Below the pieces are notes generated by a model. The model had not been told where the DNA came from, did no database searches, and saw nothing but the letters and a program-made list of their open reading frames with translations. From the NCBI RefSeq assembly GCF_001898805.1, contig NZ_MKVJ01000006.1, positions 11,861 to 75,860 of the forward strand: a stretch of DNA of 64,000 nucleotides, given 5' to 3'. The position numbers were made by a program, and so were the translations under genes. Below are positions 1 to 64,000 of the stretch, piece by piece (the first letter of the stretch is position 1; the number at the start of each line of letters is the position of its first letter). The stretch comes from Leifsonia sp. 71-9. GTDB taxonomy: Bacteria; Actinomycetota; Actinomycetes; Actinomycetales; Microbacteriaceae.

Positions 1-359
1 CCGAGGCGCTTGGCGATGAACGCGCCGACGACGCTGGTCATCGTGTCGCCGTGGACGACGATGACGGTGTTGGCCGGCAGGGACGCCTTGAGCCGCTTCC
101 GGTTGCGGCGCAGCCAGCCGGCGACGCTCATCCCCCAGGTCACGACGTCCTTGGTGCCGCGCAGCGGCCGGCCGCGGGCCCCGGTGGCGATGACGATGTC
201 GGGCTCGCCGAGTCCGAGCTGGCCCATGACCTTCACCAGCGCGTCCGTGTGCTGCATGGTGACCCACTGCTGCGTGGCGATGCCGCGATCGCGGAGGCGA
301 CGGATCACGGGGGCGATCTTGATCGCTTCCGCCGTCGTTCCGTAGATGAAGACAATCAT
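1..359 (-). CDS. UDP-N-acetylglucosamine 2-epimerase, N-terminal part (cut by window edge)
   Basis: Only the first 119 codons are inside the window; the gene runs off the left end. The product begins MIVFIYGTTAEAIKIAPVIR and contains VHGDTMTSVVGA, matching the N-terminal Rossmann half and the VxGDT nucleotide-sugar motif of the WecB/WbpI family. These enzymes interconvert UDP-GlcNAc-type and UDP-ManNAc-type sugars at C2 in the cytoplasm. The gene is divergent from an acetyltransferase, aminotransferase and dehydrogenase set. A WbpI-like role on a UDP-2,3-diacetamido uronic acid is therefore as plausible as plain ManNAc formation. The visible part cannot separate the two. Confidence 0.85.
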   Translation of the reverse strand, partial: MIVFIYGTTAEAIKIAPVIRRLRDRGIATQQWVTMQHTDALVKVMGQLGLGEPDIVIATGARGRPLRGTKDVVTWGMSVAGWLRRNRKRLKASLPANTVIVVHGDTMTSVVGAFIAKRL

Positions 360-652
360 GTGTGCTGCTCTGGAGCCTTATCGGTCGATTCACGGGCGTG
401 GCCGCCCCGGCGGGATCCGACCAGCCCGACCGGCAGCGGTGAGGACGGCCGGTTGCGGGTTGGCGACTGCGTCCGACGCAAGGCCGTGACCTATTCAACC
501 ATGAGCGGGCTGTGTGTTCCCCCGCACCCGCCGGTGAGGTTCGGAGTCATCGGGAATGATACCGTCGGTCGGGACTGTTCTCAGGGGGCCCGTGGTCCGT
601 CCGTCTCGGCCGGCTCCGCCCCCGCCCTCATTCGCATCCGGGAGGAGTGGCC
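360..652. other. Divergent intergenic region between sugar-nucleotide genes
   Basis: This non-coding gap separates two divergent start codons. It should hold promoters for both sides. On the + strand TACCGT at 561-566 fits a TANNNT -10 hexamer with a leader of about 80 nt. On the - strand no clear -10 lies near the start at 359. The 10-mer GTGACCTATT (486-495) recurs at 33186-33195 but is short enough to be chance. No RNA gene is evident. Confidence 0.5.
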
Positions 653-1237
653 GTGTTCGTTGCGGACGACGCCGACGTATCGGCACAGGCCACCGTCGGC
701 GACGGCACCAAAGTGTGGAACCTGGCGCAGGTCCGCGAGCACGCCACCGTCGGACGGGACTGCATCATCGGCCGCGGCGCCTACATCGGAGCCGGCGCGA
801 TCGTCGGCGACGGCTGCAAGATCCAGAACCACGCGCTCGTCTACGAGCCCGCGGTGCTGGAGGACGGTGTCTTCATCGGCCCCGCCGTGGTGCTGACCAA
901 CGACACCTACCCGCGCGCGATCAACCCGGACGGCAGCGTGAAGTCCGCCGCCGACTGGGAGCCCGTCGGCGTCACCGTCCGCACCGGTGCCTCCATCGGC
1001 GCCCGCGCCGTGTGCATCGCCCCCGTGACGGTCGGCCGCTGGGCGACCGTCGCCGCCGGAGCCGTCGTCACCCGCGACGTCCCGGACTTCGCCCTCGTCG
1101 CCGGAGTACCGGCCCGGCGCATCGCCTGGGTCGGCCGAGCGGGCGTCCCCCTGGTCCAAGAGGACGACGAATGGATCTGCCCTCAGACACGAGAAAGGTA
1201 TCGGGAGGACGGCCAGTCCCTCGAGATCATCGCATGA
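653..1237 (+). CDS. WbpD/WlbB-like sugar-nucleotide N-acetyltransferase (left-handed beta-helix)
   Basis: The 194-residue product is built of hexapeptide repeats, for example TVGRDCIIGRGAYIGAGAIV, typical of left-handed beta-helix acetyltransferases. The pattern through YEPAVLEDGVFIGPAVVLTND matches the WbpD/WlbB group, which acetylates the C3 amino group of UDP-2-acetamido-3-amino-2,3-dideoxy-glucuronate using acetyl-CoA. The GTG at 653 is preferred over the one at 647 because GGAGG at 641-645 is then 7 nt upstream. The stop overlaps the next ATG (ATGA), so it is translationally linked to the aminotransferase. Substrate is inferred from family and neighbours. Confidence 0.83.
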   Translation: MFVADDADVSAQATVGDGTKVWNLAQVREHATVGRDCIIGRGAYIGAGAIVGDGCKIQNHALVYEPAVLEDGVFIGPAVVLTNDTYPRAINPDGSVKSAADWEPVGVTVRTGASIGARAVCIAPVTVGRWATVAAGAVVTRDVPDFALVAGVPARRIAWVGRAGVPLVQEDDEWICPQTRERYREDGQSLEIIA

Positions 1238-2328
1238 CCGACACTGAATTCATCCCCGCGGCCCGGCCGCTGATCGGCGACGAGGAGCGGGCGGCCGTCG
1301 ACGCGGTGCTGCGCAGCGGCATGCTCGCCCAGGGCCCCGAAGTCGCCGCCTTCGAGTCCGAGTTCTCGGCGGCCCTCGCCGGGGGCCGCCGGACCGCCGC
1401 GGTCAACTCCGGCACCTCCGGTCTGCACCTCGGCCTGCTCGCCGCGGGCATCGGACCGGGCGACGAGGTCATCGTCCCCTCCTTCACCTTCGCCGCGACC
1501 GCCAACGCCGTCGCGCTGACCGGCGCGACCCCCGTCTTCGCCGACATCGAGCCGGACGCCTTCAACCTCGACGCCGCCGCCGTCGAGGCGGCGATCGGGC
1601 CGCGGACAGCCGGAATCATGCCGGTGCACCTGTACGGCCACCCGGCCGACATGGCCCGGCTGGGCGACGTGGCGGCCGCGCACTCGCTCGCGCTCTTCGA
1701 GGACGCCGCCCAGGCCCACGGCGCGACCATCGACGGCCGCCAGGTCGGCACCTTCGGCACGTTCGCGATGTTCAGCCTCTACCCGACGAAGAACATGACC
1801 TCCGGCGAGGGCGGCATGGTCGTCTCCGCCGACGAGGCCGTCGATCAGCGCGTGCGCCTGCTGCGCAACCAGGGCATGGCCAAGCAGTACGAGAACGAGA
1901 TCGCCGGCTTCAACGCACGCATGACCGATCTGCACGCCGCGATCGGCCGGGTGCAGCTGGGCAAGCTGGCCGGCTGGACCGCTGACCGACGCCGCAACGC
2001 CGCCCGCTTCGACGCCGACCTCGCCGGCGTGGTCACGCCGCCGGTCGCCGCGGGCGTCGAGCACGTCTACCACCAGTACACGATCCGTATCGCGGAGGAC
2101 CGCGACGGCTTCGCCCGCGCCCTGCGCGAGGAGCACGGGATCGGGACGGGCGTCTACTACCCGACGCCCGTGCACCGCCTCCCCTCCTTCGGCACCTCCG
2201 ACGTCCTCCCCGAGACCGAGCGGGCCGCCGCGCAGGCGCTGTCCCTCCCGGTGCACCCGTCTCTCACCGAGCGCGACCTCGACCGCATCGTCGCGGCCGT
2301 GAACACCCTGGCGAAGGCGGGCAGCTGA
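1234..2328 (+). CDS. DegT/DnrJ/EryC1/StrS-family sugar aminotransferase (WbpE-like)
   Basis: The product has 364 residues, the usual length for PLP-dependent sugar aminotransferases. NSGTSGLHLGLLAAG near the N terminus binds PLP phosphate, FEDAAQAHGA contains the PLP-ring Asp, and FSLYPTKNMTSGEGGM carries the Schiff-base Lys. The family transfers an amino group from glutamate to a keto sugar nucleotide. Its place between a WbpD-like acetyltransferase and a WbpB-like dehydrogenase suggests transamination at C3 of a UDP-3-keto-GlcNAcA. The start overlaps the previous stop (ATGA) and the stop overlaps the next start (TGATG), so this is one operon. Confidence 0.88.
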   Translation: MTDTEFIPAARPLIGDEERAAVDAVLRSGMLAQGPEVAAFESEFSAALAGGRRTAAVNSGTSGLHLGLLAAGIGPGDEVIVPSFTFAATANAVALTGATPVFADIEPDAFNLDAAAVEAAIGPRTAGIMPVHLYGHPADMARLGDVAAAHSLALFEDAAQAHGATIDGRQVGTFGTFAMFSLYPTKNMTSGEGGMVVSADEAVDQRVRLLRNQGMAKQYENEIAGFNARMTDLHAAIGRVQLGKLAGWTADRRRNAARFDADLAGVVTPPVAAGVEHVYHQYTIRIAEDRDGFARALREEHGIGTGVYYPTPVHRLPSFGTSDVLPETERAAAQALSLPVHPSLTERDLDRIVAAVNTLAKAGS

Positions 2329-3344
2329 TGGCGGTATTGCGGTACGGGGTCATCGGCCTCGGAGTGATGGGACGCAACCACGCGCGCGTGATCCGCGAGA
2401 TCGAGGGCGCGGAGCTCGTCGGCGTGGTGGACCCCTTCGCCGCCGAGGGCGAGACTCTCGACGTGCCCGTGCACGCCGAACTGGACGCGCTGCTCGAGTC
2501 CGGAGTCGACGCCGCGGTCGTCGCCGTGCCGACCACCATGCACGAGGAGGTCGCCCTCCGGCTCGCCGAGGCCGGCGTCCACGCGCTCGTCGAGAAGCCG
2601 ATCGCCGCGGACGTCGCCGGTGCGCGCCGCATGGCGGACGCCTTCCGGTCGCGCTCGCTCGTCGGAGCGGTGGGCCACATCGAGCGCTTCAACCCCGCGC
2701 TGCAGAGCCTGCGGCACCGCCTGGAAGAGGGGGAGCTGGGAGCGGTCTACCAGATCGCCACCCGCCGGCAGGGGCCGTTCCCGGTGCGCATCGCCGACGT
2801 CGGCGTGATCAAGGACCTCGCCACGCACGACATCGACCTGACCTCCTGGCTCGCGCAGAGCCCGTATCGCGCGGTCTCGGCGAACACCTCGCGCCGCAGC
2901 GGACGCCCCCACGAGGACATGGTGGCGTTCAACGGCCGCCTCGGCGACGGCATCATCACCAATCACCTGGTGAACTGGCTCTCCCCGATGAAGGAGCGCG
3001 TCACGGTCGTGACGGGCGAGTTCGGCGCCTTCGTCGCCGACACCCTGAGCGGAGACCTCACTTTCTACGAGAACGGCACCGACGCGACCGAGTGGGACGC
3101 GGTCTCCGCGTTCCGCGGCGTCGCGGAGGGGTCCGTCATCCGCTACGCGCTCAAGAAGCGCGAGCCGCTGCGTATCGAGCACGAGGCGTTCCACGACGCG
3201 ATCGTGGACGGACGCCCCGGCATCGTCACGATGGACGAAGGGCTCGCGACCCTCGCGGTGGCCGAAGCCGTCGTGCAGTCCGCCGCCGACGAGCGGGAGA
3301 TCATGATCGAGCCGGTCGCCGGCGAAGCACAAGGAGCCCGATGA
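2328..3344 (+). CDS. Gfo/Idh/MocA-family sugar-nucleotide dehydrogenase (WbpB-like)
   Basis: The 338-residue protein opens with the Rossmann motif GVIGLGVMGRNHARVI and has the family signature VEKPIAADVAGARRM, followed by the GFO/IDH C-terminal domain (KDLATHDIDL). In the WbpB/WlbA pathway such an enzyme oxidises C3 of UDP-GlcNAcA with NAD+ before transamination. The flanking wbpE-like and wbpD-like genes make this role likely. It overlaps its neighbours on both sides by 1-4 nt. Confidence 0.83.
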   Translation: MAVLRYGVIGLGVMGRNHARVIREIEGAELVGVVDPFAAEGETLDVPVHAELDALLESGVDAAVVAVPTTMHEEVALRLAEAGVHALVEKPIAADVAGARRMADAFRSRSLVGAVGHIERFNPALQSLRHRLEEGELGAVYQIATRRQGPFPVRIADVGVIKDLATHDIDLTSWLAQSPYRAVSANTSRRSGRPHEDMVAFNGRLGDGIITNHLVNWLSPMKERVTVVTGEFGAFVADTLSGDLTFYENGTDATEWDAVSAFRGVAEGSVIRYALKKREPLRIEHEAFHDAIVDGRPGIVTMDEGLATLAVAEAVVQSAADEREIMIEPVAGEAQGAR

Positions 3345-4918
3345 CGGAATCGACGCCCGTCGCCGCACCCGAAACGGTCGCGACGACGCCCGCCCCTCCC
3401 GCCTCCGACCGCACCGGCTCCGCCGTGGTCCGGCCGCGCCGCTGGCGCATCGTCGTCGCGGCGCTCATCCCGGTCGCGCTCCTGTTCGCCCTCCTCGCCT
3501 GGGCGTTCGCCTCCCCCGTCGGCTCCAGCCCCGACGAGGACTACCACCTGGGCAGCATCTGGTGCGCCCAGGGCGACCGCGCCGGATTCTGCGAGTCCAC
3601 GGACGACCCCGGGGTCAAGCTGGTCCCCAAGGCCGTGACGATGGCAGCGAAGTGCTACGCGTTCCACCCCGATCGGAGCGGGTCGTGCCCGATCGCCGAT
3701 TCGCAGCAGCTCACCGAGACCAAGCGCGGGACGTTCAACGACAACGGCTACCCGCCCGTCTTCTACACGACGATGAGCGTGTTCGTCAGCCACGACGTCG
3801 CCAGCTCGGTGCTCGCCATGCGCGCGCTGAACGCGCTGCTGTTCGTCGGGCTGCTGACCGCGCTCTACCTGCTGCTCGACCGCGGGCGGCGCGGCATCGT
3901 GCTGTGGGGAGGGATGGTCGCGCTCGTCCCGTTCGGCATGTTCATCATCCCGAGCATCAACCCGTCCGGCTGGGCGTCCATCTCGGCCGTCACCCTCTGG
4001 CTCGCGCTCCTCGGGTTCTACGAGGCGAGGTCCCGCGGCAGGCTGATCGGTCTCGGCGCGATCGCGCTCGTCGCCACGCTCATGGGCGCGGGGGCGCGAT
4101 CCGATGCGGCGACGTACTCGGTCCTCGCGATGGTCGTCGTCATGGTCCTCAAGGCCGAGCGGACGAAGCGCTTCTGGCTGCTCTCGCTCTTCACGCTCGC
4201 GCTGGCCGTGATCTGCGTCGCGTTCTACCTCTCCGGCAGCCAGGGCGGCGTGATCAACCCCGACACCGCGACACCCCTCTCCCGGCACGCCACCCTCGCC
4301 CTGACCGTGGAGAACTTCCTGCAGCTGCCCTCCCTGTGGACCGGCAACTTCGGGCTGTGGGGGCTCGGCTGGCTGGACACGGCGATGCCCGCCGTGGTGT
4401 GGATGCCGTCGCTGACGATCGTCGCCGGTGTCGCCTTCCTCGGCCTGCGCTACGGCTCGATGCGCAAGTCCATCGCCGTCGGCCTGGTCGGCCTCGCGCT
4501 CGTCGTCGTGCCGCTCTACGTGCTGGTGCACGACCGGGTGCTGGTCGGCACCGGCGTCCAGCCGCGCTACCTGTACCCGCTCGTGCTGCTCTTCGTCGGG
4601 GTGTGCCTGTGGGGGGTGAACAGGCTGGGGCTCGGGATGTCCGGCCTGCAGCTGATCGTCGTCGTGGGCGGCCTCTGGTTCGCGAACCACATCGCGCTCT
4701 CCACCAACCTCCGGCGCTACGTGACCGGCACGAACGCGCGCGGTCTCAACCTCGACGCGGGCGTCGACTGGTGGTGGCACCTCCCGTTCGGACCCATCTG
4801 GGTGTGGGTGATCGGGTCCATCGCCTTCTTCGTCGCTCTGGCCGCTGCGGCGGCGATCTCCTGGCCGCGGGGCACGTTCGGGTGGCGCGGACGACGCGCG
4901 GCCCTGGTGGCGAGCTGA
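3341..4918 (+). CDS. DUF2142 polytopic membrane protein (first of three paralogues)
   Basis: The product has 525 residues: a charged Pro/Thr-rich cytoplasmic tail of about 40, then roughly 11-12 hydrophobic segments. The first extracytoplasmic loop carries SSPDEDYHLG and a Cys pair around CYAFHPDRSGSCP. Later come LGWLDTAMPAVVW and VQPRYLYPL. The same four landmarks occur in the two other DUF2142 proteins of this locus (7049-8623, 12104-13594). The family is often found with glycosyltransferases and resembles GT-C enzymes, whose acidic first-loop motif is catalytic. A role in lipid-linked sugar transfer outside the membrane is inference. The start overlaps the dehydrogenase stop (ATGA). Confidence 0.78.
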   Translation: MTESTPVAAPETVATTPAPPASDRTGSAVVRPRRWRIVVAALIPVALLFALLAWAFASPVGSSPDEDYHLGSIWCAQGDRAGFCESTDDPGVKLVPKAVTMAAKCYAFHPDRSGSCPIADSQQLTETKRGTFNDNGYPPVFYTTMSVFVSHDVASSVLAMRALNALLFVGLLTALYLLLDRGRRGIVLWGGMVALVPFGMFIIPSINPSGWASISAVTLWLALLGFYEARSRGRLIGLGAIALVATLMGAGARSDAATYSVLAMVVVMVLKAERTKRFWLLSLFTLALAVICVAFYLSGSQGGVINPDTATPLSRHATLALTVENFLQLPSLWTGNFGLWGLGWLDTAMPAVVWMPSLTIVAGVAFLGLRYGSMRKSIAVGLVGLALVVVPLYVLVHDRVLVGTGVQPRYLYPLVLLFVGVCLWGVNRLGLGMSGLQLIVVVGGLWFANHIALSTNLRRYVTGTNARGLNLDAGVDWWWHLPFGPIWVWVIGSIAFFVALAAAAAISWPRGTFGWRGRRAALVAS

Positions 4919-4997
4919 CCGGCCACCCGGGCCGCCGTGCGAAGATAGGTGCGACCGCGCCCGGCGGTCCGCCCCATCGACGAGAGCCATCCGCGAC

Positions 4998-5894
4998 GTG
5001 ACGATCGACATCATGATGCCGTTCTACGGCGACCCCGCCCAGCTGCGCGTGGCCGTCGGGAGCGTCCTCGCGCAGACGGACCCCGACTGGCGGCTGGTCG
5101 TCATCGACGACCAGTACCCCGACCCCGAGCCGGGCGAATGGGTGCGCAGCCTGGACGACCCGCGGGTGCACTACCTCCTCAACGAGCGCAACCTGGGCGT
5201 CAGCGGCAACTTCTCCCGCTCGCTCGAACTCGTGGAGAACGAGCACTTCGTGCTGATGGGCTGCGATGACGCGCTCGAGCCCGGCTACGTGGCGACCATG
5301 GTCGCCGCCATCGAGCGCTTCCCGGGAACCTCCTACTTCCAGCCGGAGGTCCGAGTCATCTCCGACCAGGGCGAGCCCGTCCTCCCGTTGACGGACCGGG
5401 TCAAGCGCTGGTCGCGGCCGTCGCGATCCCGGCCCGTCCTGCTGCGGGGCGAGAAGCTGGCGGTCAGCCTCCTCCGCGGCAACTGGACGTACTTCCCGTC
5501 GATCTGCTGGCGTACCGACGCCGTCCGCCGCGCGGGCGGATTCGACGCGCACTACGAGATCGTCCTCGACCTCGCCCTGCAGCTCACCATCATCCGCGAG
5601 GGGGGCTCGCTCGCACTGCTGCCGGACCTGGAGTTCCGCTACCGCCGTCACGAGGCGAGCGTCTCGTCGTCCGCCGCCCGCTACGGCGGCCGCTTCGACG
5701 AGGAGCGGGAGTTCTTCCACGACGTCGCCCGCCGGCTCGACGAGATGGGCTGGCACCGCGCGGCCCGGGCGGCGCGCCGCCACGTCACCAGCCGCCTCAA
5801 CGCCCTGACCAAGCTCCCCGGTGCCGTGCGCAGCGGGGACGGCGACGGCCGCAGCACACTTCTCCGCCATGTCTTCACGAACCGCACGCGCTGA
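4998..5894 (+). CDS. Glycosyltransferase family 2 protein
   Basis: The 298-residue product starts MTIDIMMPFYGDPAQLR, the usual GT-A beginning of GT2 enzymes, with VVIDDQYPD and the metal-binding MGCDDALEPGY (DXD-like CDD). A later RRAGGFDAHYEIVLDLAL segment resembles the acceptor-side region of rhamnosyl/galactosyl transferases. No transmembrane segment is obvious, so it acts at the cytoplasmic face. The GTG at 4998 gives the conserved N terminus. Donor and acceptor sugars are unknown. Confidence 0.85.
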   Translation: MTIDIMMPFYGDPAQLRVAVGSVLAQTDPDWRLVVIDDQYPDPEPGEWVRSLDDPRVHYLLNERNLGVSGNFSRSLELVENEHFVLMGCDDALEPGYVATMVAAIERFPGTSYFQPEVRVISDQGEPVLPLTDRVKRWSRPSRSRPVLLRGEKLAVSLLRGNWTYFPSICWRTDAVRRAGGFDAHYEIVLDLALQLTIIREGGSLALLPDLEFRYRRHEASVSSSAARYGGRFDEEREFFHDVARRLDEMGWHRAARAARRHVTSRLNALTKLPGAVRSGDGDGRSTLLRHVFTNRTR

Positions 5895-5915
5895 CGTGTC
5901 CCGATCCGAGTCGTC

Positions 5916-5921
5916 TAGTAT
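5916..5921 (+). promoter_or_regulatory. -10 hexamer TAGTAT before the DPM1-like gene
   Basis: TAGTAT ends 10 nt before the ATG at 5932 and lies in the 37-bp gap after the previous gene. It predicts a very short or absent leader. No clear -35 is seen. Confidence 0.4.
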
Positions 5922-5931
5922 CCTGAACGCC

Positions 5932-6666
5932 ATGTCGCCCACCCTCGAACGCACGCTCATCGTCATGCCCGCGTTCAACGAGGAGGCCTCTGTGGCCGCG
6001 GTCGTGGCCGAGGTGCGCGGCAAGCTGCCCGGTGTCTCCTGCCTCGTCGTGGACGACGGCTCGACCGACCGGACCTCCGCGGAGGCGACCGCCGCGGGCG
6101 CGCGCGTCGCCCGCCTGCCCTTCAACATGGGCGTCGGCGGCGCCATGCGTCTCGGCTTCCAGTACGCGATGGACAACGACTTCGACGTCGTCGTGCAGCT
6201 CGACGCGGACGGCCAGCACGACCCGGCGAGCGTCCCCGCGCTGGTGGCGGCCCTCGCCGAGGCCGACATCGCCATCGGAGCCCGCTTCTCCGGCGAGGGC
6301 GAGTACTCCGTCCGCGGACCCCGGCGCTGGGCGATGAAGCTGCTCTCGTCCGTGCTCAGCCGCATCGTCGGCACGAAGCTCCGGGACACGACGAGCGGCT
6401 TCAAGGCGAACGGCCCCCGCGCCGTCGAGCTCTTCGCCCACGCCTTCCCCGCCGAGTACCTGGGCGACACCGTCGAGGCACTCGTGATCGCCGCACGCGC
6501 GAACCTCCGCGTCGCCCAGGTCCCGGTGTCGATGCGGCCCCGTTCGGCCGGCACCCCCAGCCACAACCCGATCAAGTCGGCGGTCTACCTCGCGCGCGCG
6601 TTCCTCGCGCTGGTGGTCGCCGTGATCCGCCCCCGCGCGGCCGTCAAGGAGACCTCGACCGCCTGA
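5932..6666 (+). CDS. Glycosyltransferase family 2, dolichol-phosphate-mannose-synthase-like
   Basis: The 244-residue product has LIVMPAFNEEASVAAVV, VVDDGSTDRT and VVQLDADGQHDP, the nucleotide and DXD (DAD) motifs of DPM1/GtrB-type GT2 enzymes, and SGFKANGPRA typical of the polyprenyl-phosphate sugar transferases. It probably moves a sugar from a nucleotide donor to polyprenyl phosphate at the cytoplasmic side. It is directly joined (stop/start overlap at 6666) to a DUF2304 membrane protein, and that pairing often accompanies lipid-linked sugar flipping. There is no C-terminal membrane domain of its own. Confidence 0.85.
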   Translation: MSPTLERTLIVMPAFNEEASVAAVVAEVRGKLPGVSCLVVDDGSTDRTSAEATAAGARVARLPFNMGVGGAMRLGFQYAMDNDFDVVVQLDADGQHDPASVPALVAALAEADIAIGARFSGEGEYSVRGPRRWAMKLLSSVLSRIVGTKLRDTTSGFKANGPRAVELFAHAFPAEYLGDTVEALVIAARANLRVAQVPVSMRPRSAGTPSHNPIKSAVYLARAFLALVVAVIRPRAAVKETSTA

Positions 6667-7043
6667 TGTCCGTCACCTCTTACATCTTCGGCATCCTCGC
6701 CGCCCTCCTCACGCTGGCCGTGGTCGTGGAGATGCTCCGCCGCGGCCGCATGCGCGAACGGCACGCGATCTGGTGGCTCATCGCCGGCCTCCTGGCGCTC
6801 GTCGTCGGGATCTTCCCCGGCATCCTCGACTGGGCGGCGGCGCTCGTCGGCGTGGGCCTCCCCGTCAACCTCGTGTTCTTCGTGAGCATCGCGGTCCTCT
6901 TCCTCGTCTGCATCCAGCACAGCTCGGAGCTGACCACCCTCGAGAGCAAGACGCGGACGCTCGCGGAGCGCAGCACGCTCCAGCAGATGCAGATCGACGA
7001 GCTCCGGGCCGAGATCGCCGCCCTCACCGAGAAACGGGAGTGA
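6666..7043 (+). CDS. DUF2304 small membrane protein
   Basis: The 125-residue protein has three hydrophobic segments (about residues 3-20, 35-55 and 60-82). A charged helix follows (SKTRTLAERSTLQQMQIDEL) that looks like a coiled coil at the cytoplasmic end. This is the layout of DUF2304 proteins, which commonly follow DPM1-like GT2 genes. It may anchor the preceding transferase or help membrane translocation of its product; neither is proven. The start shares the last base of the previous stop. Confidence 0.75.
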   Translation: MSVTSYIFGILAALLTLAVVVEMLRRGRMRERHAIWWLIAGLLALVVGIFPGILDWAAALVGVGLPVNLVFFVSIAVLFLVCIQHSSELTTLESKTRTLAERSTLQQMQIDELRAEIAALTEKRE

Positions 7044-7048
7044 CCCCG

Positions 7049-8623
7049 ATGGACGCTGCCGCCACGAGCCCGACGACGCGCCCGCGGCCGTTCTGGCGAG
7101 CCGTCCTCGTCGTCTGGGCGCTCCTCTCCGCCCTGTCCGCCGTCTGGGCGCTGGCGACCCCGATCTCCGCCTCCCCCGACGAGCCGGCGCACATCGTCCG
7201 AGCGGCGAGCGTGGCGCGCGGCCAGTTCGTCGGACACCCCTCCCCCGACGGGCACGTCGTGACGGTGCCGGAGTACGTCGCGCAGACCCAGCGGACGACG
7301 TGCTTCGCCTTCCACCCGAAGGTCACCGCGAACTGCCCGATCTCCCCGCCGGCCGACCCGGGCGCGCTCACCACGTCGACCACCACAGCCGGCCTCTACA
7401 ACCCGCTGTACTACGTGGCAGTCGGCTGGCCCACCCTCCTCTTCCACGACGACGCGGGCATCTACGCCATGCGGATCGTCAGCGCCATCCTGGCGTCCCT
7501 GTTCGCGGCGCTCGCGTTCGGGATGCTCTGGCAGCTGCCGCGCCGCCGCCTCCCCGTCCTCGGATTCGCGGTCGCGGTCACGCCGATGGCCCTGTTCCTC
7601 AACGCGTCCGTGAATCCCAACGGCGTGGAGGCGACGGCCACCCTCGCGGTGTTCGCCGGGGTGCTCGCGGTCGTCATGGACCGGAACCCGTCGCTCCTCT
7701 GGAGACGCGGCGTGATCGTGGGCGTGTCCGGTGCCGTCGCGGTCAACGCCCGCGGCCTCTCGCCGGTCTGGGTGCTCCTGGCCGCGCTGCTGCCGTTCGC
7801 GCTGCTGGGGGCGAAGGAATTCGGCGCCCTGCTCCGCCGCCCCGCCGTCCTGACCGCCATCGGGGTGATCCTCCTGGGCACGGTCGCGGCCCTCGGCTGG
7901 ACGCTCGGCAGCAACTCGCTGCTGAACGCCGTCGACAACCCGGATCAGACGCCGCAGCACTTCGACGGCGTCGGCACCAATCCCGCCAGCGGCTTCTTCA
8001 TCACGATCGCCCGCACCGTGGAGTTCTCGCACGGCCTGATCGGGCTCTTCGGCTGGCTCGACACCCCCGCACCGCCCGAGGTCTTCTTCGTCTGGACGGC
8101 CGTCATCGGCGTCCTGCTGTTCGCGGCGTTCACGCTCCTCCGGTCGCGCGCCCTCCTGCTCGCCGTGCTCCTGCTCGCGGCGTTCCTGCTGATGCCGCCC
8201 CTCATCCAGGGTCTCTACATCACCGGCGGCGGGATGATCTGGCAGGGCCGCTACAACCTGCCGCTCTTCCTGTGCCTGATCGTCGGGCTGGCCGCCCTGA
8301 TCGGCGATCGGGTCGCCGTGCCCGTCGCGTCGACGGCGTGGCGTCGGTTCAGCTGGATCGCCGTGATCTCCCTGGCGGCGGCGCAGTTCTACGCCTTCGA
8401 GAACACCCTCCGCCGCTACACGGTCGGCGACGGCGGCTCGCTCAAGCAGTTCCTCGTAGGCGACTCGCCGTGGGCCCCGCCGGGCGGCTCGCTGACGCTG
8501 CTGGTGCTCTTCGCGGCTCTGTGCGCCGCGGGGGCCTGGCTCACGCTGCGCGTGGCGTCAGCGCGGCCGGAGCGCAGCAGTGAACCGCTGCCGGTCACGC
8601 AGGCTGCAGCAGGTCTCGGATGA
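7049..8623 (+). CDS. DUF2142 polytopic membrane protein (second paralogue)
   Basis: The product has 524 residues and 11-12 predicted membrane segments. Loop 1 contains ASPDEPAHIVRAASVARGQ and the Cys pair CFAFHPKVTANCP; later come LFGWLDTPAPPEVFF and IWQGRYNLPLF. These align with the paralogues at 3341-4918 and 12104-13594. The ATG at 7049 is chosen because GGGAG at 7036-7040 sits 8 nt upstream; a GTG at 7040 overlapping the previous stop is the alternative. The 3' end overlaps the convergent GT2 gene by 29 bp. Confidence 0.78.
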   Translation: MDAAATSPTTRPRPFWRAVLVVWALLSALSAVWALATPISASPDEPAHIVRAASVARGQFVGHPSPDGHVVTVPEYVAQTQRTTCFAFHPKVTANCPISPPADPGALTTSTTTAGLYNPLYYVAVGWPTLLFHDDAGIYAMRIVSAILASLFAALAFGMLWQLPRRRLPVLGFAVAVTPMALFLNASVNPNGVEATATLAVFAGVLAVVMDRNPSLLWRRGVIVGVSGAVAVNARGLSPVWVLLAALLPFALLGAKEFGALLRRPAVLTAIGVILLGTVAALGWTLGSNSLLNAVDNPDQTPQHFDGVGTNPASGFFITIARTVEFSHGLIGLFGWLDTPAPPEVFFVWTAVIGVLLFAAFTLLRSRALLLAVLLLAAFLLMPPLIQGLYITGGGMIWQGRYNLPLFLCLIVGLAALIGDRVAVPVASTAWRRFSWIAVISLAAAQFYAFENTLRRYTVGDGGSLKQFLVGDSPWAPPGGSLTLLVLFAALCAAGAWLTLRVASARPERSSEPLPVTQAAAGLG

Positions 8624-9578
8624 TGTCGAGCCGGCCCCGGCTGGCGTAACGCCCGTAGCCGCCGCCCGCGATCAGCCGGAGCGTCGGGACGAACCGGCGC
8701 ACGCGCGACGACGGGAGGTCGGCCCTGGTCTGCTCGAACGCCGCCTTCGCGCGCGCAGCCTCGACGTAGCCCTCGCGGACGTCATCCGCGGCGGCCAGGC
8801 GGTCGGCCAGCAGGCGCGAGCGGACGGCGAGCGTCCGGTTGCGGTCGCCTCGGCGACCGAGGACGCGCGCGAGCTTGTGACGCAGGGTCGGGTCGCCCGC
8901 ACCGATCTGGTTCGCGTCATGGCGGCGGTAGCGCGTCAGCGGGCGCTCGGTGAGGTCGAGCCGCTCCCGCGCCGCGGCCTGGACGGCGAGCCACTCGTCG
9001 TGCACCCACTCCGCGGGGAAGGGACGCGCGATGTCGAACAGGTCGCGGCGGAGCGCGGCGGTCGCCCCCGTCGCCAGATTGCGGCGGAGGAAGACCGGGA
9101 AGGCGGCGCCGGAGTGCACCTGCGCCCGCTCCTCGTCCGAGACCTCCAGAGCGCCGAACAGCGTGCCGCCGGCCGGCGCGCCCGTATCGTCGATCAGGAC
9201 GGCGTCGGAGTGGAGGAACAGCAGTCCGGGCCGCGCGGCGAAGCCGGCGGCCAGCCGCTCGAGCTTGTCCGTCTCCCACTCGTCGTCCTGATCGCTCAGC
9301 ACGATCAGGTCCTCCGTGCACGCGGCGAGGGCCGACTCGAAGTTCGCCGTCACGCCCAGCGGCTCGGCGTTGCGCAGCACCACGACCTCCGGAACGGGAG
9401 CGCCGGCCCGCCGTGCGGCGTCCAGCTCCTCCTCGATCGCGGCCACAGTGCCGTCGGCCGACGCGTCGTCCGAGACGACCAGCTGGTCCGCGCCGAGCGT
9501 CTGCGACAGGATGCTCGCGAGCTGACGGCGCACGTAGCGCTCACCGTTGTGGGTGCACAGCGCGACCGAGATGCCCAT
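8595..9578 (-). CDS. Glycosyltransferase family 2, rhamnosyltransferase-like
   Basis: The 327-residue product begins MGISVALCTHNGERYVRRQL and has VVSDDASADGT and the strongly conserved IVLSDQDDEWETDKLERL. That SDQDD motif is typical of rhamnosyltransferases of O-antigen and wall-polymer loci (RfbG-like). It follows the large fused transferase on the same strand with only one base between them, so the two are co-transcribed. A complete dTDP-rhamnose pathway in the same locus supports a rhamnosyl donor. Specificity is not proven. Confidence 0.85.
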   Translation of the reverse strand: MGISVALCTHNGERYVRRQLASILSQTLGADQLVVSDDASADGTVAAIEEELDAARRAGAPVPEVVVLRNAEPLGVTANFESALAACTEDLIVLSDQDDEWETDKLERLAAGFAARPGLLFLHSDAVLIDDTGAPAGGTLFGALEVSDEERAQVHSGAAFPVFLRRNLATGATAALRRDLFDIARPFPAEWVHDEWLAVQAAARERLDLTERPLTRYRRHDANQIGAGDPTLRHKLARVLGRRGDRNRTLAVRSRLLADRLAAADDVREGYVEAARAKAAFEQTRADLPSSRVRRFVPTLRLIAGGGYGRYASRGRLDIIRDLLQPA

Positions 9579-9579
9579 G

Positions 9580-12057
9580 TCAGCGCCGCCCGAGGCGGCT
9601 CCTCACCTTCTTGACGACCACGGTGGGGCCGCCGTTGCGCAGGTAATGGAAGAACAGGCCCACGTCGTGACGGACGCCGTGCTTCTTGCGGCGCGTGGTC
9701 GTGCGCTTCACCGTGGTCCCCGTGCCGACGACCCCACGGGCGACGAGGTCGGCGGCGTGACGCGGCTCGGCCACGAACCCGGTGAGCGGCTCCAGCACGG
9801 CGCTCCAGAAGTATCGCTGGCGCACCTTCTGCACGTTGCGCCGCGCGGCTTTGGCGAACGCGTCGTCGTAGAGCACGGACTCGAGTCCCGCGACGAGGGC
9901 GTCGACGTCGCCCGAGGGCACGACGACGCCGAGCTTCTCCTCGGCGACGAGCTGGGCGAAGTGGTCGCCCTCCGTCACCACCATCGGCAGTCCGGCCCAC
10001 AGGTAGTCCAGGATGCGCGTGCGGAACGAGAAGGTCGTCTCGACGTGGGCGAAGTGCGTGCTCACGCCGGCGTCGGCCTCCGTCAGATAGTTCTGGCGGT
10101 CGGCGTAGTCCACCCACGAGTCGTTGAAGAACACCGAGCGGTCGAGCACACCCAGCTCCCGCGCCAGGGCGCGCGACTCGGCGACGATCGCCATCTCGGG
10201 CACGCCTGGGTGGGGGTGCTTCGTCCCCTGGAAGAACAGGCGCACGTCGTCGTGGGTCTCCGAGAGCTTCGCGACGGCACGGATGAGCGAACGGGGGTCG
10301 AACCAGTTGTAGAGGCCGCCGCTCCACAGCAGCACCTTGTCGTCCGCGCCGATCCCGGGCAGGACGCCCTTCAGGACGTCGCGCTCGTGCACCGGCGGCT
10401 CCTCGGACAGCCCGAAGGGGACGACGGTGATGAGCCGGTCGAGGTCGGGGTCGTCGGCGTAGTTGGCCGGGTTGATGCGGCCGAGGGCGGCGAGCTGGCC
10501 GAGGTAGAAGTGACGCTGGCGCTCGGAGGCGCAGAGGAAGAAGTCGCCGCGCTCGAGCTGCTCGTTGAGCACCTCCGTCGCGTCGAGGACCTGCTTGTCC
10601 CACTGGGCGGCGCCGAGCTCCTTGCCCTGCTCGAGCTGCTCGAGGTGCATGGGGTCGTAGATGTCGGCGACGATGATCTTGTCCGAGGTGCGGAGGCTGT
10701 CGAACAGCGCCATCGCGAGGCCCTGGAAGATGATCACGTCGGTCGACTGCTCGAGCTTGCGCATGGCCCGGTCGTCGCCCGGTCGCACGTGGGCCAGCTC
10801 GAACGGGGCCGAAAGCGGCTCGATGCCCGCGAGCGAGACGAGCGTCACGAGGTTGTCCTTCGACAGCGCCTCCGCCATGCTCCACGCGCGGATCGCCGGG
10901 CCCGCCATCTTGGCGCCGATCGGGTCGCCGGTCACGATCAGCACGCGCGTGACGTCGGGCGACTCGGTGACGGGGAAGGCGGTGGCGAGCTTGTCGTAGC
11001 CCTCGAGGTAGTGCTCGTCGGTGTAGGACGGCGCGTCCGTCTCGCCGAAGAGCGACCAGATCCGGCTGTCGGACACGACGCGGGACGACTGGACGGCGTC
11101 GCGCGCGGCGACGAGGCCGGGCAGGTTCTCGACGAACTGGTCGATCGCGTAGACGGCGGCCACCGTCTCCTTCGAGACCTCCATCGTCGGGTCGTTGGAA
11201 GCGCCCTTGCGCAGATCGAACTCGGTGGAGTCGAGCCCGCCCTTCGCGACGCCGCGCCGGACGGTCAACGCCAGCGTGGCGGGCAGGGCGTTGGCGAGCG
11301 CCTCGTCCCCGAGGTTCTTGTACTGGGTGAAGAGCGCGTTGCGCTCCAGCAGATAGGTCTCCTTGAAGGCGCCGAACGACGACATCGAGGCGTGGTGCTT
11401 GTGGAACGCGAGCGAGTCGGGCTCGTAGACGAAGCGGTGGCCCAGGAGGTTGAGGCGCCAGCCGAGGTCGACGTCCTCGAAGAACATGAAGTAGCGCTCG
11501 TCGAACCCGCCGAGCTGGTCGTACACGCTGCGACGGACGAACATCGCCGACCCGGTGCCGAAGAGCACGTCCTTGACGCGATCGGGCGTCGACGGCACGG
11601 GCTGCGCGGTGAGCGGCTTGTACCCCTGACCGAACCAGGTCATGGCCGAGCCGATGTAGTCGACCTTCTCGCCGTCCCAGTCGAGCACGCGGCTCGCGAC
11701 GGCGCCGACCCTGGCGCTCGACTCGAACTGCTTCACGGCCGCACGGACCCAGCCGGCGTCCGGCTTGGCGTCGTTGTTGAGGAAGGCGACGTACTCACCG
11801 CTCGACGCGGCGACGCCGAGGTTGCATCCCCCGGCGAAGCCGAGGTTCTCGGACGACTCGACCAGCCGCACGTGCGGCGCCTCCCGGCGGATCCGCTCGG
11901 CGCTGTCGTCACCGGAGGCGTTCTCGACGATGACGATCTCCAGCCGCTCGGCCGGCCAGTCGATGCGGCCGAGCTGCTCGACGGCGGTCAGCGTGTCGTC
12001 GGTTCCGCGGAAGTTGACGAGGACGACGGAGACGACTCCGGGGCGCGGTGCGGGCAT
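9580..12057 (-). CDS. Bimodular glycosyltransferase: GT2 domain fused to GT4-like domain
   Basis: The product has 825 residues. Residues about 8-280 form a GT2 domain (SVVLVNFRGTDDTLTAVEQL; VAFLNNDAKPDAGWV; DERYFMFFEDVDLGWRL) of the rhamnosyltransferase type. After a linker, residues about 367-785 form a GT-B domain (VLIVTGDPIGAKMAGPAIRA; VLLWSGGLYNWFDPRSL; RTRILDYLWAGLPMV). This GT-B half closely matches the separate protein at 17898-19274, sharing IVADIYDPMHLEQLEQ. The enzyme could add two successive sugars. A leader with GAAAGGA precedes the ATG. No membrane segment is seen. Confidence 0.85.
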   Translation of the reverse strand: MPAPRPGVVSVVLVNFRGTDDTLTAVEQLGRIDWPAERLEIVIVENASGDDSAERIRREAPHVRLVESSENLGFAGGCNLGVAASSGEYVAFLNNDAKPDAGWVRAAVKQFESSARVGAVASRVLDWDGEKVDYIGSAMTWFGQGYKPLTAQPVPSTPDRVKDVLFGTGSAMFVRRSVYDQLGGFDERYFMFFEDVDLGWRLNLLGHRFVYEPDSLAFHKHHASMSSFGAFKETYLLERNALFTQYKNLGDEALANALPATLALTVRRGVAKGGLDSTEFDLRKGASNDPTMEVSKETVAAVYAIDQFVENLPGLVAARDAVQSSRVVSDSRIWSLFGETDAPSYTDEHYLEGYDKLATAFPVTESPDVTRVLIVTGDPIGAKMAGPAIRAWSMAEALSKDNLVTLVSLAGIEPLSAPFELAHVRPGDDRAMRKLEQSTDVIIFQGLAMALFDSLRTSDKIIVADIYDPMHLEQLEQGKELGAAQWDKQVLDATEVLNEQLERGDFFLCASERQRHFYLGQLAALGRINPANYADDPDLDRLITVVPFGLSEEPPVHERDVLKGVLPGIGADDKVLLWSGGLYNWFDPRSLIRAVAKLSETHDDVRLFFQGTKHPHPGVPEMAIVAESRALARELGVLDRSVFFNDSWVDYADRQNYLTEADAGVSTHFAHVETTFSFRTRILDYLWAGLPMVVTEGDHFAQLVAEEKLGVVVPSGDVDALVAGLESVLYDDAFAKAARRNVQKVRQRYFWSAVLEPLTGFVAEPRHAADLVARGVVGTGTTVKRTTTRRKKHGVRHDVGLFFHYLRNGGPTVVVKKVRSRLGRR

Positions 12058-12084
12058 GGGGTCCTTTCGCTTGCTGCGGCCGTC

Positions 12085-12090
12085 AGCCTA
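12085..12090 (-). promoter_or_regulatory. -10 hexamer TAGGCT for the bimodular glycosyltransferase
   Basis: On the - strand TAGGCT lies 27 nt before the ATG at 12057, leaving a short leader that contains a Shine-Dalgarno-like GAAAGGA. No clear -35 is visible. Confidence 0.4.
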
Positions 12091-12103
12091 CCAAGGTGAG
12101 CCG

Positions 12104-13594
12104 TCAGAGCGCCGGGAGCCGGCTCTCCGGCGCGAGCAGACGCGGGAGCGCCCGCCAGATCCCGACGACGGCGAGCACGCACACCGCCACGAACAGCACC
12201 AGGAGCGCGATGGTGCCGCCCGGCGGCTGCCAGCCGGGGTCGTTGAGAAGGGCCACGTAGCTGCCGGAGCCGGTCGCGTACCGCAGCAGCGTGTAGAAGA
12301 ACGAGAGGAACTGGGCGATGGCCACCAGGACGATCGAGACCCGCAGCACGGAGACCACGTTGCGGGTGAGCCCCAGCGGGAAGCGGCGGTCGAGCGCGAG
12401 CCCCAGGAAGATGGTGGTCATCAGGAGCACGGCGAGCATGTACCGCCCCTGCCACACCCAGCCCACCTGGCGGAACAGGATGAGCTGCGTCACGACGGGC
12501 ACGACGAAGAGCGCGAGCCCGAAGCCCATCGCCACGTACCGCTCCCGCCCCCGACCGAGCACGAAGCCGCCGACGACGAGCGCGCCGAGACCGGTGACGA
12601 TGATCGAGAACACCGCCTCCGGCGCGACGACGTCGAGCCACCCGAAACTGCCGATCATCTCGCGCCAGTAGCCGAACGTCCGCTCCACCATGGTCTGGAA
12701 GACCGTCCACCGGCTCCCCGGCACCGGGTGCTCCAGCGCGTGGACCTGCGTCCCCGGCTGGGTGAACCAGAAGAGGGCGAAGGCCCCGACGACCGCGGTG
12801 AGCCCGACGACGACCCAGGTCGAGACCCGGCGCAGGATGGCCCGCCAGTCTTCGCGCCCCATCATCACGACGGTCACGACGGCCGCGAACACCAGCCAGA
12901 GCAGTCCGAGGCTCCGGCCGCCCGTCACGAGCGCGGCGGAGGCGACGGTGAGGGCTCCCGCCGTCCAGAGCACCCATCCCGTCGGCCGCTGCTTCGCGAG
13001 GGTGAGGAGACCGACGACGAGAGCACCCGCGGAGGTCATCTCCACGACGTTGGGGTTGACCCCGCCGCCGAGGAACAGGGCGGTCGGGGTGATGGCCAGG
13101 ACGGGCGCGAGCAGCGCCCAGCGCGAGCCCGGCCAGGTGCGCAGGAGCGCTGCGGTGAGGGCGAGCAGGGCGGCGGCGATGGCGCCCGAGAGGATGCGCA
13201 TGGAATAGAGGGCGACGTCGCCCGACGACACGAGGGTCGGCAGACCGACGATGAGGTAATACACCGGGCTGTTCGACCCGGCACTGGACGGCAGCGTCGT
13301 CAGCGCGTCCGGGTCCGCGACGTCGGGAGCCTTCTCGCACGCGGCCGTCACCGTCGGCTTGCCGACGAAGCAGGTGAAGCCGCCGGGGCGCGTGATGTAG
13401 TCGGGGACGTCGTAGCCCTCCGGGCCCTCGACGATCTGTCCCCGCACCGCTGCGGCCGCACGCACGATGTGGGACCCCTCGTCCGGGATGGAGTACAGCG
13501 GCGAGGCGAGCGACCACAGAGTGGTCAGCGCCACGACTGCGCCGAACACCGCCCCGAAGAATCCGAGCGGAAATCTCGGTGTCGTCCGTGCCAT
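12104..13594 (-). CDS. DUF2142 polytopic membrane protein (third paralogue)
   Basis: The 496-residue protein has about 11 hydrophobic segments. It shares landmarks with the two other DUF2142 proteins here: YSIPDEGSHIVRAAAAVRGQ in loop 1, a Cys pair near CFVGKPTVTAACE, GSFGWLDVVAPEAVF and WVWQGRYMLAVLL. The leader carries GGGAGGG about 8 nt before the ATG. It lies between two multi-domain glycosyltransferases on the same strand. Function is unknown; a GT-C-like or lipid-linked saccharide role is inferred from family context. Confidence 0.77.
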   Translation of the reverse strand: MARTTPRFPLGFFGAVFGAVVALTTLWSLASPLYSIPDEGSHIVRAAAAVRGQIVEGPEGYDVPDYITRPGGFTCFVGKPTVTAACEKAPDVADPDALTTLPSSAGSNSPVYYLIVGLPTLVSSGDVALYSMRILSGAIAAALLALTAALLRTWPGSRWALLAPVLAITPTALFLGGGVNPNVVEMTSAGALVVGLLTLAKQRPTGWVLWTAGALTVASAALVTGGRSLGLLWLVFAAVVTVVMMGREDWRAILRRVSTWVVVGLTAVVGAFALFWFTQPGTQVHALEHPVPGSRWTVFQTMVERTFGYWREMIGSFGWLDVVAPEAVFSIIVTGLGALVVGGFVLGRGRERYVAMGFGLALFVVPVVTQLILFRQVGWVWQGRYMLAVLLMTTIFLGLALDRRFPLGLTRNVVSVLRVSIVLVAIAQFLSFFYTLLRYATGSGSYVALLNDPGWQPPGGTIALLVLFVAVCVLAVVGIWRALPRLLAPESRLPAL

Positions 13595-13632
13595 GGTGCA
13601 GAGCCCTCCCGGTGGAACGAAAACAGCTTCCA

Positions 13633-13638
13633 GCCTAA
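13633..13638 (-). promoter_or_regulatory. -10 hexamer TAGGCT for the third DUF2142 gene
   Basis: TAGGCT on the - strand sits about 38 nt upstream of the ATG at 13594, in the gap between two same-strand genes. Coordinates are good to about one base. Confidence 0.35.
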
Positions 13639-13666
13639 CAAGCCGCCCGGCGCGCGTACGGACGGC

Positions 13667-16612
13667 TCACGGCGCGATCCAGGTCGGCGCCTCCGTGGGG
13701 ATCGCGTTTGTCTCGGGGTCGCAGAGGAAGTCGTAGATCCCGTCGAGCGCGGCATCCCAGTCCGAGTGGGCGCGGTCGATGGTCTCGACGCCCGCCGTGG
13801 CGATCCGGCGACGCAGCTGCTCGTCCCGGATCAGCTCGTCGATGCCGGCCACGACCTCCTCGACGGTCATCATGGTGGTCCTGGCGTTCTCCCCGCCCGC
13901 GAACAGCCAGCGGAACCAGGGCGAGTCCGGGACGACCATCGCGACACCGCTCGCCATGAGCTCGACCGGGAGGTACGAGGGATGCCGCGAGATCTGCATC
14001 GTCACCCCGATGTCGGTCCCGCGGTAGAGGCGCCCGGTCGCCCGGTAGTCCAGCAGCCCCAGGTCGATGAAGTCGGCGCTCGGCGGGAGGTACTTCGCGC
14101 CGGCCGCGACGATGCGCACGCCGTCGCCGTGGCGGCGCTTGATCTCGCTGAGCGCCGCGAACACCAGCTCCCAGCAGTTGCGGAAGTGGTCGCGCGCGTA
14201 CGCGAAGATCGTCACCGGATCGCCGGGAGCCCGTTCTTCGCGGCCCTCCGGATGGAAGATGCCGCGGTCGGCTGCTGGCGTGAAGTACGTCGCCGTCCCC
14301 TCGTAGCCGCCCGCGTAGATGTCGTGCATGCTCCGGGTGTTGCAGATCCCGTAGAGGCCGAGCCGGTAGGTCTGCTCCGTCATCGCGAACATGGTGCTGG
14401 CCGGGTAGAACGAGGGCTCGTAGTCCTGGACGAGATAGAACTTGCGCGTGTCCCCGGGAAGCTTGGCGACATCCCGCGCCGTGAGCCAGAAGGTGGCGAT
14501 GGCGGCGTCGGCGGGCGGGATGGCGGCGAGGCCCTCGTCGGTGCCGTAGTAGTTGTGCACCTCGGAGTCCGCGAGGGAGGGGAAGGCCGCCGCGATCGCG
14601 GACGCGTAGAACTCGTCGTTCGGGTGCCCGTTGACGAAGAACCGGTTGGCGACGCCGTGCTCGCGGTGGAGCTTGTCCGCGATGCGCAGCGCCGTGTTGA
14701 CGCCGCCGAAGAACGGCAGATCGAATCCGGGCAGCAGCCAGTTGACGGTCCGCACCTCCCGCCGGCCCGCGATGGAGGCGTGCGTCTCGCGGACGGTCGC
14801 CACCTCCGCGGCCGAGATCGAGGCGATCGGCAGCAGCGCGGTCGCGTCCTCGGAGATCGTGGAGCGCTGCGCGTCGGAGACGAACGGCCGGCCGAGCCCG
14901 GCGAGCGCCAGCTCCAGCGGGCTCGGGTCGTCGGCGGCGGCGAACCGGGGCACGGCGGAGAGCCGCGAGACGTTCGGGGAGATGTACGGGTCTCCCCCGA
15001 CGATCCACGGGTGGTAGCGCCAGTAGCTGGCGAAGGAGTCGGCCCGCGGGGCGTGGGCACCGCGCGTGAGCGACTCGAAGTGCCGCACCGCGTCGAAGGG
15101 GATGACCGCGTTGCGCCGGCCGCGGATGACCTGGTCGAGGCCGAGCACCACGTCGCTGCCGGTGAGCTGGAACCGCTCGTCGAAGCCGCCGACCTCCTCG
15201 AAATGCGTGCGCCGGATCGCGACGCAGGCCGCGGTGACGGCGAGGCTGTCGCGATACCAGGCCACCGGACCCATCAGGGAGTCCTCGTCCGGGCGCATGC
15301 CGGCGAAGAGGTTCGCCGCGAAGCCGCCCGGCCCGATCATGACGCCGCCGTGCTGCACCCGCCCGTCGGCGGTGCGGTGCTGGTAGCCGACGGTGCCGAT
15401 CCCGTCGCGCGAGAGCAGGCCGACCATCTCGCGCAGCCAGCCCGGGTCGACGATCTCGGTGTCGTCGTTGAGGAAGACGAGGACGTCGCCCTGCGTCGAC
15501 CGCGCGGTCACGGTGTTCACGCGCGAGTAGTTGAACGGGTCCTCCGTCCACCACACGTGGCGGAACGGCAGCCCGCTGCCGATCGCGGCGTACCAGTCGT
15601 CGTTCTCGGCCGACTCGCCTCCGTTGTCGACGACCGTCACATCGAAGGCCGGGTAGTCGGTCGTCGCCAGGCTCGGGAGCAGGCGCTCGAGGTTCGCCCG
15701 CGAGTGGCGGGTCGGGATCACGATCGACACGCTCGGCCACTCGGCCGGCTGGAAGCGCACGCGCACCACGCCGTCCACGACCTCGGCCTCGGCCCGCTCG
15801 CCCCGGGCGCTCAGCACAGCGGCGACCATCGCCGCGTCGGCCGCCCGCACCGGCGGGGTCGAGCCCTCGGGCTCCGAGAGCAGCACGTGCGGGATGAGAT
15901 CGACCGTCTCGTCCCCGAACTCGCCCGCCAGCAGCAGCCTCCACACGCCGTGATCGTCGACGGCGGCCGACGGCACGTCCCTCGCCAGGTCGACCCGGAT
16001 CGCGAAAGCACGGCCGAGGTAGTTGGCGCCCAGCATCATCTCCGGCGACCACTCCGGGCGGAAGCGCGGGGCGGTCCTGCCGCCCTCCGCGTCGAGCGTG
16101 TCGGAGTCGAAGGCCACGACCCGCAGCACGGGGTCCACCCGGTACTGCTTGGCGATCTGCTCCAGCGCGAGCGGCCGGAGCACCGATCCGGCGCGCAGGA
16201 ACAGCACGAAGTCCTCGGCCGCGCCCGCCAGCACGTCGCGCATCGGCGTACCCGACGGAACGGTCAGCACGCGCGCCGAAGCACCGCCCTGATCCTCGAC
16301 GCTGGCGATGGTGACGCGCTCGCGCTCGCGGGCGGCGTCGTCGGGGTCTCCGGCCGTCTCGATCACGACGACGAACGCGGCGTCCACGCTCGTGGGGAGC
16401 GGCTCGAGCGGCGGCTGCTCGGCCAGCCACTCGGCGTAGTCGGCGAGGCCGGGCCCCTCGCGCACGGGTTCCGGTTCGGGGGTCCGCGGCCAGACGCCGT
16501 CGCGGAAGGTGCGGGCGGCGTCTTTGCCGGCTCGCAGAGTCTTTCCGGCCGCCGTCTCGGGAGCGAGGACCTTGCGCACTGCGCGCTGGGCGTCGTCCAT
16601 CCAGGAAGTCAT
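13667..16612 (-). CDS. Three-module glycosyltransferase: degenerate GT2, GT2, GT4
   Basis: The product has 981 residues. Residues about 65-280 look like a worn GT2 module: FVLFLRAGSVLRPLALEQIA stands where a DXD would be, and WSPEMMLGANYLG is typical of such modules. Residues about 290-560 are an intact GT2 module (SIVIPTRHSRANLERLL; VLVFLNDDTEIVDPGWL). Residues about 615-970 are a GT4-like module (NWLLPGFDLPFFGGVNTALR; LPVELMASGVAMVVP). Such proteins build repeating wall or O-antigen glycans at the cytoplasmic face. The ATG at 16612 is chosen because TACACT ends 7 nt upstream. It is divergent from the gene at 16676. Confidence 0.85.
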   Translation of the reverse strand: MTSWMDDAQRAVRKVLAPETAAGKTLRAGKDAARTFRDGVWPRTPEPEPVREGPGLADYAEWLAEQPPLEPLPTSVDAAFVVVIETAGDPDDAARERERVTIASVEDQGGASARVLTVPSGTPMRDVLAGAAEDFVLFLRAGSVLRPLALEQIAKQYRVDPVLRVVAFDSDTLDAEGGRTAPRFRPEWSPEMMLGANYLGRAFAIRVDLARDVPSAAVDDHGVWRLLLAGEFGDETVDLIPHVLLSEPEGSTPPVRAADAAMVAAVLSARGERAEAEVVDGVVRVRFQPAEWPSVSIVIPTRHSRANLERLLPSLATTDYPAFDVTVVDNGGESAENDDWYAAIGSGLPFRHVWWTEDPFNYSRVNTVTARSTQGDVLVFLNDDTEIVDPGWLREMVGLLSRDGIGTVGYQHRTADGRVQHGGVMIGPGGFAANLFAGMRPDEDSLMGPVAWYRDSLAVTAACVAIRRTHFEEVGGFDERFQLTGSDVVLGLDQVIRGRRNAVIPFDAVRHFESLTRGAHAPRADSFASYWRYHPWIVGGDPYISPNVSRLSAVPRFAAADDPSPLELALAGLGRPFVSDAQRSTISEDATALLPIASISAAEVATVRETHASIAGRREVRTVNWLLPGFDLPFFGGVNTALRIADKLHREHGVANRFFVNGHPNDEFYASAIAAAFPSLADSEVHNYYGTDEGLAAIPPADAAIATFWLTARDVAKLPGDTRKFYLVQDYEPSFYPASTMFAMTEQTYRLGLYGICNTRSMHDIYAGGYEGTATYFTPAADRGIFHPEGREERAPGDPVTIFAYARDHFRNCWELVFAALSEIKRRHGDGVRIVAAGAKYLPPSADFIDLGLLDYRATGRLYRGTDIGVTMQISRHPSYLPVELMASGVAMVVPDSPWFRWLFAGGENARTTMMTVEEVVAGIDELIRDEQLRRRIATAGVETIDRAHSDWDAALDGIYDFLCDPETNAIPTEAPTWIAP

Positions 16613-16619
16613 CCGGATC

Positions 16620-16625
16620 AGTGTA
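16620..16625 (-). promoter_or_regulatory. -10 hexamer TACACT, predicted leaderless start
   Basis: TACACT on the - strand is followed by 7 nt and then the ATG at 16612. Transcription should begin at or next to the start codon, with no ribosome-binding site. Confidence 0.55.
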
Positions 16626-16650
16626 GCCGCGGGCGCCTCCGCGCCGCCCG

Positions 16651-16656
16651 TAGACT
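16651..16656 (+). promoter_or_regulatory. -10 hexamer TAGACT for the GT at 16676
   Basis: TAGACT is followed by a 19-nt stretch carrying GGAGG (16666-16670), placed 5 nt before the GTG at 16676. This start therefore has a short conventional leader, unlike the divergent gene. Confidence 0.45.
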
Positions 16657-16675
16657 GGACCTTCTGGAGGCGCGT

Positions 16676-17752
16676 GTGAGATTGGCGATGACCCTGATGG
16701 TCCGGGACGAGGCCGACATCGTGGGGGCGATGCTCGACCACCATCTCGGGCAGGGTGTGGACACGATCATCGTGACCGACAACGGCTCGGTGGACGGTAC
16801 CGCGGAGCTGCTGGCGGACTACGAACGGCGCGGGCTCATCGAGCTCCGGCACGATCCCGAGCACCGCAAGCAGCAGAGCCCCACGGTCACGCGGATGGCG
16901 CGCGACGCGGCCACGGTCCACGGCGCCGACTGGGTGATCAATGCGGACGCTGACGAGTTCTGGCTCCCGCAGACGCCGGGCCTCACCCTCAAGGAGGCGT
17001 TCGAGCGCATCCCCACGGACATCCAGGCGTTCCCGGTCCCCGTCCACGACATGATCGGGCCGGCCGCACTCGCGGGAACCGGCCTGCAGCGGCTCGCCTA
17101 CCGCGACCTGCGCACGGTCGAGCAGCTGCGGCGCGTCGGGCTGCGCGCCCACGCCACCGACGACGTCGCCCACGTCGGAAGCGCCGATGTCGAGGTCGTG
17201 CAGGGCAACCACTACGTGAACCTCGAGAACCGCGGCCCCGTGCCGGCCGGCGCCGGGATCGAGGTGCTCCACTTCCCCTGGCGCTCCTGGGCCCAGTACA
17301 GCCGCAAGGTGCGCAACGCGGGCAGCGCCTACGAGAACTCCGAGCTCACGCCGAGCCCCAACCATCACGGGATGCGCGACTACCGCCGGCTGCTCGACGG
17401 CGTGCTGCTCCCCCTCTACCTGTGCCGCCATCCCGACGAGGACGAGCTGGCGGCCGGCCTCGCGGACGGGACCTACGTGCCCGACCGCCGGATCGCCGAC
17501 ACCGTGGCCTCCCCGGTCGCCGACGAACCGCTCACCGCGTCCGCCGGCGACCAGCGCCGGATCGGTCTCGCGCTCGCCGACCTCGACCGCCGGGTCGCGG
17601 AGGCGGAGGAGCGCGCATCCCGAGCCGAGAGCGCCGCCGCCGAGGCCCACGACGACGCGCACCGGGCGCACGAGGAGCTCGGCCGGCTGTCCTCGCGCAA
17701 GATCGTCCGCCTCACCGACCGCGCCGCGCGCCTGCTGCGACGCCGGGGCTGA
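16676..17752 (+). CDS. Glycosyltransferase family 2-type (Glyco_tranf_2_4-like) with C-terminal coiled coil
   Basis: The 358-residue product starts with GTG and reads VRLAMTLMVRDEADIVGAML, followed by IIVTDNGSVDGT and the metal-site motif WVINADADEFWLP. This DADEFW pattern is characteristic of the GT2_4/GT92-like group rather than classic GT2. Residues about 300-340 are heptad-like and rich in Ala/Glu/Arg (RRVAEAEERASRAESAA), suggesting a coiled coil for oligomerisation. It is divergent from the three-module glycosyltransferase. Sugar specificity is unknown. Confidence 0.82.
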   Translation: MRLAMTLMVRDEADIVGAMLDHHLGQGVDTIIVTDNGSVDGTAELLADYERRGLIELRHDPEHRKQQSPTVTRMARDAATVHGADWVINADADEFWLPQTPGLTLKEAFERIPTDIQAFPVPVHDMIGPAALAGTGLQRLAYRDLRTVEQLRRVGLRAHATDDVAHVGSADVEVVQGNHYVNLENRGPVPAGAGIEVLHFPWRSWAQYSRKVRNAGSAYENSELTPSPNHHGMRDYRRLLDGVLLPLYLCRHPDEDELAAGLADGTYVPDRRIADTVASPVADEPLTASAGDQRRIGLALADLDRRVAEAEERASRAESAAAEAHDDAHRAHEELGRLSSRKIVRLTDRAARLLRRRG

Positions 17753-17897
17753 CAGGCGGCTCCCGACTTCCTCACCGACTGCAGTGGTAACCTGCCGAGC
17801 GGCTTGCTCGTCCGGGACTCTCCGGGAGTGGGCGGGGGCCCCACAGAACAGGCGCAGCGGGAAAACACGTGCGCTTCACGAACAGGAGAGCGTCACC

Positions 17898-19274
17898 ATG
17901 TCTGACACCGATGCGAAGCCGGACGAACGCACCCGCATCCTGGTCGTGACGCCGGACACCCTCGGCCAGCTGATGGCCGGACCGGCGATCCGTTCCTGGG
18001 AGATCTCGAAGGCTCTCTCGCAGTTCGCGGACGTGCGCCTCGTGTCGACCACGGCCTCCACCATCACGGCCACCGACTTCCACGTCGCCTTCGCCGACGA
18101 CGACGCCCTCCGCGGCCACGTCGCCTGGGCCGAGGTGCTGGTGTTCCAGGGCCACATCCTGCGCAGCCACCCGTGGATCAAGCAGACCGACACCATCATC
18201 GTGGCCGACATCTACGACCCGATGCACCTCGAGCAGCTCGAGCAGGCCAAGGACTTCGGCCCGGAGGAGCGCCTCGCGCTGTCGATCGACACCGTCGAGG
18301 TGCTGAACGACCAGCTGGAGCGCGCGGACTACCTCGTGTGCGCCTCCGAGAAGCAGCGCGACTTCTGGCTCGGCCAGCTGGCCGGCCTCGCCCGCATCAA
18401 CCCCGCGACCTACGACCGCGACCCGAGCCTGCGCTCCCTGCTGGGCATCGCGCCGTTCGGCGTTCAGAACGAGCCGCCCGTGCAGAAGCGCCACGGCATC
18501 AAGGGCGCGGTGGACGGCATCGGCCCCGACGACAAGGTGATCATCTGGGGCGGCGGGATCTACAACTGGTTCGATCCTCTGACGCTCATCGACGCGGTCG
18601 ACCGCGCGCGCCGGTCGCACCCCGATCTGCGCCTCTACTTCCTGGGCGCCGCCCATCCCAACCCCAACATCCCGACGATGCGGATGGCGGTGGCGGCGCG
18701 CCAGCGCGCGGAGGACCTGGGCCTCCTCGGCACGACGGTCTTCTTCAACGAGTCCTGGGTCCCCTACGCCGACCGCGCCGACTACCTGCTCGACGCGGAC
18801 CTCGGCGTCAGCACCCACTTCGACCACCTCGAGACCGCCTTCAGCTTCCGCACCCGCATCCTCGACTACCTCTGGGCCTCCCTGCCGATCGTCAGCACCG
18901 ACGGCGACACGTTCGCCTCCCTGGTGCGCGAGAACGACCTCGGCCGCATCGTCCCGCCGGAGGATGTGGAGGCGCTCGCCACCGCGATCGAGGAGCTCCT
19001 CTACGACGACGACGCACGCGAGCGGATCAGCGCCAACGTCCGCGAGTTCGCCAAGGACCTCACCTGGGAGCACTCGCTGGCGGCCCTCGTCGAGTTCTGC
19101 AAGAACCCCTCCCCGGCGCCCGACCGGGTGGCGGGCATCGTCTCCGAGCGGGCCCGCATCGACAGGGACCTCCGCATCCGCATCGCCGGCCTGGAGTCGA
19201 GCACGTCGTGGCGTCTGACGCGCCCCCTGCGCGCCCTCACCGGGCGCCTGTCGGCGCGACGCCGCGGGCTATAA
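17898..19274 (+). CDS. GT4-like glycosyltransferase (stand-alone paralogue of the fused domain)
   Basis: The product has 458 residues, mostly one GT-B fold: ILVVTPDTLGQLMAGPAIRS at the N terminus, VIIWGGGIYNWFDPLTLIDA mid-protein and FRTRILDYLWASLPIV in the donor-binding half. It is clearly paralogous to residues 367-785 of the 825-residue protein at 9580-12057. The tail STSWRLTRPLRALTGRL is a feature seen at the C terminus of many actinobacterial surface-glycan transferases. AGGAG lies 9 nt before the ATG. TAACCT in the 145-bp upstream gap may be its -10. Confidence 0.83.
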   Translation: MSDTDAKPDERTRILVVTPDTLGQLMAGPAIRSWEISKALSQFADVRLVSTTASTITATDFHVAFADDDALRGHVAWAEVLVFQGHILRSHPWIKQTDTIIVADIYDPMHLEQLEQAKDFGPEERLALSIDTVEVLNDQLERADYLVCASEKQRDFWLGQLAGLARINPATYDRDPSLRSLLGIAPFGVQNEPPVQKRHGIKGAVDGIGPDDKVIIWGGGIYNWFDPLTLIDAVDRARRSHPDLRLYFLGAAHPNPNIPTMRMAVAARQRAEDLGLLGTTVFFNESWVPYADRADYLLDADLGVSTHFDHLETAFSFRTRILDYLWASLPIVSTDGDTFASLVRENDLGRIVPPEDVEALATAIEELLYDDDARERISANVREFAKDLTWEHSLAALVEFCKNPSPAPDRVAGIVSERARIDRDLRIRIAGLESSTSWRLTRPLRALTGRLSARRRGL

Positions 19275-19275
19275 T
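19270..19275 (+). promoter_or_regulatory. Consensus -10 TATAAT overlapping a stop codon
   Basis: A perfect TATAAT spans the TAA stop of the preceding glycosyltransferase gene. CTGTCG about 16 bp upstream is a weak -35. The ATG of the exporter permease follows 33 nt later, so the exporter genes may have their own promoter. Confidence 0.5.
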
Positions 19276-19308
19276 CCATCGAATCCCCGAAAGAGAATCG
19301 ACGACTAC

Positions 19309-20208
19309 ATGACAGCACAGGATCGATACCGCGCGCTCGCGACCGAGCGCATGGTGGCGGTCAGCGGCGACGACAGCTCGAGCGGTTCGTGGGCCTCCCT
19401 GCGTGACATCCTCCGTCACCGCGAGCTCCTCTCCCTGCTGGTCCGCCGCGATCTCAAGTCGCGGTACAAGGACAGCGTCCTCGGCTTCGTCTGGACCCTC
19501 GTCCGGCCGCTCACCCAGCTGCTCATCTACGCGATCGTCATCGGCAAGATCCTGAACGCGGAGCGCGGCATCCCCGACTTCGCGATCTACGTCTTCACCG
19601 GTCTGACCGTGTACGGACTGTTCAGCGAGATCATCAGCGGGACGACGGCCTCCATCGTCGGCAACGCCGGGCTGATCAAGAAGATCTACCTGCCGCGCGA
19701 GATCTTCCCGCTCGCCAGCGTCGGCTCCGCGATCTTCAACTTCCTCATCCAGTTCGCGATCCTGCTCATCGCGACCATCGTGATCGGCAAGCCTCCGCTC
19801 CACGCGGAGACGTGGTACCTCATCCCCTCAGTCCTCCTGCTGCTGGTCTTCGGCACGGCCTTCGGCCTCCTGCTGTCCGCGGTCAACGTGTACCTGCGCG
19901 ACGTGCAGTACCTCGTGGAGGTCGTCCTCCTGCTGCTGCTGTGGGCGTCGCCGATCGTCTACTCGTGGACCATGGTCCGGGACGCCCTCGGCCACTCGCT
20001 GGCGCTCGACATCTACACGGACAACCCGGTGACGCTCGCCGTCCTCGGGTTCCAGAAGGCGATGTGGGTCGGCGGCCAGGGCGTCGCCGAGTACCCCGAC
20101 CAGCTGCTGCTCCGCATGGGCATCGCCTTCGTGATCGGCGTCGTCCTCCTCTTCGGCTTCCAGCGGGTCTTCTCCCGGCTGCAGGGCAACTTCGCGCAGG
20201 TGGTGTGA
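19309..20208 (+). CDS. Polysaccharide ABC exporter permease (Wzm/TagG type)
   Basis: The 299-residue protein is an ABC-2 permease. A cytoplasmic N-terminal arm ends in LLSLLVRRDLKSRYKDSVLGFVWT, the amphipathic motif of Wzm/TagG proteins. Six hydrophobic segments follow from about residue 65. These permeases form the membrane channel that moves undecaprenyl-linked glycans or teichoic acids outward. The ATPase gene starts 2 bp downstream, giving a complete Wzm-Wzt pair. Its place among glycosyltransferases supports export of the polymer made here. Confidence 0.9.
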   Translation: MTAQDRYRALATERMVAVSGDDSSSGSWASLRDILRHRELLSLLVRRDLKSRYKDSVLGFVWTLVRPLTQLLIYAIVIGKILNAERGIPDFAIYVFTGLTVYGLFSEIISGTTASIVGNAGLIKKIYLPREIFPLASVGSAIFNFLIQFAILLIATIVIGKPPLHAETWYLIPSVLLLLVFGTAFGLLLSAVNVYLRDVQYLVEVVLLLLLWASPIVYSWTMVRDALGHSLALDIYTDNPVTLAVLGFQKAMWVGGQGVAEYPDQLLLRMGIAFVIGVVLLFGFQRVFSRLQGNFAQVV

Positions 20209-20209
20209 G

Positions 20210-21469
20210 ATGACGACCGACACGACTCTGACCGGCACGACGCCCGACGAGGCGGATACGCCCGAGATCGTCCGGGTGACCGACGTCTCGAAGCGGTTCG
20301 TGATCCGCAAGGACAACTCACTGAAGGAGCGGCTCGTCTCGTTCGGCCGCGGCAAGGAGCACCGCGAGGAGTTCTGGGCGCTCGACGACGTCAGCCTCAC
20401 CATCCGCGCCGGCCACACCGTGGCCCTGATCGGCCACAACGGCTCGGGCAAGAGCACCCTGCTCAAGGTCATCGGCGGCATCATCGACCCGACGTCCGGC
20501 AGCGTCGCGCGCCGCGGACGCATCGCGGCCCTCCTCGAGCTGGGCGCCGGATTCCACCCCGACCTCACCGGCCGCGAGAACGTCTACCTCAACGCCTCCA
20601 TACTCGGCCTCACCCGCGAGGACACGGAGGAGCGGTTCGACGAGATCCTGAGCTTCTCGGGCATCGGCGACTTCATCGACACCCAGGTCAAGTTCTACTC
20701 GTCCGGCATGTACGTGCGGCTCGCGTTCGCCGTCGCCGTCCACACGGACCCGGATCTGCTGCTGGTGGACGAGGTGCTCGCCGTCGGCGACGAGGCGTTC
20801 CAGCGCAAGTGCCTGGACAAGATCCGCTCCTTCCAGGAGGAGGGCCGGACGATCATCCTGGTCACCCACAACCTCAGCCAGGTCACCGAGCTCGCCGACC
20901 GCGCCATCCTGCTCAACCGCGGCGCGGTCGTCTACGACGGCGAGCCGGGCGAGGCCGTGACGGAGTTCCGCAACATCCTCGAGGGCCGCCGGGTCGTCGA
21001 GGCCGAAGCCGAGGCGGCCGTCCAGGCGGCCAAGCACGGCGAGCCGACGGTCACCGAGCACGGCCGCGTCCTCGAGGCCCGCGCCTGGGCCGAAGGCCGC
21101 GACCCGGGCGACCCGGTGCAGCCGGGCGACGACCTGCGCATCGAGGTCACCCTCGAGCACGACACCGGCATCTCCGACTGGATGTGCGCGATCCAGATCG
21201 ACAACACGCTCGGTCAGCCCGTCTACGGCACCACGACGCTGCGGATCGGGGCCGAGTTCCCCACCCTGCGCGAACGGCGCACGGTCGGCTTCGTGCTCCG
21301 CGACGCGCGGTTCGGCGCCGGCAAGTACTTCGTCAACGCCTCCCTGATGGACAGCGCGGGCCGCCACCTCTCGGACGTCCCGCAGGCATGCTCCTTCGAT
21401 GTGCCGTACTACCCGCTCGCCGTCGGCATGGTCCACGCGGTCCCCGAGGTGCTCGACCTCTCCTCCTGA
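20210..21469 (+). CDS. Polysaccharide ABC exporter ATPase with C-terminal glycan-binding domain (Wzt type)
   Basis: The product has 419 residues. Residues about 20-260 form the nucleotide-binding domain, with Walker A GHNGSGKST, signature YSSGMYVRLAFAVA and Walker B LLLVDEVLAVGDEA. Residues about 285-415 (RIEVTLEHDTGISDWMCAIQ onward) form a beta-rich domain like the Wzt C-terminal region, which binds the capped end of the glycan before export. The extra domain suggests coupling of export to a chain terminus, as in O9a-type systems. It pairs with the adjacent permease. Confidence 0.9.
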   Translation: MTTDTTLTGTTPDEADTPEIVRVTDVSKRFVIRKDNSLKERLVSFGRGKEHREEFWALDDVSLTIRAGHTVALIGHNGSGKSTLLKVIGGIIDPTSGSVARRGRIAALLELGAGFHPDLTGRENVYLNASILGLTREDTEERFDEILSFSGIGDFIDTQVKFYSSGMYVRLAFAVAVHTDPDLLLVDEVLAVGDEAFQRKCLDKIRSFQEEGRTIILVTHNLSQVTELADRAILLNRGAVVYDGEPGEAVTEFRNILEGRRVVEAEAEAAVQAAKHGEPTVTEHGRVLEARAWAEGRDPGDPVQPGDDLRIEVTLEHDTGISDWMCAIQIDNTLGQPVYGTTTLRIGAEFPTLRERRTVGFVLRDARFGAGKYFVNASLMDSAGRHLSDVPQACSFDVPYYPLAVGMVHAVPEVLDLSS

Positions 21470-21492
21470 CCCGCGAAGCCCCGAAGGGACCC

Positions 21493-22332
21493 ATGACTGC
21501 CTCCGTCCTCGTCGTCACGGTGACGTACAACTCGCTCGGAACGATCGACGACTTCCTGCGCTCCCTGCCGTCGGCCGGGTCGGTCGCCGAGGTCGTCGTC
21601 GCCGACAACGCCTCCGCGGAGGCGGCGGAGACCGGCGAGCGCGTCACGGCGGCGGGGTACCGGTTCGTCGCCCTGACCACCAACGAGGGCTACGGCGGCG
21701 GGGTGCGGGCCGCCGTCGACGCCGCCCGCACGGAGCCGGACTACATCCTCATCGTGAACCCGGACGTGGTCTTCACCCCCGGGTCGATCGACGCCCTCGT
21801 CTCGGCGGCCGACGAGCTCCCGGCGGGTGGCGCATTCGGTCCGACGATCCTCGATCCCGACGGCACCGTCTATCCGTCGGCGCGTCGTCTCCCGTCGCTG
21901 CGCACCGGTGTGGCGCACGCGCTGTTCGGCCGCATCTGGCCGAAGAACCCGTGGACCGTGCGCTATCGCGCCGAGAACGAGACCGACGCCCGCCGGGCGG
22001 CCGGCTGGCTCTCGGGTGCGTGCCTGCTCGTCCGCGCGACGGCGTATCGCGAGGTCGGCGGCTTCGACCCGGGATACTTCATGTACTTCGAGGACGTCGA
22101 CCTGGGCGACCGCCTCGGCAAGGCGGGCTGGCGCAACATGTACATCCCGGAGTCGCGCGTCCTGCACTCGGGAGCGCACTCCACCACCGGCGTGCGCAAG
22201 CCGATGGAGAAGGCGCACCACGACAGCGCCTACCGGTACCTCTCGCGCAAGTACGCGGCCTGGTACTTCGCGCCGCTGCGCGCCGCCGTGCGGCTCGGTC
22301 TCTGGGGCCGCCTGTGGTGGGTCTCGCGGTGA
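21493..22332 (+). CDS. Glycosyltransferase family 2, WbbL-like rhamnosyltransferase
   Basis: The 279-residue product has VVTVTYNSLGTIDDFLRSL, NEGYGGGVRAAVDAA, ILIVNPDVVFTPGSIDAL and FDPGYFMYFEDVDLGDRL. This ordered set is the hallmark of WbbL-type GT2 rhamnosyltransferases, which use dTDP-L-rhamnose. In mycobacteria a WbbL enzyme adds rhamnose to the linker between peptidoglycan and arabinogalactan. A similar linker or main-chain role here is an inference. It is followed by another GT2 gene with a GTGA overlap. Confidence 0.85.
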   Translation: MTASVLVVTVTYNSLGTIDDFLRSLPSAGSVAEVVVADNASAEAAETGERVTAAGYRFVALTTNEGYGGGVRAAVDAARTEPDYILIVNPDVVFTPGSIDALVSAADELPAGGAFGPTILDPDGTVYPSARRLPSLRTGVAHALFGRIWPKNPWTVRYRAENETDARRAAGWLSGACLLVRATAYREVGGFDPGYFMYFEDVDLGDRLGKAGWRNMYIPESRVLHSGAHSTTGVRKPMEKAHHDSAYRYLSRKYAAWYFAPLRAAVRLGLWGRLWWVSR

Positions 22333-23129
22333 GTCGCCTCTCCCCGCAGCGCATCGCGTCCGCGGTGCGCTGGCGCATCGCCCAGCGCCGGTACCGGTCG
22401 GGCGGCTTCCGCCTCGAGACCCTCGCCGGCCGCGCGGGCGACGGCGACCTCGCTCTCATCATGTGCCTCTGGAACCGGCGCGAGCGCATCGACACCGTGC
22501 TCGCGCAGCTCGACGCGCAGCGCATCGACGGCCGCCGCGTGCGCCTGCTGCTCTGGAACAACAACCCGGCCGACGACGCCTACTACCGCGAGCGGATCGG
22601 GCGGTTCACCCCGGCCGGTGCGCTCTCCGAGGTGGCCCTGTTCACGAGCCGGACGAACGTGGGCGGGCTCGGCCGCTTCTTCATCGCGCGGTCGCTGCGG
22701 GAGTCCGGCTACCGGGGGCCGTTCCTCATGCTCGACGACGACCAGGACGTGTCCGACCACTTCGTCGCCGATCTGCTCGCCGCCTCCGGCACGCACACCA
22801 TCGCGGGGTACTGGGCCTGGACGATGTCCGGCGACTATTGGGCGCGGGTGCCCGCCGAGCCCGGCGACCGCGTGAGCTACGTCGGGACGGGCGGCTGCGT
22901 GTGCGACATCGACATCGTCGCCGACGACGCCTTCTTCACCGAGCTGCCTCGCTACTTCGCCTTCCTCGAGGACATCTGGATGTGCGGGTACGCCCGTCGG
23001 CGAGGCTGGACGCTGCGCAAGGTGGACACCCCGCTGGAGTTCGTCCTCGACGAGACGAACCAGCACCACAGCCTCGCCGAGCGCAAGGCGGAGTTCTACC
23101 GCTACCTGCGCCTCGGCGAGCTGGACTGA
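22329..23129 (+). CDS. Glycosyltransferase family 2-like protein
   Basis: The 266-residue product shows LIMCLWNRRERIDTVLAQL near residue 40 and the acidic metal-binding run MLDDDQDVSDHFVADLL near residue 135, followed by YVGTGGCVCDIDIV. The GT-A layout is clear but the exact family is not; the NR and DDD pattern is loosely like galactofuranosyl or rhamnosyl transferases. The GTG start overlaps the previous stop. It is the last gene of the + strand exporter block and converges on the cell-wall-binding gene. Confidence 0.75.
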   Translation: MSRLSPQRIASAVRWRIAQRRYRSGGFRLETLAGRAGDGDLALIMCLWNRRERIDTVLAQLDAQRIDGRRVRLLLWNNNPADDAYYRERIGRFTPAGALSEVALFTSRTNVGGLGRFFIARSLRESGYRGPFLMLDDDQDVSDHFVADLLAASGTHTIAGYWAWTMSGDYWARVPAEPGDRVSYVGTGGCVCDIDIVADDAFFTELPRYFAFLEDIWMCGYARRRGWTLRKVDTPLEFVLDETNQHHSLAERKAEFYRYLRLGELD

Positions 23130-23148
23130 TCGCCCCGCACCCCGCCGA

Positions 23149-25236
23149 TCAGCAGGGGCGGAACGAGTCCAGGTCCGCGGACAGCGCCGCGGTCCCGCCG
23201 ATCAGCACGACCTTCGTCGCGCGCATCGTCACGATGTCGTTGCCGATCTGGCGCGGCAGGCAGCCTCCCGGTGAGACGAACAGCGGGGCTTTCGCGGCCC
23301 CGGCGAGCGTCGAGCCGGACAGCGCGTCGGGGAAGTCGATGCCGGAGGCGATGTAGACCGTCCCCGACGTCGGGAACGCCTTCACGTTGACCAGGTGGCT
23401 GGTCTCCCAGCGGTCCGCTCCCCCGATGCGGGTGACGGCGACGCCCGCTTGCTGCAGCGACGTGTCGAAGGCCGAGGCCACGGCGTTCGATCCTCCCACC
23501 ACCGTCGCGGACGTGATCTTGGCGGCCGCGACGTAGGCCGCCGTGCCCGCGTCCGCCGCGCCGTAGCCGGTGACGAGGATCATCGGCCGCCCGGCGGTGC
23601 CGGCGGCGGAGGCGGCCGACAGCGCGTCGGGGAAGTTCAGCCCCGAGGCGAAGTAGGCGCCGGTGGCGGTGGGGAACGCGTAGGCGGCGAGGGCCTGCGC
23701 GGTTGCGAAGCGGTCTCCGCCGGATATCCGCACGGTGTTCGGTTGCACGCCCGCGAGCGTGGCGATCACGGGATCGGCGATCACCGCGGTCCCGCCCACC
23801 ACGACGATCTTCTGCGGCTTGAGGCGCTTCACCTCGTCGAGGACGGGTCCGGGCAGGGCGCCTCCGGCGGTCAGCAGCAGCGGTCCCTTCTGGGCCGCTG
23901 CGGCGGCGCTGGCGGCGATCGCGTCGGGGAAGCTCACGCCGGACGCGATGTAGACGACCGGGACACCGGGCGTCGGGTACGCCGCCTTGGAGACCGCGGC
24001 GGATGTCGTCCATCGGTCCGCTCCCTGCACGCGGGAGGTGGCCGGTGTCCCCGACCCTCCGACCGCCGAGGAGTAGAAGGCCGACTTGCAGCCGAGGTCC
24101 GCCGTCGCGGCGGGATTGCCGCCCACCGGGAGGGCGGTGACACAGGCGAGGTACTGGCCCTCGCCGGTGCGCGGCACGCTGGCCGTGAACCCGTGGTTGG
24201 GGCCGGCGAGCGGGTAGGCGCCGCCGACGTCCGGGCGGCTCCCGTTCGCGGTGACCGTCTGCGTCGTGACCCCGGATGGCGTGTTCCAGGTGATGCGGAC
24301 GGACACCGCCGACTGCATCGCGGCGCGGTCGATGGCCCAGCCGGCGATGCCGAAGGTCGACGCGTTCAGCGCCGCGGACTCGAAGTTGCCGATCGGCGGG
24401 ACGACGCCGACCGTCGGACCGAACCAGTCGGTGTACAGCCGCCAGAAGTTGCGGTTGCCGTAGGCGGAGCAGGCGTCGCCCGTGCCGTAGAGGTTGGCGA
24501 GCGCCGCGGCGTTCGGCTGGTACGGCGTGTAGTAGTAGAGGGCCGCGGTCGCCGCGTTCTGGATCAGGACGTTCGACGAGCCGCAGGAGGCCGTCGGGCT
24601 GTAGCGCACCGGCACGGTGCCTCCGACCGGGTACCAGGTGAAGTACTGGCTGGTGCCGGGCGGGTTGCCGTACCTCTTGAACTGCCAGGCGGCCATGTAG
24701 ACCTGGTTGTAGAACCCGAAGTACTGGGCGTCGCAGGCGGCGGTGTCCGGGCAGGCGAAGCCGGTCGCGATCTTGTACTGGCCCGCTGTCGGCCAGGTGT
24801 CGGAGACGAGGCTCTGCTCCTTCTCCAGGAGCACGAGGAGCGTCTTCTGGCTGATCCCGCAGGCGGCGCCGACGCGGTAGATGATCGTCGCGGCGGACTC
24901 GTTCGCGGCGCCCGTGTACGCACCGCACATCGCGTCCGCGGCACGGGTGGTGGTGGACTGCCGGTAGTCCTTGAGACAGGTGTAGCCGGCGCGGCAGGCA
25001 TCCACCTTGCTGTTGAGGAAGGACTGCACGCCGTCGGCCGAGAGGGCGCCGCCGTTGTAGAAGTTCTCGTCGCTGATGATGTAGCCGGGCTTGAACTCCG
25101 AGCCCACCGCGGTGCGCACCGGCCCGGCGGCGGAGGCCGTCGGAGCCGTCGCCGGAACGACGGAGAAGGTCAACGCGATCGCCAGAGCGACAGCGAGGAT
25201 CATGGCGGCGCGCGCCCGAACGTGGCCGATCAACAT
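23149..25236 (-). CDS. Secreted cell-wall-binding-repeat (PF04122-type) protein, long form
   Basis: The product has 695 residues. An N-terminal signal peptide (hydrophobic AAMILAVALAIALTFSVV, then small residues to TASAAG) directs export. Residues about 40-275 form a Cys-containing domain with TLLVLLEKEQSLVSDTW, shared with the protein at 26885-28738. Residues about 280-380 (IAGWAIDRAAM) are unique to this copy. Residues about 395-695 hold three cell-wall-binding type 2 repeats, each with an R-x-x-G-x-D-R-W/F core (GADRWTTSAAVSKAAYP) and ASGxxFPDA. These repeats bind wall glycans. The ATG at 25236 is chosen because TAAGCT ends 7 nt upstream. Confidence 0.85.
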   Translation of the reverse strand: MLIGHVRARAAMILAVALAIALTFSVVPATAPTASAAGPVRTAVGSEFKPGYIISDENFYNGGALSADGVQSFLNSKVDACRAGYTCLKDYRQSTTTRAADAMCGAYTGAANESAATIIYRVGAACGISQKTLLVLLEKEQSLVSDTWPTAGQYKIATGFACPDTAACDAQYFGFYNQVYMAAWQFKRYGNPPGTSQYFTWYPVGGTVPVRYSPTASCGSSNVLIQNAATAALYYYTPYQPNAAALANLYGTGDACSAYGNRNFWRLYTDWFGPTVGVVPPIGNFESAALNASTFGIAGWAIDRAAMQSAVSVRITWNTPSGVTTQTVTANGSRPDVGGAYPLAGPNHGFTASVPRTGEGQYLACVTALPVGGNPAATADLGCKSAFYSSAVGGSGTPATSRVQGADRWTTSAAVSKAAYPTPGVPVVYIASGVSFPDAIAASAAAAAQKGPLLLTAGGALPGPVLDEVKRLKPQKIVVVGGTAVIADPVIATLAGVQPNTVRISGGDRFATAQALAAYAFPTATGAYFASGLNFPDALSAASAAGTAGRPMILVTGYGAADAGTAAYVAAAKITSATVVGGSNAVASAFDTSLQQAGVAVTRIGGADRWETSHLVNVKAFPTSGTVYIASGIDFPDALSGSTLAGAAKAPLFVSPGGCLPRQIGNDIVTMRATKVVLIGGTAALSADLDSFRPC

Positions 25237-25243
25237 ATCGCCG

Positions 25244-25249
25244 AGCTTA
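25244..25249 (-). promoter_or_regulatory. -10 hexamer TAAGCT, predicted leaderless start
   Basis: TAAGCT on the - strand is followed by 7 nt and the ATG at 25236. The upstream 60 bp are unusually AT-rich for this genome, consistent with a promoter. Confidence 0.55.
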
Positions 25250-25386
25250 GCCAACCCTGTGCAAACATTTCACGCTCAAACGCAAGAAACCTGCGCGGAT
25301 CAGCTCTCCACATCCCGCGTTCTGCGCCGCGGGCGCGGGGATGCGCGATTTCTCGTCACCCCCGGATTGGGGTCACCCCGACGGGC

Positions 25387-26253
25387 TCACTGCGCGTCGA
25401 GCAGCTCGTTCAGGTAGGTGCCGTAGCCGCTCTTCACCAGCGGCTGGGCCAGCGCCCGCAGCTGCGCGTCGTCGATCCAGCCGGCGCGCCAGGCGATCTC
25501 CTCGATGCACCCGACCTTGAAGCCCTGGCGGTCCTCGATCACGCGCACGTACTCGGACGCCTGCATCATGGACTCGAACGTCCCGGTGTCGAGCCACGCG
25601 GTGCCGCGGTCGAGCACCTGGACCTGGAGCGTGCCCGCCTCGAGGTAGCGCTCGTTGACGGTCGAGATCTCCAGCTCGCCGCGCGCGCTCGGGGTGATCG
25701 TCTTCGCGATCTCCACCACGCTGTTGTCGTAGAAGTAGAGGCCGGGCACCGCGTAGTTGCTCTTCGGCGCGGTGGGCTTCTCCTCGATGGAGAGGGCCGT
25801 GAAGTCCTCGTCGAACTCGACGACGCCGTACGACGTCGGGTTGCTCACGTGGTACGCGAAGATCAGGGCGCCGTCGATGTCGTTGTGGTTGCGCAGCGAG
25901 GTCCCGAGGCCGGCCCCGTGGAAGATGTTGTCGCCCAGCACCAGCGCCACCGACTCGTCGCCGATGAACTCCTCGCCGATGACGAACGCCTGGGCGAGGC
26001 CGTCCGGCGACGGCTGCACGGCGTACTCGAGCCGGATCCCGAGGTCGGAGCCGTCGCCCAGGAGCGCCTTGAACTGCTCGTTGTACTCGGGCGTGGTGAT
26101 GATGAGGATCTCGCTGATCCCCGCCATCATGAGCGTCGACAGCGGGTAGTAGATCATCGGCTTGTCGTAGATCGGCATCAGCTGCTTCGAGATGCCCTTG
26201 GTGATGGGCCACAGCCGGGTGCCGGAGCCGCCGGCCAGGATGATTCCGCGCAT
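25387..26253 (-). CDS. rmlA: Glucose-1-phosphate thymidylyltransferase
   Basis: The 288-residue product opens [20 protein letters not shown] with [17 protein letters not shown], the RmlA nucleotide-binding signature; [14 protein letters not shown] and [12 protein letters not shown] follow. It makes dTDP-glucose from dTTP and glucose-1-phosphate, the first step to dTDP-L-rhamnose. It follows rmlC by 13 bp on the same strand. Length and motifs match the short RmlA form. A GC-rich inverted repeat lies just past the stop (about 25358-25378) but has no T-run. Confidence 0.96.
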
Positions 26254-26266
26254 GTTCCGGTGTCTC

Positions 26267-26875
26267 CTACTTCTTGTCGTTCAGCGTTGCGTAGAAGGCT
26301 CGCGCCGCCTCCCAGGTGGGCAGCAGACCCGAGGCGGCGGCCTCCGAGAGGCCGGGGGCCTCGGTGTCCTTCGGCGAGAGCAGCAGCTCCTCGGCCGGGA
26401 CAGGGAACTCCAGTCCGATCTCGGCGTCGAGCGGATTGATCCCGTGCTCGCGGGTGGGGTTGTAGACGTCGTTGACGAGGTAGCTGACCGTCGCGTCGTC
26501 CGTCAGGGCCACGAAGCAGTGCCCGATGCCCTCGGAGACGTAGATGGCCTTGCGGTCGACGTCGTCGAGGAGGACCGAGTCCCAGCTCCCGAAGGTCGGC
26601 GAGCCGACCCGGATGTCGATGGCGAAGTCGAGCACGGCACCGCGCGGGCACATCACGTACTTGGCCTGGCTCGGCGGGATGTCGGCGAAGTGGATGCCAC
26701 GGACCGAGCCACGACGCGAGACGGACGTGTTGCCCTGCTTGAGGTCGAGCGAGTGCCCCACCGCCTCCTCGAGGCGGTCGAACCGGTAGAACTCGAAGAA
26801 GAGTCCGCGGTCGTCCTGGTGCTGCTGCGGGGTGATCTCGTACGCGTCTGGGATGGAGAGTTCTCGGATCTGCAC
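26267..26875 (-). CDS. rmlC: dTDP-4-dehydrorhamnose 3,5-epimerase
   Basis: The 202-residue cupin-type product has [32 protein letters not shown] and [19 protein letters not shown], with the catalytic His in RGIHF and the Tyr/Asp pair expected of RmlC. It epimerises C3 and C5 of dTDP-4-keto-6-deoxyglucose. The GTG at 26875 is preferred because a -10 TAGACT ends 6 nt before it. rmlA follows closely. The enzyme is complete. Confidence 0.95.
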
Positions 26876-26881
26876 CCGTGG

Positions 26882-26887
26882 AGTCTA
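26882..26887 (-). promoter_or_regulatory. -10 hexamer TAGACT overlapping the upstream stop codon; leaderless rmlC
   Basis: The first three bases of TAGACT are the TAG stop of the cell-wall-binding gene, and the GTG of rmlC follows 6 nt after the hexamer. rmlCA thus appears to have its own leaderless promoter. Confidence 0.55.
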
Positions 26888-28738
26888 CTGGCAGACGCTG
26901 AGCATACCCACCTGATCGGCGAGGGCGTTCGGCCCTCCGATCAGGTCGATCGTGCTGGAACGCAACGCGATCTCGGCACCCGGCGCCGCGATGCAGCCCG
27001 CGCGGCTCACGAGCAGGGGCGAGCCGATCTTCCCGGCGTACGCCGCGCCCGACAGTGCGTCGGGGAACAGCGTTCCAGAGGCGATGAAGGTGGCGGGCGT
27101 GGTGCCCGGGAAGGCGTCGGCGCTGACGGCGAAGCTCGTCGCGAACCGATCGCCGCCGCTCAGCCGCGTGACGGTGAAGCCCTGCGACTGGATGCTCGAG
27201 GCGTACTGCGCCGAGATGGAGTTGGCGCCGCCGACGATCTTGACGTTGGTGACGCCCAGCGCCTTGAGCTGCGCGACCGTGGCCGAATCGGCGTCCGTCA
27301 GGCCGCCGTTCACGAGGATGACGGGCGACCCCTTCGCACCGGCCGCGGCACCGGCGGAGAGCGCATCCGGGAAGTCGAGGCCTGAAGCGAGGTAGGCCGT
27401 GGCGACCGGAGCGGAGAAGGCGTTCGCGGCGATCATCCTCGACGTCTCGAAGCGGTCCCCGCCGCCGATCCGCTCGATCGGCGCGACGGTCTGAAGCTGC
27501 GCCGCGGCGTCCGGGCCGACGGAGTTGACCCCGCCGGCGATATAGATCTTCTGAGGCTTCAAGCGCTGGAGCTCGGTCATGATCGACGCGGGGACGCCGT
27601 ACTGGAGCACGAGCAGCATCGGGCCGCCCAGCTTGACGGCGGCCGGCGCCGCGCCCAGCGCATCGGGGAAGGAGAGGCCGTTGGCGACGTAGACCGCCTT
27701 CACCCCGGCCCCCGGGTTCGGGTAGGCGGCAGCCGAGATGGCCGCGGAGGTCGCGAAGCGGTCGCCGCCGGAGATGCGCGCCGTGGCGGGCACGCTGCCC
27801 GCCGTCGAGTCGCCGTACCAGGCGTTGAACAGCATCCAGAAGTTGCGGATGCCGTAGGCCGAGCAGTCGTCGCCCTCGCCCGGGTAGGAGGCGAGCGACG
27901 CGGCGTCAGGGGTGTACGGCGTGTAGTAGTAGAGAGCGGCGGTCGCCTTGTCCTGGATGGCGACCTGCTTCGACCCGCAGGTCGCGTCGAGGTTGTAGCG
28001 CACCGGGGACACCTTGCCGACGGGGAACCAGTTGAAGGAGGGGTCGATGCCGTACTGCTTGAACTGCCAGGCCGCGCCGTAGACCTGGTTGAAGAAGCCG
28101 GTGGCGTCCGGCGTGGAGTTGCACCCGGCATCCGTGTCGGGGCACAGCCAGCCGGTGGCGTGGTCGTACATCCACTGCGTCGGAGCCGACGTGGTGACGA
28201 GGCCCTGCTCCTTCTGGACGAGCGAGACGAGGACGACGGGGTTGATGCCGCAGGCGAGGCCCACCTCGGCGAAGATCTGCGCGGCCGTCGCACCGACGCG
28301 TCCCGCGTAGGCGGAGCACGCGGCGTCGGCCGCCTTGGCCGGCGTCGTCATCGTGAACGACTTGAGGCACGTCGCCCCGGTGCAGCTCGCACCTTTCGTA
28401 GTGAGGAAGGTCTGCAGCTGGGTCGCCGTCCACGCGTCGCCCTTGAAGAACACGGCGTCGCTGACGAGGTTGCCGTCCACGAACCGCGACGGGTCGTCCG
28501 CCGAGGCGTAGGCCCTGGCCTCGCCTGCGAGCCCCGCCTCGACGTTCGCCTGCAGCTGCGCGTCCGTCGGCGTGGTGCCCGCCGCACGCTCTGCCAGCGC
28601 CGCGTAGTACTGATCCGCCTGCCCCTGCGGGTCGTCGGCCGCGGCAGCGGCCGGCGCGACGAGAGCGGCGCCGGCGATGGCGACGACGACGGACACGACG
28701 ATGGCTCGGGCGCGAGCCCGGTTCCCCCCAAAACTCAT
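26885..28738 (-). CDS. Secreted cell-wall-binding-repeat (PF04122-type) protein, short form
   Basis: The product has 617 residues. It starts MSFGGNRARARAIVVSVVVA with a signal peptide ending near APAAAAADD. Residues about 80-305 form the Cys-containing domain shared with the protein at 23149-25236, including NPVVLVSLVQKEQGLVTT and AAWQFKQYG. Residues about 315-617 are three cell-wall-binding type 2 repeats (ISGGDRFATSAAISAAAYP; SGLDFPDALSAGAA). It lacks the extra middle domain of its paralogue. The shared domain may be lysozyme-like with Glu in KEQ as a candidate catalytic residue; that is unproven. Confidence 0.85.
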   Translation of the reverse strand: MSFGGNRARARAIVVSVVVAIAGAALVAPAAAAADDPQGQADQYYAALAERAAGTTPTDAQLQANVEAGLAGEARAYASADDPSRFVDGNLVSDAVFFKGDAWTATQLQTFLTTKGASCTGATCLKSFTMTTPAKAADAACSAYAGRVGATAAQIFAEVGLACGINPVVLVSLVQKEQGLVTTSAPTQWMYDHATGWLCPDTDAGCNSTPDATGFFNQVYGAAWQFKQYGIDPSFNWFPVGKVSPVRYNLDATCGSKQVAIQDKATAALYYYTPYTPDAASLASYPGEGDDCSAYGIRNFWMLFNAWYGDSTAGSVPATARISGGDRFATSAAISAAAYPNPGAGVKAVYVANGLSFPDALGAAPAAVKLGGPMLLVLQYGVPASIMTELQRLKPQKIYIAGGVNSVGPDAAAQLQTVAPIERIGGGDRFETSRMIAANAFSAPVATAYLASGLDFPDALSAGAAAGAKGSPVILVNGGLTDADSATVAQLKALGVTNVKIVGGANSISAQYASSIQSQGFTVTRLSGGDRFATSFAVSADAFPGTTPATFIASGTLFPDALSGAAYAGKIGSPLLVSRAGCIAAPGAEIALRSSTIDLIGGPNALADQVGMLSVCQ

Positions 28739-28744
28739 GATCGC

Positions 28745-28750
28745 AGACTA
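28745..28750 (-). promoter_or_regulatory. -10 hexamer TAGTCT, predicted leaderless start
   Basis: TAGTCT on the - strand ends 6 nt before the ATG at 28738. It is divergent from the rmlB promoter. Confidence 0.55.
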
Positions 28751-28823
28751 CCCCGGCGCCCCGGCCTCACCGCAAGAGCGCCGGCGCATCGGCCGCTGCG
28801 GAGCCTCTCAGACAGCGAACCGG

Positions 28824-28829
28824 TAGACT
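28824..28829 (+). promoter_or_regulatory. -10 hexamer TAGACT for rmlB
   Basis: TAGACT on the + strand lies 45 nt before the ATG of rmlB. The leader contains AGGCAGG as a weak ribosome-binding site. Confidence 0.45.
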
Positions 28830-28874
28830 CGGCGCGGACATTTCTCGCTCTTTCTCTAGGCAGGCCAATCCCTC

Positions 28875-29864
28875 ATGAAGATTCTCGTCACCGGTGGCGC
28901 CGGCTTCATCGGCTCCAACTTCGTCCGTCGCACGCTTCAGGACGCCTACCCGGGCCTCGAGGGCGCCGAGGTCGTCGTGCTCGACGCGCTGACGTACTCC
29001 GGCAACCTCGCGAACCTCGCCCCCGTCGCGGACTCCCCGCGCTACACGTTCGTCAAGGGCGACATCCGCGACGGCGCGCTGCTGGACCAGCTCTTCCCGA
29101 CGGTGGACGCCGTCGTCCACTTCGCGGCCGAGTCGCACGTCGACCGCTCGGTGCGCGACGCGTCGATCTTCGTCGAGACGAACGTGCTCGGCACGCAGCA
29201 GCTGCTCGACGCAGCCCTGCGCAACGACCTCAAGCGCTTCGTGCACGTCTCGACCGACGAGGTCTACGGCTCGATCGCCGAGGGCTCCTGGGCCGAGGAC
29301 CGCCCGCTCGAGCCGAACTCGCCGTACTCCGCGTCGAAGGCCGGCAGCGACCTCCTCGCCCGCAGCTACTTCCGCACCCACGGCCTGAACCTGTCGATCA
29401 CGCGCTGCTCGAACAACTACGGCCCGTACCACTTCCCCGAGAAGGTCATCCCGCTGTTCGTCACCAACCTCATCGACGACAAGCACGTCCCGCTCTACGG
29501 CGAGGGCAACAACATCCGCGACTGGCTGCACGTCGACGACCACACCCGCGGCATCGCGATGGTGCTCGTGGGCGGCCGCGCCGGCGAGATCTACAACATC
29601 GGCGGCGGCACCGAGCTCACCAACAAGGAGCTCACCCAGCTGCTGCTCGACGCGACCGGGAAGGACTGGTCGTACGTCGACCGCGTCGCCGACCGCCTCG
29701 GCCACGACCTCCGCTACTCGGTGGACATCTCGAAGATCCGCGACGAGCTCGGCTACGAGCCGCAGGTCCCGTTCCAGCAGGGCCTCGCGGACGTGGTGCA
29801 GTGGTACCGCGACAACCGCGCCTGGTGGGAGCCGCTCAAGGCCCGCGCCGCGCTGGACGCCTGA
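28875..29864 (+). CDS. rmlB: dTDP-glucose 4,6-dehydratase
   Basis: The 329-residue short-chain dehydrogenase has the NAD-binding GGAGFIGSN, the signature VHVSTDEVYGS, and the catalytic Tyr-x-x-x-Lys in SPYSASKAGSDLL. It converts dTDP-glucose to dTDP-4-keto-6-deoxyglucose, the second step to dTDP-L-rhamnose. rmlD follows 11 bp downstream. It is divergent from the cell-wall-binding gene, so rmlB/rmlD and rmlC/rmlA are on opposite strands around that gene. Confidence 0.96.
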   Translation: MKILVTGGAGFIGSNFVRRTLQDAYPGLEGAEVVVLDALTYSGNLANLAPVADSPRYTFVKGDIRDGALLDQLFPTVDAVVHFAAESHVDRSVRDASIFVETNVLGTQQLLDAALRNDLKRFVHVSTDEVYGSIAEGSWAEDRPLEPNSPYSASKAGSDLLARSYFRTHGLNLSITRCSNNYGPYHFPEKVIPLFVTNLIDDKHVPLYGEGNNIRDWLHVDDHTRGIAMVLVGGRAGEIYNIGGGTELTNKELTQLLLDATGKDWSYVDRVADRLGHDLRYSVDISKIRDELGYEPQVPFQQGLADVVQWYRDNRAWWEPLKARAALDA

Positions 29865-29875
29865 GCGCCGACGCC

Positions 29876-30754
29876 ATGACGCGCTATCTCATCGCCGGGG
29901 CCCGCGGCATGCTCGGCCAGGACCTGCAGCGCGCGCTGGAGGGCCGCGATGTGACGGCCCTCGGGCGCGCCGACCTCGACGTGACCGACCGAGACGCCGT
30001 GCTGGCGGCTGTGGCCGGGCACGACGTCGTGATCAACGCCTCCGCCTACACGAAGGTCGACGACGCGGAGACGCACGAGGACGAGGCCTACGCGATCAAC
30101 GCGACCGGCACCGAGAACCTCGCCGTCGCCGCCGAGCACCACGGGGCGAGGTTCGTCACCGTGTCGACCGACTACGTCTTCGACGGGCAGGCGACCGAGC
30201 CGTACGCGGAGGACACCCCGCGCGATCCGCTCAACGCCTACGGCCGCACCAAGGCCGCCGGCGAGGAGCTCGCGCTGGCCGCCCACCCGGACGGCACCTA
30301 CATCGTGCGCACGGCCTGGCTGTACGGCGCAGGCGGCCCGAACTTCGCCAAGACCATGGTGAAGCTCGCCGCCGTCCACGAGACCGTCAGCGTCGTGGCC
30401 GACCAGATCGGCCAGCCGACGTGGACGGGCGACCTCGCCGCGCAGATCGTCGCCCTCCTGGATGCGGACGCTCCCGCCGGCATCTACCACGGCACGAACT
30501 CCGGTCGCGCGTCGTGGTTCGACTTCGCGAAAGCGGTCTTCAGCAGCGCCGGATTGAACCCTGATAGGGTCACACCGACCGACAGCTCGACCTTCGTGCG
30601 GCCCGCAGCACGACCTGCTTTCTCGGTGCTCGGTCACGAGGCCTGGCGTGCAGCCGGCCTCGAGCCCATGCGGGCGTGGGAGGCAGCATTGGCCGACGCA
30701 GCGCGTCACGGAGTCCTGGAGCAGAATGACAACCCTCAGGGTGGTGATCGATGA
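29876..30754 (+). CDS. rmlD: dTDP-4-dehydrorhamnose reductase
   Basis: The 292-residue product has AGARGMLGQDLQRAL for NADPH binding, VSTDYVFDGQ, and the catalytic YGRTKAAGEELA (Tyr-x-x-x-Lys). It performs the last reduction to dTDP-L-rhamnose. The last 29 bp overlap the start of the next glycosyltransferase, so translation is coupled. Length is normal and nothing is missing. Confidence 0.94.
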   Translation: MTRYLIAGARGMLGQDLQRALEGRDVTALGRADLDVTDRDAVLAAVAGHDVVINASAYTKVDDAETHEDEAYAINATGTENLAVAAEHHGARFVTVSTDYVFDGQATEPYAEDTPRDPLNAYGRTKAAGEELALAAHPDGTYIVRTAWLYGAGGPNFAKTMVKLAAVHETVSVVADQIGQPTWTGDLAAQIVALLDADAPAGIYHGTNSGRASWFDFAKAVFSSAGLNPDRVTPTDSSTFVRPAARPAFSVLGHEAWRAAGLEPMRAWEAALADAARHGVLEQNDNPQGGDR

Positions 30755-31877
30755 GCTGATCGGCGACGCTCCGGGCGGCGCACGCCGCTACACCGAGGAG
30801 CTCACCCGACAGCTGATCACGACCGCTCCCGCGGGTTGCGACGTCGTGGGCATCGTCTCCGCCGTCTCCGACGAGCAGCTCGACGACCTGCGGCTCCTCC
30901 TCCCGGGCCTGGCCGACATCACGCGGCTCCCGCTCGCCCACCGCGAGCTGACCGTCGCGTGGCAGTCCGGGGTGCGCCTCGGCGGCATCCACGGCATGGT
31001 CCACGCACCGACCCTCCTCGCCCCGCTCCGCCGTCGGCGCGCGGCCCACGAGGGCGACCAGGTCGCCGTCACCATCCACGACACCCTCGCGTGGACACAC
31101 CCCGAGTCCCTCGGCGCCGGTGCGGCCCTGTGGACGAAGGCGATGGCCAAGCGGGCGCGCAAGCACGCCGACGCCGTGGTGGTGCCGACGCACGCCGTGG
31201 CCGCCCGTCTCTCCGACGAACTCGACTTCGGCGACCGGATCCGGGTCATCGGCGGCGCACCCGCCACCGCGCTGCGCCTCCCGCCCGACGCGGACGAGCG
31301 CGCCGCCCGGTTGGCGCTGCCGGAGCGCTACGCGCTCACCCTCGGCTCGATCATGCCGCGGAAGGGTGTCGCTCCCCTCATCCGCGCTGTCGCCCGCCCC
31401 GAAGCCCACGGCATCCCCCTCCTCATCGCGGGCCCCGATCGCTTCGGCGACGGCTCCGCCACGGGGATCGCCGCTGCCGCCGGGCTGCCGGAGGATCGCG
31501 TCCGTGCCCTCGGGCAGCTGGAGGACGCCGACCTCGCCGTGGTGCTCGACCGAGCGACGCTGTTCGTCTACCCGAGCCTCGCGGAGGGGTTCGGCCTGCC
31601 GATCGTCGAGGCGTTCAAGTTCGGCCTCCCGGTCATCCACTCCGACGACCCGGCGCTCGTGGAGGTCGCGGGAGGCGCGAGCCTCGTCGTGGAGCGCCCC
31701 TCCCCCACCGACGCGGACGAGAGCGACTACTCCGAGCGCCTCGCCGGTGCGATCGGTCGCGTGCTCGACGACGCCGCGCTCCGCGAGCGGCTGGGCGTGC
31801 TGGCATCGGACCGCGCCCGCGCCTTCAGCTGGCGCGACTCCGCGGAGCGGGTCTGGCAGCTGCACGCCGACCTCTAG
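30726..31877 (+). CDS. Glycosyltransferase family 4 protein
   Basis: The 383-residue product is a GT-B enzyme: VVIDELIGDAPGGARRYTEE with the Gly-rich acceptor loop at the N terminus, YALTLGSIMPRKGVAPLI mid-protein and SLAEGFGLPIVEAFKFGLPV with the E-x7-E donor motif. Adjacent dTDP-rhamnose genes make rhamnosyl transfer possible, but GDP-mannose or other donors cannot be excluded. The ATG at 30726 lies inside the end of rmlD. It converges on the acyltransferase gene with a 13-bp gap. Confidence 0.85.
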   Translation: MTTLRVVIDELIGDAPGGARRYTEELTRQLITTAPAGCDVVGIVSAVSDEQLDDLRLLLPGLADITRLPLAHRELTVAWQSGVRLGGIHGMVHAPTLLAPLRRRRAAHEGDQVAVTIHDTLAWTHPESLGAGAALWTKAMAKRARKHADAVVVPTHAVAARLSDELDFGDRIRVIGGAPATALRLPPDADERAARLALPERYALTLGSIMPRKGVAPLIRAVARPEAHGIPLLIAGPDRFGDGSATGIAAAAGLPEDRVRALGQLEDADLAVVLDRATLFVYPSLAEGFGLPIVEAFKFGLPVIHSDDPALVEVAGGASLVVERPSPTDADESDYSERLAGAIGRVLDDAALRERLGVLASDRARAFSWRDSAERVWQLHADL

Positions 31878-31890
31878 ACCGCCACCGCGT

Positions 31891-33147
31891 CTACCCGCGC
31901 TTCGCGGACTCCAACTCGCGCGTGGCGGGGGCCGGAGCCGCCTCGGCCGGGGCATCCTCGCGGCCGAACCAGGCGCGGTAGCGCTCCGAGGCCCAGGTTC
32001 CGACCGCCTTCGACCACAGGTGGCTGCGCTTCTCGATGAGCCAGGTGAACGCGACCGAGACCAGCACCGCCAGCGGGATGCCGAAGAGCAGGGCCACGTA
32101 CCAGGGCTCGGACGCGAAGAGGTAGGTGCTGAAGATCAGGATCGGCACGTGCACGAGGTACAGGCTGAACGAGATCGTTCCTGCGAACTGGAACGGCCGC
32201 GACTCGAACACCGCGCGCAGCGGCTTCCAGCCGAGGACCGCCACGACCAGCCCGGCCGCCGCGAGCGGCACGAGCCCCTTGAGCGCGTGCTCCAGCTCCG
32301 GGAGCTGCGTGATGCCCGGGCCGACCAGCCAGGGGGCGATCATCAACAGCCCGCTGCCGACAGTCAGTGCCGCCCACAGCGGATGGCGGAACCAGCGCGC
32401 GTTGATGCGGTCGGCGACGTTGCGCACGGCGTCGAGACGCACGGCGATCACGGCACCGACGAAGAAGGCGGGGAGGTACTCGAGCTCCGCGGAGCCGGCG
32501 CGCGCGCCGAGCCACGTCAGCGCGCAGGCCAGCGCGAGGCCGCCGATCCACCACTTGCGGACGGCGATGGCGGCCACGGCGAACACGGGCAGCGCGAGCG
32601 AGAACAGCAGCTCCCAACGCAGCGACCAGAGCGGGTTGTTGATCTGCCCGTCGCCGCCGAGCAGATCGATCGCCTTGACGATGTACTCCCAGCTGAAGTT
32701 CGGCGTCGAGGAGTTGCTCAGCCACGTCCCCTTCGGCTGGGTCGAGACCTGCGGGATCGCGGCGACCCAGGCGGCCGCGAGCAGGACGGACGCCGTGACC
32801 GGCACCATCAGGCGCACCACACGGCGCGGGAAGTACGCGACCCAGTCGAAGCCGCGGTGGCGGACCACGGGCAGGGTGACGACGAGTCCCGAGAGTACGA
32901 AGAAGACGATGACCGACTCCACGCCGGCGGTCGCGAACTTGAGGGGCGTGTAGCTGATCCACCACATCGCCGAGCCCGCCGGAGCGTTGCCGCCGCCCGG
33001 TGCTCCGGGGAAATCGGGGTTGGTGTAGAGGGCGTGGTGGAACACGACGATGACCGCGGCGAGGCCCCGGAGTCCGTCCAGGGCCGTCAGCCGGGTGCTC
33101 GCCGGTCGGGTCGTTTTCTCTGCCACGCTTCCACCTGTACCCGTCAT
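31891..33147 (-). CDS. Acyltransferase family 3 (OafA/YrhL-type) membrane O-acyltransferase
   Basis: The 418-residue protein has about 10 hydrophobic segments. It begins with RLTALDGLRGLAAVIVVFHH, the Arg...His signature of acyltransferase-3 proteins, which pass acetyl or other acyl groups across the membrane to surface sugars. There is no fused C-terminal SGNH domain. It closes the polysaccharide locus and probably O-acylates the polymer. TAGCGT ends 9 nt before the ATG, leaving almost no leader. Confidence 0.88.
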   Translation of the reverse strand: MTGTGGSVAEKTTRPASTRLTALDGLRGLAAVIVVFHHALYTNPDFPGAPGGGNAPAGSAMWWISYTPLKFATAGVESVIVFFVLSGLVVTLPVVRHRGFDWVAYFPRRVVRLMVPVTASVLLAAAWVAAIPQVSTQPKGTWLSNSSTPNFSWEYIVKAIDLLGGDGQINNPLWSLRWELLFSLALPVFAVAAIAVRKWWIGGLALACALTWLGARAGSAELEYLPAFFVGAVIAVRLDAVRNVADRINARWFRHPLWAALTVGSGLLMIAPWLVGPGITQLPELEHALKGLVPLAAAGLVVAVLGWKPLRAVFESRPFQFAGTISFSLYLVHVPILIFSTYLFASEPWYVALLFGIPLAVLVSVAFTWLIEKRSHLWSKAVGTWASERYRAWFGREDAPAEAAPAPATRELESAKRG

Positions 33148-33156
33148 AGGCGGGCG

Positions 33157-33162
33157 ACGCTA
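33157..33162 (-). promoter_or_regulatory. -10 hexamer TAGCGT before the acyltransferase
   Basis: TAGCGT on the - strand is followed by 9 nt and the ATG at 33147, a near-leaderless arrangement. Confidence 0.4.
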
Positions 33163-33220
33163 CGGGGTTGCGCTGAGCGGTCCCTGTGACCTATTGAGGG
33201 GTCGGCTGGACGCGTTCCGC

Positions 33221-34579
33221 CTACTTCGCGGTCGGTTTCGGCGACGCCGGGGCGACCGCCTGCTGCACGAGCTGGTGGATCTGCGCGTAGTCCGGATTCG
33301 TCGGGTCGATCGTGGGCGGCACGAGTTCGAGCTGGTCGACGGGGAGCTTGCGCGTCTTCATCCCGAGGTCGACGAAGTACCCGAGCATCGACTGCGGGAT
33401 GTCCGTCTTCATCACCTGGGAGCCCGCCTTGGCGATCCCCTCGAACTTGCTGACCACGTTCACCGGGTTGACCTGCTTGAGGATGGCGTCCTGCAGCTGA
33501 CGCTGCCGCGCCATCCGGTCGTAGTCGCTCGACCCGTGGCGTGCTCGGGCGTACCACTGGGCGTGGTAGCCGTCGAGATGGCGCTGACCGGGCTCGATCC
33601 ATTCGACGACGCCGTTGAGATCCTCGTCGCCGCCGATCGGGATGCGGTCCGTCACGGTGATGTCCACGCCGCCCAGCGCGTCGACGAGATCGGCGAAGCC
33701 CTGCATGTCGATCAGCACGTAGTACTGGATGGTCAGACCGGTCGCGCCCTCGAGCGCATCCCGCATCGCCTCGATCCCGGGCTCGCTCTTGTTCTTCGTC
33801 GCGTTCGGGTAGAGGTCCTTCTTGTAGGTCTCGACCTCGGTGTAGATGGAGTTCAGCTGGCAGACGTCGACGTCGCAGCGGTCCTCGTAGCCGTAGCCGT
33901 CGGGGTAGAGCGCGTGGAGCGGCGAGTGCTGCGTGAACGGCACCGGGTTGAGATCGCGCGGGAGGCCGATGGTGACCGCCTTGCCGGTCGAGGCGTCGAT
34001 GCTGACGACGGACATGCTGTCGGGGCGCAGGCCGTCGCGATCGGGTCCGGCGTCGCCGCCCAGCAGCATGATGTTGTACCGGCCGTCGACCGGCGGCTCC
34101 GACGGACCGGCCGAGAAGATGTCGCCCAGCGCGCCGCGGGCCGAGCCGGCCACGACGGAGGCGTACCCGGCCGTTCCGGTCAGCCCGACGAGCACGACGA
34201 CGGCGAAGGCGGCGATCAGCCCGCGCGCCCTCGAGGTCGTCTTGACCAGACGCACCAGCCGCAGCGTGTCGAGCGTGAGCACGACCCACAGCACCGCATA
34301 GAGGACGAGGACGATCTGCAGCACGGTCAGGCTGCCCGCCTGGGTGGCGACGGTGTAGATCGTCGCGGGCGCGACCAGGTACACGACGAGGGCGACGATC
34401 GCGAGCAGCCACAGCAGCCCGGTCGCGATGAGGCCGATCCGGCCGAGCCGCCGGTTGCCGGCGACGACCTGAGCCGATCCGGGCAGCAGGACGTTCATCA
34501 GGACGAGCCACCAGCCGCGCCTGGTCATGACGGGCGCGGACGAGGCGTCCGGATGACGCAGCGGGCTGGTCGGGTTCAT
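33221..34579 (-). CDS. LytR-CpsA-Psr (LCP) family protein
   Basis: The 452-residue product has several N-terminal hydrophobic segments (residues about 22-155), more than the single anchor of most LCP proteins. The LCP domain starts near residue 185 ([20 protein letters not shown]), with Arg/Asp residues that bind polyprenyl pyrophosphate and [14 protein letters not shown] enzymes ligate glycopolymers from undecaprenyl pyrophosphate to peptidoglycan. This one overlaps the purE stop (ATGA) and adjoins the glycan locus, so it is a good candidate to attach that polymer. Confidence 0.9.
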
Positions 34580-35079
34580 AGCTTGGCTTGCAGGGCTGCG
34601 TTCTTCTGCTCGACGCTGGCCTCCAGGTCGGCGGCGAAGCGCTCGAGCGCGGCCGTCAGCTCCGGGTCGGACGTGGCGAGGATCTTGACCGCGAGGAGGC
34701 CAGCGTTGCGCGCGCCGCCGATGGAGACGGTCGCGACGGGGACCCCGGCCGGCATCTGCACGATGGAGAGCAGGGAGTCGAGCCCGTCGAGGCGGGCGAG
34801 CGGGACGGGCACCCCGATGACCGGGAGGGTGGTCACGGCGGCCAGCATCCCCGGCAGATGTGCGGCGCCGCCCGCTCCCGCGATGATCACGCGGACACCA
34901 CGGCCGGCGGCCGCCGTCCCGAAGTCGATCATCTTGACGGGGGTGCGGTGCGCGGAGACGACCTCGACCTCGTGGGCGACTCCGAACTCGGTGAGCAGGC
35001 GGGAGGCCTCCTGCATCACGGACCAGTCCGAGTCGGAACCCATCACGACGGACACCAGGGGTTGGGGGTTCTCGGGCAT
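34576..35079 (-). CDS. purE: 5-(carboxyamino)imidazole ribonucleotide mutase
   Basis: The 167-residue product has [31 protein letters not shown] and the Gly-rich [17 protein letters not shown], the class I PurE core. It moves the carboxyl group of N5-CAIR to give CAIR in purine synthesis. The ATG at 35079 is chosen because TACGAT ends 7 nt upstream. The stop overlaps the LCP start. purK lies upstream on the same strand. Confidence 0.95.
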
Positions 35080-35086
35080 GGCAATA

Positions 35087-35092
35087 ATCGTA
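35087..35092 (-). promoter_or_regulatory. -10 hexamer TACGAT, predicted leaderless purE
   Basis: TACGAT on the - strand is followed by 7 nt and the purE ATG, in the 68-bp gap after purK. Confidence 0.55.
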
Positions 35093-35147
35093 CGGGCGGG
35101 TACCCCCGCGTCCGGGTTACGGCACGCGCGAGTCGGACCGGGCGGGA

Positions 35148-36287
35148 TCAGCCCTCGAAGTACGCCGCCGCGGCGCGGGCCCGGTACACGACGTCGTCGA
35201 GATCGTCGCCGCCGACCGTCACGTGACCGACCTTGCGGCCGGGCCGCGGCTCCTTGCCGTAGCCGTGGAACTTGGCCTCGGGATGCGCGGCGAGCGCAGC
35301 CGGGTACCGGTCCTGGAGGGTGCCCTCGGCCGGCCCGCCGAGGATGTTGACCATCACGGACCACTCGTCGCGCGGCCGCGTCTCACCGAGGGGCAGGTCG
35401 AGCACGGCGCGCAGGTGCTGCTCGAACTGGCTCGTCACGGCGCCCTCGATCGACCAGTGGCCGCTGTTGTGCGGGCGCATGGCGAGCTCGTTGACGAGGA
35501 TGCGGCCGTCGGTGGTCTCGAAGAGCTCGACCGCGAGCACGCCCGTGACGCCGAGCCCGTCGGCGATGCGGGTCGCGATGTCGGCGGCGGCCTCCGCCGT
35601 GCGTCCCGCCGCTCCCGGCGCCGGGGCGATCACCTCGGCGCAAACGCCGTCGCGCTGGACCGTCTCGACCACGGGCCAGACCGCGGAGTCGCCGGAGGGG
35701 CGCCGCGCGATCAGCTGGGCGAGCTCGCGACGGAAGGAGACCAGCTCCTCCACCAGCAGGGCGCCGCCACGGCCGTCCTCGGCCAGCGCGAGGAACCAGT
35801 CGTCGGCCTCGCTCGCCTCGGAGACGACGCGGACGCCCTTGCCGTCGTAGCCGCCGCGGGCGGTCTTCACGACGGCCCGGCCGCCGTGGTCGGCGAGGAA
35901 CGCCGCGAGCTCGTCGGCCGACTCCACCGCGGCCCACTCGGGCACCGGCAGCCCCAGCTCACTGAGCTTGGCCCGCATCTGGATCTTGTCCTGGGCGTAG
36001 AGCAGCGCGTCGGGTCCGGGATGGACGGGGATCCCGCGCGACACCAGCTCGCGCAGGATCGCCGGCGGGACGTGCTCATGGTCGAAGGTGATGACGTCGA
36101 CGGTCTCGGCGAACGCGAGGACCGTGTCCAGGTCGCGGTAGTCGCCGACACCGGTCGCGGCGATCTCCGCGCTCATCCCCTCGGCCTCTTCGAGCACGCG
36201 GATGTCGATGCCGAGCTCCACCGCCGGAGGGACCATCATCCGTGCCAACTGGCCGCCGCCGATCACTCCGACTGTGTTCCTGACCAT
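35148..36287 (-). CDS. purK: 5-(carboxyamino)imidazole ribonucleotide synthase
   Basis: The 379-residue ATP-grasp protein begins [18 protein letters not shown], then has [10 protein letters not shown] and the ATP-binding [17 protein letters not shown], ending with [17 protein letters not shown]. It carboxylates AIR to N5-CAIR using ATP and bicarbonate. The ATG at 36287 is preferred over upstream in-frame starts because AGGAGAG lies about 8 nt before it. It is divergent from gtrA. Confidence 0.95.
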
Positions 36288-36355
36288 CGAACGCTCTCTC
36301 CTCGACTCTTCATGCACCCCGTGGCAACTCTCAGCATCGGGCTACCCGGCTCGCG

Positions 36356-36361
36356 TAGTGT
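36356..36361 (+). promoter_or_regulatory. -10 hexamer TAGTGT for the GtrA-like gene
   Basis: TAGTGT sits within an inverted repeat with arms GTAGTG (36355-36360) and CACTAC (36370-36375) between divergent purK and the GtrA-like gene. It could be a promoter with an overlapping operator. Confidence 0.3.
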
Positions 36362-36404
36362 GGCGAGCGCACTACCTATCTTCCCGCATGACGACGGCCG
36401 GAGC

Positions 36405-36962
36405 ATGACGAACGAGAATCCTCCAACGGCGCGCAAAGCACGCCTCCTCCCCCAGCTGATCAAGTTCGGCGCGGTGGGAGCGGTCGGTTTCGTCGTGAAC
36501 CTCGCGGTCTTCAACGGCCTCATGCTGACCGTGCTCGCCGGCGTGCCCCACAAGACCCTGATCGCGACCGCGATCGCCACCCTCGTCGCCATCGGCACGA
36601 ACTGGGTCGGCAACCGCTACTGGGCCTTCTCGCAGAACCGCCAGTCGAACACCGCTCGCGAGGGCGCCGAGTTCTTCATCGTCAGCCTCGCCGGCATGGC
36701 CATCCCGCTGCTGTGCGTGTGGGTGTCGCACTACCTGCTGGGCTTCACCTCGCTGCTGGCCGACAACATCGCGAACAACGTCGTCGGCCTCGCGCTCGGG
36801 ATGGTGTTCCGCTTCGGCTTCTACCGCTGGTGGGTGTTCTCGCCGGACCGCGCGGAACGACGCGAGAAGCGCCGTGCTCCTGTCGGAGCGACCGCGGAGC
36901 CGCCCGTGCTCACCGGCTCGACGCTAGCGGGATCCCCAGACGGTCGTCTCATCGGAGACTGA
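36405..36962 (+). CDS. GtrA-family membrane protein
   Basis: The 185-residue protein has four hydrophobic segments, beginning LIKFGAVGAVGFVVNLAVFN, and the conserved TNWVGNRYWAF. This is the GtrA domain found in proteins that help translocate or anchor lipid-linked sugars with a DPM1-like transferase. Such a transferase is at 5932-6666, but the link is only inference. The ATG at 36405 follows the probable promoter; an in-frame ATG at 36312 is less likely. The end overlaps the convergent PH-domain gene by 39 bp. Confidence 0.85.
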   Translation: MTNENPPTARKARLLPQLIKFGAVGAVGFVVNLAVFNGLMLTVLAGVPHKTLIATAIATLVAIGTNWVGNRYWAFSQNRQSNTAREGAEFFIVSLAGMAIPLLCVWVSHYLLGFTSLLADNIANNVVGLALGMVFRFGFYRWWVFSPDRAERREKRRAPVGATAEPPVLTGSTLAGSPDGRLIGD

Positions 36963-37481
36963 CTCCGACTGCTGGCGCCGCATCGCCACGACGGTCTGCG
37001 CGTGTTCCATCAGCTCGCTCAGCGCGCGCTGCACCTGATCGGCCTTCGGCACGTCCTTGAGCACGACGGGATGATCGAGCCCGGCGTTGATCCGCACGTC
37101 GCCGGAGCGGAAGGCGCTCTGCAGCCAGTTGCGCTTCACGCTCACGTCGTAGCCGCGGCTGTGGAGGAGCTCCTGGCGCACGCGCACGAAGAAGCCGTGC
37201 CGGATGACGATCCGCCGCGTGGTGATCGTGTAGCGCCGGCTCAGCCAGGCCGCCAGCGGCAGGAGGAAGAGCAGCAGCAGGACGGCGGCGGCCGACGACC
37301 ACAGCAGCACGATCTCCCACACCTCGTCGAGCCGGCCGGCGAAGAAGCCGACCGCTCCGCTCGCGGCGATCAGAGCGAGGCTCGGCCAGAACAGCACGCG
37401 GGCGTTCCGGCGCAGACGCGCCACGACCCGCTCCGGGGGCTGGCCGGGCACCCCGTCCGTCGTGTTGCTCATGCTTCCCAT
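36924..37481 (-). CDS. PH-domain (YdbS/bPH2-like) membrane protein
   Basis: The 185-residue protein has two adjacent hydrophobic segments (about residues 30-75), then SRRYTITTRRIVIRHGFFVRVRQELLHSR split over the start of a bacterial PH domain. Its beta strands run to about residue 150. Such proteins sit in the membrane with the PH domain in the cytoplasm; the function is unknown. The ATG at 37481 overlaps the birA stop (TAATG), so it is co-translated with birA. The tail is polar and probably disordered. Confidence 0.8.
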   Translation of the reverse strand: MGSMSNTTDGVPGQPPERVVARLRRNARVLFWPSLALIAASGAVGFFAGRLDEVWEIVLLWSSAAAVLLLLFLLPLAAWLSRRYTITTRRIVIRHGFFVRVRQELLHSRGYDVSVKRNWLQSAFRSGDVRINAGLDHPVVLKDVPKADQVQRALSELMEHAQTVVAMRRQQSESVSDETTVWGSR

Positions 37482-38260
37482 TAATACCGCAGGTGCGTCA
37501 CGTCGCCCGCCGCGACAGCCGTGCGCCCCGTATCCGACTCCACGATCAGTCGCCCGTCGTCGTCGATGCCCACCGCCGTGCCCAGCAGATCCTCGCCGCT
37601 CGGGAGCTCGACGCGGACCGCGCGACCGATGGTGTGGCACGCCTCGGCGACCTCGTCGCGCAGCGCGCTGCGCACCGGATCGCCTCCGGCCGTCAGGTAT
37701 TCGCGGTAGAGCGTGATCAGGTGGGCGAGGTAGGAGGCGAGCACGACGTCCGCGTCCGGAGCGTCGGCACCGGCGACGACGAGGGAGGTGGAGGTCGCCG
37801 TGGGCAGCTCGTCGCTCTCCTGGAACAGGTTCACGCCGACGCCGACGACGAGACCGGAGAGGTCGGGCAGCAGCTCGGAGAGCGTCCCGCTCACCTTCTG
37901 CCCGTCGATCAGGACGTCGTTCGGCCATTTGACCGACACGGTGCCCGGTACGAGCGGGGCGATCGCCCGGCTCATCGCGAGCCCGGCCAGCAGCGGGAAC
38001 CAGCCGAAGGCGTCCGGGGCGAGCCCCTCCGGCTTCAGGAGCACCGAGATCGCCAGCGTGCGTCCGGGAGGGGCGACCCACACCCGGCCCAGCCGGCCCC
38101 GGCCTCCGGTCTGATTCGCGGTCACGACGACCGAGAGGTCGGGAAGGCCCGCGGCGCGCGCGCTCAGGACGTCGTTCGTGGACCCGGCCTCGGACAGCAC
38201 CTCCAGCCCGGGGACGACGGCTCGGCTCCGGCGGAAGTCCACGTGATCGCTCTGCTGCAT
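37481..38260 (-). CDS. birA: Biotin--[acetyl-CoA-carboxylase] ligase
   Basis: The 259-residue product has EAGSTNDVLSARA, the biotinyl-AMP loop GGRGRLGRVWVAPPG and KWPNDVLIDGQKVSG, the catalytic core of biotin protein ligases. It lacks the N-terminal helix-turn-helix, so it is a pure ligase and not a repressor. It attaches biotin to the carrier domain of the acyl-CoA carboxylase alpha subunit encoded at 45561-47327. It is divergent from the carboxyltransferase gene with an 85-bp gap. CAGACT upstream is a weak -10. Confidence 0.93.
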   Translation of the reverse strand: MQQSDHVDFRRSRAVVPGLEVLSEAGSTNDVLSARAAGLPDLSVVVTANQTGGRGRLGRVWVAPPGRTLAISVLLKPEGLAPDAFGWFPLLAGLAMSRAIAPLVPGTVSVKWPNDVLIDGQKVSGTLSELLPDLSGLVVGVGVNLFQESDELPTATSTSLVVAGADAPDADVVLASYLAHLITLYREYLTAGGDPVRSALRDEVAEACHTIGRAVRVELPSGEDLLGTAVGIDDDGRLIVESDTGRTAVAAGDVTHLRY

Positions 38261-38332
38261 TGGCCCAGTCTGCCAGTCCGGAGCCCAGGATTTGTAGGAT
38301 CCCGTCAACGGCACGGCCTCTGCACTGGCAGG

Positions 38333-38338
38333 TAGAGT
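38333..38338 (+). promoter_or_regulatory. -10 hexamer TAGAGT, predicted leaderless carboxyltransferase start
   Basis: TAGAGT is followed by exactly 7 nt and the GTG at 38346, favouring this start over the GTG at 38337. Confidence 0.55.
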
Positions 38339-38345
38339 GAACGGC

Positions 38346-39950
38346 GTGACCGACACCGAAGCACGCCAGACCGCCGATCTCTCCACCACCGCAGGCAAGC
38401 TCGCGGACCTCAAGGAGCGGTTCCACGAGGCCGTGACCGCCAGTGGGGAGGCCGCGATCGAGAAGCAGCACGCCAAGGGCAAGCTCACCGCTCGCGAGCG
38501 CATCGACCTGCTGCTCGACCAGGGCTCGTTCGTGGAGTTCGACGAGTTCGTTCGCCACCGCACCCACGCCTTCGGGATGGAGGCCAAGCGGCCCTACGGC
38601 GATGCGGTCGTCACGGGCGTCGGCACCATCCACGGTCGCAACGTCGCGGTGTTCAGCCAGGACTTCACCATCTTCGGCGGATCGCTCGGCGAGGTGGCCG
38701 GCGAGAAGATCATCAAGGTGATGGACCACGCCCTGAAGACCGGCGTGCCGATGATCGGCATCCTCGACTCGGGCGGCGCGCGCATCCAGGAGGGTGTCGT
38801 CGCGCTCGGCAAGTACGGCGAGATCTTCCGCCGCAACACGGCCGCCTCCGGTGTCATCCCGCAGATCTCCATCGTCATGGGCCCGGCGGCCGGCGGTGCC
38901 GTGTACTCCCCCGCCCTCACCGACTTCGTCATCATGGTCGACAAGTCGAGCCACATGTTCGTCACCGGCCCGGACGTGATCAAGACCGTCACCGGCGAGG
39001 ACGTCGGCTTCGAGGAGCTGGGCGGCGCGCTGACCCACAACAAGATCTCGGGCGTCTCCCACTACCTCGCGAGCGACGAGGAGGACGCGCTCGACTACGC
39101 GCGCAGCCTGCTCGGCTACCTCCCGCAGAACAACCTCGCGGAGCTGCCGCAGTACGAGTCCGAGCCGGAGCTCGAGACGACGGACGCCGACCTGCGCCTC
39201 AACACGGTCATCCCGGACTCCCCGAACCAGCCGTACGACGTCAAGACGATCATCGAGGGCATCGTCGACGACGGCGAGTTCCTCGAGGTGCAGCCGCTCT
39301 TCGCGCCGAACATCGTGATCGGCTTCGCGCGCGTCGAGGGCCGCTCGGTCGGCATCGTGGCGAACCAGCCGAGCGCGATGGCCGGAACCCTCAACATCGA
39401 CGCCGGCGAGAAAGCGTCCCGGTTCGTGCGCTTCTGCGACGCGTTCGGCATCCCGATCCTCACCCTGGTCGACGTCCCCGGCTACCTGCCCGGAACCGAC
39501 CAGGAGTGGACGGGCGTCATCCGCCGCGGAGCCAAGCTGCTCTACGCGTACGCGGAGGCCACCGTCCCCCTCGTCACCATCATCACCCGCAAGGCATACG
39601 GCGGCGCCTACATCGTCATGGGCTCCAAGCAGCTCGGCGCCGACATCAACCTGGCGTGGCCGACCGCCGAGATCGCGGTCATGGGCGGCCAGGGCGCGGT
39701 CAACATCCTGTACCGCGGCGAGATCAAGCGCGCGGAGGAGGCCGGCGAGGACGTCGCGGCCGTGCGCACCAAGCTCGCCAACGAGTACACCTACAACGTG
39801 GCCAGCCCGTTCCTCGCGGCGGAGCGCGGCGAGCTCGACGGCGTGATCGAGCCGTCGGCCACGCGCGTCTCGGTGATCAAGGCGCTGCGGGCGCTGCGCA
39901 CGAAGCGCGCGACCATGCCGCCCAAGAAGCACGGGAACATCCCGCTGTGA
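38346..39950 (+). CDS. Acyl-CoA carboxylase carboxyltransferase (beta) subunit, AccD5/PccB-like
   Basis: The 534-residue product is a full carboxyltransferase: [20 protein letters not shown] at the N terminus, the acyl-CoA oxyanion loop [13 protein letters not shown], and the biotin-side [16 protein letters not shown] with [17 protein letters not shown]. It transfers CO2 from carboxybiotin to acetyl-CoA or propionyl-CoA for fatty acid synthesis. The neighbouring epsilon subunit and birA match the AccD5 locus of other actinobacteria. Substrate preference cannot be read from the sequence here. The stop overlaps the epsilon gene (GTGA). Confidence 0.93.
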
Positions 39951-40174
39951 CCGGCGAGCTCGACCCGTCTCAGATCCGGTTCGTCACCCGCGGGGTGACG
40001 CCGGAGGAGATCGCCGCGGTCACGGCCGTGCTCACCGCGGCCGCCGCGGAGCAGGCCGCGGCCGCGAACGACGCGCGCCCCGCGGCGGTTCCCGACGCGT
40101 GGGCCCGCAGCCAGCGTCAGCTCCGCACGCCCCTGGCACCGGGTCCCGGCGCCTGGCGGTCCTTCTCGGGCTGA
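39947..40174 (+). CDS. Acyl-CoA carboxylase epsilon subunit
   Basis: The 75-residue product has [20 protein letters not shown], an Ala-rich linker and [19 protein letters not shown] at the end. This pattern (R-G-x-P-T/P-E-E-x-A-A, then W-x-x) is that of the small actinobacterial AccE subunit, which stabilises the alpha-beta complex. The GTG start overlaps the carboxyltransferase stop. Such small genes are easily missed. Confidence 0.85.
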
Positions 40175-40420
40175 GCCGCTCAGGCGGCGGATCCGTCCCC
40201 CGCTGTACCCCGAACCCGGAGTACCCCACATGTGGGACAGCCTGGTTTCCAGGTCCCGTGTGGATGCGAGTCCCCGGGATGTCCCCCGGTGTCCTCCAAA
40301 ATGACGACTATGTAATCTCTGGGATTGACGTCAATATAGTTATTGCTAGGTGTCTCTCCTCGTGAGTCACACCGCCGAATCACTCGTCGACTAGGGTAAG
40401 CAGGCGAGTGCTTTGGGGGC

Positions 40421-40455
40421 GAGTCAGGGCGATATTCGGGTTGTCGCCCTGACTC
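40421..40455 (+). repeat. Perfect hairpin, 12-bp stem
   Basis: Arms GAGTCAGGGCGA (40421-40432) and TCGCCCTGACTC (40444-40455) with an 11-nt loop containing ATTCGGG. It stands 9 bp before the terminator hairpin, whose loop also contains ATTCGGG. Confidence 0.75.
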
Positions 40456-40464
40456 GGGGTTTGA

Positions 40465-40505
40465 AAAGGGGCCGACAATTCGGGTGTCGGCCCCTTTCTC
40501 CTTTT
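40465..40505. terminator. Rho-independent terminator, probably bidirectional
   Basis: A perfect 13-bp stem, AAAGGGGCCGACA (40465-40477) with TGTCGGCCCCTTT (40485-40497), is followed by CTCCTTTT. The A-run on the left arm gives a T-run on the - strand, so it can end transcription from both the carboxylase side and the two-component side. Confidence 0.85.
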
Positions 40506-40524
40506 AACCCCTAGCGCGTCCCGG

Positions 40525-40560
40525 ACCGCTCAGCGCGTCTCGAACCGCTCAGCGCGTCTC
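40525..40560. repeat. Tandem direct repeat of a 17-mer at a gene end
   Basis: ACCGCTCAGCGCGTCTC occurs at 40525-40541 and again at 40544-40560, a 19-bp period. The second copy runs into the stop codon (40559-40561) of the membrane protein. A worn partial copy (AGCGCGTC) starts at 40513. Confidence 0.8.
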
Positions 40561-41581
40561 AGGCCACCGGGCGCGGGATCTCCAGCCACAGATCGACCTC
40601 GTCGTCGTCCGAGTCCGCGCCGAGCGCGTTGGCGGCGCCGTCGTCGGACATGCGCAGCCCCACCACGGTCACCGCGGTCTGCGAGGACCGCGGCACGGTG
40701 CGCACGATCAGCTTGTCCGTCGTCGTGCCGCGGATCGCCTCGGCCAGGCGGCGCAGCACGGTCTCGAGTCCGTGCTGGTCGAGGTCGTCGATCCCGCCCT
40801 CGTCCAGGAGGCTGACCACGACCCCGCGCCGGCGGGCGTCCATGACCTCCCGCCGCACATCGTCGTTGAGGAGGCGGCGGCCGCGGATCTCGTCGCGGAT
40901 CGCGCCCTCGAGGTAGCGGCACTCGCGGCGTTCGGCCTCCGTCAGGTCGCCACCGCGCCGCACGATCTCGGCCAGCATCGGCGCCGCGACGCGGTAGGTC
41001 TGCCGCAGCCGGAGCTGACGCTCCATGACGTGCGCCTCCTGCGCGGCCTGCCACTCCGTGGCCTCGCGCTCGGCGCGGGCGAACTGCAGCGCATCCCGCC
41101 CGGCCTTCGCCAGCGAGCCGGCGATCACCACGGCGACGCCGACCCACACGACCGATCCGATCACGCCGATGCCGGCCAGTGCGCCCGGGCCCGCCCAGAA
41201 GACCGTCTGCACGGCGAGGAAGCCGACCCCGAGCCACGCGAACAGCGACTGGCGCCGCACCGCGCAGATGGTGATCAGCGTCCCGACGGCGGCGACGTAC
41301 CAGGTCCCGTAGCCGTTGTCCTTCGCGGGGTCCAGCTGGCTCGTCACGAGGATGGGGATGACGACGCAGACCGCGAGGTCGAAGGCCGCCAACCAGAGCG
41401 GCATCTTCGTCGGGCTCGTCGGCCACAGGCTCATCACGGTCGCGACGGCGTACAGCGCCATCGCGACGATGGGCGGACCGGGGTTCGCCGGGATGGAGAG
41501 GGACGAGAGCGCGAGGAACAGGTGGTACGCCGAGAACAGGGCGCCGAGACCGAGGAAGAGGACGCGGTTGAGCGTGATCAC
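40559..41581 (-). CDS. Kinase-like membrane protein of unknown function, partner of the two-component system
   Basis: The 340-residue protein has about six hydrophobic segments (residues 5-170), then a charged region (ATEWQAAQEAHVMERQLRLR) and a soluble tail. The tail resembles the end of NarX-type kinases in parts (RREVMDARRRGVVVSLLDEGG; ETVLRRLAEAIRG). I cannot find a phospho-acceptor His box, an N box or the Gly-rich ATP lid. It starts at the stop of a true histidine kinase (ATGA overlap). It may be a degenerate kinase or sensor modulating that kinase. Function unknown. Confidence 0.7.
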   Translation of the reverse strand: MITLNRVLFLGLGALFSAYHLFLALSSLSIPANPGPPIVAMALYAVATVMSLWPTSPTKMPLWLAAFDLAVCVVIPILVTSQLDPAKDNGYGTWYVAAVGTLITICAVRRQSLFAWLGVGFLAVQTVFWAGPGALAGIGVIGSVVWVGVAVVIAGSLAKAGRDALQFARAEREATEWQAAQEAHVMERQLRLRQTYRVAAPMLAEIVRRGGDLTEAERRECRYLEGAIRDEIRGRRLLNDDVRREVMDARRRGVVVSLLDEGGIDDLDQHGLETVLRRLAEAIRGTTTDKLIVRTVPRSSQTAVTVVGLRMSDDGAANALGADSDDDEVDLWLEIPRPVA

Positions 41582-42840
41582 TCGACGACCTCCTGCTCCC
41601 GGTCGGAGGAGGGCCAGAGGATCACGACGGTGGTCCCGTTGCCGGGCTCCGACTCGATGCGGGCGCGGCCGCCGACCTTCGCGAGCCGGTCGCGGATGCT
41701 GACGCGCAGTCCCAGGCGCTCCGCCGGCACCTCGTCGGCCGAGAAACCGCGCCCCTCGTCGCGCACGACGATGTGCACGGTCGCGGCCGGGCTGCCGCCG
41801 CGGATGCTGATGCTGCGGGGCACCTCCGGTCCGCCGGCGTGCTGCATGCTGTTCACCATCGCCTGGACGCTGGCGGAGTAGACGGCCTCCGCCACGTTGA
41901 CCGGGAGGCTGTGCACCTCCACATCCTGGACCTCGATGACGAACGGGGAGGAGAACGCGTTGGCCGCCGTCACGAGTCGCTCGGTGAGCCGGTCGAGCCC
42001 GACCAGGGACTGGTCCTCCGGCGTCGAGGCCTCGGCGGCGTGGAGGTGGCCGATCGCGTCCGCGGCCATGGTGGCCGCGAGCTCCTTCTGCTCGGGGCTG
42101 CGCGCACTGGCCGCCGAGAGCAGCGTCGTCAGGACGCTGTCATGCACGATCGCGTCGACCTGCACCCGCTCGACCTCGGTCGCGTGCTGGCGGACGGCGG
42201 TGGCATACCGCGCGAGCGCCTGGCTCTGCGCGACATCGACGCCCGACGACGCCTGGCGCATCATCGCGATGATGGCGAGGATCGCGCCACCGAGGATGAT
42301 CGCGTACACGGCGTCGAGCCCCGCCAGCTCGGCGCCGACGCCGCCGCCCGCCGGGAGTGCGCGGATCACGCCGTACGCGATCGGGGCGATGAGCGTGTAG
42401 ACCACGGCGAGCCAGAGCGGGTACGCCACGGCGGCGAACGCGGTGAACACGTTGCAGAGGAACCAGATCCAGGGCTTGTCGGCCGTGAAGGCGGCGGGAT
42501 CCGAGACGACGAGCGGCCAGGAGACGATCGCCACCAGGTACAGCACGGCGAGGACGGCCATCGCGCCCTTGACCCAGCGCTGCAGGATCGCCAGCAGGAC
42601 GGTCACGACGATCCCGCCGAAGATGACGGCCGTCATCACCAGACCCCACGGCTGCACCAGCACGTGCTGCTGGGCGATGGCGGTGGGGATGGTCTGGAGG
42701 CCGAAGACGACCCCGAAGGCGGCGACCGTGCGGTCGGCGATGCGCTCGATGCGCGCCCGGCTCAGCGGGTTGCGAGGCTTCGACGACTCGCGCGGAGCTC
42801 CCGGGACGGACCCGGGACGCACCAGGTCAGACGCGCTCAT
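41578..42840 (-). CDS. NarL-system-type sensor histidine kinase
   Basis: The 420-residue product has about six membrane segments (residues 30-215), then VERVQVDAIVHDSVLTTLLS, where the His of HDSV fits the HisKA_3-like phospho-acceptor. The ATPase domain follows: SASVQAMVNSMQHAGG (N box), VRDEGRGFSADEVP (G1), LGLRVSIRDRLAKVGG (G2) and GNGTTVVILWP. It should phosphorylate the LuxR-type regulator encoded just upstream, whose gene it overlaps by 14 bp. The signal is unknown. Confidence 0.85.
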   Translation of the reverse strand: MSASDLVRPGSVPGAPRESSKPRNPLSRARIERIADRTVAAFGVVFGLQTIPTAIAQQHVLVQPWGLVMTAVIFGGIVVTVLLAILQRWVKGAMAVLAVLYLVAIVSWPLVVSDPAAFTADKPWIWFLCNVFTAFAAVAYPLWLAVVYTLIAPIAYGVIRALPAGGGVGAELAGLDAVYAIILGGAILAIIAMMRQASSGVDVAQSQALARYATAVRQHATEVERVQVDAIVHDSVLTTLLSAASARSPEQKELAATMAADAIGHLHAAEASTPEDQSLVGLDRLTERLVTAANAFSSPFVIEVQDVEVHSLPVNVAEAVYSASVQAMVNSMQHAGGPEVPRSISIRGGSPAATVHIVVRDEGRGFSADEVPAERLGLRVSIRDRLAKVGGRARIESEPGNGTTVVILWPSSDREQEVVE

Positions 42841-43486
42841 TGCCCGTGTCGGGATCGAGACCCGGCAGGATGCCGTCTTCCACCGCGCGCCGGAGCAGAT
42901 CGACCTTCGTGGGGGCCGGGCGGCCGACCTCCACGTACTTGACCCGGATGCGGTCGAGGTATTCGCGGGCGGTCGAGTTCGCGATCCCGAGCTGGGCTGC
43001 GACCGCCTTGAGCGGGAGGCCCGACGCGTAGAGGTGCAGGACGTCGCGCTCGCGCCGGCCGAGCTGGGCCTTCGCGAAGTCGCTGTCCGCGTCGATCGCC
43101 GTCGCCCACTCCAGGTTGTTGAGCACATCGCCGCGCGCCACCGTGGCGATGGCGTTCATGACCGTGGTGGTCGGCGACGACTTCGGGATGACACCGGCCG
43201 CGCCCGCGGCGAGCGCCTCCCGGACGCTGGCCACCCGGTCGGCGATGCTGTGCACCAGCACCGCCGCTCCGGTCGCCTGAGCGCGCTTGACGTTGTCGGT
43301 CACCTTCGACCCGTCGCCCAGCGAGAGATCGAGCACGACGACGTCGCACTCCTGGCCGCCCAGCTCGGCGACGAATTCGTCGACCGTCGCGGCGGTGATG
43401 ACGACCTCGTAACCGGCGTCCTGGCAGGCCGCTTTCAGCCCCAGACGCACCGATTCGTGATCGTCGACGATAGAAACCCGCACCAT
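42827..43486 (-). CDS. NarL/LuxR-family response regulator
   Basis: The 219-residue product has a receiver domain (VSIVDDHESVRLGLKAA; phospho-acceptor Asp in VVVLDLSLGDGS; Lys in GVIPKSSP). A LuxR-type helix-turn-helix follows (LGRRERDVLHLYASGLPLKA; IANSTAREYLDRIRVKY). It is a transcription factor for the kinase encoded downstream. The ATG at 43486 is chosen because TACGAT ends 7 nt upstream; a second ATG at 43495 lies inside that spacing. Targets are unknown. Confidence 0.88.
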   Translation of the reverse strand: MVRVSIVDDHESVRLGLKAACQDAGYEVVITAATVDEFVAELGGQECDVVVLDLSLGDGSKVTDNVKRAQATGAAVLVHSIADRVASVREALAAGAAGVIPKSSPTTTVMNAIATVARGDVLNNLEWATAIDADSDFAKAQLGRRERDVLHLYASGLPLKAVAAQLGIANSTAREYLDRIRVKYVEVGRPAPTKVDLLRRAVEDGILPGLDPDTGNERV

Positions 43487-43493
43487 GTGGTTC

Positions 43494-43499
43494 ATCGTA
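43494..43499 (-). promoter_or_regulatory. -10 hexamer TACGAT, predicted leaderless regulator start
   Basis: TACGAT on the - strand is followed by 7 nt and the ATG at 43486. The same hexamer and spacing occur at purE. Confidence 0.5.
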
Positions 43500-43524
43500 G
43501 TGGTGCGGAGGCCTGTGTCCCCCG

Positions 43525-44817
43525 TCAGGGCGTCAGCGTGGCGACCGCTTCGACGTGGTGGGTGTTCGGGAACAGGTCGAATGCGCGCAGCGAGCGCAGC
43601 GGATACCCGCGCTCGGCGAAGAACGCCAGGTCGCGGGCGAGCGCGACGGGATCGCAGGCGACGTAGACGATCTGGGCCGGACGGAGGGACGCGATGGACT
43701 CGACCACGGCACGTCCCGCACCCGAGCGGGGCGGGTCGAGCACGACGGTCGCGGCCCGGAGGCGGGCGCGGTCGGTCGCGCTCGCGTTGGCGGCGAGGTC
43801 GGCGGCGAAGTGCTCGACGCGCGCCGTCACCGCGGAGGCGCCGACCCAGTCCGCGAGGTTCTCCGCGGCGTCGTCCGTCGCCGCTTCGTCGCTCTCGACC
43901 GAGGTGATCCGCAGCGTGGAGCCGAACTTGTCGCCGAGCGCGGCGGCGAGCAGGCCGACGCCGCCGTAGAGGTCGAGGTTCGCCGCGCGGGGGTCGAAGA
44001 GCGCTTCGTCGACCGCGCTCTGCACGGCGGCCGTGAGCGTGGAGGCCGCACCGCGGTGCACCTGCCAGAAGCCGCGCGCGTCGAGCCGGAACTCGCGGTC
44101 GCCCACGCGCTCCCGGATCGGGACCGGGCGGCGGCGCGGGCGCGCCAGGCGCTTGCCGGTGCGGATCGGGGCGTCGTTGACGAGCACGTGGGCCGCACCA
44201 CCGGAGGTGGCGACGACGTCGATCGACTCCGCCCCGGGGAACGTCTGACCGAACGGCGCCGCCTCCTGGACGGCGTCGGTGGCGAGCGGGAGGCTGCGCA
44301 CCGGGATGATGGTGTGCGTCCGTGCCGCGTACGGGCCGACGCGCCCGTCGTCGCCCACCTGGAGGCGCACGCGCGTGCGCCATCCCGTTCCGTCGGGCGA
44401 TTCGCCCTCGATCGGCTCGACCTCGACCCGTCCGCCGGTCGGGCTCACCCGCGCGATCGTGTCCGCGTCGAGGCGGCCCGTGCGCTGGAGCGCGTCCTCG
44501 ATCACCCGCCGTTTGAGCTCGCGCTGGTGCTCGAGCCGGATGTGGCCGAACTCGGCGCCGCCGGCCCGCTGCCCCGGTTCGCGATCGATCGAGGCGGCGT
44601 CCCACACGTGCTCCTGGCGCTCGGGGGCGGCGTCGATCACCTCCACGGCCTCGCCCCGCCAGAAGCGGTCGTGGGTGCGGTCGGAGATGCGCGCACGGAT
44701 CCGCTCGCCCGGCAGGGTGTCGGGCACGAAGACGACCCGCCCTTCGTGGCGTGCGACGAACACGCCGCCGTGGGCGACGTTGGTAATGTCGAGGTCGACC
44801 TCATCGTTCTGGGGCAT
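43525..44817 (-). CDS. TrmA/RumA-family RNA (uracil-C5-)-methyltransferase
   Basis: The 430-residue product has an N-terminal TRAM-like domain (LDITNVAHGGVFVARHEG), an RNA-binding middle, and a SAM-binding domain with LDLYGGVGLLAAALGDKF and VVLDPPRSGAGRAVV. The catalytic Cys is in IVYVACDPVALARDL. The four Cys residues that hold a 4Fe-4S cluster in RumA are absent. It probably methylates U in rRNA or tRNA. The ATG at 44817 is chosen; a GTG at 44847 would cross the divergent maf start. Confidence 0.85.
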   Translation of the reverse strand: MPQNDEVDLDITNVAHGGVFVARHEGRVVFVPDTLPGERIRARISDRTHDRFWRGEAVEVIDAAPERQEHVWDAASIDREPGQRAGGAEFGHIRLEHQRELKRRVIEDALQRTGRLDADTIARVSPTGGRVEVEPIEGESPDGTGWRTRVRLQVGDDGRVGPYAARTHTIIPVRSLPLATDAVQEAAPFGQTFPGAESIDVVATSGGAAHVLVNDAPIRTGKRLARPRRRPVPIRERVGDREFRLDARGFWQVHRGAASTLTAAVQSAVDEALFDPRAANLDLYGGVGLLAAALGDKFGSTLRITSVESDEAATDDAAENLADWVGASAVTARVEHFAADLAANASATDRARLRAATVVLDPPRSGAGRAVVESIASLRPAQIVYVACDPVALARDLAFFAERGYPLRSLRAFDLFPNTHHVEAVATLTP

Positions 44818-44845
44818 CCTTCGAGCATCCCACACACAGGTGACC

Positions 44846-45481
44846 ATGCGCCTCTATCTCGCGTCCACATCCCCCGCCCGCCTCGCCCTGCTGCGCGCAG
44901 CGGGGATCGAGCCCGTGGTCGTGCCCTCGCACGTCGACGAGCCCGCCGCCGTCGCCGCCGCCGAGGCGGAGCACGGCCCCCTGGGGCCGTCGGCGATGGT
45001 CCAGCTCCTGGCGCGGCTGAAGGCCGAAGCGGTGCGCGGCACGCTCGACGGGGAGCCGATCGACGGCCTGATCCTGGGCGGCGACTCCGCCTTCGCGATC
45101 GACGGGCTCATCCACGGCAAGCCGCATCGTCCCGAGGTCGCCCGCCAGCGGTGGCTCGCCCAGCGCGGACGCACCGGCGTGCTGCACTCGGGGCACTGGC
45201 TGATCGACCACCGCGACGGCCGCGAGAACCGGTCCGTCGGAGCGACCGCGGTCGCCTCCGTGACCTTCGCCGACGTCACCGACGCCGAGATCGACGCGTA
45301 TGTCGCCAGCGGCGAGCCGCTCGAGGTGGCGGGCGCGTTCACGATCGACAGTCTGGGCGGCCCGTTCATCACGAGCGTCGAGGGCGACCCGAGCACGGTG
45401 GTGGGGCTCTCGCTGTCGACGCTGCGCACGCTGGTGCGCGAGCTCGACGTCGAGTGGACCTCGCTCTGGAACCGTTTGTAG
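44846..45481 (+). CDS. Maf-family nucleotide pyrophosphatase
   Basis: The 211-residue product begins MRLYLASTSPARLALLRAAG with VVVPSHVDEPA, and has the acidic catalytic ILGGDSAFAIDGLIHGKP and GAFTIDSLGGPFI. Maf proteins hydrolyse non-canonical or certain canonical NTPs to the monophosphate. In actinobacteria maf commonly sits between the carboxylase epsilon gene and the biotinylated alpha gene, as here apart from the inserted block. A GTG at 44840 is an alternative start. Confidence 0.9.
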   Translation: MRLYLASTSPARLALLRAAGIEPVVVPSHVDEPAAVAAAEAEHGPLGPSAMVQLLARLKAEAVRGTLDGEPIDGLILGGDSAFAIDGLIHGKPHRPEVARQRWLAQRGRTGVLHSGHWLIDHRDGRENRSVGATAVASVTFADVTDAEIDAYVASGEPLEVAGAFTIDSLGGPFITSVEGDPSTVVGLSLSTLRTLVRELDVEWTSLWNRL

Positions 45482-45546
45482 ACCCTCCAATCATCCGAAC
45501 ACCCATTTTTGTGAGGATCGGCCAAAACGAGGGGTGCCCGGCGGCA

Positions 45547-45552
45547 TAGGCT
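45547..45552 (+). promoter_or_regulatory. -10 hexamer TAGGCT, predicted leaderless alpha-subunit start
   Basis: TAGGCT is followed by 8 nt and the GTG at 45561. No ribosome-binding site is present. Confidence 0.5.
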
Positions 45553-45560
45553 AGAGAACT

Positions 45561-47327
45561 GTGCCAGCCATCAGCAAGGTCCTCATCGCAAACCGGGGCG
45601 AGATCGCCGTCCGCGTCATCCGCGCCGCTCAGGACAGCGGGATCGGCTCCGTCGCCGTCTACGCCGACCAGGACCGCGACGCCCTCCACGTGAAGCTCGC
45701 CGACGAGGCATACGCCCTCGAAGGCACGACCAGTGCAGAGACGTACCTGGTCATCGACAAGCTGCTCTCGATCGCCCGCCGGTCCGGCGCCGACGCCGTG
45801 CACCCCGGCTACGGCTTCCTCGCCGAGAACGCCGACTTCGCCCGCGCGGTCATCGCCGCCGGCCTCACCTGGATCGGCCCGTCCCCCGAGGCGATCGAGC
45901 GCCTGGGCGACAAGGTCTCCGCGCGCCACGTCGCCGAGAAGGTCGGCGCCCCGCTCGCGCCCGGCACGCTGAACCCGGTGGCCGACGCCGCCGAGGTGCT
46001 CGAGTTCGTCGACCAGTACGGCCTCCCCGTCGCCATCAAGGCCGCGTTCGGCGGCGGCGGACGCGGCCTCAAGGTCGCCCGCGAGCGCGACGAGGTCGCC
46101 GAGCTCTTCGAGTCCGCCACCCGTGAGGCCATCGCCGCCTTCGGCCGCGGCGAGTGCTTCGTCGAGAAGTACCTCGACCAGCCGCGCCACGTCGAGACCC
46201 AGTGCCTCGCCGACGCGTACGGCAACGTGGTCGTCGTCTCGACCCGCGACTGCTCGCTGCAGCGCCGCCACCAGAAGCTCGTCGAGGAGGCCCCCGCGCC
46301 CTTCCTCACCACCGAGCAGACCGAGCAGCTCTACAGCGCCTCCAAGGCCATCCTCAAAGAGGTCGGCTACCAGGGGGCCGGCACCTGCGAGTTCCTGATC
46401 GGCAAGGACGGCACGGTCTCGTTCCTCGAGGTGAACACCCGCCTCCAGGTCGAGCACCCCGTCTCCGAGGAGGTCACCGGCATCGACCTCGTGCGCGAGC
46501 AGTTCCGCCTCGCCGAGGGCGGCACGCTCGACTACGACGACCCCGCGCCGCGCGGCCACTCGTTCGAGTTCCGCATCAACGGCGAGGACGCCGGCCGCGG
46601 CTTCATCCCCTCCCCCGGCCCCGTGCACGTCTTCAAGCCCGCCGGCGGTCCCGGCGTGCGCGTCGACAGCGGCATCCAGGCCGGCGACGAGATCAGCGGC
46701 TCGTTCGACTCCATGCTCGCCAAGCTCATCGTCACCGGCGCGAACCGCGAGGAGGCGCTCGAGCGCTCCCGCCGCGCCCTCGACGAGTTCGAGGTCGCCG
46801 GGCTGCCGACCGTCATCCCGTTCCACCGCGCGATCGTGCGCGACCCCGCCTTCGCCCCGCAGGACGGTGAGCCGTTCTCGATCTACACGCGCTGGATCGA
46901 GACCGAGTGGAACAACGAGATCGCGCCGTGGTCGGGCGAGCTGGGCGACCAGACCCCGGCCGAGCGCCGCAGCAGCGTCGTCGTCGAGGTCGAGGGCAAG
47001 CGCATCGAGGTCTCGCTCCCCGCGAAGCTCCTGACCGGCGGCGGCTCCGCCTCGGCCTCCTCCGCTCCGGCCCCGCGCCGCCGCGGCGGGTCCGGTGCGG
47101 TCGACACCGCCACCGGTGACTCCCTCACCGCCCCGATGCAGGCGACGATCGTCAAGGTCGCCGTCGCGGACGGCGACGAGGTCGTCAAGGGCGACCTCGT
47201 GCTCGTCCTCGAAGCCATGAAGATGGAGCAGCCGCTGACCGCCCACAAGGACGGCACCATCGCCGGCATCAACGCCGCCGTCGGCGAGACCGTCTCCTCC
47301 GGCCACCTCCTCCTCAACATCGTCTAG
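45561..47327 (+). CDS. Biotin-dependent acyl-CoA carboxylase alpha subunit (biotin carboxylase plus BCCP), AccA3-like
   Basis: The 588-residue product has a biotin carboxylase N domain ([20 protein letters not shown]), the ATP-grasp domain ([31 protein letters not shown]) and a C-terminal biotinyl domain from about residue 515 with the biotin Lys in [12 protein letters not shown] Ser/Ala/Arg linker separates the two. It carboxylates biotin with ATP and bicarbonate and works with the beta and epsilon subunits encoded at 38346-40174; BirA at 37481 would biotinylate it. The protein is complete. Confidence 0.95.
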
Positions 47328-47343
47328 CCCCCCGCGCGTCCCT

Positions 47344-47390
47344 GGAACTCCGGAGATCTCGCGCTTCATGAGGCGAGGCTCCGGAGTTCC
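47344..47390. terminator. Long hairpin at convergent gene ends
   Basis: Perfect arms GGAACTCCGGAG (47344-47355) and CTCCGGAGTTCC (47379-47390), with inner CTCGC and GCGAG pairing too, form a long stem with a small loop. There is no T-run. It lies 17 bp past the alpha-subunit stop and includes the last codons of the convergent gene at 47366. It could slow transcription or protect both 3' ends. Confidence 0.6.
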
Positions 47391-48244
47391 GGCATTCTCA
47401 GCGGCGCGTCACGCACGTTCTCCGGAACAGCGAGCGCGGCCTCGATCGCGGACTCGACCTGCCGCCACTCCTGGAGCACCTGACGCGCGGAGAACCTGAG
47501 GACGCGGTGGCCACGGCGCACCAGCTCCGCATCACGATGGCGATCCCGCTCGAACGCGTCGCGGTCGGAGTGGAACGCATACCCGTCGAGTTCGACGAGC
47601 AACCTTCCGTCGATACGCATGTCCACTCGTCCGGCGCCGCGAACGTGCAGTTGCTGTTCGACATGGTGTCCCCGTCGCTCCAATCGCTGCCGTGCGAGGG
47701 ACTCCACACCGGACTCGGCACCGGGCCGCGCGAGCCGCACGATCGCGCGCGTCCAATTCGGCTCCGTGTCGAAGAGGACCGGCAGGTCGGCGAGACTCAC
47801 CAGCCGGGATGAGAGAGCGGTGTCGAGGACGGCGACGGCGTCCTCGGTGGGCGCACAGCGGACGACCGAACGCAGGCAGTCCGCGACGGACACTCTCCAC
47901 ACCTCTCGGCTCTCTCCGCGCGTGACCCAGTGCCGAACACTTCGGTCATCGAGGGCGGCGAGCCGCGTGGCCTTGGCCGGGACCGTGACATGCAGGCGGG
48001 CCTCCTGCCCGGCCCACAACCCGTAGGTCCCCGCGGCAGGGAGGCAGGAGAGTCTGCCACCCGCACGCACCGCGGCGACCGCCGAGCCAGGAGCCGTGGG
48101 GAGCGCGTAGACGCCGCGCCGCGGCCGGAAGAGGCGCCCGTCGCGGACGCGCCGTCCGAGCTCCTCCGCCGTCGCGCCGGCGCCGAGAAGTTGTCCGAGT
48201 GAGGCGATGCCGCCTCGCTCCCCCAGGGTCGTCGTCCAGTCCAT
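47366..48244 (-). CDS. AbiEi-like/DUF559 domain protein
   Basis: The 292-residue product has a short N-terminal winged-helix-like part (IASLGQLLGAGATAEELGRR; FRPRRGVYALP) as in AbiEi-type antitoxins. Its C-terminal DUF559 region resembles very-short-patch-repair nucleases: RRGHHVEQQLHVRGAGRVDM, LLVELDGYAFHSDRDAFERD and HRVLRFSARQVL. The V-E-L-D-G-x-x-x-H pattern fits a PD-(D/E)XK active site. No toxin partner gene is adjacent. Such proteins are common and variable in actinobacteria; the role is unknown. CAGGCT ending 6 nt before the ATG may be its -10. Confidence 0.72.
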   Translation of the reverse strand: MDWTTTLGERGGIASLGQLLGAGATAEELGRRVRDGRLFRPRRGVYALPTAPGSAVAAVRAGGRLSCLPAAGTYGLWAGQEARLHVTVPAKATRLAALDDRSVRHWVTRGESREVWRVSVADCLRSVVRCAPTEDAVAVLDTALSSRLVSLADLPVLFDTEPNWTRAIVRLARPGAESGVESLARQRLERRGHHVEQQLHVRGAGRVDMRIDGRLLVELDGYAFHSDRDAFERDRHRDAELVRRGHRVLRFSARQVLQEWRQVESAIEAALAVPENVRDAPLRMPELRSLAS

Positions 48245-48422
48245 GCGTACAGCCTGAAGTGTCCGGCCGCCATCGAGTGGTTCGACGGCGATACCCGTGG
48301 ATAAGCGGTGTCGCGCCCGAGCTGTGCTGTGAACCGTAACTCCGGCGACTCAGGTCGGCGCGCCGCTCAGCTCACCGTTCGAACGGCAAAACGTCTCGGA
48401 TCGGGCAGAATCGCCGGAATTG

Positions 48423-48453
48423 CTGGGGAGGTGAGGGCGACTGGGGAGGTGAG
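48423..48453. repeat. Direct repeat of a 13-mer
   Basis: CTGGGGAGGTGAG occurs at 48423-48435 and 48441-48453 in the 224-bp gap between the DUF559 gene and the antiporter stop. Nothing else in that gap stands out. Confidence 0.6.
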
Positions 48454-48468
48454 ACGACGCCCGGCAGC

Positions 48469-50136
48469 TCAGTCTTCGGGGGGTGAGCCTTTCAGGGAGA
48501 TGCTGATCTCGTCGGCGTCGAGGTTGGTGAGGGCGGAGGCGAGCACGTCGGCGTCGAAGGTGCCGTCGTCGCGGGCGTCGAGCAGGGCGGTGCGCTGGGC
48601 GTGGAGGCGGTCGAGCGCGAACTTCTTCATGACCTCCATGTTCTCCGGGGTGCGCTCGCGCGACTCGGGCAGCGGGATGTGCTTCGCCGCGTCGTGGAGC
48701 ATCGACATCACCCGCTGGCGCTCCTCGTTCTGCGCCGCTCGGTCCACCTGGGCCGGCTTCACCAGCTTGAGCAGCCAGCCGATGGTGCCGCCCTGGATGA
48801 GCAGCGAGCCGGCCGCCACGAGGAACGCGATGAGGATGAGGACGGGACGGGACGGGGTGCCCTCGACGGGGAGCGTCTGGGCGGCCGCGACGGTGACCGC
48901 CCCGCGCATCCCGGCCCAGACCACGATGGTGCCCTCGCGCCAACCGAGGGGCGCGCCGGCGAAGTAGTCGATGTCGGCGAGCGTGCGGCGCAGGCGGGTC
49001 GTGAAGCGCCCGACGTCCTTCTCGGAGGGCACGCGCCCGCTGCCGGGGCCGCCGGTGCGCACGAGCGCCTTCGGGTCGTTGTCGGCGTCCGCGATCCGTT
49101 GCTGCATGGTCTCGATGCGCGGCCGGAGCTTCTCGCTGCGCCGCGCCCGGCTGCCGAGCGAGCGCAGGAGCGGCGCGACGTACGCGGCGCGCACGAGGAT
49201 GGTCAGCAGCAGCGCTCCGGCGGCCACGAGCGCGGCGGGGAGGACGCCCTCGTGCACCTTCTCGACCTTCTGCACGATGCCGAACAGCTGCAGGCCCATC
49301 GTGAGGAAGACCATGCCCTCCAGGACGAGCTCCACGGTGCGCCAGTTCTGGGCGTCCGAGAGGCGGTGCTGGGGCGAGAGCACGCGGGGCGCGCGGCTCC
49401 CGGTGACGAGCCCGGCGACCACGGCGGCGACGAGACCGGAGGCGCCGAGCGCCTCGGCGGGCAGGGAGGCGATGAAGGGCACGGTGAACGAGATGACCGT
49501 GTTGACGGTCGCGTCGGTCACCCGCGCCCGCACGATCAGGTTGACCCGGCCGACCACCCAGCCGAAGACCACCGCGATCACGACCGAGTAGGTGAAGGTC
49601 CAGATGACCGTCCCGATGGCGAAGGAGGCGGCGGCCGCAGCGATCGCGGCCCGCAGCAGCACGAGCGCGGTCGCGTCGTTCAGGAGGCTCTCGCCCTCCA
49701 GGATCGCGACCACGCGCGGGGAGACGCCGCTCTTCTTGACGATGGAGGTCGCGACCGCGTCCGTCGGGCTGACGATGGCGCCGAGCGCGATGCCCCAGGC
49801 GAGGTCGAGGCCCGGGATCGCCCAGGAGAAGAAGAACCCGAGAATCACCGAGCTGAGCACGACGAGCAGCACCGAGAGGCCGCCGATCGCCGTGAACTCG
49901 CGGCGGAAGTTCATCGACGGCATGGACACCGACGCGGAGTACAGGAGGGGCGGCAGGATGCCGGCGAGGATCCACTGCGGCTCGATGTCGACGGCCGGCA
50001 CGAACGGCAGGAGGCTGACGAGGATCCCGGCGATGACCAGGATCAGCGGCGATGCGACACCGAACTTCGGGCCGATGGTGGTCGCGGCCGCGATGGCCAG
50101 GACGGCGAGGACGCCGACGACGAGTCCGATCTCCAT
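48469..50136 (-). CDS. CPA1-type Na+/H+ antiporter
   Basis: The 555-residue protein has about 12 membrane segments in the first 400 residues. It carries the ion-site region GAIVSPTDAVATSIVKKSG and EGESLLNDATALVLL, the Asn-Asp motif of CPA1 exchangers. The C-terminal 150 residues form a hydrophilic regulatory tail. It exchanges Na+ or K+ for H+ at the plasma membrane. The ATG at 50136 follows TAGGGT by 7 nt. It ends near a repeated 13-mer. Confidence 0.9.
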   Translation of the reverse strand: MEIGLVVGVLAVLAIAAATTIGPKFGVASPLILVIAGILVSLLPFVPAVDIEPQWILAGILPPLLYSASVSMPSMNFRREFTAIGGLSVLLVVLSSVILGFFFSWAIPGLDLAWGIALGAIVSPTDAVATSIVKKSGVSPRVVAILEGESLLNDATALVLLRAAIAAAAASFAIGTVIWTFTYSVVIAVVFGWVVGRVNLIVRARVTDATVNTVISFTVPFIASLPAEALGASGLVAAVVAGLVTGSRAPRVLSPQHRLSDAQNWRTVELVLEGMVFLTMGLQLFGIVQKVEKVHEGVLPAALVAAGALLLTILVRAAYVAPLLRSLGSRARRSEKLRPRIETMQQRIADADNDPKALVRTGGPGSGRVPSEKDVGRFTTRLRRTLADIDYFAGAPLGWREGTIVVWAGMRGAVTVAAAQTLPVEGTPSRPVLILIAFLVAAGSLLIQGGTIGWLLKLVKPAQVDRAAQNEERQRVMSMLHDAAKHIPLPESRERTPENMEVMKKFALDRLHAQRTALLDARDDGTFDADVLASALTNLDADEISISLKGSPPED

Positions 50137-50143
50137 GCCCCGG

Positions 50144-50149
50144 ACCCTA
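50144..50149 (-). promoter_or_regulatory. -10 hexamer TAGGGT, predicted leaderless antiporter
   Basis: TAGGGT on the - strand ends 7 nt before the ATG at 50136, in the 15-bp gap after the flavoprotein gene. Confidence 0.5.
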
Positions 50150-50151
50150 CC

Positions 50152-51588
50152 TCAGAGGACGATGTGCATGGCGCGCGCGGCGTCCGAGATCGAGCCGGAG
50201 AGCGAGGGGTAGACGGTGAAGGCGCGGGCGACCTGGTCGACCGTCAGACGGTGCTCCACGGCGAGCGCGAGCGGGAAGATCAGCTCGGACGCGCGGGGGG
50301 CGACGATGACACCGCCGATGACGGTGCCGGAGCCCGTGCGGGCGAACAGCTTCACGAAGCCGTCCCGCAGGCCGAGCATCTTCGCGCGCGGGTTGGACTT
50401 GAGCGGCAGTTTGTAGATGTCGCCCTGGGCGATGCCGTCCTCGATCTGCTTCTGGTTCCAGCCGACCGTGGCGATCTCGGGCTGGGTGAAGATGTTCGAG
50501 GTCACGTTGCGCAGCTCGATCGGGTTGACCGCGTCGCCCATCGCGTGGAACACCGCCGTGCGCCCCTGCATCGAGGCGACGGAGGCGAGCGGCAGCAGGT
50601 CGGAGCAGTCGCCCGCCGCGTAGATGTTGGGGATGGAGGTGCGCGCGACGCGGTTGACGCGGATGTGGCCGGACGGCGTCTGCTGGATGCCGGCCTCCTC
50701 CAGCCCGATGCCCGCGGTGTTCGGGATGGAGCCGACGGCCATGAGGCAGTGGCTGCCCTCGACGGTGCGGCCGTCCGCCAGGGTCGCGACGACGCCGTTC
50801 TCGGTGCGCACCACGGATTCGGCGCGGGACTTCGAGAGCACCTGCATGCCGTTGCGCTTGAAGACGTTCTCGATGACGCGGGCCGCGTCGGCATCCTCCC
50901 CCGGGAGCACCTGGTCCCGGGACGAGATGAGCGTGACCTTCGAGCCGAGCGCGGTGTAGGCGGAGGCGAACTCGGCGCCGGTCACTCCCGACCCGACCAC
51001 GATGAGGTGCTCCGGCACCGAGTCGAGATCGTAGAGCTGCGTCCAGGTGAGGATGCGCTCCCCGTCCGGGACGGCGGTGGGGAGCACGCGCGGGCGCGCG
51101 CCGACCGCGATGACGATCGTGTCGGCCTCCACCCGGTCGAAGTCGGTGCCTGAGCCGCCGCGGGCGGTCGAGACGATGATCGCGCCGTCGCCGTCGAGCC
51201 GGCCCTCGCCGTTCACGATGTGCACGCCGGCGCGGACGAGCTCGGCGCGCATGTCCTCCGACTGCTGGCGGGCGAGGCCCATCAGCCGTTTGTTGACCGC
51301 GGCGAGGTTGACCGCGATGTCGGGGCGCACCGGCTTGCCGTGGGCGCCGCGCGAGAAGAACTGCACACCCAGGTCCGCGGCCTCGCCGATGGCGTTGGTG
51401 GCCTCGGCCGTCGCGATGAGGCTCTTCGAGGGGACGACGTCGGTGATGACGGCGGAGCCGCCGACGCCCGACCGCTCGACCAGGGTCACGTCGGCTCCGA
51501 GCTGAGCGCCCGCGATCGCCGCCTCGTATCCGCCCGGTCCGCCGCCGAGCACGGCGATGCGCTGCTTGCGCTCGAATTCAAAGGCCAT
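50152..51588 (-). CDS. LpdA-type NAD(P)H-quinone oxidoreductase (lipoamide dehydrogenase-like)
   Basis: The 478-residue flavoprotein has FAD-binding IAVLGGGPGGYEAAIAGAQL, the NAD(P) motif VVGSGVTGAEFASAYTALG and the dimerisation domain with FTVYPSLSGSISDAAR. At the usual redox disulfide it reads GVGGSAVITDVVPSKSLIA, with no CxxxxC pair. That matches the mycobacterial LpdA (Rv3303c) group, which reduces quinones rather than lipoamide. Its nearness to PNP and phospho-sugar mutase genes mirrors the mycobacterial region. The ATG at 51588 gives the best N terminus. Confidence 0.86.
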   Translation of the reverse strand: MAFEFERKQRIAVLGGGPGGYEAAIAGAQLGADVTLVERSGVGGSAVITDVVPSKSLIATAEATNAIGEAADLGVQFFSRGAHGKPVRPDIAVNLAAVNKRLMGLARQQSEDMRAELVRAGVHIVNGEGRLDGDGAIIVSTARGGSGTDFDRVEADTIVIAVGARPRVLPTAVPDGERILTWTQLYDLDSVPEHLIVVGSGVTGAEFASAYTALGSKVTLISSRDQVLPGEDADAARVIENVFKRNGMQVLSKSRAESVVRTENGVVATLADGRTVEGSHCLMAVGSIPNTAGIGLEEAGIQQTPSGHIRVNRVARTSIPNIYAAGDCSDLLPLASVASMQGRTAVFHAMGDAVNPIELRNVTSNIFTQPEIATVGWNQKQIEDGIAQGDIYKLPLKSNPRAKMLGLRDGFVKLFARTGSGTVIGGVIVAPRASELIFPLALAVEHRLTVDQVARAFTVYPSLSGSISDAARAMHIVL

Positions 51589-51660
51589 GCACACCATTCT
51601 TCCGCATGCGCACGCGCCGATGCGCATCCCGCCGCTCCTGGACGGCCCGGGCGTGCTCAG

Positions 51661-51666
51661 TAGAGT
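51661..51666 (+). promoter_or_regulatory. -10 hexamer TAGAGT, predicted leaderless PNP
   Basis: TAGAGT is followed by 6 nt and the ATG at 51673, divergent from the flavoprotein gene. Confidence 0.5.
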
Positions 51667-51672
51667 TGGCTC

Positions 51673-52506
51673 ATGCTCGAAACGAACACGAATCCCCTCG
51701 ACGACCCCCAGGCCGACCCGTTCGCGGTCGCCCGCCAGGCGGCGGAGCAGCTGGCCGAGAAGACCGGCGTCGAGAAGCACGACATCGCACTCACACTCGG
51801 CTCCGGCTGGGGCAAGGCGGCGGACCTCATCGGCGAGACCACCGCGACGATCCCCGCGACCGAGATCGTGGGCTTCGGCAAGCCCGCGCTCGCCGGCCAC
51901 GTCGGCACGCTCCGCTCGGTGCTGCTGCCGAGCGGCAAGCGCGCCCTGGTCATCGGCGCCCGCACCCACTACTACGAGGGCCACGGCGTGCGCCGGGTCG
52001 TGCACAGCGTGCGCACCGCGGCCGCGACCGGCGCGACCACGATGATCCTCACCAACGGCGCGGGAGGCATCAAGGAGCACTGGAAGCCCGGGACGCCCGT
52101 GCTGATCAGCGACCACATCAACCTCACCGCGGACTCCCCGCTGGAGGGGGCGACCTTCATCGACCTGACCGACCTGTACTCGAGCAGCCTCCGCGAGCTC
52201 GCGAAGTCGATCGACGGCTCGCTCGACGAGGGCGTGTACACGCAGTTCCGCGGCCCGCACTACGAGACGCCGGCCGAGGTGCAGATGGCGAAGACGATCG
52301 GCGGCCACATCGTCGGCATGTCGACCGCCCTGGAGGCCATCGCCGCCCGTCAGGCCGGGATGGAGATCCTGGGCATGTCGCTCATCACCAACCTGGCCGC
52401 CGGCATCCAGAAGACCCCGCTGAGCCACGCCGAGGTCATCGAGGCGGGCCAGGAGGCCGAGCCGGTGATCAGCGCGCTCCTCGCCCGGATCGTGGCGGCA
52501 CTGTGA
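51673..52506 (+). CDS. Purine-nucleoside phosphorylase (trimeric class)
   Basis: The 277-residue product has LTLGSGWGKAADLIGE, the phosphate-site ARTHYYEGHGVRRVV, LTNGAGGIKEHW, QFRGPHYETPAEVQM and GMSLITNLAAGIQ. The Asn in the last motif marks the guanine/hypoxanthine-specific trimeric class. It cleaves purine nucleosides to base and (deoxy)ribose-1-phosphate in the cytoplasm. The stop overlaps the GTG of the phospho-sugar mutase, which could use the sugar phosphate formed. Confidence 0.93.
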   Translation: MLETNTNPLDDPQADPFAVARQAAEQLAEKTGVEKHDIALTLGSGWGKAADLIGETTATIPATEIVGFGKPALAGHVGTLRSVLLPSGKRALVIGARTHYYEGHGVRRVVHSVRTAAATGATTMILTNGAGGIKEHWKPGTPVLISDHINLTADSPLEGATFIDLTDLYSSSLRELAKSIDGSLDEGVYTQFRGPHYETPAEVQMAKTIGGHIVGMSTALEAIAARQAGMEILGMSLITNLAAGIQKTPLSHAEVIEAGQEAEPVISALLARIVAAL

Positions 52507-54209
52507 GCGCCGCGCTCGACACCGACGCGCTGCTCGCCGCGGCGCGCGCCTGGCAGGAGCAGGACCCGGACCCGGAGACCCGCGCCGAACTGGAGGCGCT
52601 GGTCGCCGCGGCCGCCGAGGGCGACGCGGACGCCGTGGCCGACCTCCATTCGCGCTTCGACACCCGCCTCGCCTTCGGCACCGCCGGGCTGCGCGGCGAG
52701 ATCGCGGCCGGCCCCAACCGGATGAACCGCGTGCTGGTCTCGCAGGCCGCCGCCGGGTTCGCGCGGTGGCTGCTGGAGCACACGCCCGTCGGCACGCCGT
52801 CCGTCGTCATCGGCTACGACGGCCGCAAGAACTCCGACGTCTTCGCGCGCGACACGGCGGAGCTGATGGCGGGCGCCGGCGTGCGCGCCGTGCTGCTCCC
52901 CCGCCTGCTGCCGACCCCCGTCCTCGCGTTCGCGGTGCGCCACCTCGACGTGAGCGCGGGCGTGATGGTCACCGCCAGCCACAACCCGCCCAACGACAAC
53001 GGGTACAAGGTCTATCTCGGCGGTGTGGACCACGGGTCGCAGATCGTCTCGCCGACGGACGCCGAGATCGCCGCGCAGATCCTCGATGTTGCCTCGGGGA
53101 GCGTGCTCGACCTCCCGCGCTCGGAGCAGTACGAGATCGCGTCCGACGACGTCGAGCGCGCGTACATCGAGGCCACCGCGACGGTCGCGACGACCGATGC
53201 GCCGCGCGATGCCGTCTCGTACGCCTACACCGCCATGCACGGCGTGGGCTGGCGCACGGCCCGCGAGGTGTTCGCGGCCGCCGGGTTCGCCGAGCCGGAG
53301 GTCGTGGCCGCGCAGATCGATCCCGACCCGGCTTTCCCCACGGTCTCGTTCCCGAACCCGGAGGAGCCGGGCGCGATGGATCTCGCGTTCGAGACGGCCA
53401 GGGCCGCCGGCGTCGACCTCGTGATCGCCAATGATCCCGACGCGGACCGCCTCGCGGTCGCCATCCCGGACGCCGCGTCGGAGCAGGGATACCGCCGGCT
53501 CAGCGGCAACGAGGTGGGGGGCCTGCTCGGCTGGCGTGCCGCCGAGCTCGCCGAGGCGTCCGCCGGGGACGGTGCGCCCGACGGCGTCCTCGCCTGCTCG
53601 ATCGTCTCCTCCCCCGCTCTGGCCGCGGTCGCGACCGCGTACCACCTCGACTTCGCCGACACCCTCACCGGGTTCAAGTGGGTCTCGCGCGCGCCCGGGC
53701 TGATCTTCGGGTTCGAGGAGGCTCTGGGCTACCTCGTGAACCCGGGGACCGTGCGCGACAAGGACGGCATCTCCGCCGCGACGGCCCTGCTCGACCTGGC
53801 GGCGACGCTCGCCGCCCAGGGGCAGACGATCGCCGACCGGCTGGACGCGTTCGCCGAGAAGTTCGGCTATTTCGCCAGCGAACAGATCTCGATCCGGGTG
53901 ACCGTCCTCTCCCGTATCGGCGAGATCATGGCCGCCCTGCGCGCGACGCCGCCGAGCCGGCTCGGCGACGTGCGCGTGGAGCAGATCGACGACCTGCGTG
54001 ACGGCTTCGAGGGGCTCCCCCCGAGCGATGTGCTGCGCATCCTGCTCGCCGACGGTTCGCGCGTGATGGTCCGCCCCAGCGGGACCGAGCCCAAGCTGAA
54101 GATCTACATCGACGCGTCGAGCGACGAGGGCACGGTCGACGAGCGCCGCAGCACGGCGACCGCGCGCGTCGCAGCGCTCGGTGAGGCGATGCGCGCTCTC
54201 ACGGCGTAG
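52503..54209 (+). CDS. Phospho-sugar mutase (PGM/PMM family), possible phosphopentomutase
   Basis: The 568-residue product is an alpha-D-phosphohexomutase superfamily enzyme. Phosphoserine is in MVTASHNPPNDNGYKVYL, the metal loop is NDPDADRLAVAIP, the sugar-binding loop is GFEEALGYLV and the phosphate-binding loop is RPSGTEPKLKIYI. Translation is coupled to PNP by a GTGA overlap. That suggests conversion of (deoxy)ribose-1-phosphate to the 5-phosphate, as proposed for mycobacterial pmmB beside deoD. A glucose or mannose phosphate role remains possible. The end overlaps the convergent MFS gene. Confidence 0.88.
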   Translation: MSAALDTDALLAAARAWQEQDPDPETRAELEALVAAAAEGDADAVADLHSRFDTRLAFGTAGLRGEIAAGPNRMNRVLVSQAAAGFARWLLEHTPVGTPSVVIGYDGRKNSDVFARDTAELMAGAGVRAVLLPRLLPTPVLAFAVRHLDVSAGVMVTASHNPPNDNGYKVYLGGVDHGSQIVSPTDAEIAAQILDVASGSVLDLPRSEQYEIASDDVERAYIEATATVATTDAPRDAVSYAYTAMHGVGWRTAREVFAAAGFAEPEVVAAQIDPDPAFPTVSFPNPEEPGAMDLAFETARAAGVDLVIANDPDADRLAVAIPDAASEQGYRRLSGNEVGGLLGWRAAELAEASAGDGAPDGVLACSIVSSPALAAVATAYHLDFADTLTGFKWVSRAPGLIFGFEEALGYLVNPGTVRDKDGISAATALLDLAATLAAQGQTIADRLDAFAEKFGYFASEQISIRVTVLSRIGEIMAALRATPPSRLGDVRVEQIDDLRDGFEGLPPSDVLRILLADGSRVMVRPSGTEPKLKIYIDASSDEGTVDERRSTATARVAALGEAMRALTA

Positions 54210-55398
54210 GGACGGAACGCGACCGGACGGTGGCGCGGGCGGCGTAGCTGAGCAGGAACGCCGCCAGCGCCACCACGGTCACCACGGCGCCCGCGAACGG
54301 CACCGCCACCGCGCCTCCCGCGCCCAGCGCGAGGGATCCGAGCGGAGGCGCGATCGCGATCCCGACGTACATCGCGGTCGAGTACCAGGAGAGCGCGAGC
54401 GCCGAGGTCTCGGGATCCACGTGCACGAGCCGGTGCTGGACCGGGATGGCGATCGCGAAGGCGGCGATGCCCCAGAGCGCGAAGACGACCAGGGAGGCGG
54501 CGAACGACGCCTCGACGAACGGCAGGATCGTGAGCGCGACCACCTGGCCGACGAGGGCGATGGCGGCGACCGTGCGGCTCCCGAAGCGATCGGTCAGCGG
54601 GCCCGCGACGATGTTGCCGATCACGCCCGCCGCGCCGTAGGCCAGCAGCAGCACGGCCAGCAGCGGTCCGGAGCCGCCGGTGGAGGGGCGCGTCACCGCC
54701 GCCGAGAAGATGTAGACGATGTTGAACCCGGCGATCATGAACACCGTGGTCGCGAGCAGTGCGAGCACGCGCAGATCGGCCAGGGTCACGAGCCGCCGCC
54801 GCAGCGTCGCCGGCGGAGCCAGCGGCACCCGCCGCACGAGCAGCGGGATGAGAGCGGCCAGCACGGCGCCGAGCGCCACCACGCACCAGAGGGCGAACCG
54901 CCAGCCCGCGACGCCGCCGAGCGCGGTACCGAGCGGCGAGCCGACCGCGGTCGCGAGCGTGAAGCCCGCTCCGACCAGGGCGAGGGCGCGCCCGCGCTTC
55001 TCCGGGGAGGACAGGGCTGCCGCGGCCGCGGTGGCCGTCGGGACGAGGGCGGCGCCGCCGATGCCCGAGAACGTACGGCCGGCGATGAACCAGCCGAGGT
55101 CGGGTGCGAGGGCGGCGACCGCCGTGCCGACGGCGAACAGGGCCAGACCGACGCCCATCAGCGTCGAGCGCGGGACGCGTGGGAGCAGGATGGAGACGGC
55201 CGGTGCCGCGACCGCGACGACGAGCGAGTAGGTCGTGATCGAGACGCTGACGGCCGAGGGCGTGGTGCCGAGCGTGCTCGCGATCTGCGGCAGCAGGCCC
55301 GCGATGACGAACGCGTTCGTCCCCACGACGAAGAGCCCGAGCGCGAGGACCACGAGAGCCGGGGTGGTCCTGCGGTACGATTGTTCGATGGTCGTCAT
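54199..55398 (-). CDS. MFS transporter, drug-efflux type
   Basis: The 399-residue protein has 12 hydrophobic segments and starts MTTIEQSYRRTTPALVVLAL. VVGTNAFVIAGLLPQIAS and GRTFSGIGGAALVPTATAA resemble the DHA1 efflux group (AraJ/CmlR-like), which exports small molecules using H+. It is divergent from an ArsR-type regulator, so it is probably repressed by it. TACGCT ends 6 nt before the ATG. The substrate is unknown. Confidence 0.88.
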   Translation of the reverse strand: MTTIEQSYRRTTPALVVLALGLFVVGTNAFVIAGLLPQIASTLGTTPSAVSVSITTYSLVVAVAAPAVSILLPRVPRSTLMGVGLALFAVGTAVAALAPDLGWFIAGRTFSGIGGAALVPTATAAAAALSSPEKRGRALALVGAGFTLATAVGSPLGTALGGVAGWRFALWCVVALGAVLAALIPLLVRRVPLAPPATLRRRLVTLADLRVLALLATTVFMIAGFNIVYIFSAAVTRPSTGGSGPLLAVLLLAYGAAGVIGNIVAGPLTDRFGSRTVAAIALVGQVVALTILPFVEASFAASLVVFALWGIAAFAIAIPVQHRLVHVDPETSALALSWYSTAMYVGIAIAPPLGSLALGAGGAVAVPFAGAVVTVVALAAFLLSYAARATVRSRSVPTP

Positions 55399-55404
55399 AC
55401 GGTC

Positions 55405-55410
55405 AGCGTA
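55405..55410 (-). promoter_or_regulatory. -10 hexamer TACGCT, predicted leaderless MFS gene
   Basis: TACGCT on the - strand is followed by 6 nt and the ATG at 55398. It lies next to the candidate operator shared with the divergent regulator. Confidence 0.5.
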
Positions 55411-55426
55411 GGGCGATAGTTCGATG

Positions 55427-55439
55427 ATTGTCAAACAAT
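55427..55439. promoter_or_regulatory. Candidate operator ATTGT-CAA-ACAAT
   Basis: This 13-bp perfect inverted repeat sits between the MFS and regulator starts. TTCGATG also occurs twice nearby (55384-55390 and 55420-55426). It is a reasonable binding site for the adjacent ArsR-type regulator. Confidence 0.45.
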
Positions 55440-55449
55440 TGGACGCCGC

Positions 55450-55752
55450 ATGACCGAATACCCCTCTCCGCCGATGGCCGAGGTCGAGCTGGTGGACCTG
55501 CTCCGCGCCGTCGCCGACCCGGTCCGGCTGCAGATGGTGCGCGTCCTCGCCGACGGCGAACCCCATCCCAAGGCCCTCACCGAGTGGGGATGCGACGTGC
55601 AGAAGTCGACGATGGCGCACCACTTCAAGACCCTGCGCGAGGCGGGCCTCACGAACACGATCGTGAGCGGTCGCACGCACGACATCCAGCTGCGCCGCGC
55701 GGAACTCGACGCCCGGTTCCCTGGCCTGATCGAGGCGCTGCTGACGGACTAG
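55450..55752 (+). CDS. ArsR-type winged-helix transcriptional regulator
   Basis: The 100-residue product has ELVDLLRAVADPVRLQMVRV, then KALTEWGCDVQKSTMAHHFK as the recognition helix region and LTNTIVSGRTHDIQLRR as the wing. This matches the ArsR/SmtB-like fold, with no Cys metal site of ArsR itself (one Cys only). It likely represses the divergent MFS gene. The ligand is unknown. Confidence 0.85.
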   Translation: MTEYPSPPMAEVELVDLLRAVADPVRLQMVRVLADGEPHPKALTEWGCDVQKSTMAHHFKTLREAGLTNTIVSGRTHDIQLRRAELDARFPGLIEALLTD

Positions 55753-55779
55753 CCGGCAGCGCGCCGGGCCGACCGCCTG

Positions 55780-56052
55780 CTAGCCGAGCGCCTCGTCGAG
55801 CTTGCGCTCCAGCTCGTCGAGGTCGAAGTAGTTCTCGACGACGATGACGTCGGCGTTCGTGCGGCCGATGCGCTCGACGAGCTCCGGAGACGACAGGATG
55901 ACCTGGGCGTCCGCCGCGGCGGCCGACAGGCTGCCGACGTCGGTCGCGGTCACGTCGGCGTCGATGCCCAGCCGGTCCAGCACCCGTTCCGCGTTGACCT
56001 TGAGGATGCCGGAGGTGCCGAGCCCGACGCCGCAGATCGCGACGATCTTCAT
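55780..56052 (-). CDS. PTS IIB component, ascorbate/galactitol type
   Basis: The 90-residue product begins MKIVAICGVGLGTSGILKVN; the Cys at position 7 before GVGLGTS is the phosphorylation site of SgaB/GatB-type IIB proteins. It would receive phosphate from the IIA protein encoded just upstream (overlapping by 4 bp) and pass it to a sugar through a IIC permease. No IIC gene is present nearby. The sugar is unknown. Confidence 0.87.
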   Translation of the reverse strand: MKIVAICGVGLGTSGILKVNAERVLDRLGIDADVTATDVGSLSAAAADAQVILSSPELVERIGRTNADVIVVENYFDLDELERKLDEALG

Positions 56053-56507
56053 CGGGCGTTCTCCTCCGAGGTCGCCAGCACGCGCTGCACGTCCGCGACG
56101 TCGTGCGCCGCCGCCAGCGCCGGGATCGACTCGGGGTCGTTGAAGACGTTCGCCAGCTCCGCGACGCTCGTCACGTGCGCCTCCGGAGTCGACACGGCCA
56201 GACCGAGCACCACGGAGACCGGGTCGTTGTGCGGGTGGCCGAACACGACCGGCTCGTCGAGGGTGACCACGGCGAGCCCGTCGTGGTTCACGTCCGGGCC
56301 CGGGCGCGCGTGCGCGAGGGCCAGACCGGGAGCGATCACGATGTACGCGCCGAACTCCTCGATCACCTGGATCATGCGGTCGCCGTAGCCCTGCTCGGTC
56401 GCTCCCGAACGGGTCAGCGCCTCGCCCGCGAGCCGCACCGCATCACGCCAGTCGGTGGCGTGCGCCCCGACGGTGACGGCGGATTCGGGCAACGGTGGCA
56501 GCGGCAT
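56049..56507 (-). CDS. PTS IIA component (EIIA-Fru/Mtl/Asc type)
   Basis: The 152-residue product has the PTS_EIIA_2 pattern: GYGDRMIQVIEEFGAYIVIA, then PGLALAHARPGPDVNHDG with the phospho-His in AHARP, and VSVVLGLAVSTPEAHV. It would accept phosphate from HPr. TACGCT ends 6 nt before the ATG, giving this pair its own promoter next to the add gene. No IIC is encoded in the window. Confidence 0.87.
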   Translation of the reverse strand: MPLPPLPESAVTVGAHATDWRDAVRLAGEALTRSGATEQGYGDRMIQVIEEFGAYIVIAPGLALAHARPGPDVNHDGLAVVTLDEPVVFGHPHNDPVSVVLGLAVSTPEAHVTSVAELANVFNDPESIPALAAAHDVADVQRVLATSEENAR

Positions 56508-56513
56508 GGTCCC

Positions 56514-56519
56514 AGCGTA
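56514..56519 (-). promoter_or_regulatory. -10 hexamer TACGCT, predicted leaderless IIA gene
   Basis: TACGCT on the - strand is followed by 6 nt and the ATG at 56507, in the 24-bp gap after add. Confidence 0.5.
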
Positions 56520-56531
56520 GCCGTCGCCGTG

Positions 56532-57650
56532 TCAGGAACCCTCGAAACCTGCTGTGATGATGTCCGCGAGCTCCTCACGTTCCTCCAGCGGGAGGAACGC
56601 GCCGGCGGCCGCGTTGAGCTGGAAGATCTCCAGGTCGGTGCGGTCGTACGCGAAGGCGTCCGCCAGGATGCTGAGCTCGCGCGTCAGCGTCGTGCCGCTC
56701 ATCAGGCGGTTGTCGGTGTTCACCGTGACGCGGAAGCCGAGCTGGTACAGCAGGTCGAACGGGTGGTCGAGGATGTCGGTGCCCCACGCGGCGATCGCGC
56801 CGGTCTGCAGGTTCGAGGTCGGGCTGGTCTCCAGCGCGATCTCGCGGTCCTTGACCCACTGCGACAGCGTGCCGAGCGTCACGTACGTGTTCTCGTCGTC
56901 CTGGCGCTCGATGGAGATGTCCTCCGCGATGCGCACGCCGTGGCCGAGGCGCAGCGCACGGCCGTCGAGGAGGGCGCTGCGGATGCTGTCGAGGCCGTCC
57001 GCCTCCCCCGCGTGCACGGTCGCCGGGAAGAAGTTCTCGGCGAGGTAGTCGAACGCGGCGCGCTGGTTCGCCGGCGGGAAGCCGGCCTCGGGGCCGGCGA
57101 TGTCGAAGCCGACCACGCCGTTGTCGCGGTGCCGGACCGCCAGCTGAGCGATCTCGAGCCCGCGGTCGAGGTGGCGCATGGCGCTGACCAGCTGGCCGAC
57201 GCGGATGCGCTTGCCCGTGGCGCGCACATCCTGGATGCCGGCCTCGATGCCCTCCTGCACCGCCTCGACGGTCTCGTCCAGGCTGAGGCCGCGGTTGACG
57301 TGCTGCTCGGGCGCCCAGCGGATCTCGCCGTACACGACGCCGTCGGCGCCGAGGTCCTGCACGAACTCGCGGGCGACGCGCGTGAGGCCCTCGCGGGTCT
57401 GCATCACGGCGGTCGTGAGGTCGAACGTCTTGAGGTACTCGACGAGCGAGCCGGAGTTCGACTTCTCGCCGAACCAGCGGGCCAGCTCGACCGGATCGGT
57501 GGTCGGCAGCTCGAGGCCGACGGCGTCGCCCAGCTCGATCACCGTCGAGGGGCGGAGGCCGCCGTCGAGGTGGTCGTGCAGCGACACCTTCGGCAGTGCG
57601 CGGATGTCGGTCCCGTCGGCGAGTGCGTACCCGGCGTTCTGTTCGCTCAT
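56532..57650 (-). CDS. add: Adenosine deaminase
   Basis: The 372-residue product has the Zn-binding PKVSLHDHLDGG, the general-acid region ATVHAGEADG, LRLGHGVRIAED, the substrate-binding TSNLQTG and the catalytic Asp pair in VNTDNRLMSGT. It deaminates adenosine and deoxyadenosine to inosine forms, feeding PNP. It follows deoA and cdd on the same strand. The ATG at 57650 is chosen because TAGATT ends 7 nt upstream. Confidence 0.94.
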   Translation of the reverse strand: MSEQNAGYALADGTDIRALPKVSLHDHLDGGLRPSTVIELGDAVGLELPTTDPVELARWFGEKSNSGSLVEYLKTFDLTTAVMQTREGLTRVAREFVQDLGADGVVYGEIRWAPEQHVNRGLSLDETVEAVQEGIEAGIQDVRATGKRIRVGQLVSAMRHLDRGLEIAQLAVRHRDNGVVGFDIAGPEAGFPPANQRAAFDYLAENFFPATVHAGEADGLDSIRSALLDGRALRLGHGVRIAEDISIERQDDENTYVTLGTLSQWVKDREIALETSPTSNLQTGAIAAWGTDILDHPFDLLYQLGFRVTVNTDNRLMSGTTLTRELSILADAFAYDRTDLEIFQLNAAAGAFLPLEEREELADIITAGFEGS

Positions 57651-57657
57651 GTCCTTC

Positions 57658-57663
57658 AATCTA
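57658..57663 (-). promoter_or_regulatory. -10 hexamer TAGATT, predicted leaderless add
   Basis: TAGATT on the - strand is followed by 7 nt and the ATG at 57650, inside the 31-bp gap after deoA. Confidence 0.5.
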
Positions 57664-57681
57664 TCGGTTCGTCGGGGCCGT

Positions 57682-58985
<1,304 letters not shown>

Positions 58986-58989
<4 letters not shown>

Positions 58990-59414
58990 GGGATCTGTTC
59001 CTCGTCGTTGTTGCGGTACTCGTCGAGCTGGCGCGGCCCGAACGCGTCGGGCAGCACCTCGTCGATCGTGCGGATGCCGGAGACGGTCTGCAGCAGCATC
59101 CCCTCGGCGGAGTGCTCGTAGAGCAGCTGGCGGCAGCGCCCGCACGGCATGAGGATGTCGCCACCGCCGTTCACGCAGGTGAAGGCGACGAGGCGGCCGC
59201 CGCCGGTCATCGCGAGCGAGGACACCAGCCCGCACTCGGCGCAGAGCGTCACGCCGTAGCTGGCGTTCTCCACGTTGCAGCCGCTGACGATGCGCCCGTC
59301 GTCCACCAGCGCCGCCGCTCCCACGGGGAACTGCGAGTAGGGGACGTAGGCGTGCGACATGGCCTCGGTCGCGGAAGCGCGCAGCGCCTCCCAGTCGATC
59401 TGCGGGGCGGTCAT
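58986..59414 (-). CDS. cdd: Cytidine deaminase
   Basis: The 142-residue product has the Zn-site Cys and catalytic Glu in NVENASYGVTLCAECGLV and the second Zn pair in PCGRCRQLLYE. It deaminates cytidine and deoxycytidine to uridine forms. Length is that of the homotetrameric class. It overlaps the permease stop upstream (ATGA) and deoA downstream. Confidence 0.94.
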
Positions 59415-60700
59415 GACTTGATGTAGGGCTTGCCCGATGCCGCCGGGCCGCGCGACATCCCGACCAGGCCGGCGACCGCGAAGATCGTCACCAGGTACGG
59501 CAGCATGCGGAGGAACTCGCTCGGGATCGGGGCGTGCAGCAGTCCGAGGAGGCTCTGGAGCGCGTTGGCGAAACCGAACAGCAGCGCGGCGAGCGTGGCC
59601 CGGATCGGGTCCCAGCGGCCGAAGATGACGGCGGCGAGGGCGATGTAGCCGAGACCGCTCGTCATGTCCTTCACGAAGCCGCCGACGCCGCCGATGGTGA
59701 AGTAGGCACCGCCGAATCCGGCGATGGCGCCGGCGATCAGCACCGTCCAGAAGCGGGTCGAGTTCACGTTGATGCCGACGGTGTCCGCCGCCTTCGGGTG
59801 CTCACCGACCGCGCGCACCCGGAGGCCCCAGCGCGTGTGGAAGAGGGTGACGTAGACGGCCGCCACGGCGACGTACATCACGTAGACGATGAGCGTCTGG
59901 TCGAACAGCACCGGACCGATCACCGGGATCTGGCTCAGCACCGGGATCGGCAGGGCGGGGAGCGTCGGCGGGAGGTTGAACGCGGCGGTGTTGTTGGCCA
60001 TCACCGCCGTGTAGAAGAACCCGGTGACGCCCGAGACGAGCACGTTGAGCACGATGCCGACGATGACCTGGTCGACCAGGTACTTGATCGAGAACGCCGC
60101 CAGGACGAACGACACGATCATGCCGGCGACGGCGGCGCCGATCAGGCCCACGACCACCGAGTGCGTGATGGTCGCGAGCATCGCCGAGGTGAAGGCGCCG
60201 CCGAGCAGCTGGCCCTCGATGGCGACGTTGACCACGCCGACGCGCTCCGAGAGCACGCCGCCCATCGCTCCGTAGATGATCGGGACGCTCAGCCCGAGCG
60301 CACCGGCGAGCAGGCCGGCGACCGGCACCGTTCCGTCTCCGACGGACCACGTGACGAAGCCGATCAGGAGCGCCAGCGCGAAGATCGCGCTCAGCCACTG
60401 CGGCACGCGCCGGCCGCGCGCCACCAGGAGGTAGGCGACGACCGTGATCGCGACGGCGATGATCGTCATGACGATCCCCGTCGCGACGGCCGGGACGGGC
60501 AGCCCGGGGATGGTGAAGAAGTCGTTCTTCGAGCTGAACGTGTACGTCGTCGTCCCCGATCGCGGGAACACGAGGAACAGCACGATGGCGAGGACGCTGA
60601 ACACCGAGAACACGACCGGCAGCCGCCAGTGTCGGACCAGGATGCTCGCGGGCTCTGCAGCGGCGACGGGGGACGCCGGAGCCGGGGTGGTGACGGTCAT
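59411..60700 (-). CDS. Nucleoside ABC transporter permease (NupQ/YufQ-like)
   Basis: The 429-residue protein has about 10 hydrophobic segments. AVGEHPKAADTVGINVNSTR and AIAGFGGAYFTIGGVGGFV are signatures of the BPD_transp_2 permeases used by BMP-type nucleoside transporters. An extended N terminus adds two or three segments before the family core. It pairs with the permease at 60697-62022 and the ATPase at 62019-63557. All junctions are ATGA-type overlaps. Confidence 0.9.
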   Translation of the reverse strand: MTVTTPAPASPVAAAEPASILVRHWRLPVVFSVFSVLAIVLFLVFPRSGTTTYTFSSKNDFFTIPGLPVPAVATGIVMTIIAVAITVVAYLLVARGRRVPQWLSAIFALALLIGFVTWSVGDGTVPVAGLLAGALGLSVPIIYGAMGGVLSERVGVVNVAIEGQLLGGAFTSAMLATITHSVVVGLIGAAVAGMIVSFVLAAFSIKYLVDQVIVGIVLNVLVSGVTGFFYTAVMANNTAAFNLPPTLPALPIPVLSQIPVIGPVLFDQTLIVYVMYVAVAAVYVTLFHTRWGLRVRAVGEHPKAADTVGINVNSTRFWTVLIAGAIAGFGGAYFTIGGVGGFVKDMTSGLGYIALAAVIFGRWDPIRATLAALLFGFANALQSLLGLLHAPIPSEFLRMLPYLVTIFAVAGLVGMSRGPAASGKPYIKS

Positions 60701-62022
60701 CGGACGACCGCTCCCTTCGTTCTGGTGCGCTTGACGGGGCGACGGGTCGCGCCGGGAGCGGGAAGACGGAAGATCGCACGGACCAACGGTGGTGCGGCGA
60801 TGAAGAGCACGGTGACGGACTGGATGATCGCGATCACCTCGACGGGGACGTTGTCCGCCGCCTGCATCGCGAATCCACCGGCCTGGAAGGCGCCGATCAG
60901 GATTCCGGCGACCAGCACGCCGAACGGCCGCGAACGGCCGAGGAGCGCCACGGTGATGGCCGAGAAGCCGATGCCCGCGTCGATGTCGCTGCCGAAGCCG
61001 GACGTGATCTGACCGAGCACCTGGGTGGCGCCGGCGAGGCCGACGAGCGCTCCGGAGATGACCATGGCCCAGATGTAGACCGCGCGCACCGAGATGCCGG
61101 CGACGCGTGCCGCGTTCGGGTTCTCACCCACGGCACGGAACCGGAATCCGAGGCTGGAGCGCTCCAGCAGCCACCACACGATGACGGTCGCGACGACCAC
61201 GAGGATGATGCCGATGTCGAGCGAGTACCCGTTCCCGAACAGCTTGGGGAACACCGCGCTCGGATCGGTCGGCGGCGTCCTGGGGTCGTTCGCGCCCGGG
61301 GCGCGGAGCCACGTCGTCGTCAGGAGGTAGTTGAGCAGGTTCAGCGCGATGTAGTTGAGCATGATCGTGACGATCACCTCGTGCGCACCGGTGAACGCCT
61401 TCAGCACGCCCGCGATCGCCGCCCAGATGGCACCGCCCACGAGACCGGCGATGACGGCGATGAGCAGGTGCAGTCCCGGCGGGAGGTCCAGCTTGAAACC
61501 GACCAGGCCGGCGAAGAGCGCCGCGATCAGCATCTGCCCCTGGCCGCCGATGTTGAACAGACCGACGCGGAAGCTCAGCGCGACGCCGAGACCGGCGGCG
61601 ATCAGCGGGGTCGCGAAGGTCAGCGTCGTGGAGAGCGACTGGATGCCGGTGGCGAAGTCGGGTGAGTTGAAGTTGTAGATCGCGCCCTGGAAGAGAGCGG
61701 AGTACGCACCTCCGACCGCGTTCGCGATGGCCGCGAAGGTGTCACCGGGACGGGCGAGGAAGTAGCCGAGCGCCTCCTGCACCTGGGCGTTCGTCGCGGC
61801 GATGAACACGCCGCCGACGATGAGCGCCACGATGATGGAGCACACGGAGAGCAGCACGCTCCCCGACGCGATCTCCCGCAGCGCACGCCGCGAGCGGGAC
61901 TCGGGCGCCGGCGCCTCGGCGTCGGCGCGCTGCTCCTCCGGGATCTGGTCGAGAGCCGGCTCGGCGGCGCCGGGCTCGCCGGTCACCGCGTCGACGTCGG
62001 CGGAAGGGATCTGGTCGCTCAT
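60697..62022 (-). CDS. Nucleoside ABC transporter permease (NupP/YufP-like)
   Basis: The 441-residue protein has a charged N-terminal tail of about 50 residues and about 10 membrane segments. RVGLFNIGGQGQMLIAALFA and AVGENPNAARVAGISVRAVY are typical of the second permease of BMP/Nup systems. It forms the membrane channel together with the next permease. It overlaps both neighbours by 4 bp. Confidence 0.9.
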   Translation of the reverse strand: MSDQIPSADVDAVTGEPGAAEPALDQIPEEQRADAEAPAPESRSRRALREIASGSVLLSVCSIIVALIVGGVFIAATNAQVQEALGYFLARPGDTFAAIANAVGGAYSALFQGAIYNFNSPDFATGIQSLSTTLTFATPLIAAGLGVALSFRVGLFNIGGQGQMLIAALFAGLVGFKLDLPPGLHLLIAVIAGLVGGAIWAAIAGVLKAFTGAHEVIVTIMLNYIALNLLNYLLTTTWLRAPGANDPRTPPTDPSAVFPKLFGNGYSLDIGIILVVVATVIVWWLLERSSLGFRFRAVGENPNAARVAGISVRAVYIWAMVISGALVGLAGATQVLGQITSGFGSDIDAGIGFSAITVALLGRSRPFGVLVAGILIGAFQAGGFAMQAADNVPVEVIAIIQSVTVLFIAAPPLVRAIFRLPAPGATRRPVKRTRTKGAVVR

Positions 62023-63557
62023 GCGGAAACTCCTCGGGCCTCGGTCAGCTGAGCTTCCGGCGGAAGCTCGCCGGTCATCATCAGGCCGAGCACATCGCGC
62101 GGCGTCGTCGCGGGGACGATGCCCACGATCCCTCCGCGGTACATCACAGCAATACGGTCGCCGAGCGCGACGATCTCGTCGAGCTCCGTCGACACCACGA
62201 TCACGGGCACGCCGGCGTCACGCGCGGCGATGATCTGCTCGTGGACGAACTCGATCGAGCCGACGTCCAGTCCGCGGGTGGGCTGCGCGGCCACGAACAG
62301 CCGCAGCTCGCGGCTCAGCTCGCGCGCCAGCACCACCTTCTGCTGGTTGCCGCCGGAGAGCCGACCCACGTGGGTGCCGATGCCCTGGGCGCGCACGTCG
62401 AACTCGCGGACCTTCTCCTCGGCGAAGCGGTCGCGGAAGCCGAGCTGGAGGCCCGCCCCCTTGACGAACGGCGCGCCGTTCGAGCGGTCGAGCATCAGGT
62501 TCTCGGCGATGGAGAACTCCGCGACCAGACCATCGACGTTGCGGTCCTCCGGCACGAAGCCGACGCCCGCGTCGAGCACCTTGCGCACCGAGAGCCCGAG
62601 GATCTCGCGCCCGTCCAGCTCGACGGAGCCGGTCGCGCGCTTCTGCAGTCCGAGGAGCGCCTCGGTGAGCTCGGTCTGGCCGTTGCCCTGCACACCCGCG
62701 ATGGCCAGCACCTCGCCGCCGTCGACGTCGAAGTCGAGCGCGTCGACGAGCACGGCGCCGGTCGGGTCGGTGACGGTGAGGCCGCGGACCTTCAGGCCGT
62801 TCCCGGTCAGGGTCGGCGTGCTCTTGTGGACGCTCAGCTCCACGCTGCGGCCGACCATGAGGGAGGCGAGCTCGGCGTTCGAGGCCTGGGGGTCGGCCTG
62901 GCCGACGACCTTGCCGAGCCGCATCACCGTGATCCGGTCCGCGACTTCGCGCACCTCGCGGAGCTTGTGGGTGATGAAGACGATGCCGGTGCCGGAGGCG
63001 GCGAGCTGCTTCATGATGATCATGAGCTCGTCGGTCTCCTGCGGGGTCAGGACGGCGGTGGGCTCGTCGAAGACGATCACCTCGGCGTCCTGGGAGAGCG
63101 CCTTGATGATCTCCACGCGCTGCTGCACACCGACGGGGAGGTCTTCGACGCGGGCGTCGGGGTCGACTTCGAAGCCGAAGCGGGCGGAGATCTCGCGCAC
63201 CTTCGCGCGGGCGGCGCCCAGGTCGAGACGGCCGCCGAACTTCGTCTGCTCGTGGCCGAGCATCACGTTCTCGGCGACGGTGAAGACGGGGATGAGCATG
63301 AAGTGCTGGTGCACCATGCCGATCCGGGCCTTCATGGCGTCGCCGGGGCCGGAGAAGTGCTGGACGACGTCGTCGAGCAGGATCTCTCCCTCGTCGGCCT
63401 GGTAGAGGCCGTAGAGGACGTTCATGAGGGTGGACTTGCCTGCGCCGTTCTCGCCGAGCAGGCAGTGGATCTCGCCGGGTTCGACGGTGAGATCGATGTG
63501 GTCGTTAGCGACCAGGGCACCGAACCGTTTGGTGATGCCGCGGAGTTCGAGTTTCAT
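62019..63557 (-). CDS. Nucleoside ABC transporter ATP-binding protein (NupO/YufO-like, two NBDs)
   Basis: The 512-residue product has two fused nucleotide-binding domains. The first has Walker A GENGAGKSTLMN, signature-region VEDLPVGVQQRVEI and Walker B EVIVFDEPTAVLTPQE. The second has a worn Walker A (GVQGNGQTELTEAL) and the signature LSGGNQQKVVLARELS. This is the layout of sugar and nucleoside importers of the BMP type. It energises the two permeases encoded after it. Confidence 0.93.
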   Translation of the reverse strand: MKLELRGITKRFGALVANDHIDLTVEPGEIHCLLGENGAGKSTLMNVLYGLYQADEGEILLDDVVQHFSGPGDAMKARIGMVHQHFMLIPVFTVAENVMLGHEQTKFGGRLDLGAARAKVREISARFGFEVDPDARVEDLPVGVQQRVEIIKALSQDAEVIVFDEPTAVLTPQETDELMIIMKQLAASGTGIVFITHKLREVREVADRITVMRLGKVVGQADPQASNAELASLMVGRSVELSVHKSTPTLTGNGLKVRGLTVTDPTGAVLVDALDFDVDGGEVLAIAGVQGNGQTELTEALLGLQKRATGSVELDGREILGLSVRKVLDAGVGFVPEDRNVDGLVAEFSIAENLMLDRSNGAPFVKGAGLQLGFRDRFAEEKVREFDVRAQGIGTHVGRLSGGNQQKVVLARELSRELRLFVAAQPTRGLDVGSIEFVHEQIIAARDAGVPVIVVSTELDEIVALGDRIAVMYRGGIVGIVPATTPRDVLGLMMTGELPPEAQLTEARGVSA

Positions 63558-63607
63558 TGGGGCCTAATGAGGTCGAGCGGAGGCCGCTCTCGAGCTGATC
63601 GGGGGGA

Positions 63608-63635
63608 GGGGAGGCCGGCCTGCGCCGGCCTCCCC
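63608..63635. terminator. Strong hairpin between lipoprotein and ABC ATPase genes
   Basis: A perfect 12-bp stem, GGGGAGGCCGGC (63608-63619) and GCCGGCCTCCCC (63624-63635), with loop CTGC and no T-run, lies between the lipoprotein stop and the ATPase ATG. It likely lowers read-through or stabilises the upstream mRNA so that more binding protein than transporter is made. Confidence 0.6.
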
Positions 63636-63648
63636 GAAGCGTCGTCGC

Positions 63649-64000
63649 TTATTCGGTGAAGGCCGACGGCGAGGTGACCTTGATCGAGCCGTCGATGATG
63701 CCGGCCTTGATCTTGTCGAGCTCGCCCTGGAGGCCCTTGTCGACCTTCGACGCGAAGTCGTGGAAGGGGGCCACGCCGACGCCGTCGTTCTTCAGGTTGC
63801 CGACGTACTGGGTGTTGTCGAACTTGCCGCCCGACGCCGCCTGCTCGACGATCGTCGAGACGGTCGGCTTGATGTTCTTCATGATCGAGGTCAGGAACAT
63901 GCTGTTGTAGCCGTTCTGGTCGGTCAGGAAGACGTCGGCGTCGTTACCGATCAGGGCGACGTCCTTGCCGCCGTCCTTGATCGCCGAGGCGGCGCCCTGG
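63649..64000 (-). CDS. BMP-family nucleoside-binding lipoprotein, C-terminal part (cut by window edge)
   Basis: About 116 C-terminal codons are visible; the rest, with the lipoprotein signal, lies beyond the right end. IGNDADVFLTDQNGYNSMFL, FLTSIMKNIKPTVSTIVEQA and GVGVAPFHDFASKV match the C-terminal lobe of BmpA/PnrA-type proteins that bind purine nucleosides outside the membrane. It heads the operon with the ATPase and two permeases. Confidence 0.88.
   Translation of the reverse strand, partial: QGAASAIKDGGKDVALIGNDADVFLTDQNGYNSMFLTSIMKNIKPTVSTIVEQAASGGKFDNTQYVGNLKNDGVGVAPFHDFASKVDKGLQGELDKIKAGIIDGSIKVTSPSAFTE

Follow-up and report, generated by a model that had tools for sequence, protein, structure and literature searches.

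What do two wall-binding proteins do in a locus for rhamnose synthesis and polymer export, and what is the Cys-rich domain that they share? The question is raised by a stretch of 64,000 nucleotides from Leifsonia sp. 71-9 (the window, in which positions are numbered from its first letter). Here rmlA (glucose-1-phosphate thymidylyltransferase; 25387-26253, minus strand; PF00483, 3.4e-74) and rmlC (dTDP-4-dehydrorhamnose 3,5-epimerase; 26267-26875, minus strand; PF00908, 1.5e-54) lie between the genes of two proteins that we call A and B. On the plus strand follow rmlB (dTDP-glucose dehydratase; 28875..29864), which was named from its sequence and position and is closely related (95-97%) to genes of three Leifsonia loci, and rmlD (29870..30754, start approximate; PF04321, 2.1e-91, in an ORF spanning 28160-30754). 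The same region encodes a Wzm-like ABC-2 permease, presumably of the polymer exporter (19309..20208, plus strand; PF01061, 7e-17), an ABC ATPase with a Wzt C-terminal domain (20210..21469, plus strand; PF00005, PF14524), a glycosyltransferase ORF with WsaF-like domains (13667..17671, minus strand; PF22772, PF21374) and a LytR-CpsA-Psr protein (33221..34579, minus strand; PF03816, 2.8e-24), a member of the family that attaches wall glycopolymers.

Protein A is encoded at 23149-25254 on the minus strand by an ORF of 701 codons that starts from TTG; an ATG at 25236, six codons into the ORF, looks a likelier start than this TTG. Protein B (26885-28738, minus strand) has 617 amino acids. The two align far beyond chance (1e-88, 41% identity over 563 columns); they are paralogues flanking rmlA and rmlC, as a preliminary description of this DNA had stated. 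Both consist of a signal peptide, judged by eye in agreement with that description, the shared domain, which we call the KEQ domain, and three CWB2 (wall-binding type 2) repeats. The repeats occupy 23149..24033 in A (motifs at residues 408, 509 and 609) and 26885..27778 in B (motifs at residues 321, 423 and 525), both on the minus strand. PF04122 finds three stretches in each protein with E values of 5.3e-43 (A) and 1.9e-43 (B); the scores of 145.9 and 147.3 bits, respectively, stand against a Pfam gathering score of 24.9. Only A, the longer protein, carries the additional GWAID domain (24058..24402, minus strand), which is predicted to be a fibronectin III-like beta sandwich; its GWAIDR motif is at residue 305 and is absent from B. 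The number of repeats and the extra domain of A had thus been described correctly. A third copy of the KEQ domain is found on another contig of the genome, as a stand-alone ORF of 285 amino acids (G000:C1:332647-333411).

The KEQ domain measures about 225 residues and covers residues 54-279 of A (24418..25095, minus strand) and 86-309 of B (27812..28483, minus strand). The features said to be common to both proteins are indeed present: AAWQFK at 188 in A and 222 in B, YYYTPY at 240 and 270, and eight Cys in each (87, 93, 110, 132, 168, 174, 224 and 262 in A; 119, 124, 141, 163, 199, 206, 254 and 292 in B). The KEQ motif itself starts at residue 145 of A and 176 of B. Its Glu, residue 146 of A (24817..24819, minus strand; E108 in the numbering of the structural model), is the candidate catalytic acid, with Glu177 (28208..28210, minus strand) as its equivalent in B; Asp170 of A (24745..24747, minus strand; model D132) is a candidate second carboxylate. 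Eight Cys occur in most of 80 aligned members of the family, and E108 and D132 are unchanged in all 80, B included. Of 8 distant relatives, in which most of the Cys are missing, all 8 keep both residues as well; from this distant set one of 15 genomes was dropped (G137, L096; E 9.9e-4, six in-frame stops). In the one distant protein that was scanned, a near-threshold match to a PcsB-type coiled coil precedes the KEQ-type domain (PF24568, 6.4e-6; 26.4 bits, just under the Pfam cut-off of 27).

That the shared domain is unassigned was confirmed with every library used: searches of Pfam, NCBIfam and PHROGs returned nothing significant and no named family, and no significant match was obtained among PDB sequences. 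When the 80 members were compared with Pfam, 15 families were tallied at E values up to 1, the best of any being 0.042; neither the GH73 model (PF01832) nor the SLT model (PF01464) matched any of them. The domain had no match in phage and plasmid records, and of 26 stretches of viral contigs that have a pattern, a single one codes for a relative, close to a contig end. A search of the phylum located relatives in 15 of 396 genomes; a profile of the distant members found 14 of 396 and no branch beyond the first search. Among the papers listed by the literature searches, none describes the domain, as far as titles and the beginnings of abstracts tell.

A confident AlphaFold2 model of the domain (pLDDT 93.6, pTM 0.90) gives a first indication of its kind. 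The preliminary description had placed KEQ at the centre of a helix; the helix is there (98-109), with the motif at its C-terminal end and not in the middle. E108 at the end of this helix is, in the model, where the catalytic Glu sits in a lysozyme fold. Foldseek matches were not significant: the lowest E value was 0.78 for the PDB and 0.055 for viral models. VIA-align gave a Z of at least 5 for 13 of 124 chains and ranked LytB, a GH73 enzyme, at the top (Z 9.1, rmsd 3.3, 145 of 252 residues aligned); since mostly helical models that have no clear match can reach a best Z near 14, this value alone proves little. Judged by title, 28 of the 32 matches listed are wall or chitin enzymes, and MltF, MltC, Slt, SltB and gp144 are among them. 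No g-type lysozyme appears among the matches listed, an absence that is not evidence.

The register of these alignments can be compared with the position of E108. If read without gaps, five of the six alignments that start at model residues 64-83, a range picked after inspection, align residue 108 with the catalytic Glu. In one of the five this is Glu217 of MltC, which we take to be its catalytic residue; a literature search returned no paper on MltC and Glu217. The remaining targets, according to excerpts of the papers on them, are Glu162 of Slt35 (two alignments), Glu135 of SltB1 (4anr) and Glu115 of gp144. The misfits are 5o8x, inside the range, and Slt70 (1qte, start 55), in which the position falls on 481 instead of Glu478.

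Next to the structure stands a profile comparison with sequences from 24 of 30 GH73 loci and 28 of 30 SLT loci. The KEQ profile matches GH73 weakly (score 27.4, P 0.0032, HH probability about 10%), and the KEQ Glu, which closes its helix on the C-terminal side, comes to lie opposite the GH73 Glu. None of 120 column shuffles scored as high, one of 100 block shuffles did, with 28.0, and the reversed profile reached 10.7. By eye, YYYTPY or YRYTP ahead of the last helix resembles the YATD motif of GH73. There was no profile match to the SLT sequences of Microbacteriaceae (n=28; hhalign P 0.25 and 0.66). In the SLT control, the score of the real alignment was attained by 85 of 120 shuffles, one of which reached 132.1, for which we have no explanation. 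The earlier suggestion of a lysozyme-like fold with a Glu after a hydrophobic helix is therefore supported in part, by the confident model, by structural neighbours that are for the most part wall glycosidases, by the invariant Glu and by the weak GH73 match. The lytic transglycosylases proposed for comparison are among the structural neighbours; by these measures, however, the nearest family is GH73 (glucosaminidase).

The KEQ domain occurs in 139 of 150 Microbacteriaceae genomes, yet none of the 80 members has a Pfam match; it is likely an important wall enzyme of these bacteria. Among the matches listed, 88 of 112 members in long frames have rmlA or an exporter permease at a distance of up to 20 kb, compared to about 2.5 expected if they were placed randomly in a genome of 3.2 Mb, and 46 of 53 do so when one genome per genus is used; for members in short frames the count is 2 of 32, again among the matches listed. 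These numbers come from 150 listed places of the domain, weaker places being left out, with an open frame of 450 amino acids or more as a proxy for a multi-domain protein; one of the two partner searches contributed all its listed matches (cut-off 1e-60), the other only those below about 1e-50. The module behind the head differs among members, i.e. wall modules have been exchanged. Pfam recognizes CWB2 in 8 of 69 parts behind the head, two of them A and B; labels from motif expressions assign CWB2 to 5 loci and leave 23 of 78 as "other". In a quick module tree 29 of 77 inner branches are open. Gene placement had originally served as a hint that A and B recognise or trim the polymer made here. 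The hint has become stronger than one locus could make it, because the linkage recurs across the family while short stand-alone members are without it. Recognition of the locus-made polymer is plausible; trimming of the polymer rather than of peptidoglycan is less likely, given the predicted lysozyme-like fold.

Together, these results make it likely that the KEQ head represents an unnamed family of lysozyme-fold peptidoglycan glycosidases nearest to GH73, which is held in the wall and probably docked on the rhamnose polymer of the locus. A and B would be secreted and held in the wall by their CWB2 repeats, A with its GWAID domain in addition. Glu146 of A or Glu177 of B would protonate a glycan bond of peptidoglycan, perhaps assisted by the invariant Asp 24 residues further on. 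The docking site of the binding modules is probably the rhamnose-containing polymer that the locus makes and exports, and we propose that cutting would therefore be confined to wall that carries this polymer or is about to receive it. The purpose could be to make room for polymer insertion or to separate cells. A bolder version, which we regard as unlikely, is that the domain forms a separate glycosidase family and is a main wall enzyme in most Microbacteriaceae; it would open peptidoglycan exactly where the LytR-CpsA-Psr protein attaches the rhamnose polymer, or even transfer the polymer to peptidoglycan, and each lineage would direct it to the polymer that it makes by exchanging the binding module. 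With its exchangeable modules and its linkage to polymer-export genes, the domain provides a natural experiment from which one could learn how a wall hydrolase is targeted to a particular wall polymer.

The same fold and the same Glu would also suit a GH23-like lytic transglycosylase, which forms a 1,6-anhydromuramic acid product and needs no second carboxylate. The transglycosylases among the structural neighbours point in this direction, and the conserved YYYTPY could supply a Tyr like the one that, according to excerpts of the work on gp144 and Slt70, aids the Glu in those two enzymes. This explanation is nevertheless quite unlikely, because the highest Z belongs to a GH73 glucosaminidase, the profile matches GH73 and not the SLT sequences of Microbacteriaceae, and there would be no need for the invariant Asp at +24.

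It is very unlikely that the substrate which the domain cuts or remodels is the rhamnose polymer, for instance through release or trimming of its chains, and not peptidoglycan. Such an activity would agree with the linkage to rmlA and ABC-export genes and with the wall-binding modules, but the named glycosidase neighbours act, by title, on peptidoglycan or chitin, the short stand-alone members sit away from the locus, and the near-threshold PcsB-type coiled coil of a relative also speaks against it. Least probable of all is that A and B have no enzymatic function and are surface proteins built on a dead lysozyme-like scaffold. In favour of this, the activity of the domain is a prediction, its Cys-rich head is found on many kinds of display module, and the branch of B in the tree is long (1.41). 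However, dead enzymes tend to lose the catalytic acid, and E108 and D132 persist in all 88 aligned sequences (80 + 8), including B.

A peptidoglycan glycosidase of this kind can be compared with several known systems. In Clostridioides difficile, CWB2 proteins attach through the polymer PSII, according to part of one report (PMC6016235). Cwp19 of this bacterium shares with A and B the signal peptide, three CWB2 repeats and a catalytic head, which is predicted here; the Cwp19 head, however, is a GHL10 domain, and the polymer of our locus is linked to rhamnose by its genes. The GH23 lytic transglycosylases resemble the KEQ domain as fold neighbours and in the register of the Glu, but none of the 80 members matches their PF01464 model and the SLT profile of Microbacteriaceae finds no counterpart. 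In g-type lysozymes an Asp follows the Glu by 26 (mussel) or 28 (cod) residues, as stated in a portion of PMC3448621, compared to 24 in the KEQ domain. GH73 differs from the KEQ domain in that KEQ members escape its Pfam model, have an invariant Asp at +24 and mostly eight Cys, and carry other binding modules. With pneumococcal LytB (PF01832) the domain appears to share the helical lysozyme-like fold and the Glu at a helix end, as well as a weak profile similarity around the Glu. In LytB, according to an excerpt of PMC4633669, the GH73 head is joined to a choline-binding domain, a module directed at a wall polymer; by analogy, A and B would likewise couple a predicted catalytic-type head to a module for a polymer of the wall.

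The paralogous proteins A (23149-25254) and B (26885-28738) are both encoded on the minus strand, flank rmlA and rmlC, and align with each other at 1e-88. Each has a leader resembling a signal peptide, a shared head of about 225 residues, here called the KEQ domain after its motif, and three cell-wall-binding type 2 (CWB2) repeats; protein A has a GWAID domain between head and repeats. Their neighbours include rmlB, rmlD, an ABC-2 permease and an ATPase with a Wzt C-terminal domain, and the locus further holds several glycosyltransferases, among them one that carries WsaF-like domains, together with an acyltransferase and a LytR-CpsA-Psr protein. Judged by established knowledge of these gene families, it reads as a locus for synthesis, export and attachment of a rhamnose-containing wall polymer. 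A DUF2142 membrane protein (PF09913; 12104-13594, minus strand) also lies inside it.

The KEQ domain had no significant match in any family library tried, and its structure was predicted with confidence (pLDDT 93.6, pTM 0.90). Foldseek searches with this model found nothing significant: the best E was 0.78 in the PDB and, for viral models, 0.055 with a tail lysin. Structural realignment with VIA-align placed the GH73 enzyme LytB at the top (Z 9.1, rmsd 3.3 over 145 residues), followed by phage lysins, MltF, MltC and a GH73 autolysin. Among the matches listed, 28 of 32 were wall or chitin enzymes by their titles, the rest being two phage structures and two plant NLRs. Because, by the tool's own caution, helical models may attain a Z near 14 without kinship, the composition of this list outweighs the Z value.

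Residue E108 of the model lies close to the end of helix 98-109. Six VIA-align rows start at model residues 64-83, a range picked after inspection; if they are taken as ungapped, residue 108 falls on the catalytic Glu in five, namely Slt35 (two rows), SltB1 (4anr), gp144 and MltC, whose catalytic residue we take to be Glu217. The sixth row, SltB1 (5o8x), misfits, and Slt70 (1qte), starting at residue 55, would be three residues off Glu478. The positions used for Slt35 (Glu162), SltB1 (Glu135) and gp144 (Glu115) are those in excerpts of the literature; an excerpt of the LytB paper (PMC4633669) describes, for GH73 and related families, a shared Glu located close to where a helix ends at its C-terminal side. 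A profile comparison of the KEQ domain with 24 GH73 sequences scored 27.4 (P 0.0032) and set Glu opposite Glu. This score was equalled in 0/120 column shuffles and 1/100 block shuffles, and the reversed alignment reached 10.7. The match is weak by itself, since its HH-suite probability is only about 10%. Within the Leifsonia sp. 71-9 genome the GH73 model PF01832 matches nowhere. The SLT model PF01464 gives one weak place there.

The best 80 of 210 relatives were retained; they lie in 78 loci, mostly of Microbacteriaceae as judged by title, and the closest named relatives of the protein A domain are from Leifsonia (80% identity). In an alignment of 80 domains, made up from these loci together with both window copies, C55, C72, C94, C136, C186, C224, K107, E108 and D132 are invariant, while C130 occurs in 79 and C49 in 69. 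The phylum's other families supplied eight distant relatives, a set that excludes a ninth weak match with a frame interrupted by stops. All eight keep E108, D132 and G127; they lack most of the Cys, and K107 is substituted in one. In the tree the protein B domain has no supported position and its branch is long (1.41), though it retains both Glu and Asp. The profile of the eight distant relatives recovers all three copies in the genome (7.3e-33, 7.7e-28 and 7.2e-24). Besides A and B, these include a short stand-alone ORF on a different contig (L003:1429-2286, minus strand; near 332647-333411 of contig C1). By eye, this ORF adjoins an apparent sensor kinase and response regulator.

Within the family, 139 of 150 genomes have the KEQ domain (131/137 of the good ones); it occurs in 68/248 of the order and, counting the interrupted-frame match, in 15/396 of the phylum. 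Linkage was counted among the 150 places listed, in genomes having an RmlA or ABC permease marker, with frames split at 450 aa. Of 112 frames of at least 450 aa, 88 lay within 20 kb of either marker, where placing them at random in a genome of 3.2 Mb would give about 2.5; for shorter frames the count was 2/32 (expected 0.7). With one genome per genus, 46/53 long and 2/18 short frames were linked; three of the seven unlinked long frames were at 24-36 kb and four had no marker on their contig. RmlA lies between neighbouring KEQ domains in six of seven pairs; two of these seven belong to Leifsonia and two to a single other genus.

The modules behind the domain vary. Pfam found LGFP repeats in 18 of 69 rear parts, CWB2 in 8 (the window's own two included), LysM in 5 and SLH in 3. 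A motif expression located one to five GWAID domains per locus in 25/78 loci, mostly without CWB2; the combination seen in protein A occurs in three Leifsonia loci. That domain (24058-24402, minus strand) had no Pfam match in protein A and is predicted to be a fibronectin III-like beta sandwich (pLDDT 95.4; best Z 9.0 with many ties). When the rear-part label, in five classes including 'alone' and 'other', is mapped on a quick tree of all 80 aligned KEQ domains, 21 changes are needed (shuffled mean 45.9), or 12 without 'other', and well-supported branches by themselves require two to four per class; as far as this tree goes, the rear modules have therefore undergone more than one exchange. In a distant genus the KEQ domain stands behind a PcsB-type coiled coil (L191:7767-8957, minus strand; PF24568, 26.4 bits, just short of the cut-off of 27, one protein scanned), a known partner in peptidoglycan hydrolases. 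This gene adjoins a response regulator and, by eye, an apparent histidine kinase. At Pontimonas-type loci (L010-L012, L016, L024 and L026) apparent BNR/propeller stretches, seen by eye, flank the KEQ domain, as if it were inserted within a propeller.

The simplest account is that A and B are candidate wall-anchored peptidoglycan glycosidases. The KEQ domain differs from GH73 in its family model, its invariant Asp and its Cys. The plan of A and B as wall-anchored glycosidases would be comparable to that of LytB. It would also be comparable to that of Cwp19 from C. difficile, for which an excerpt of its paper gives a catalytic head and three CWB2 repeats (PMC6016235).
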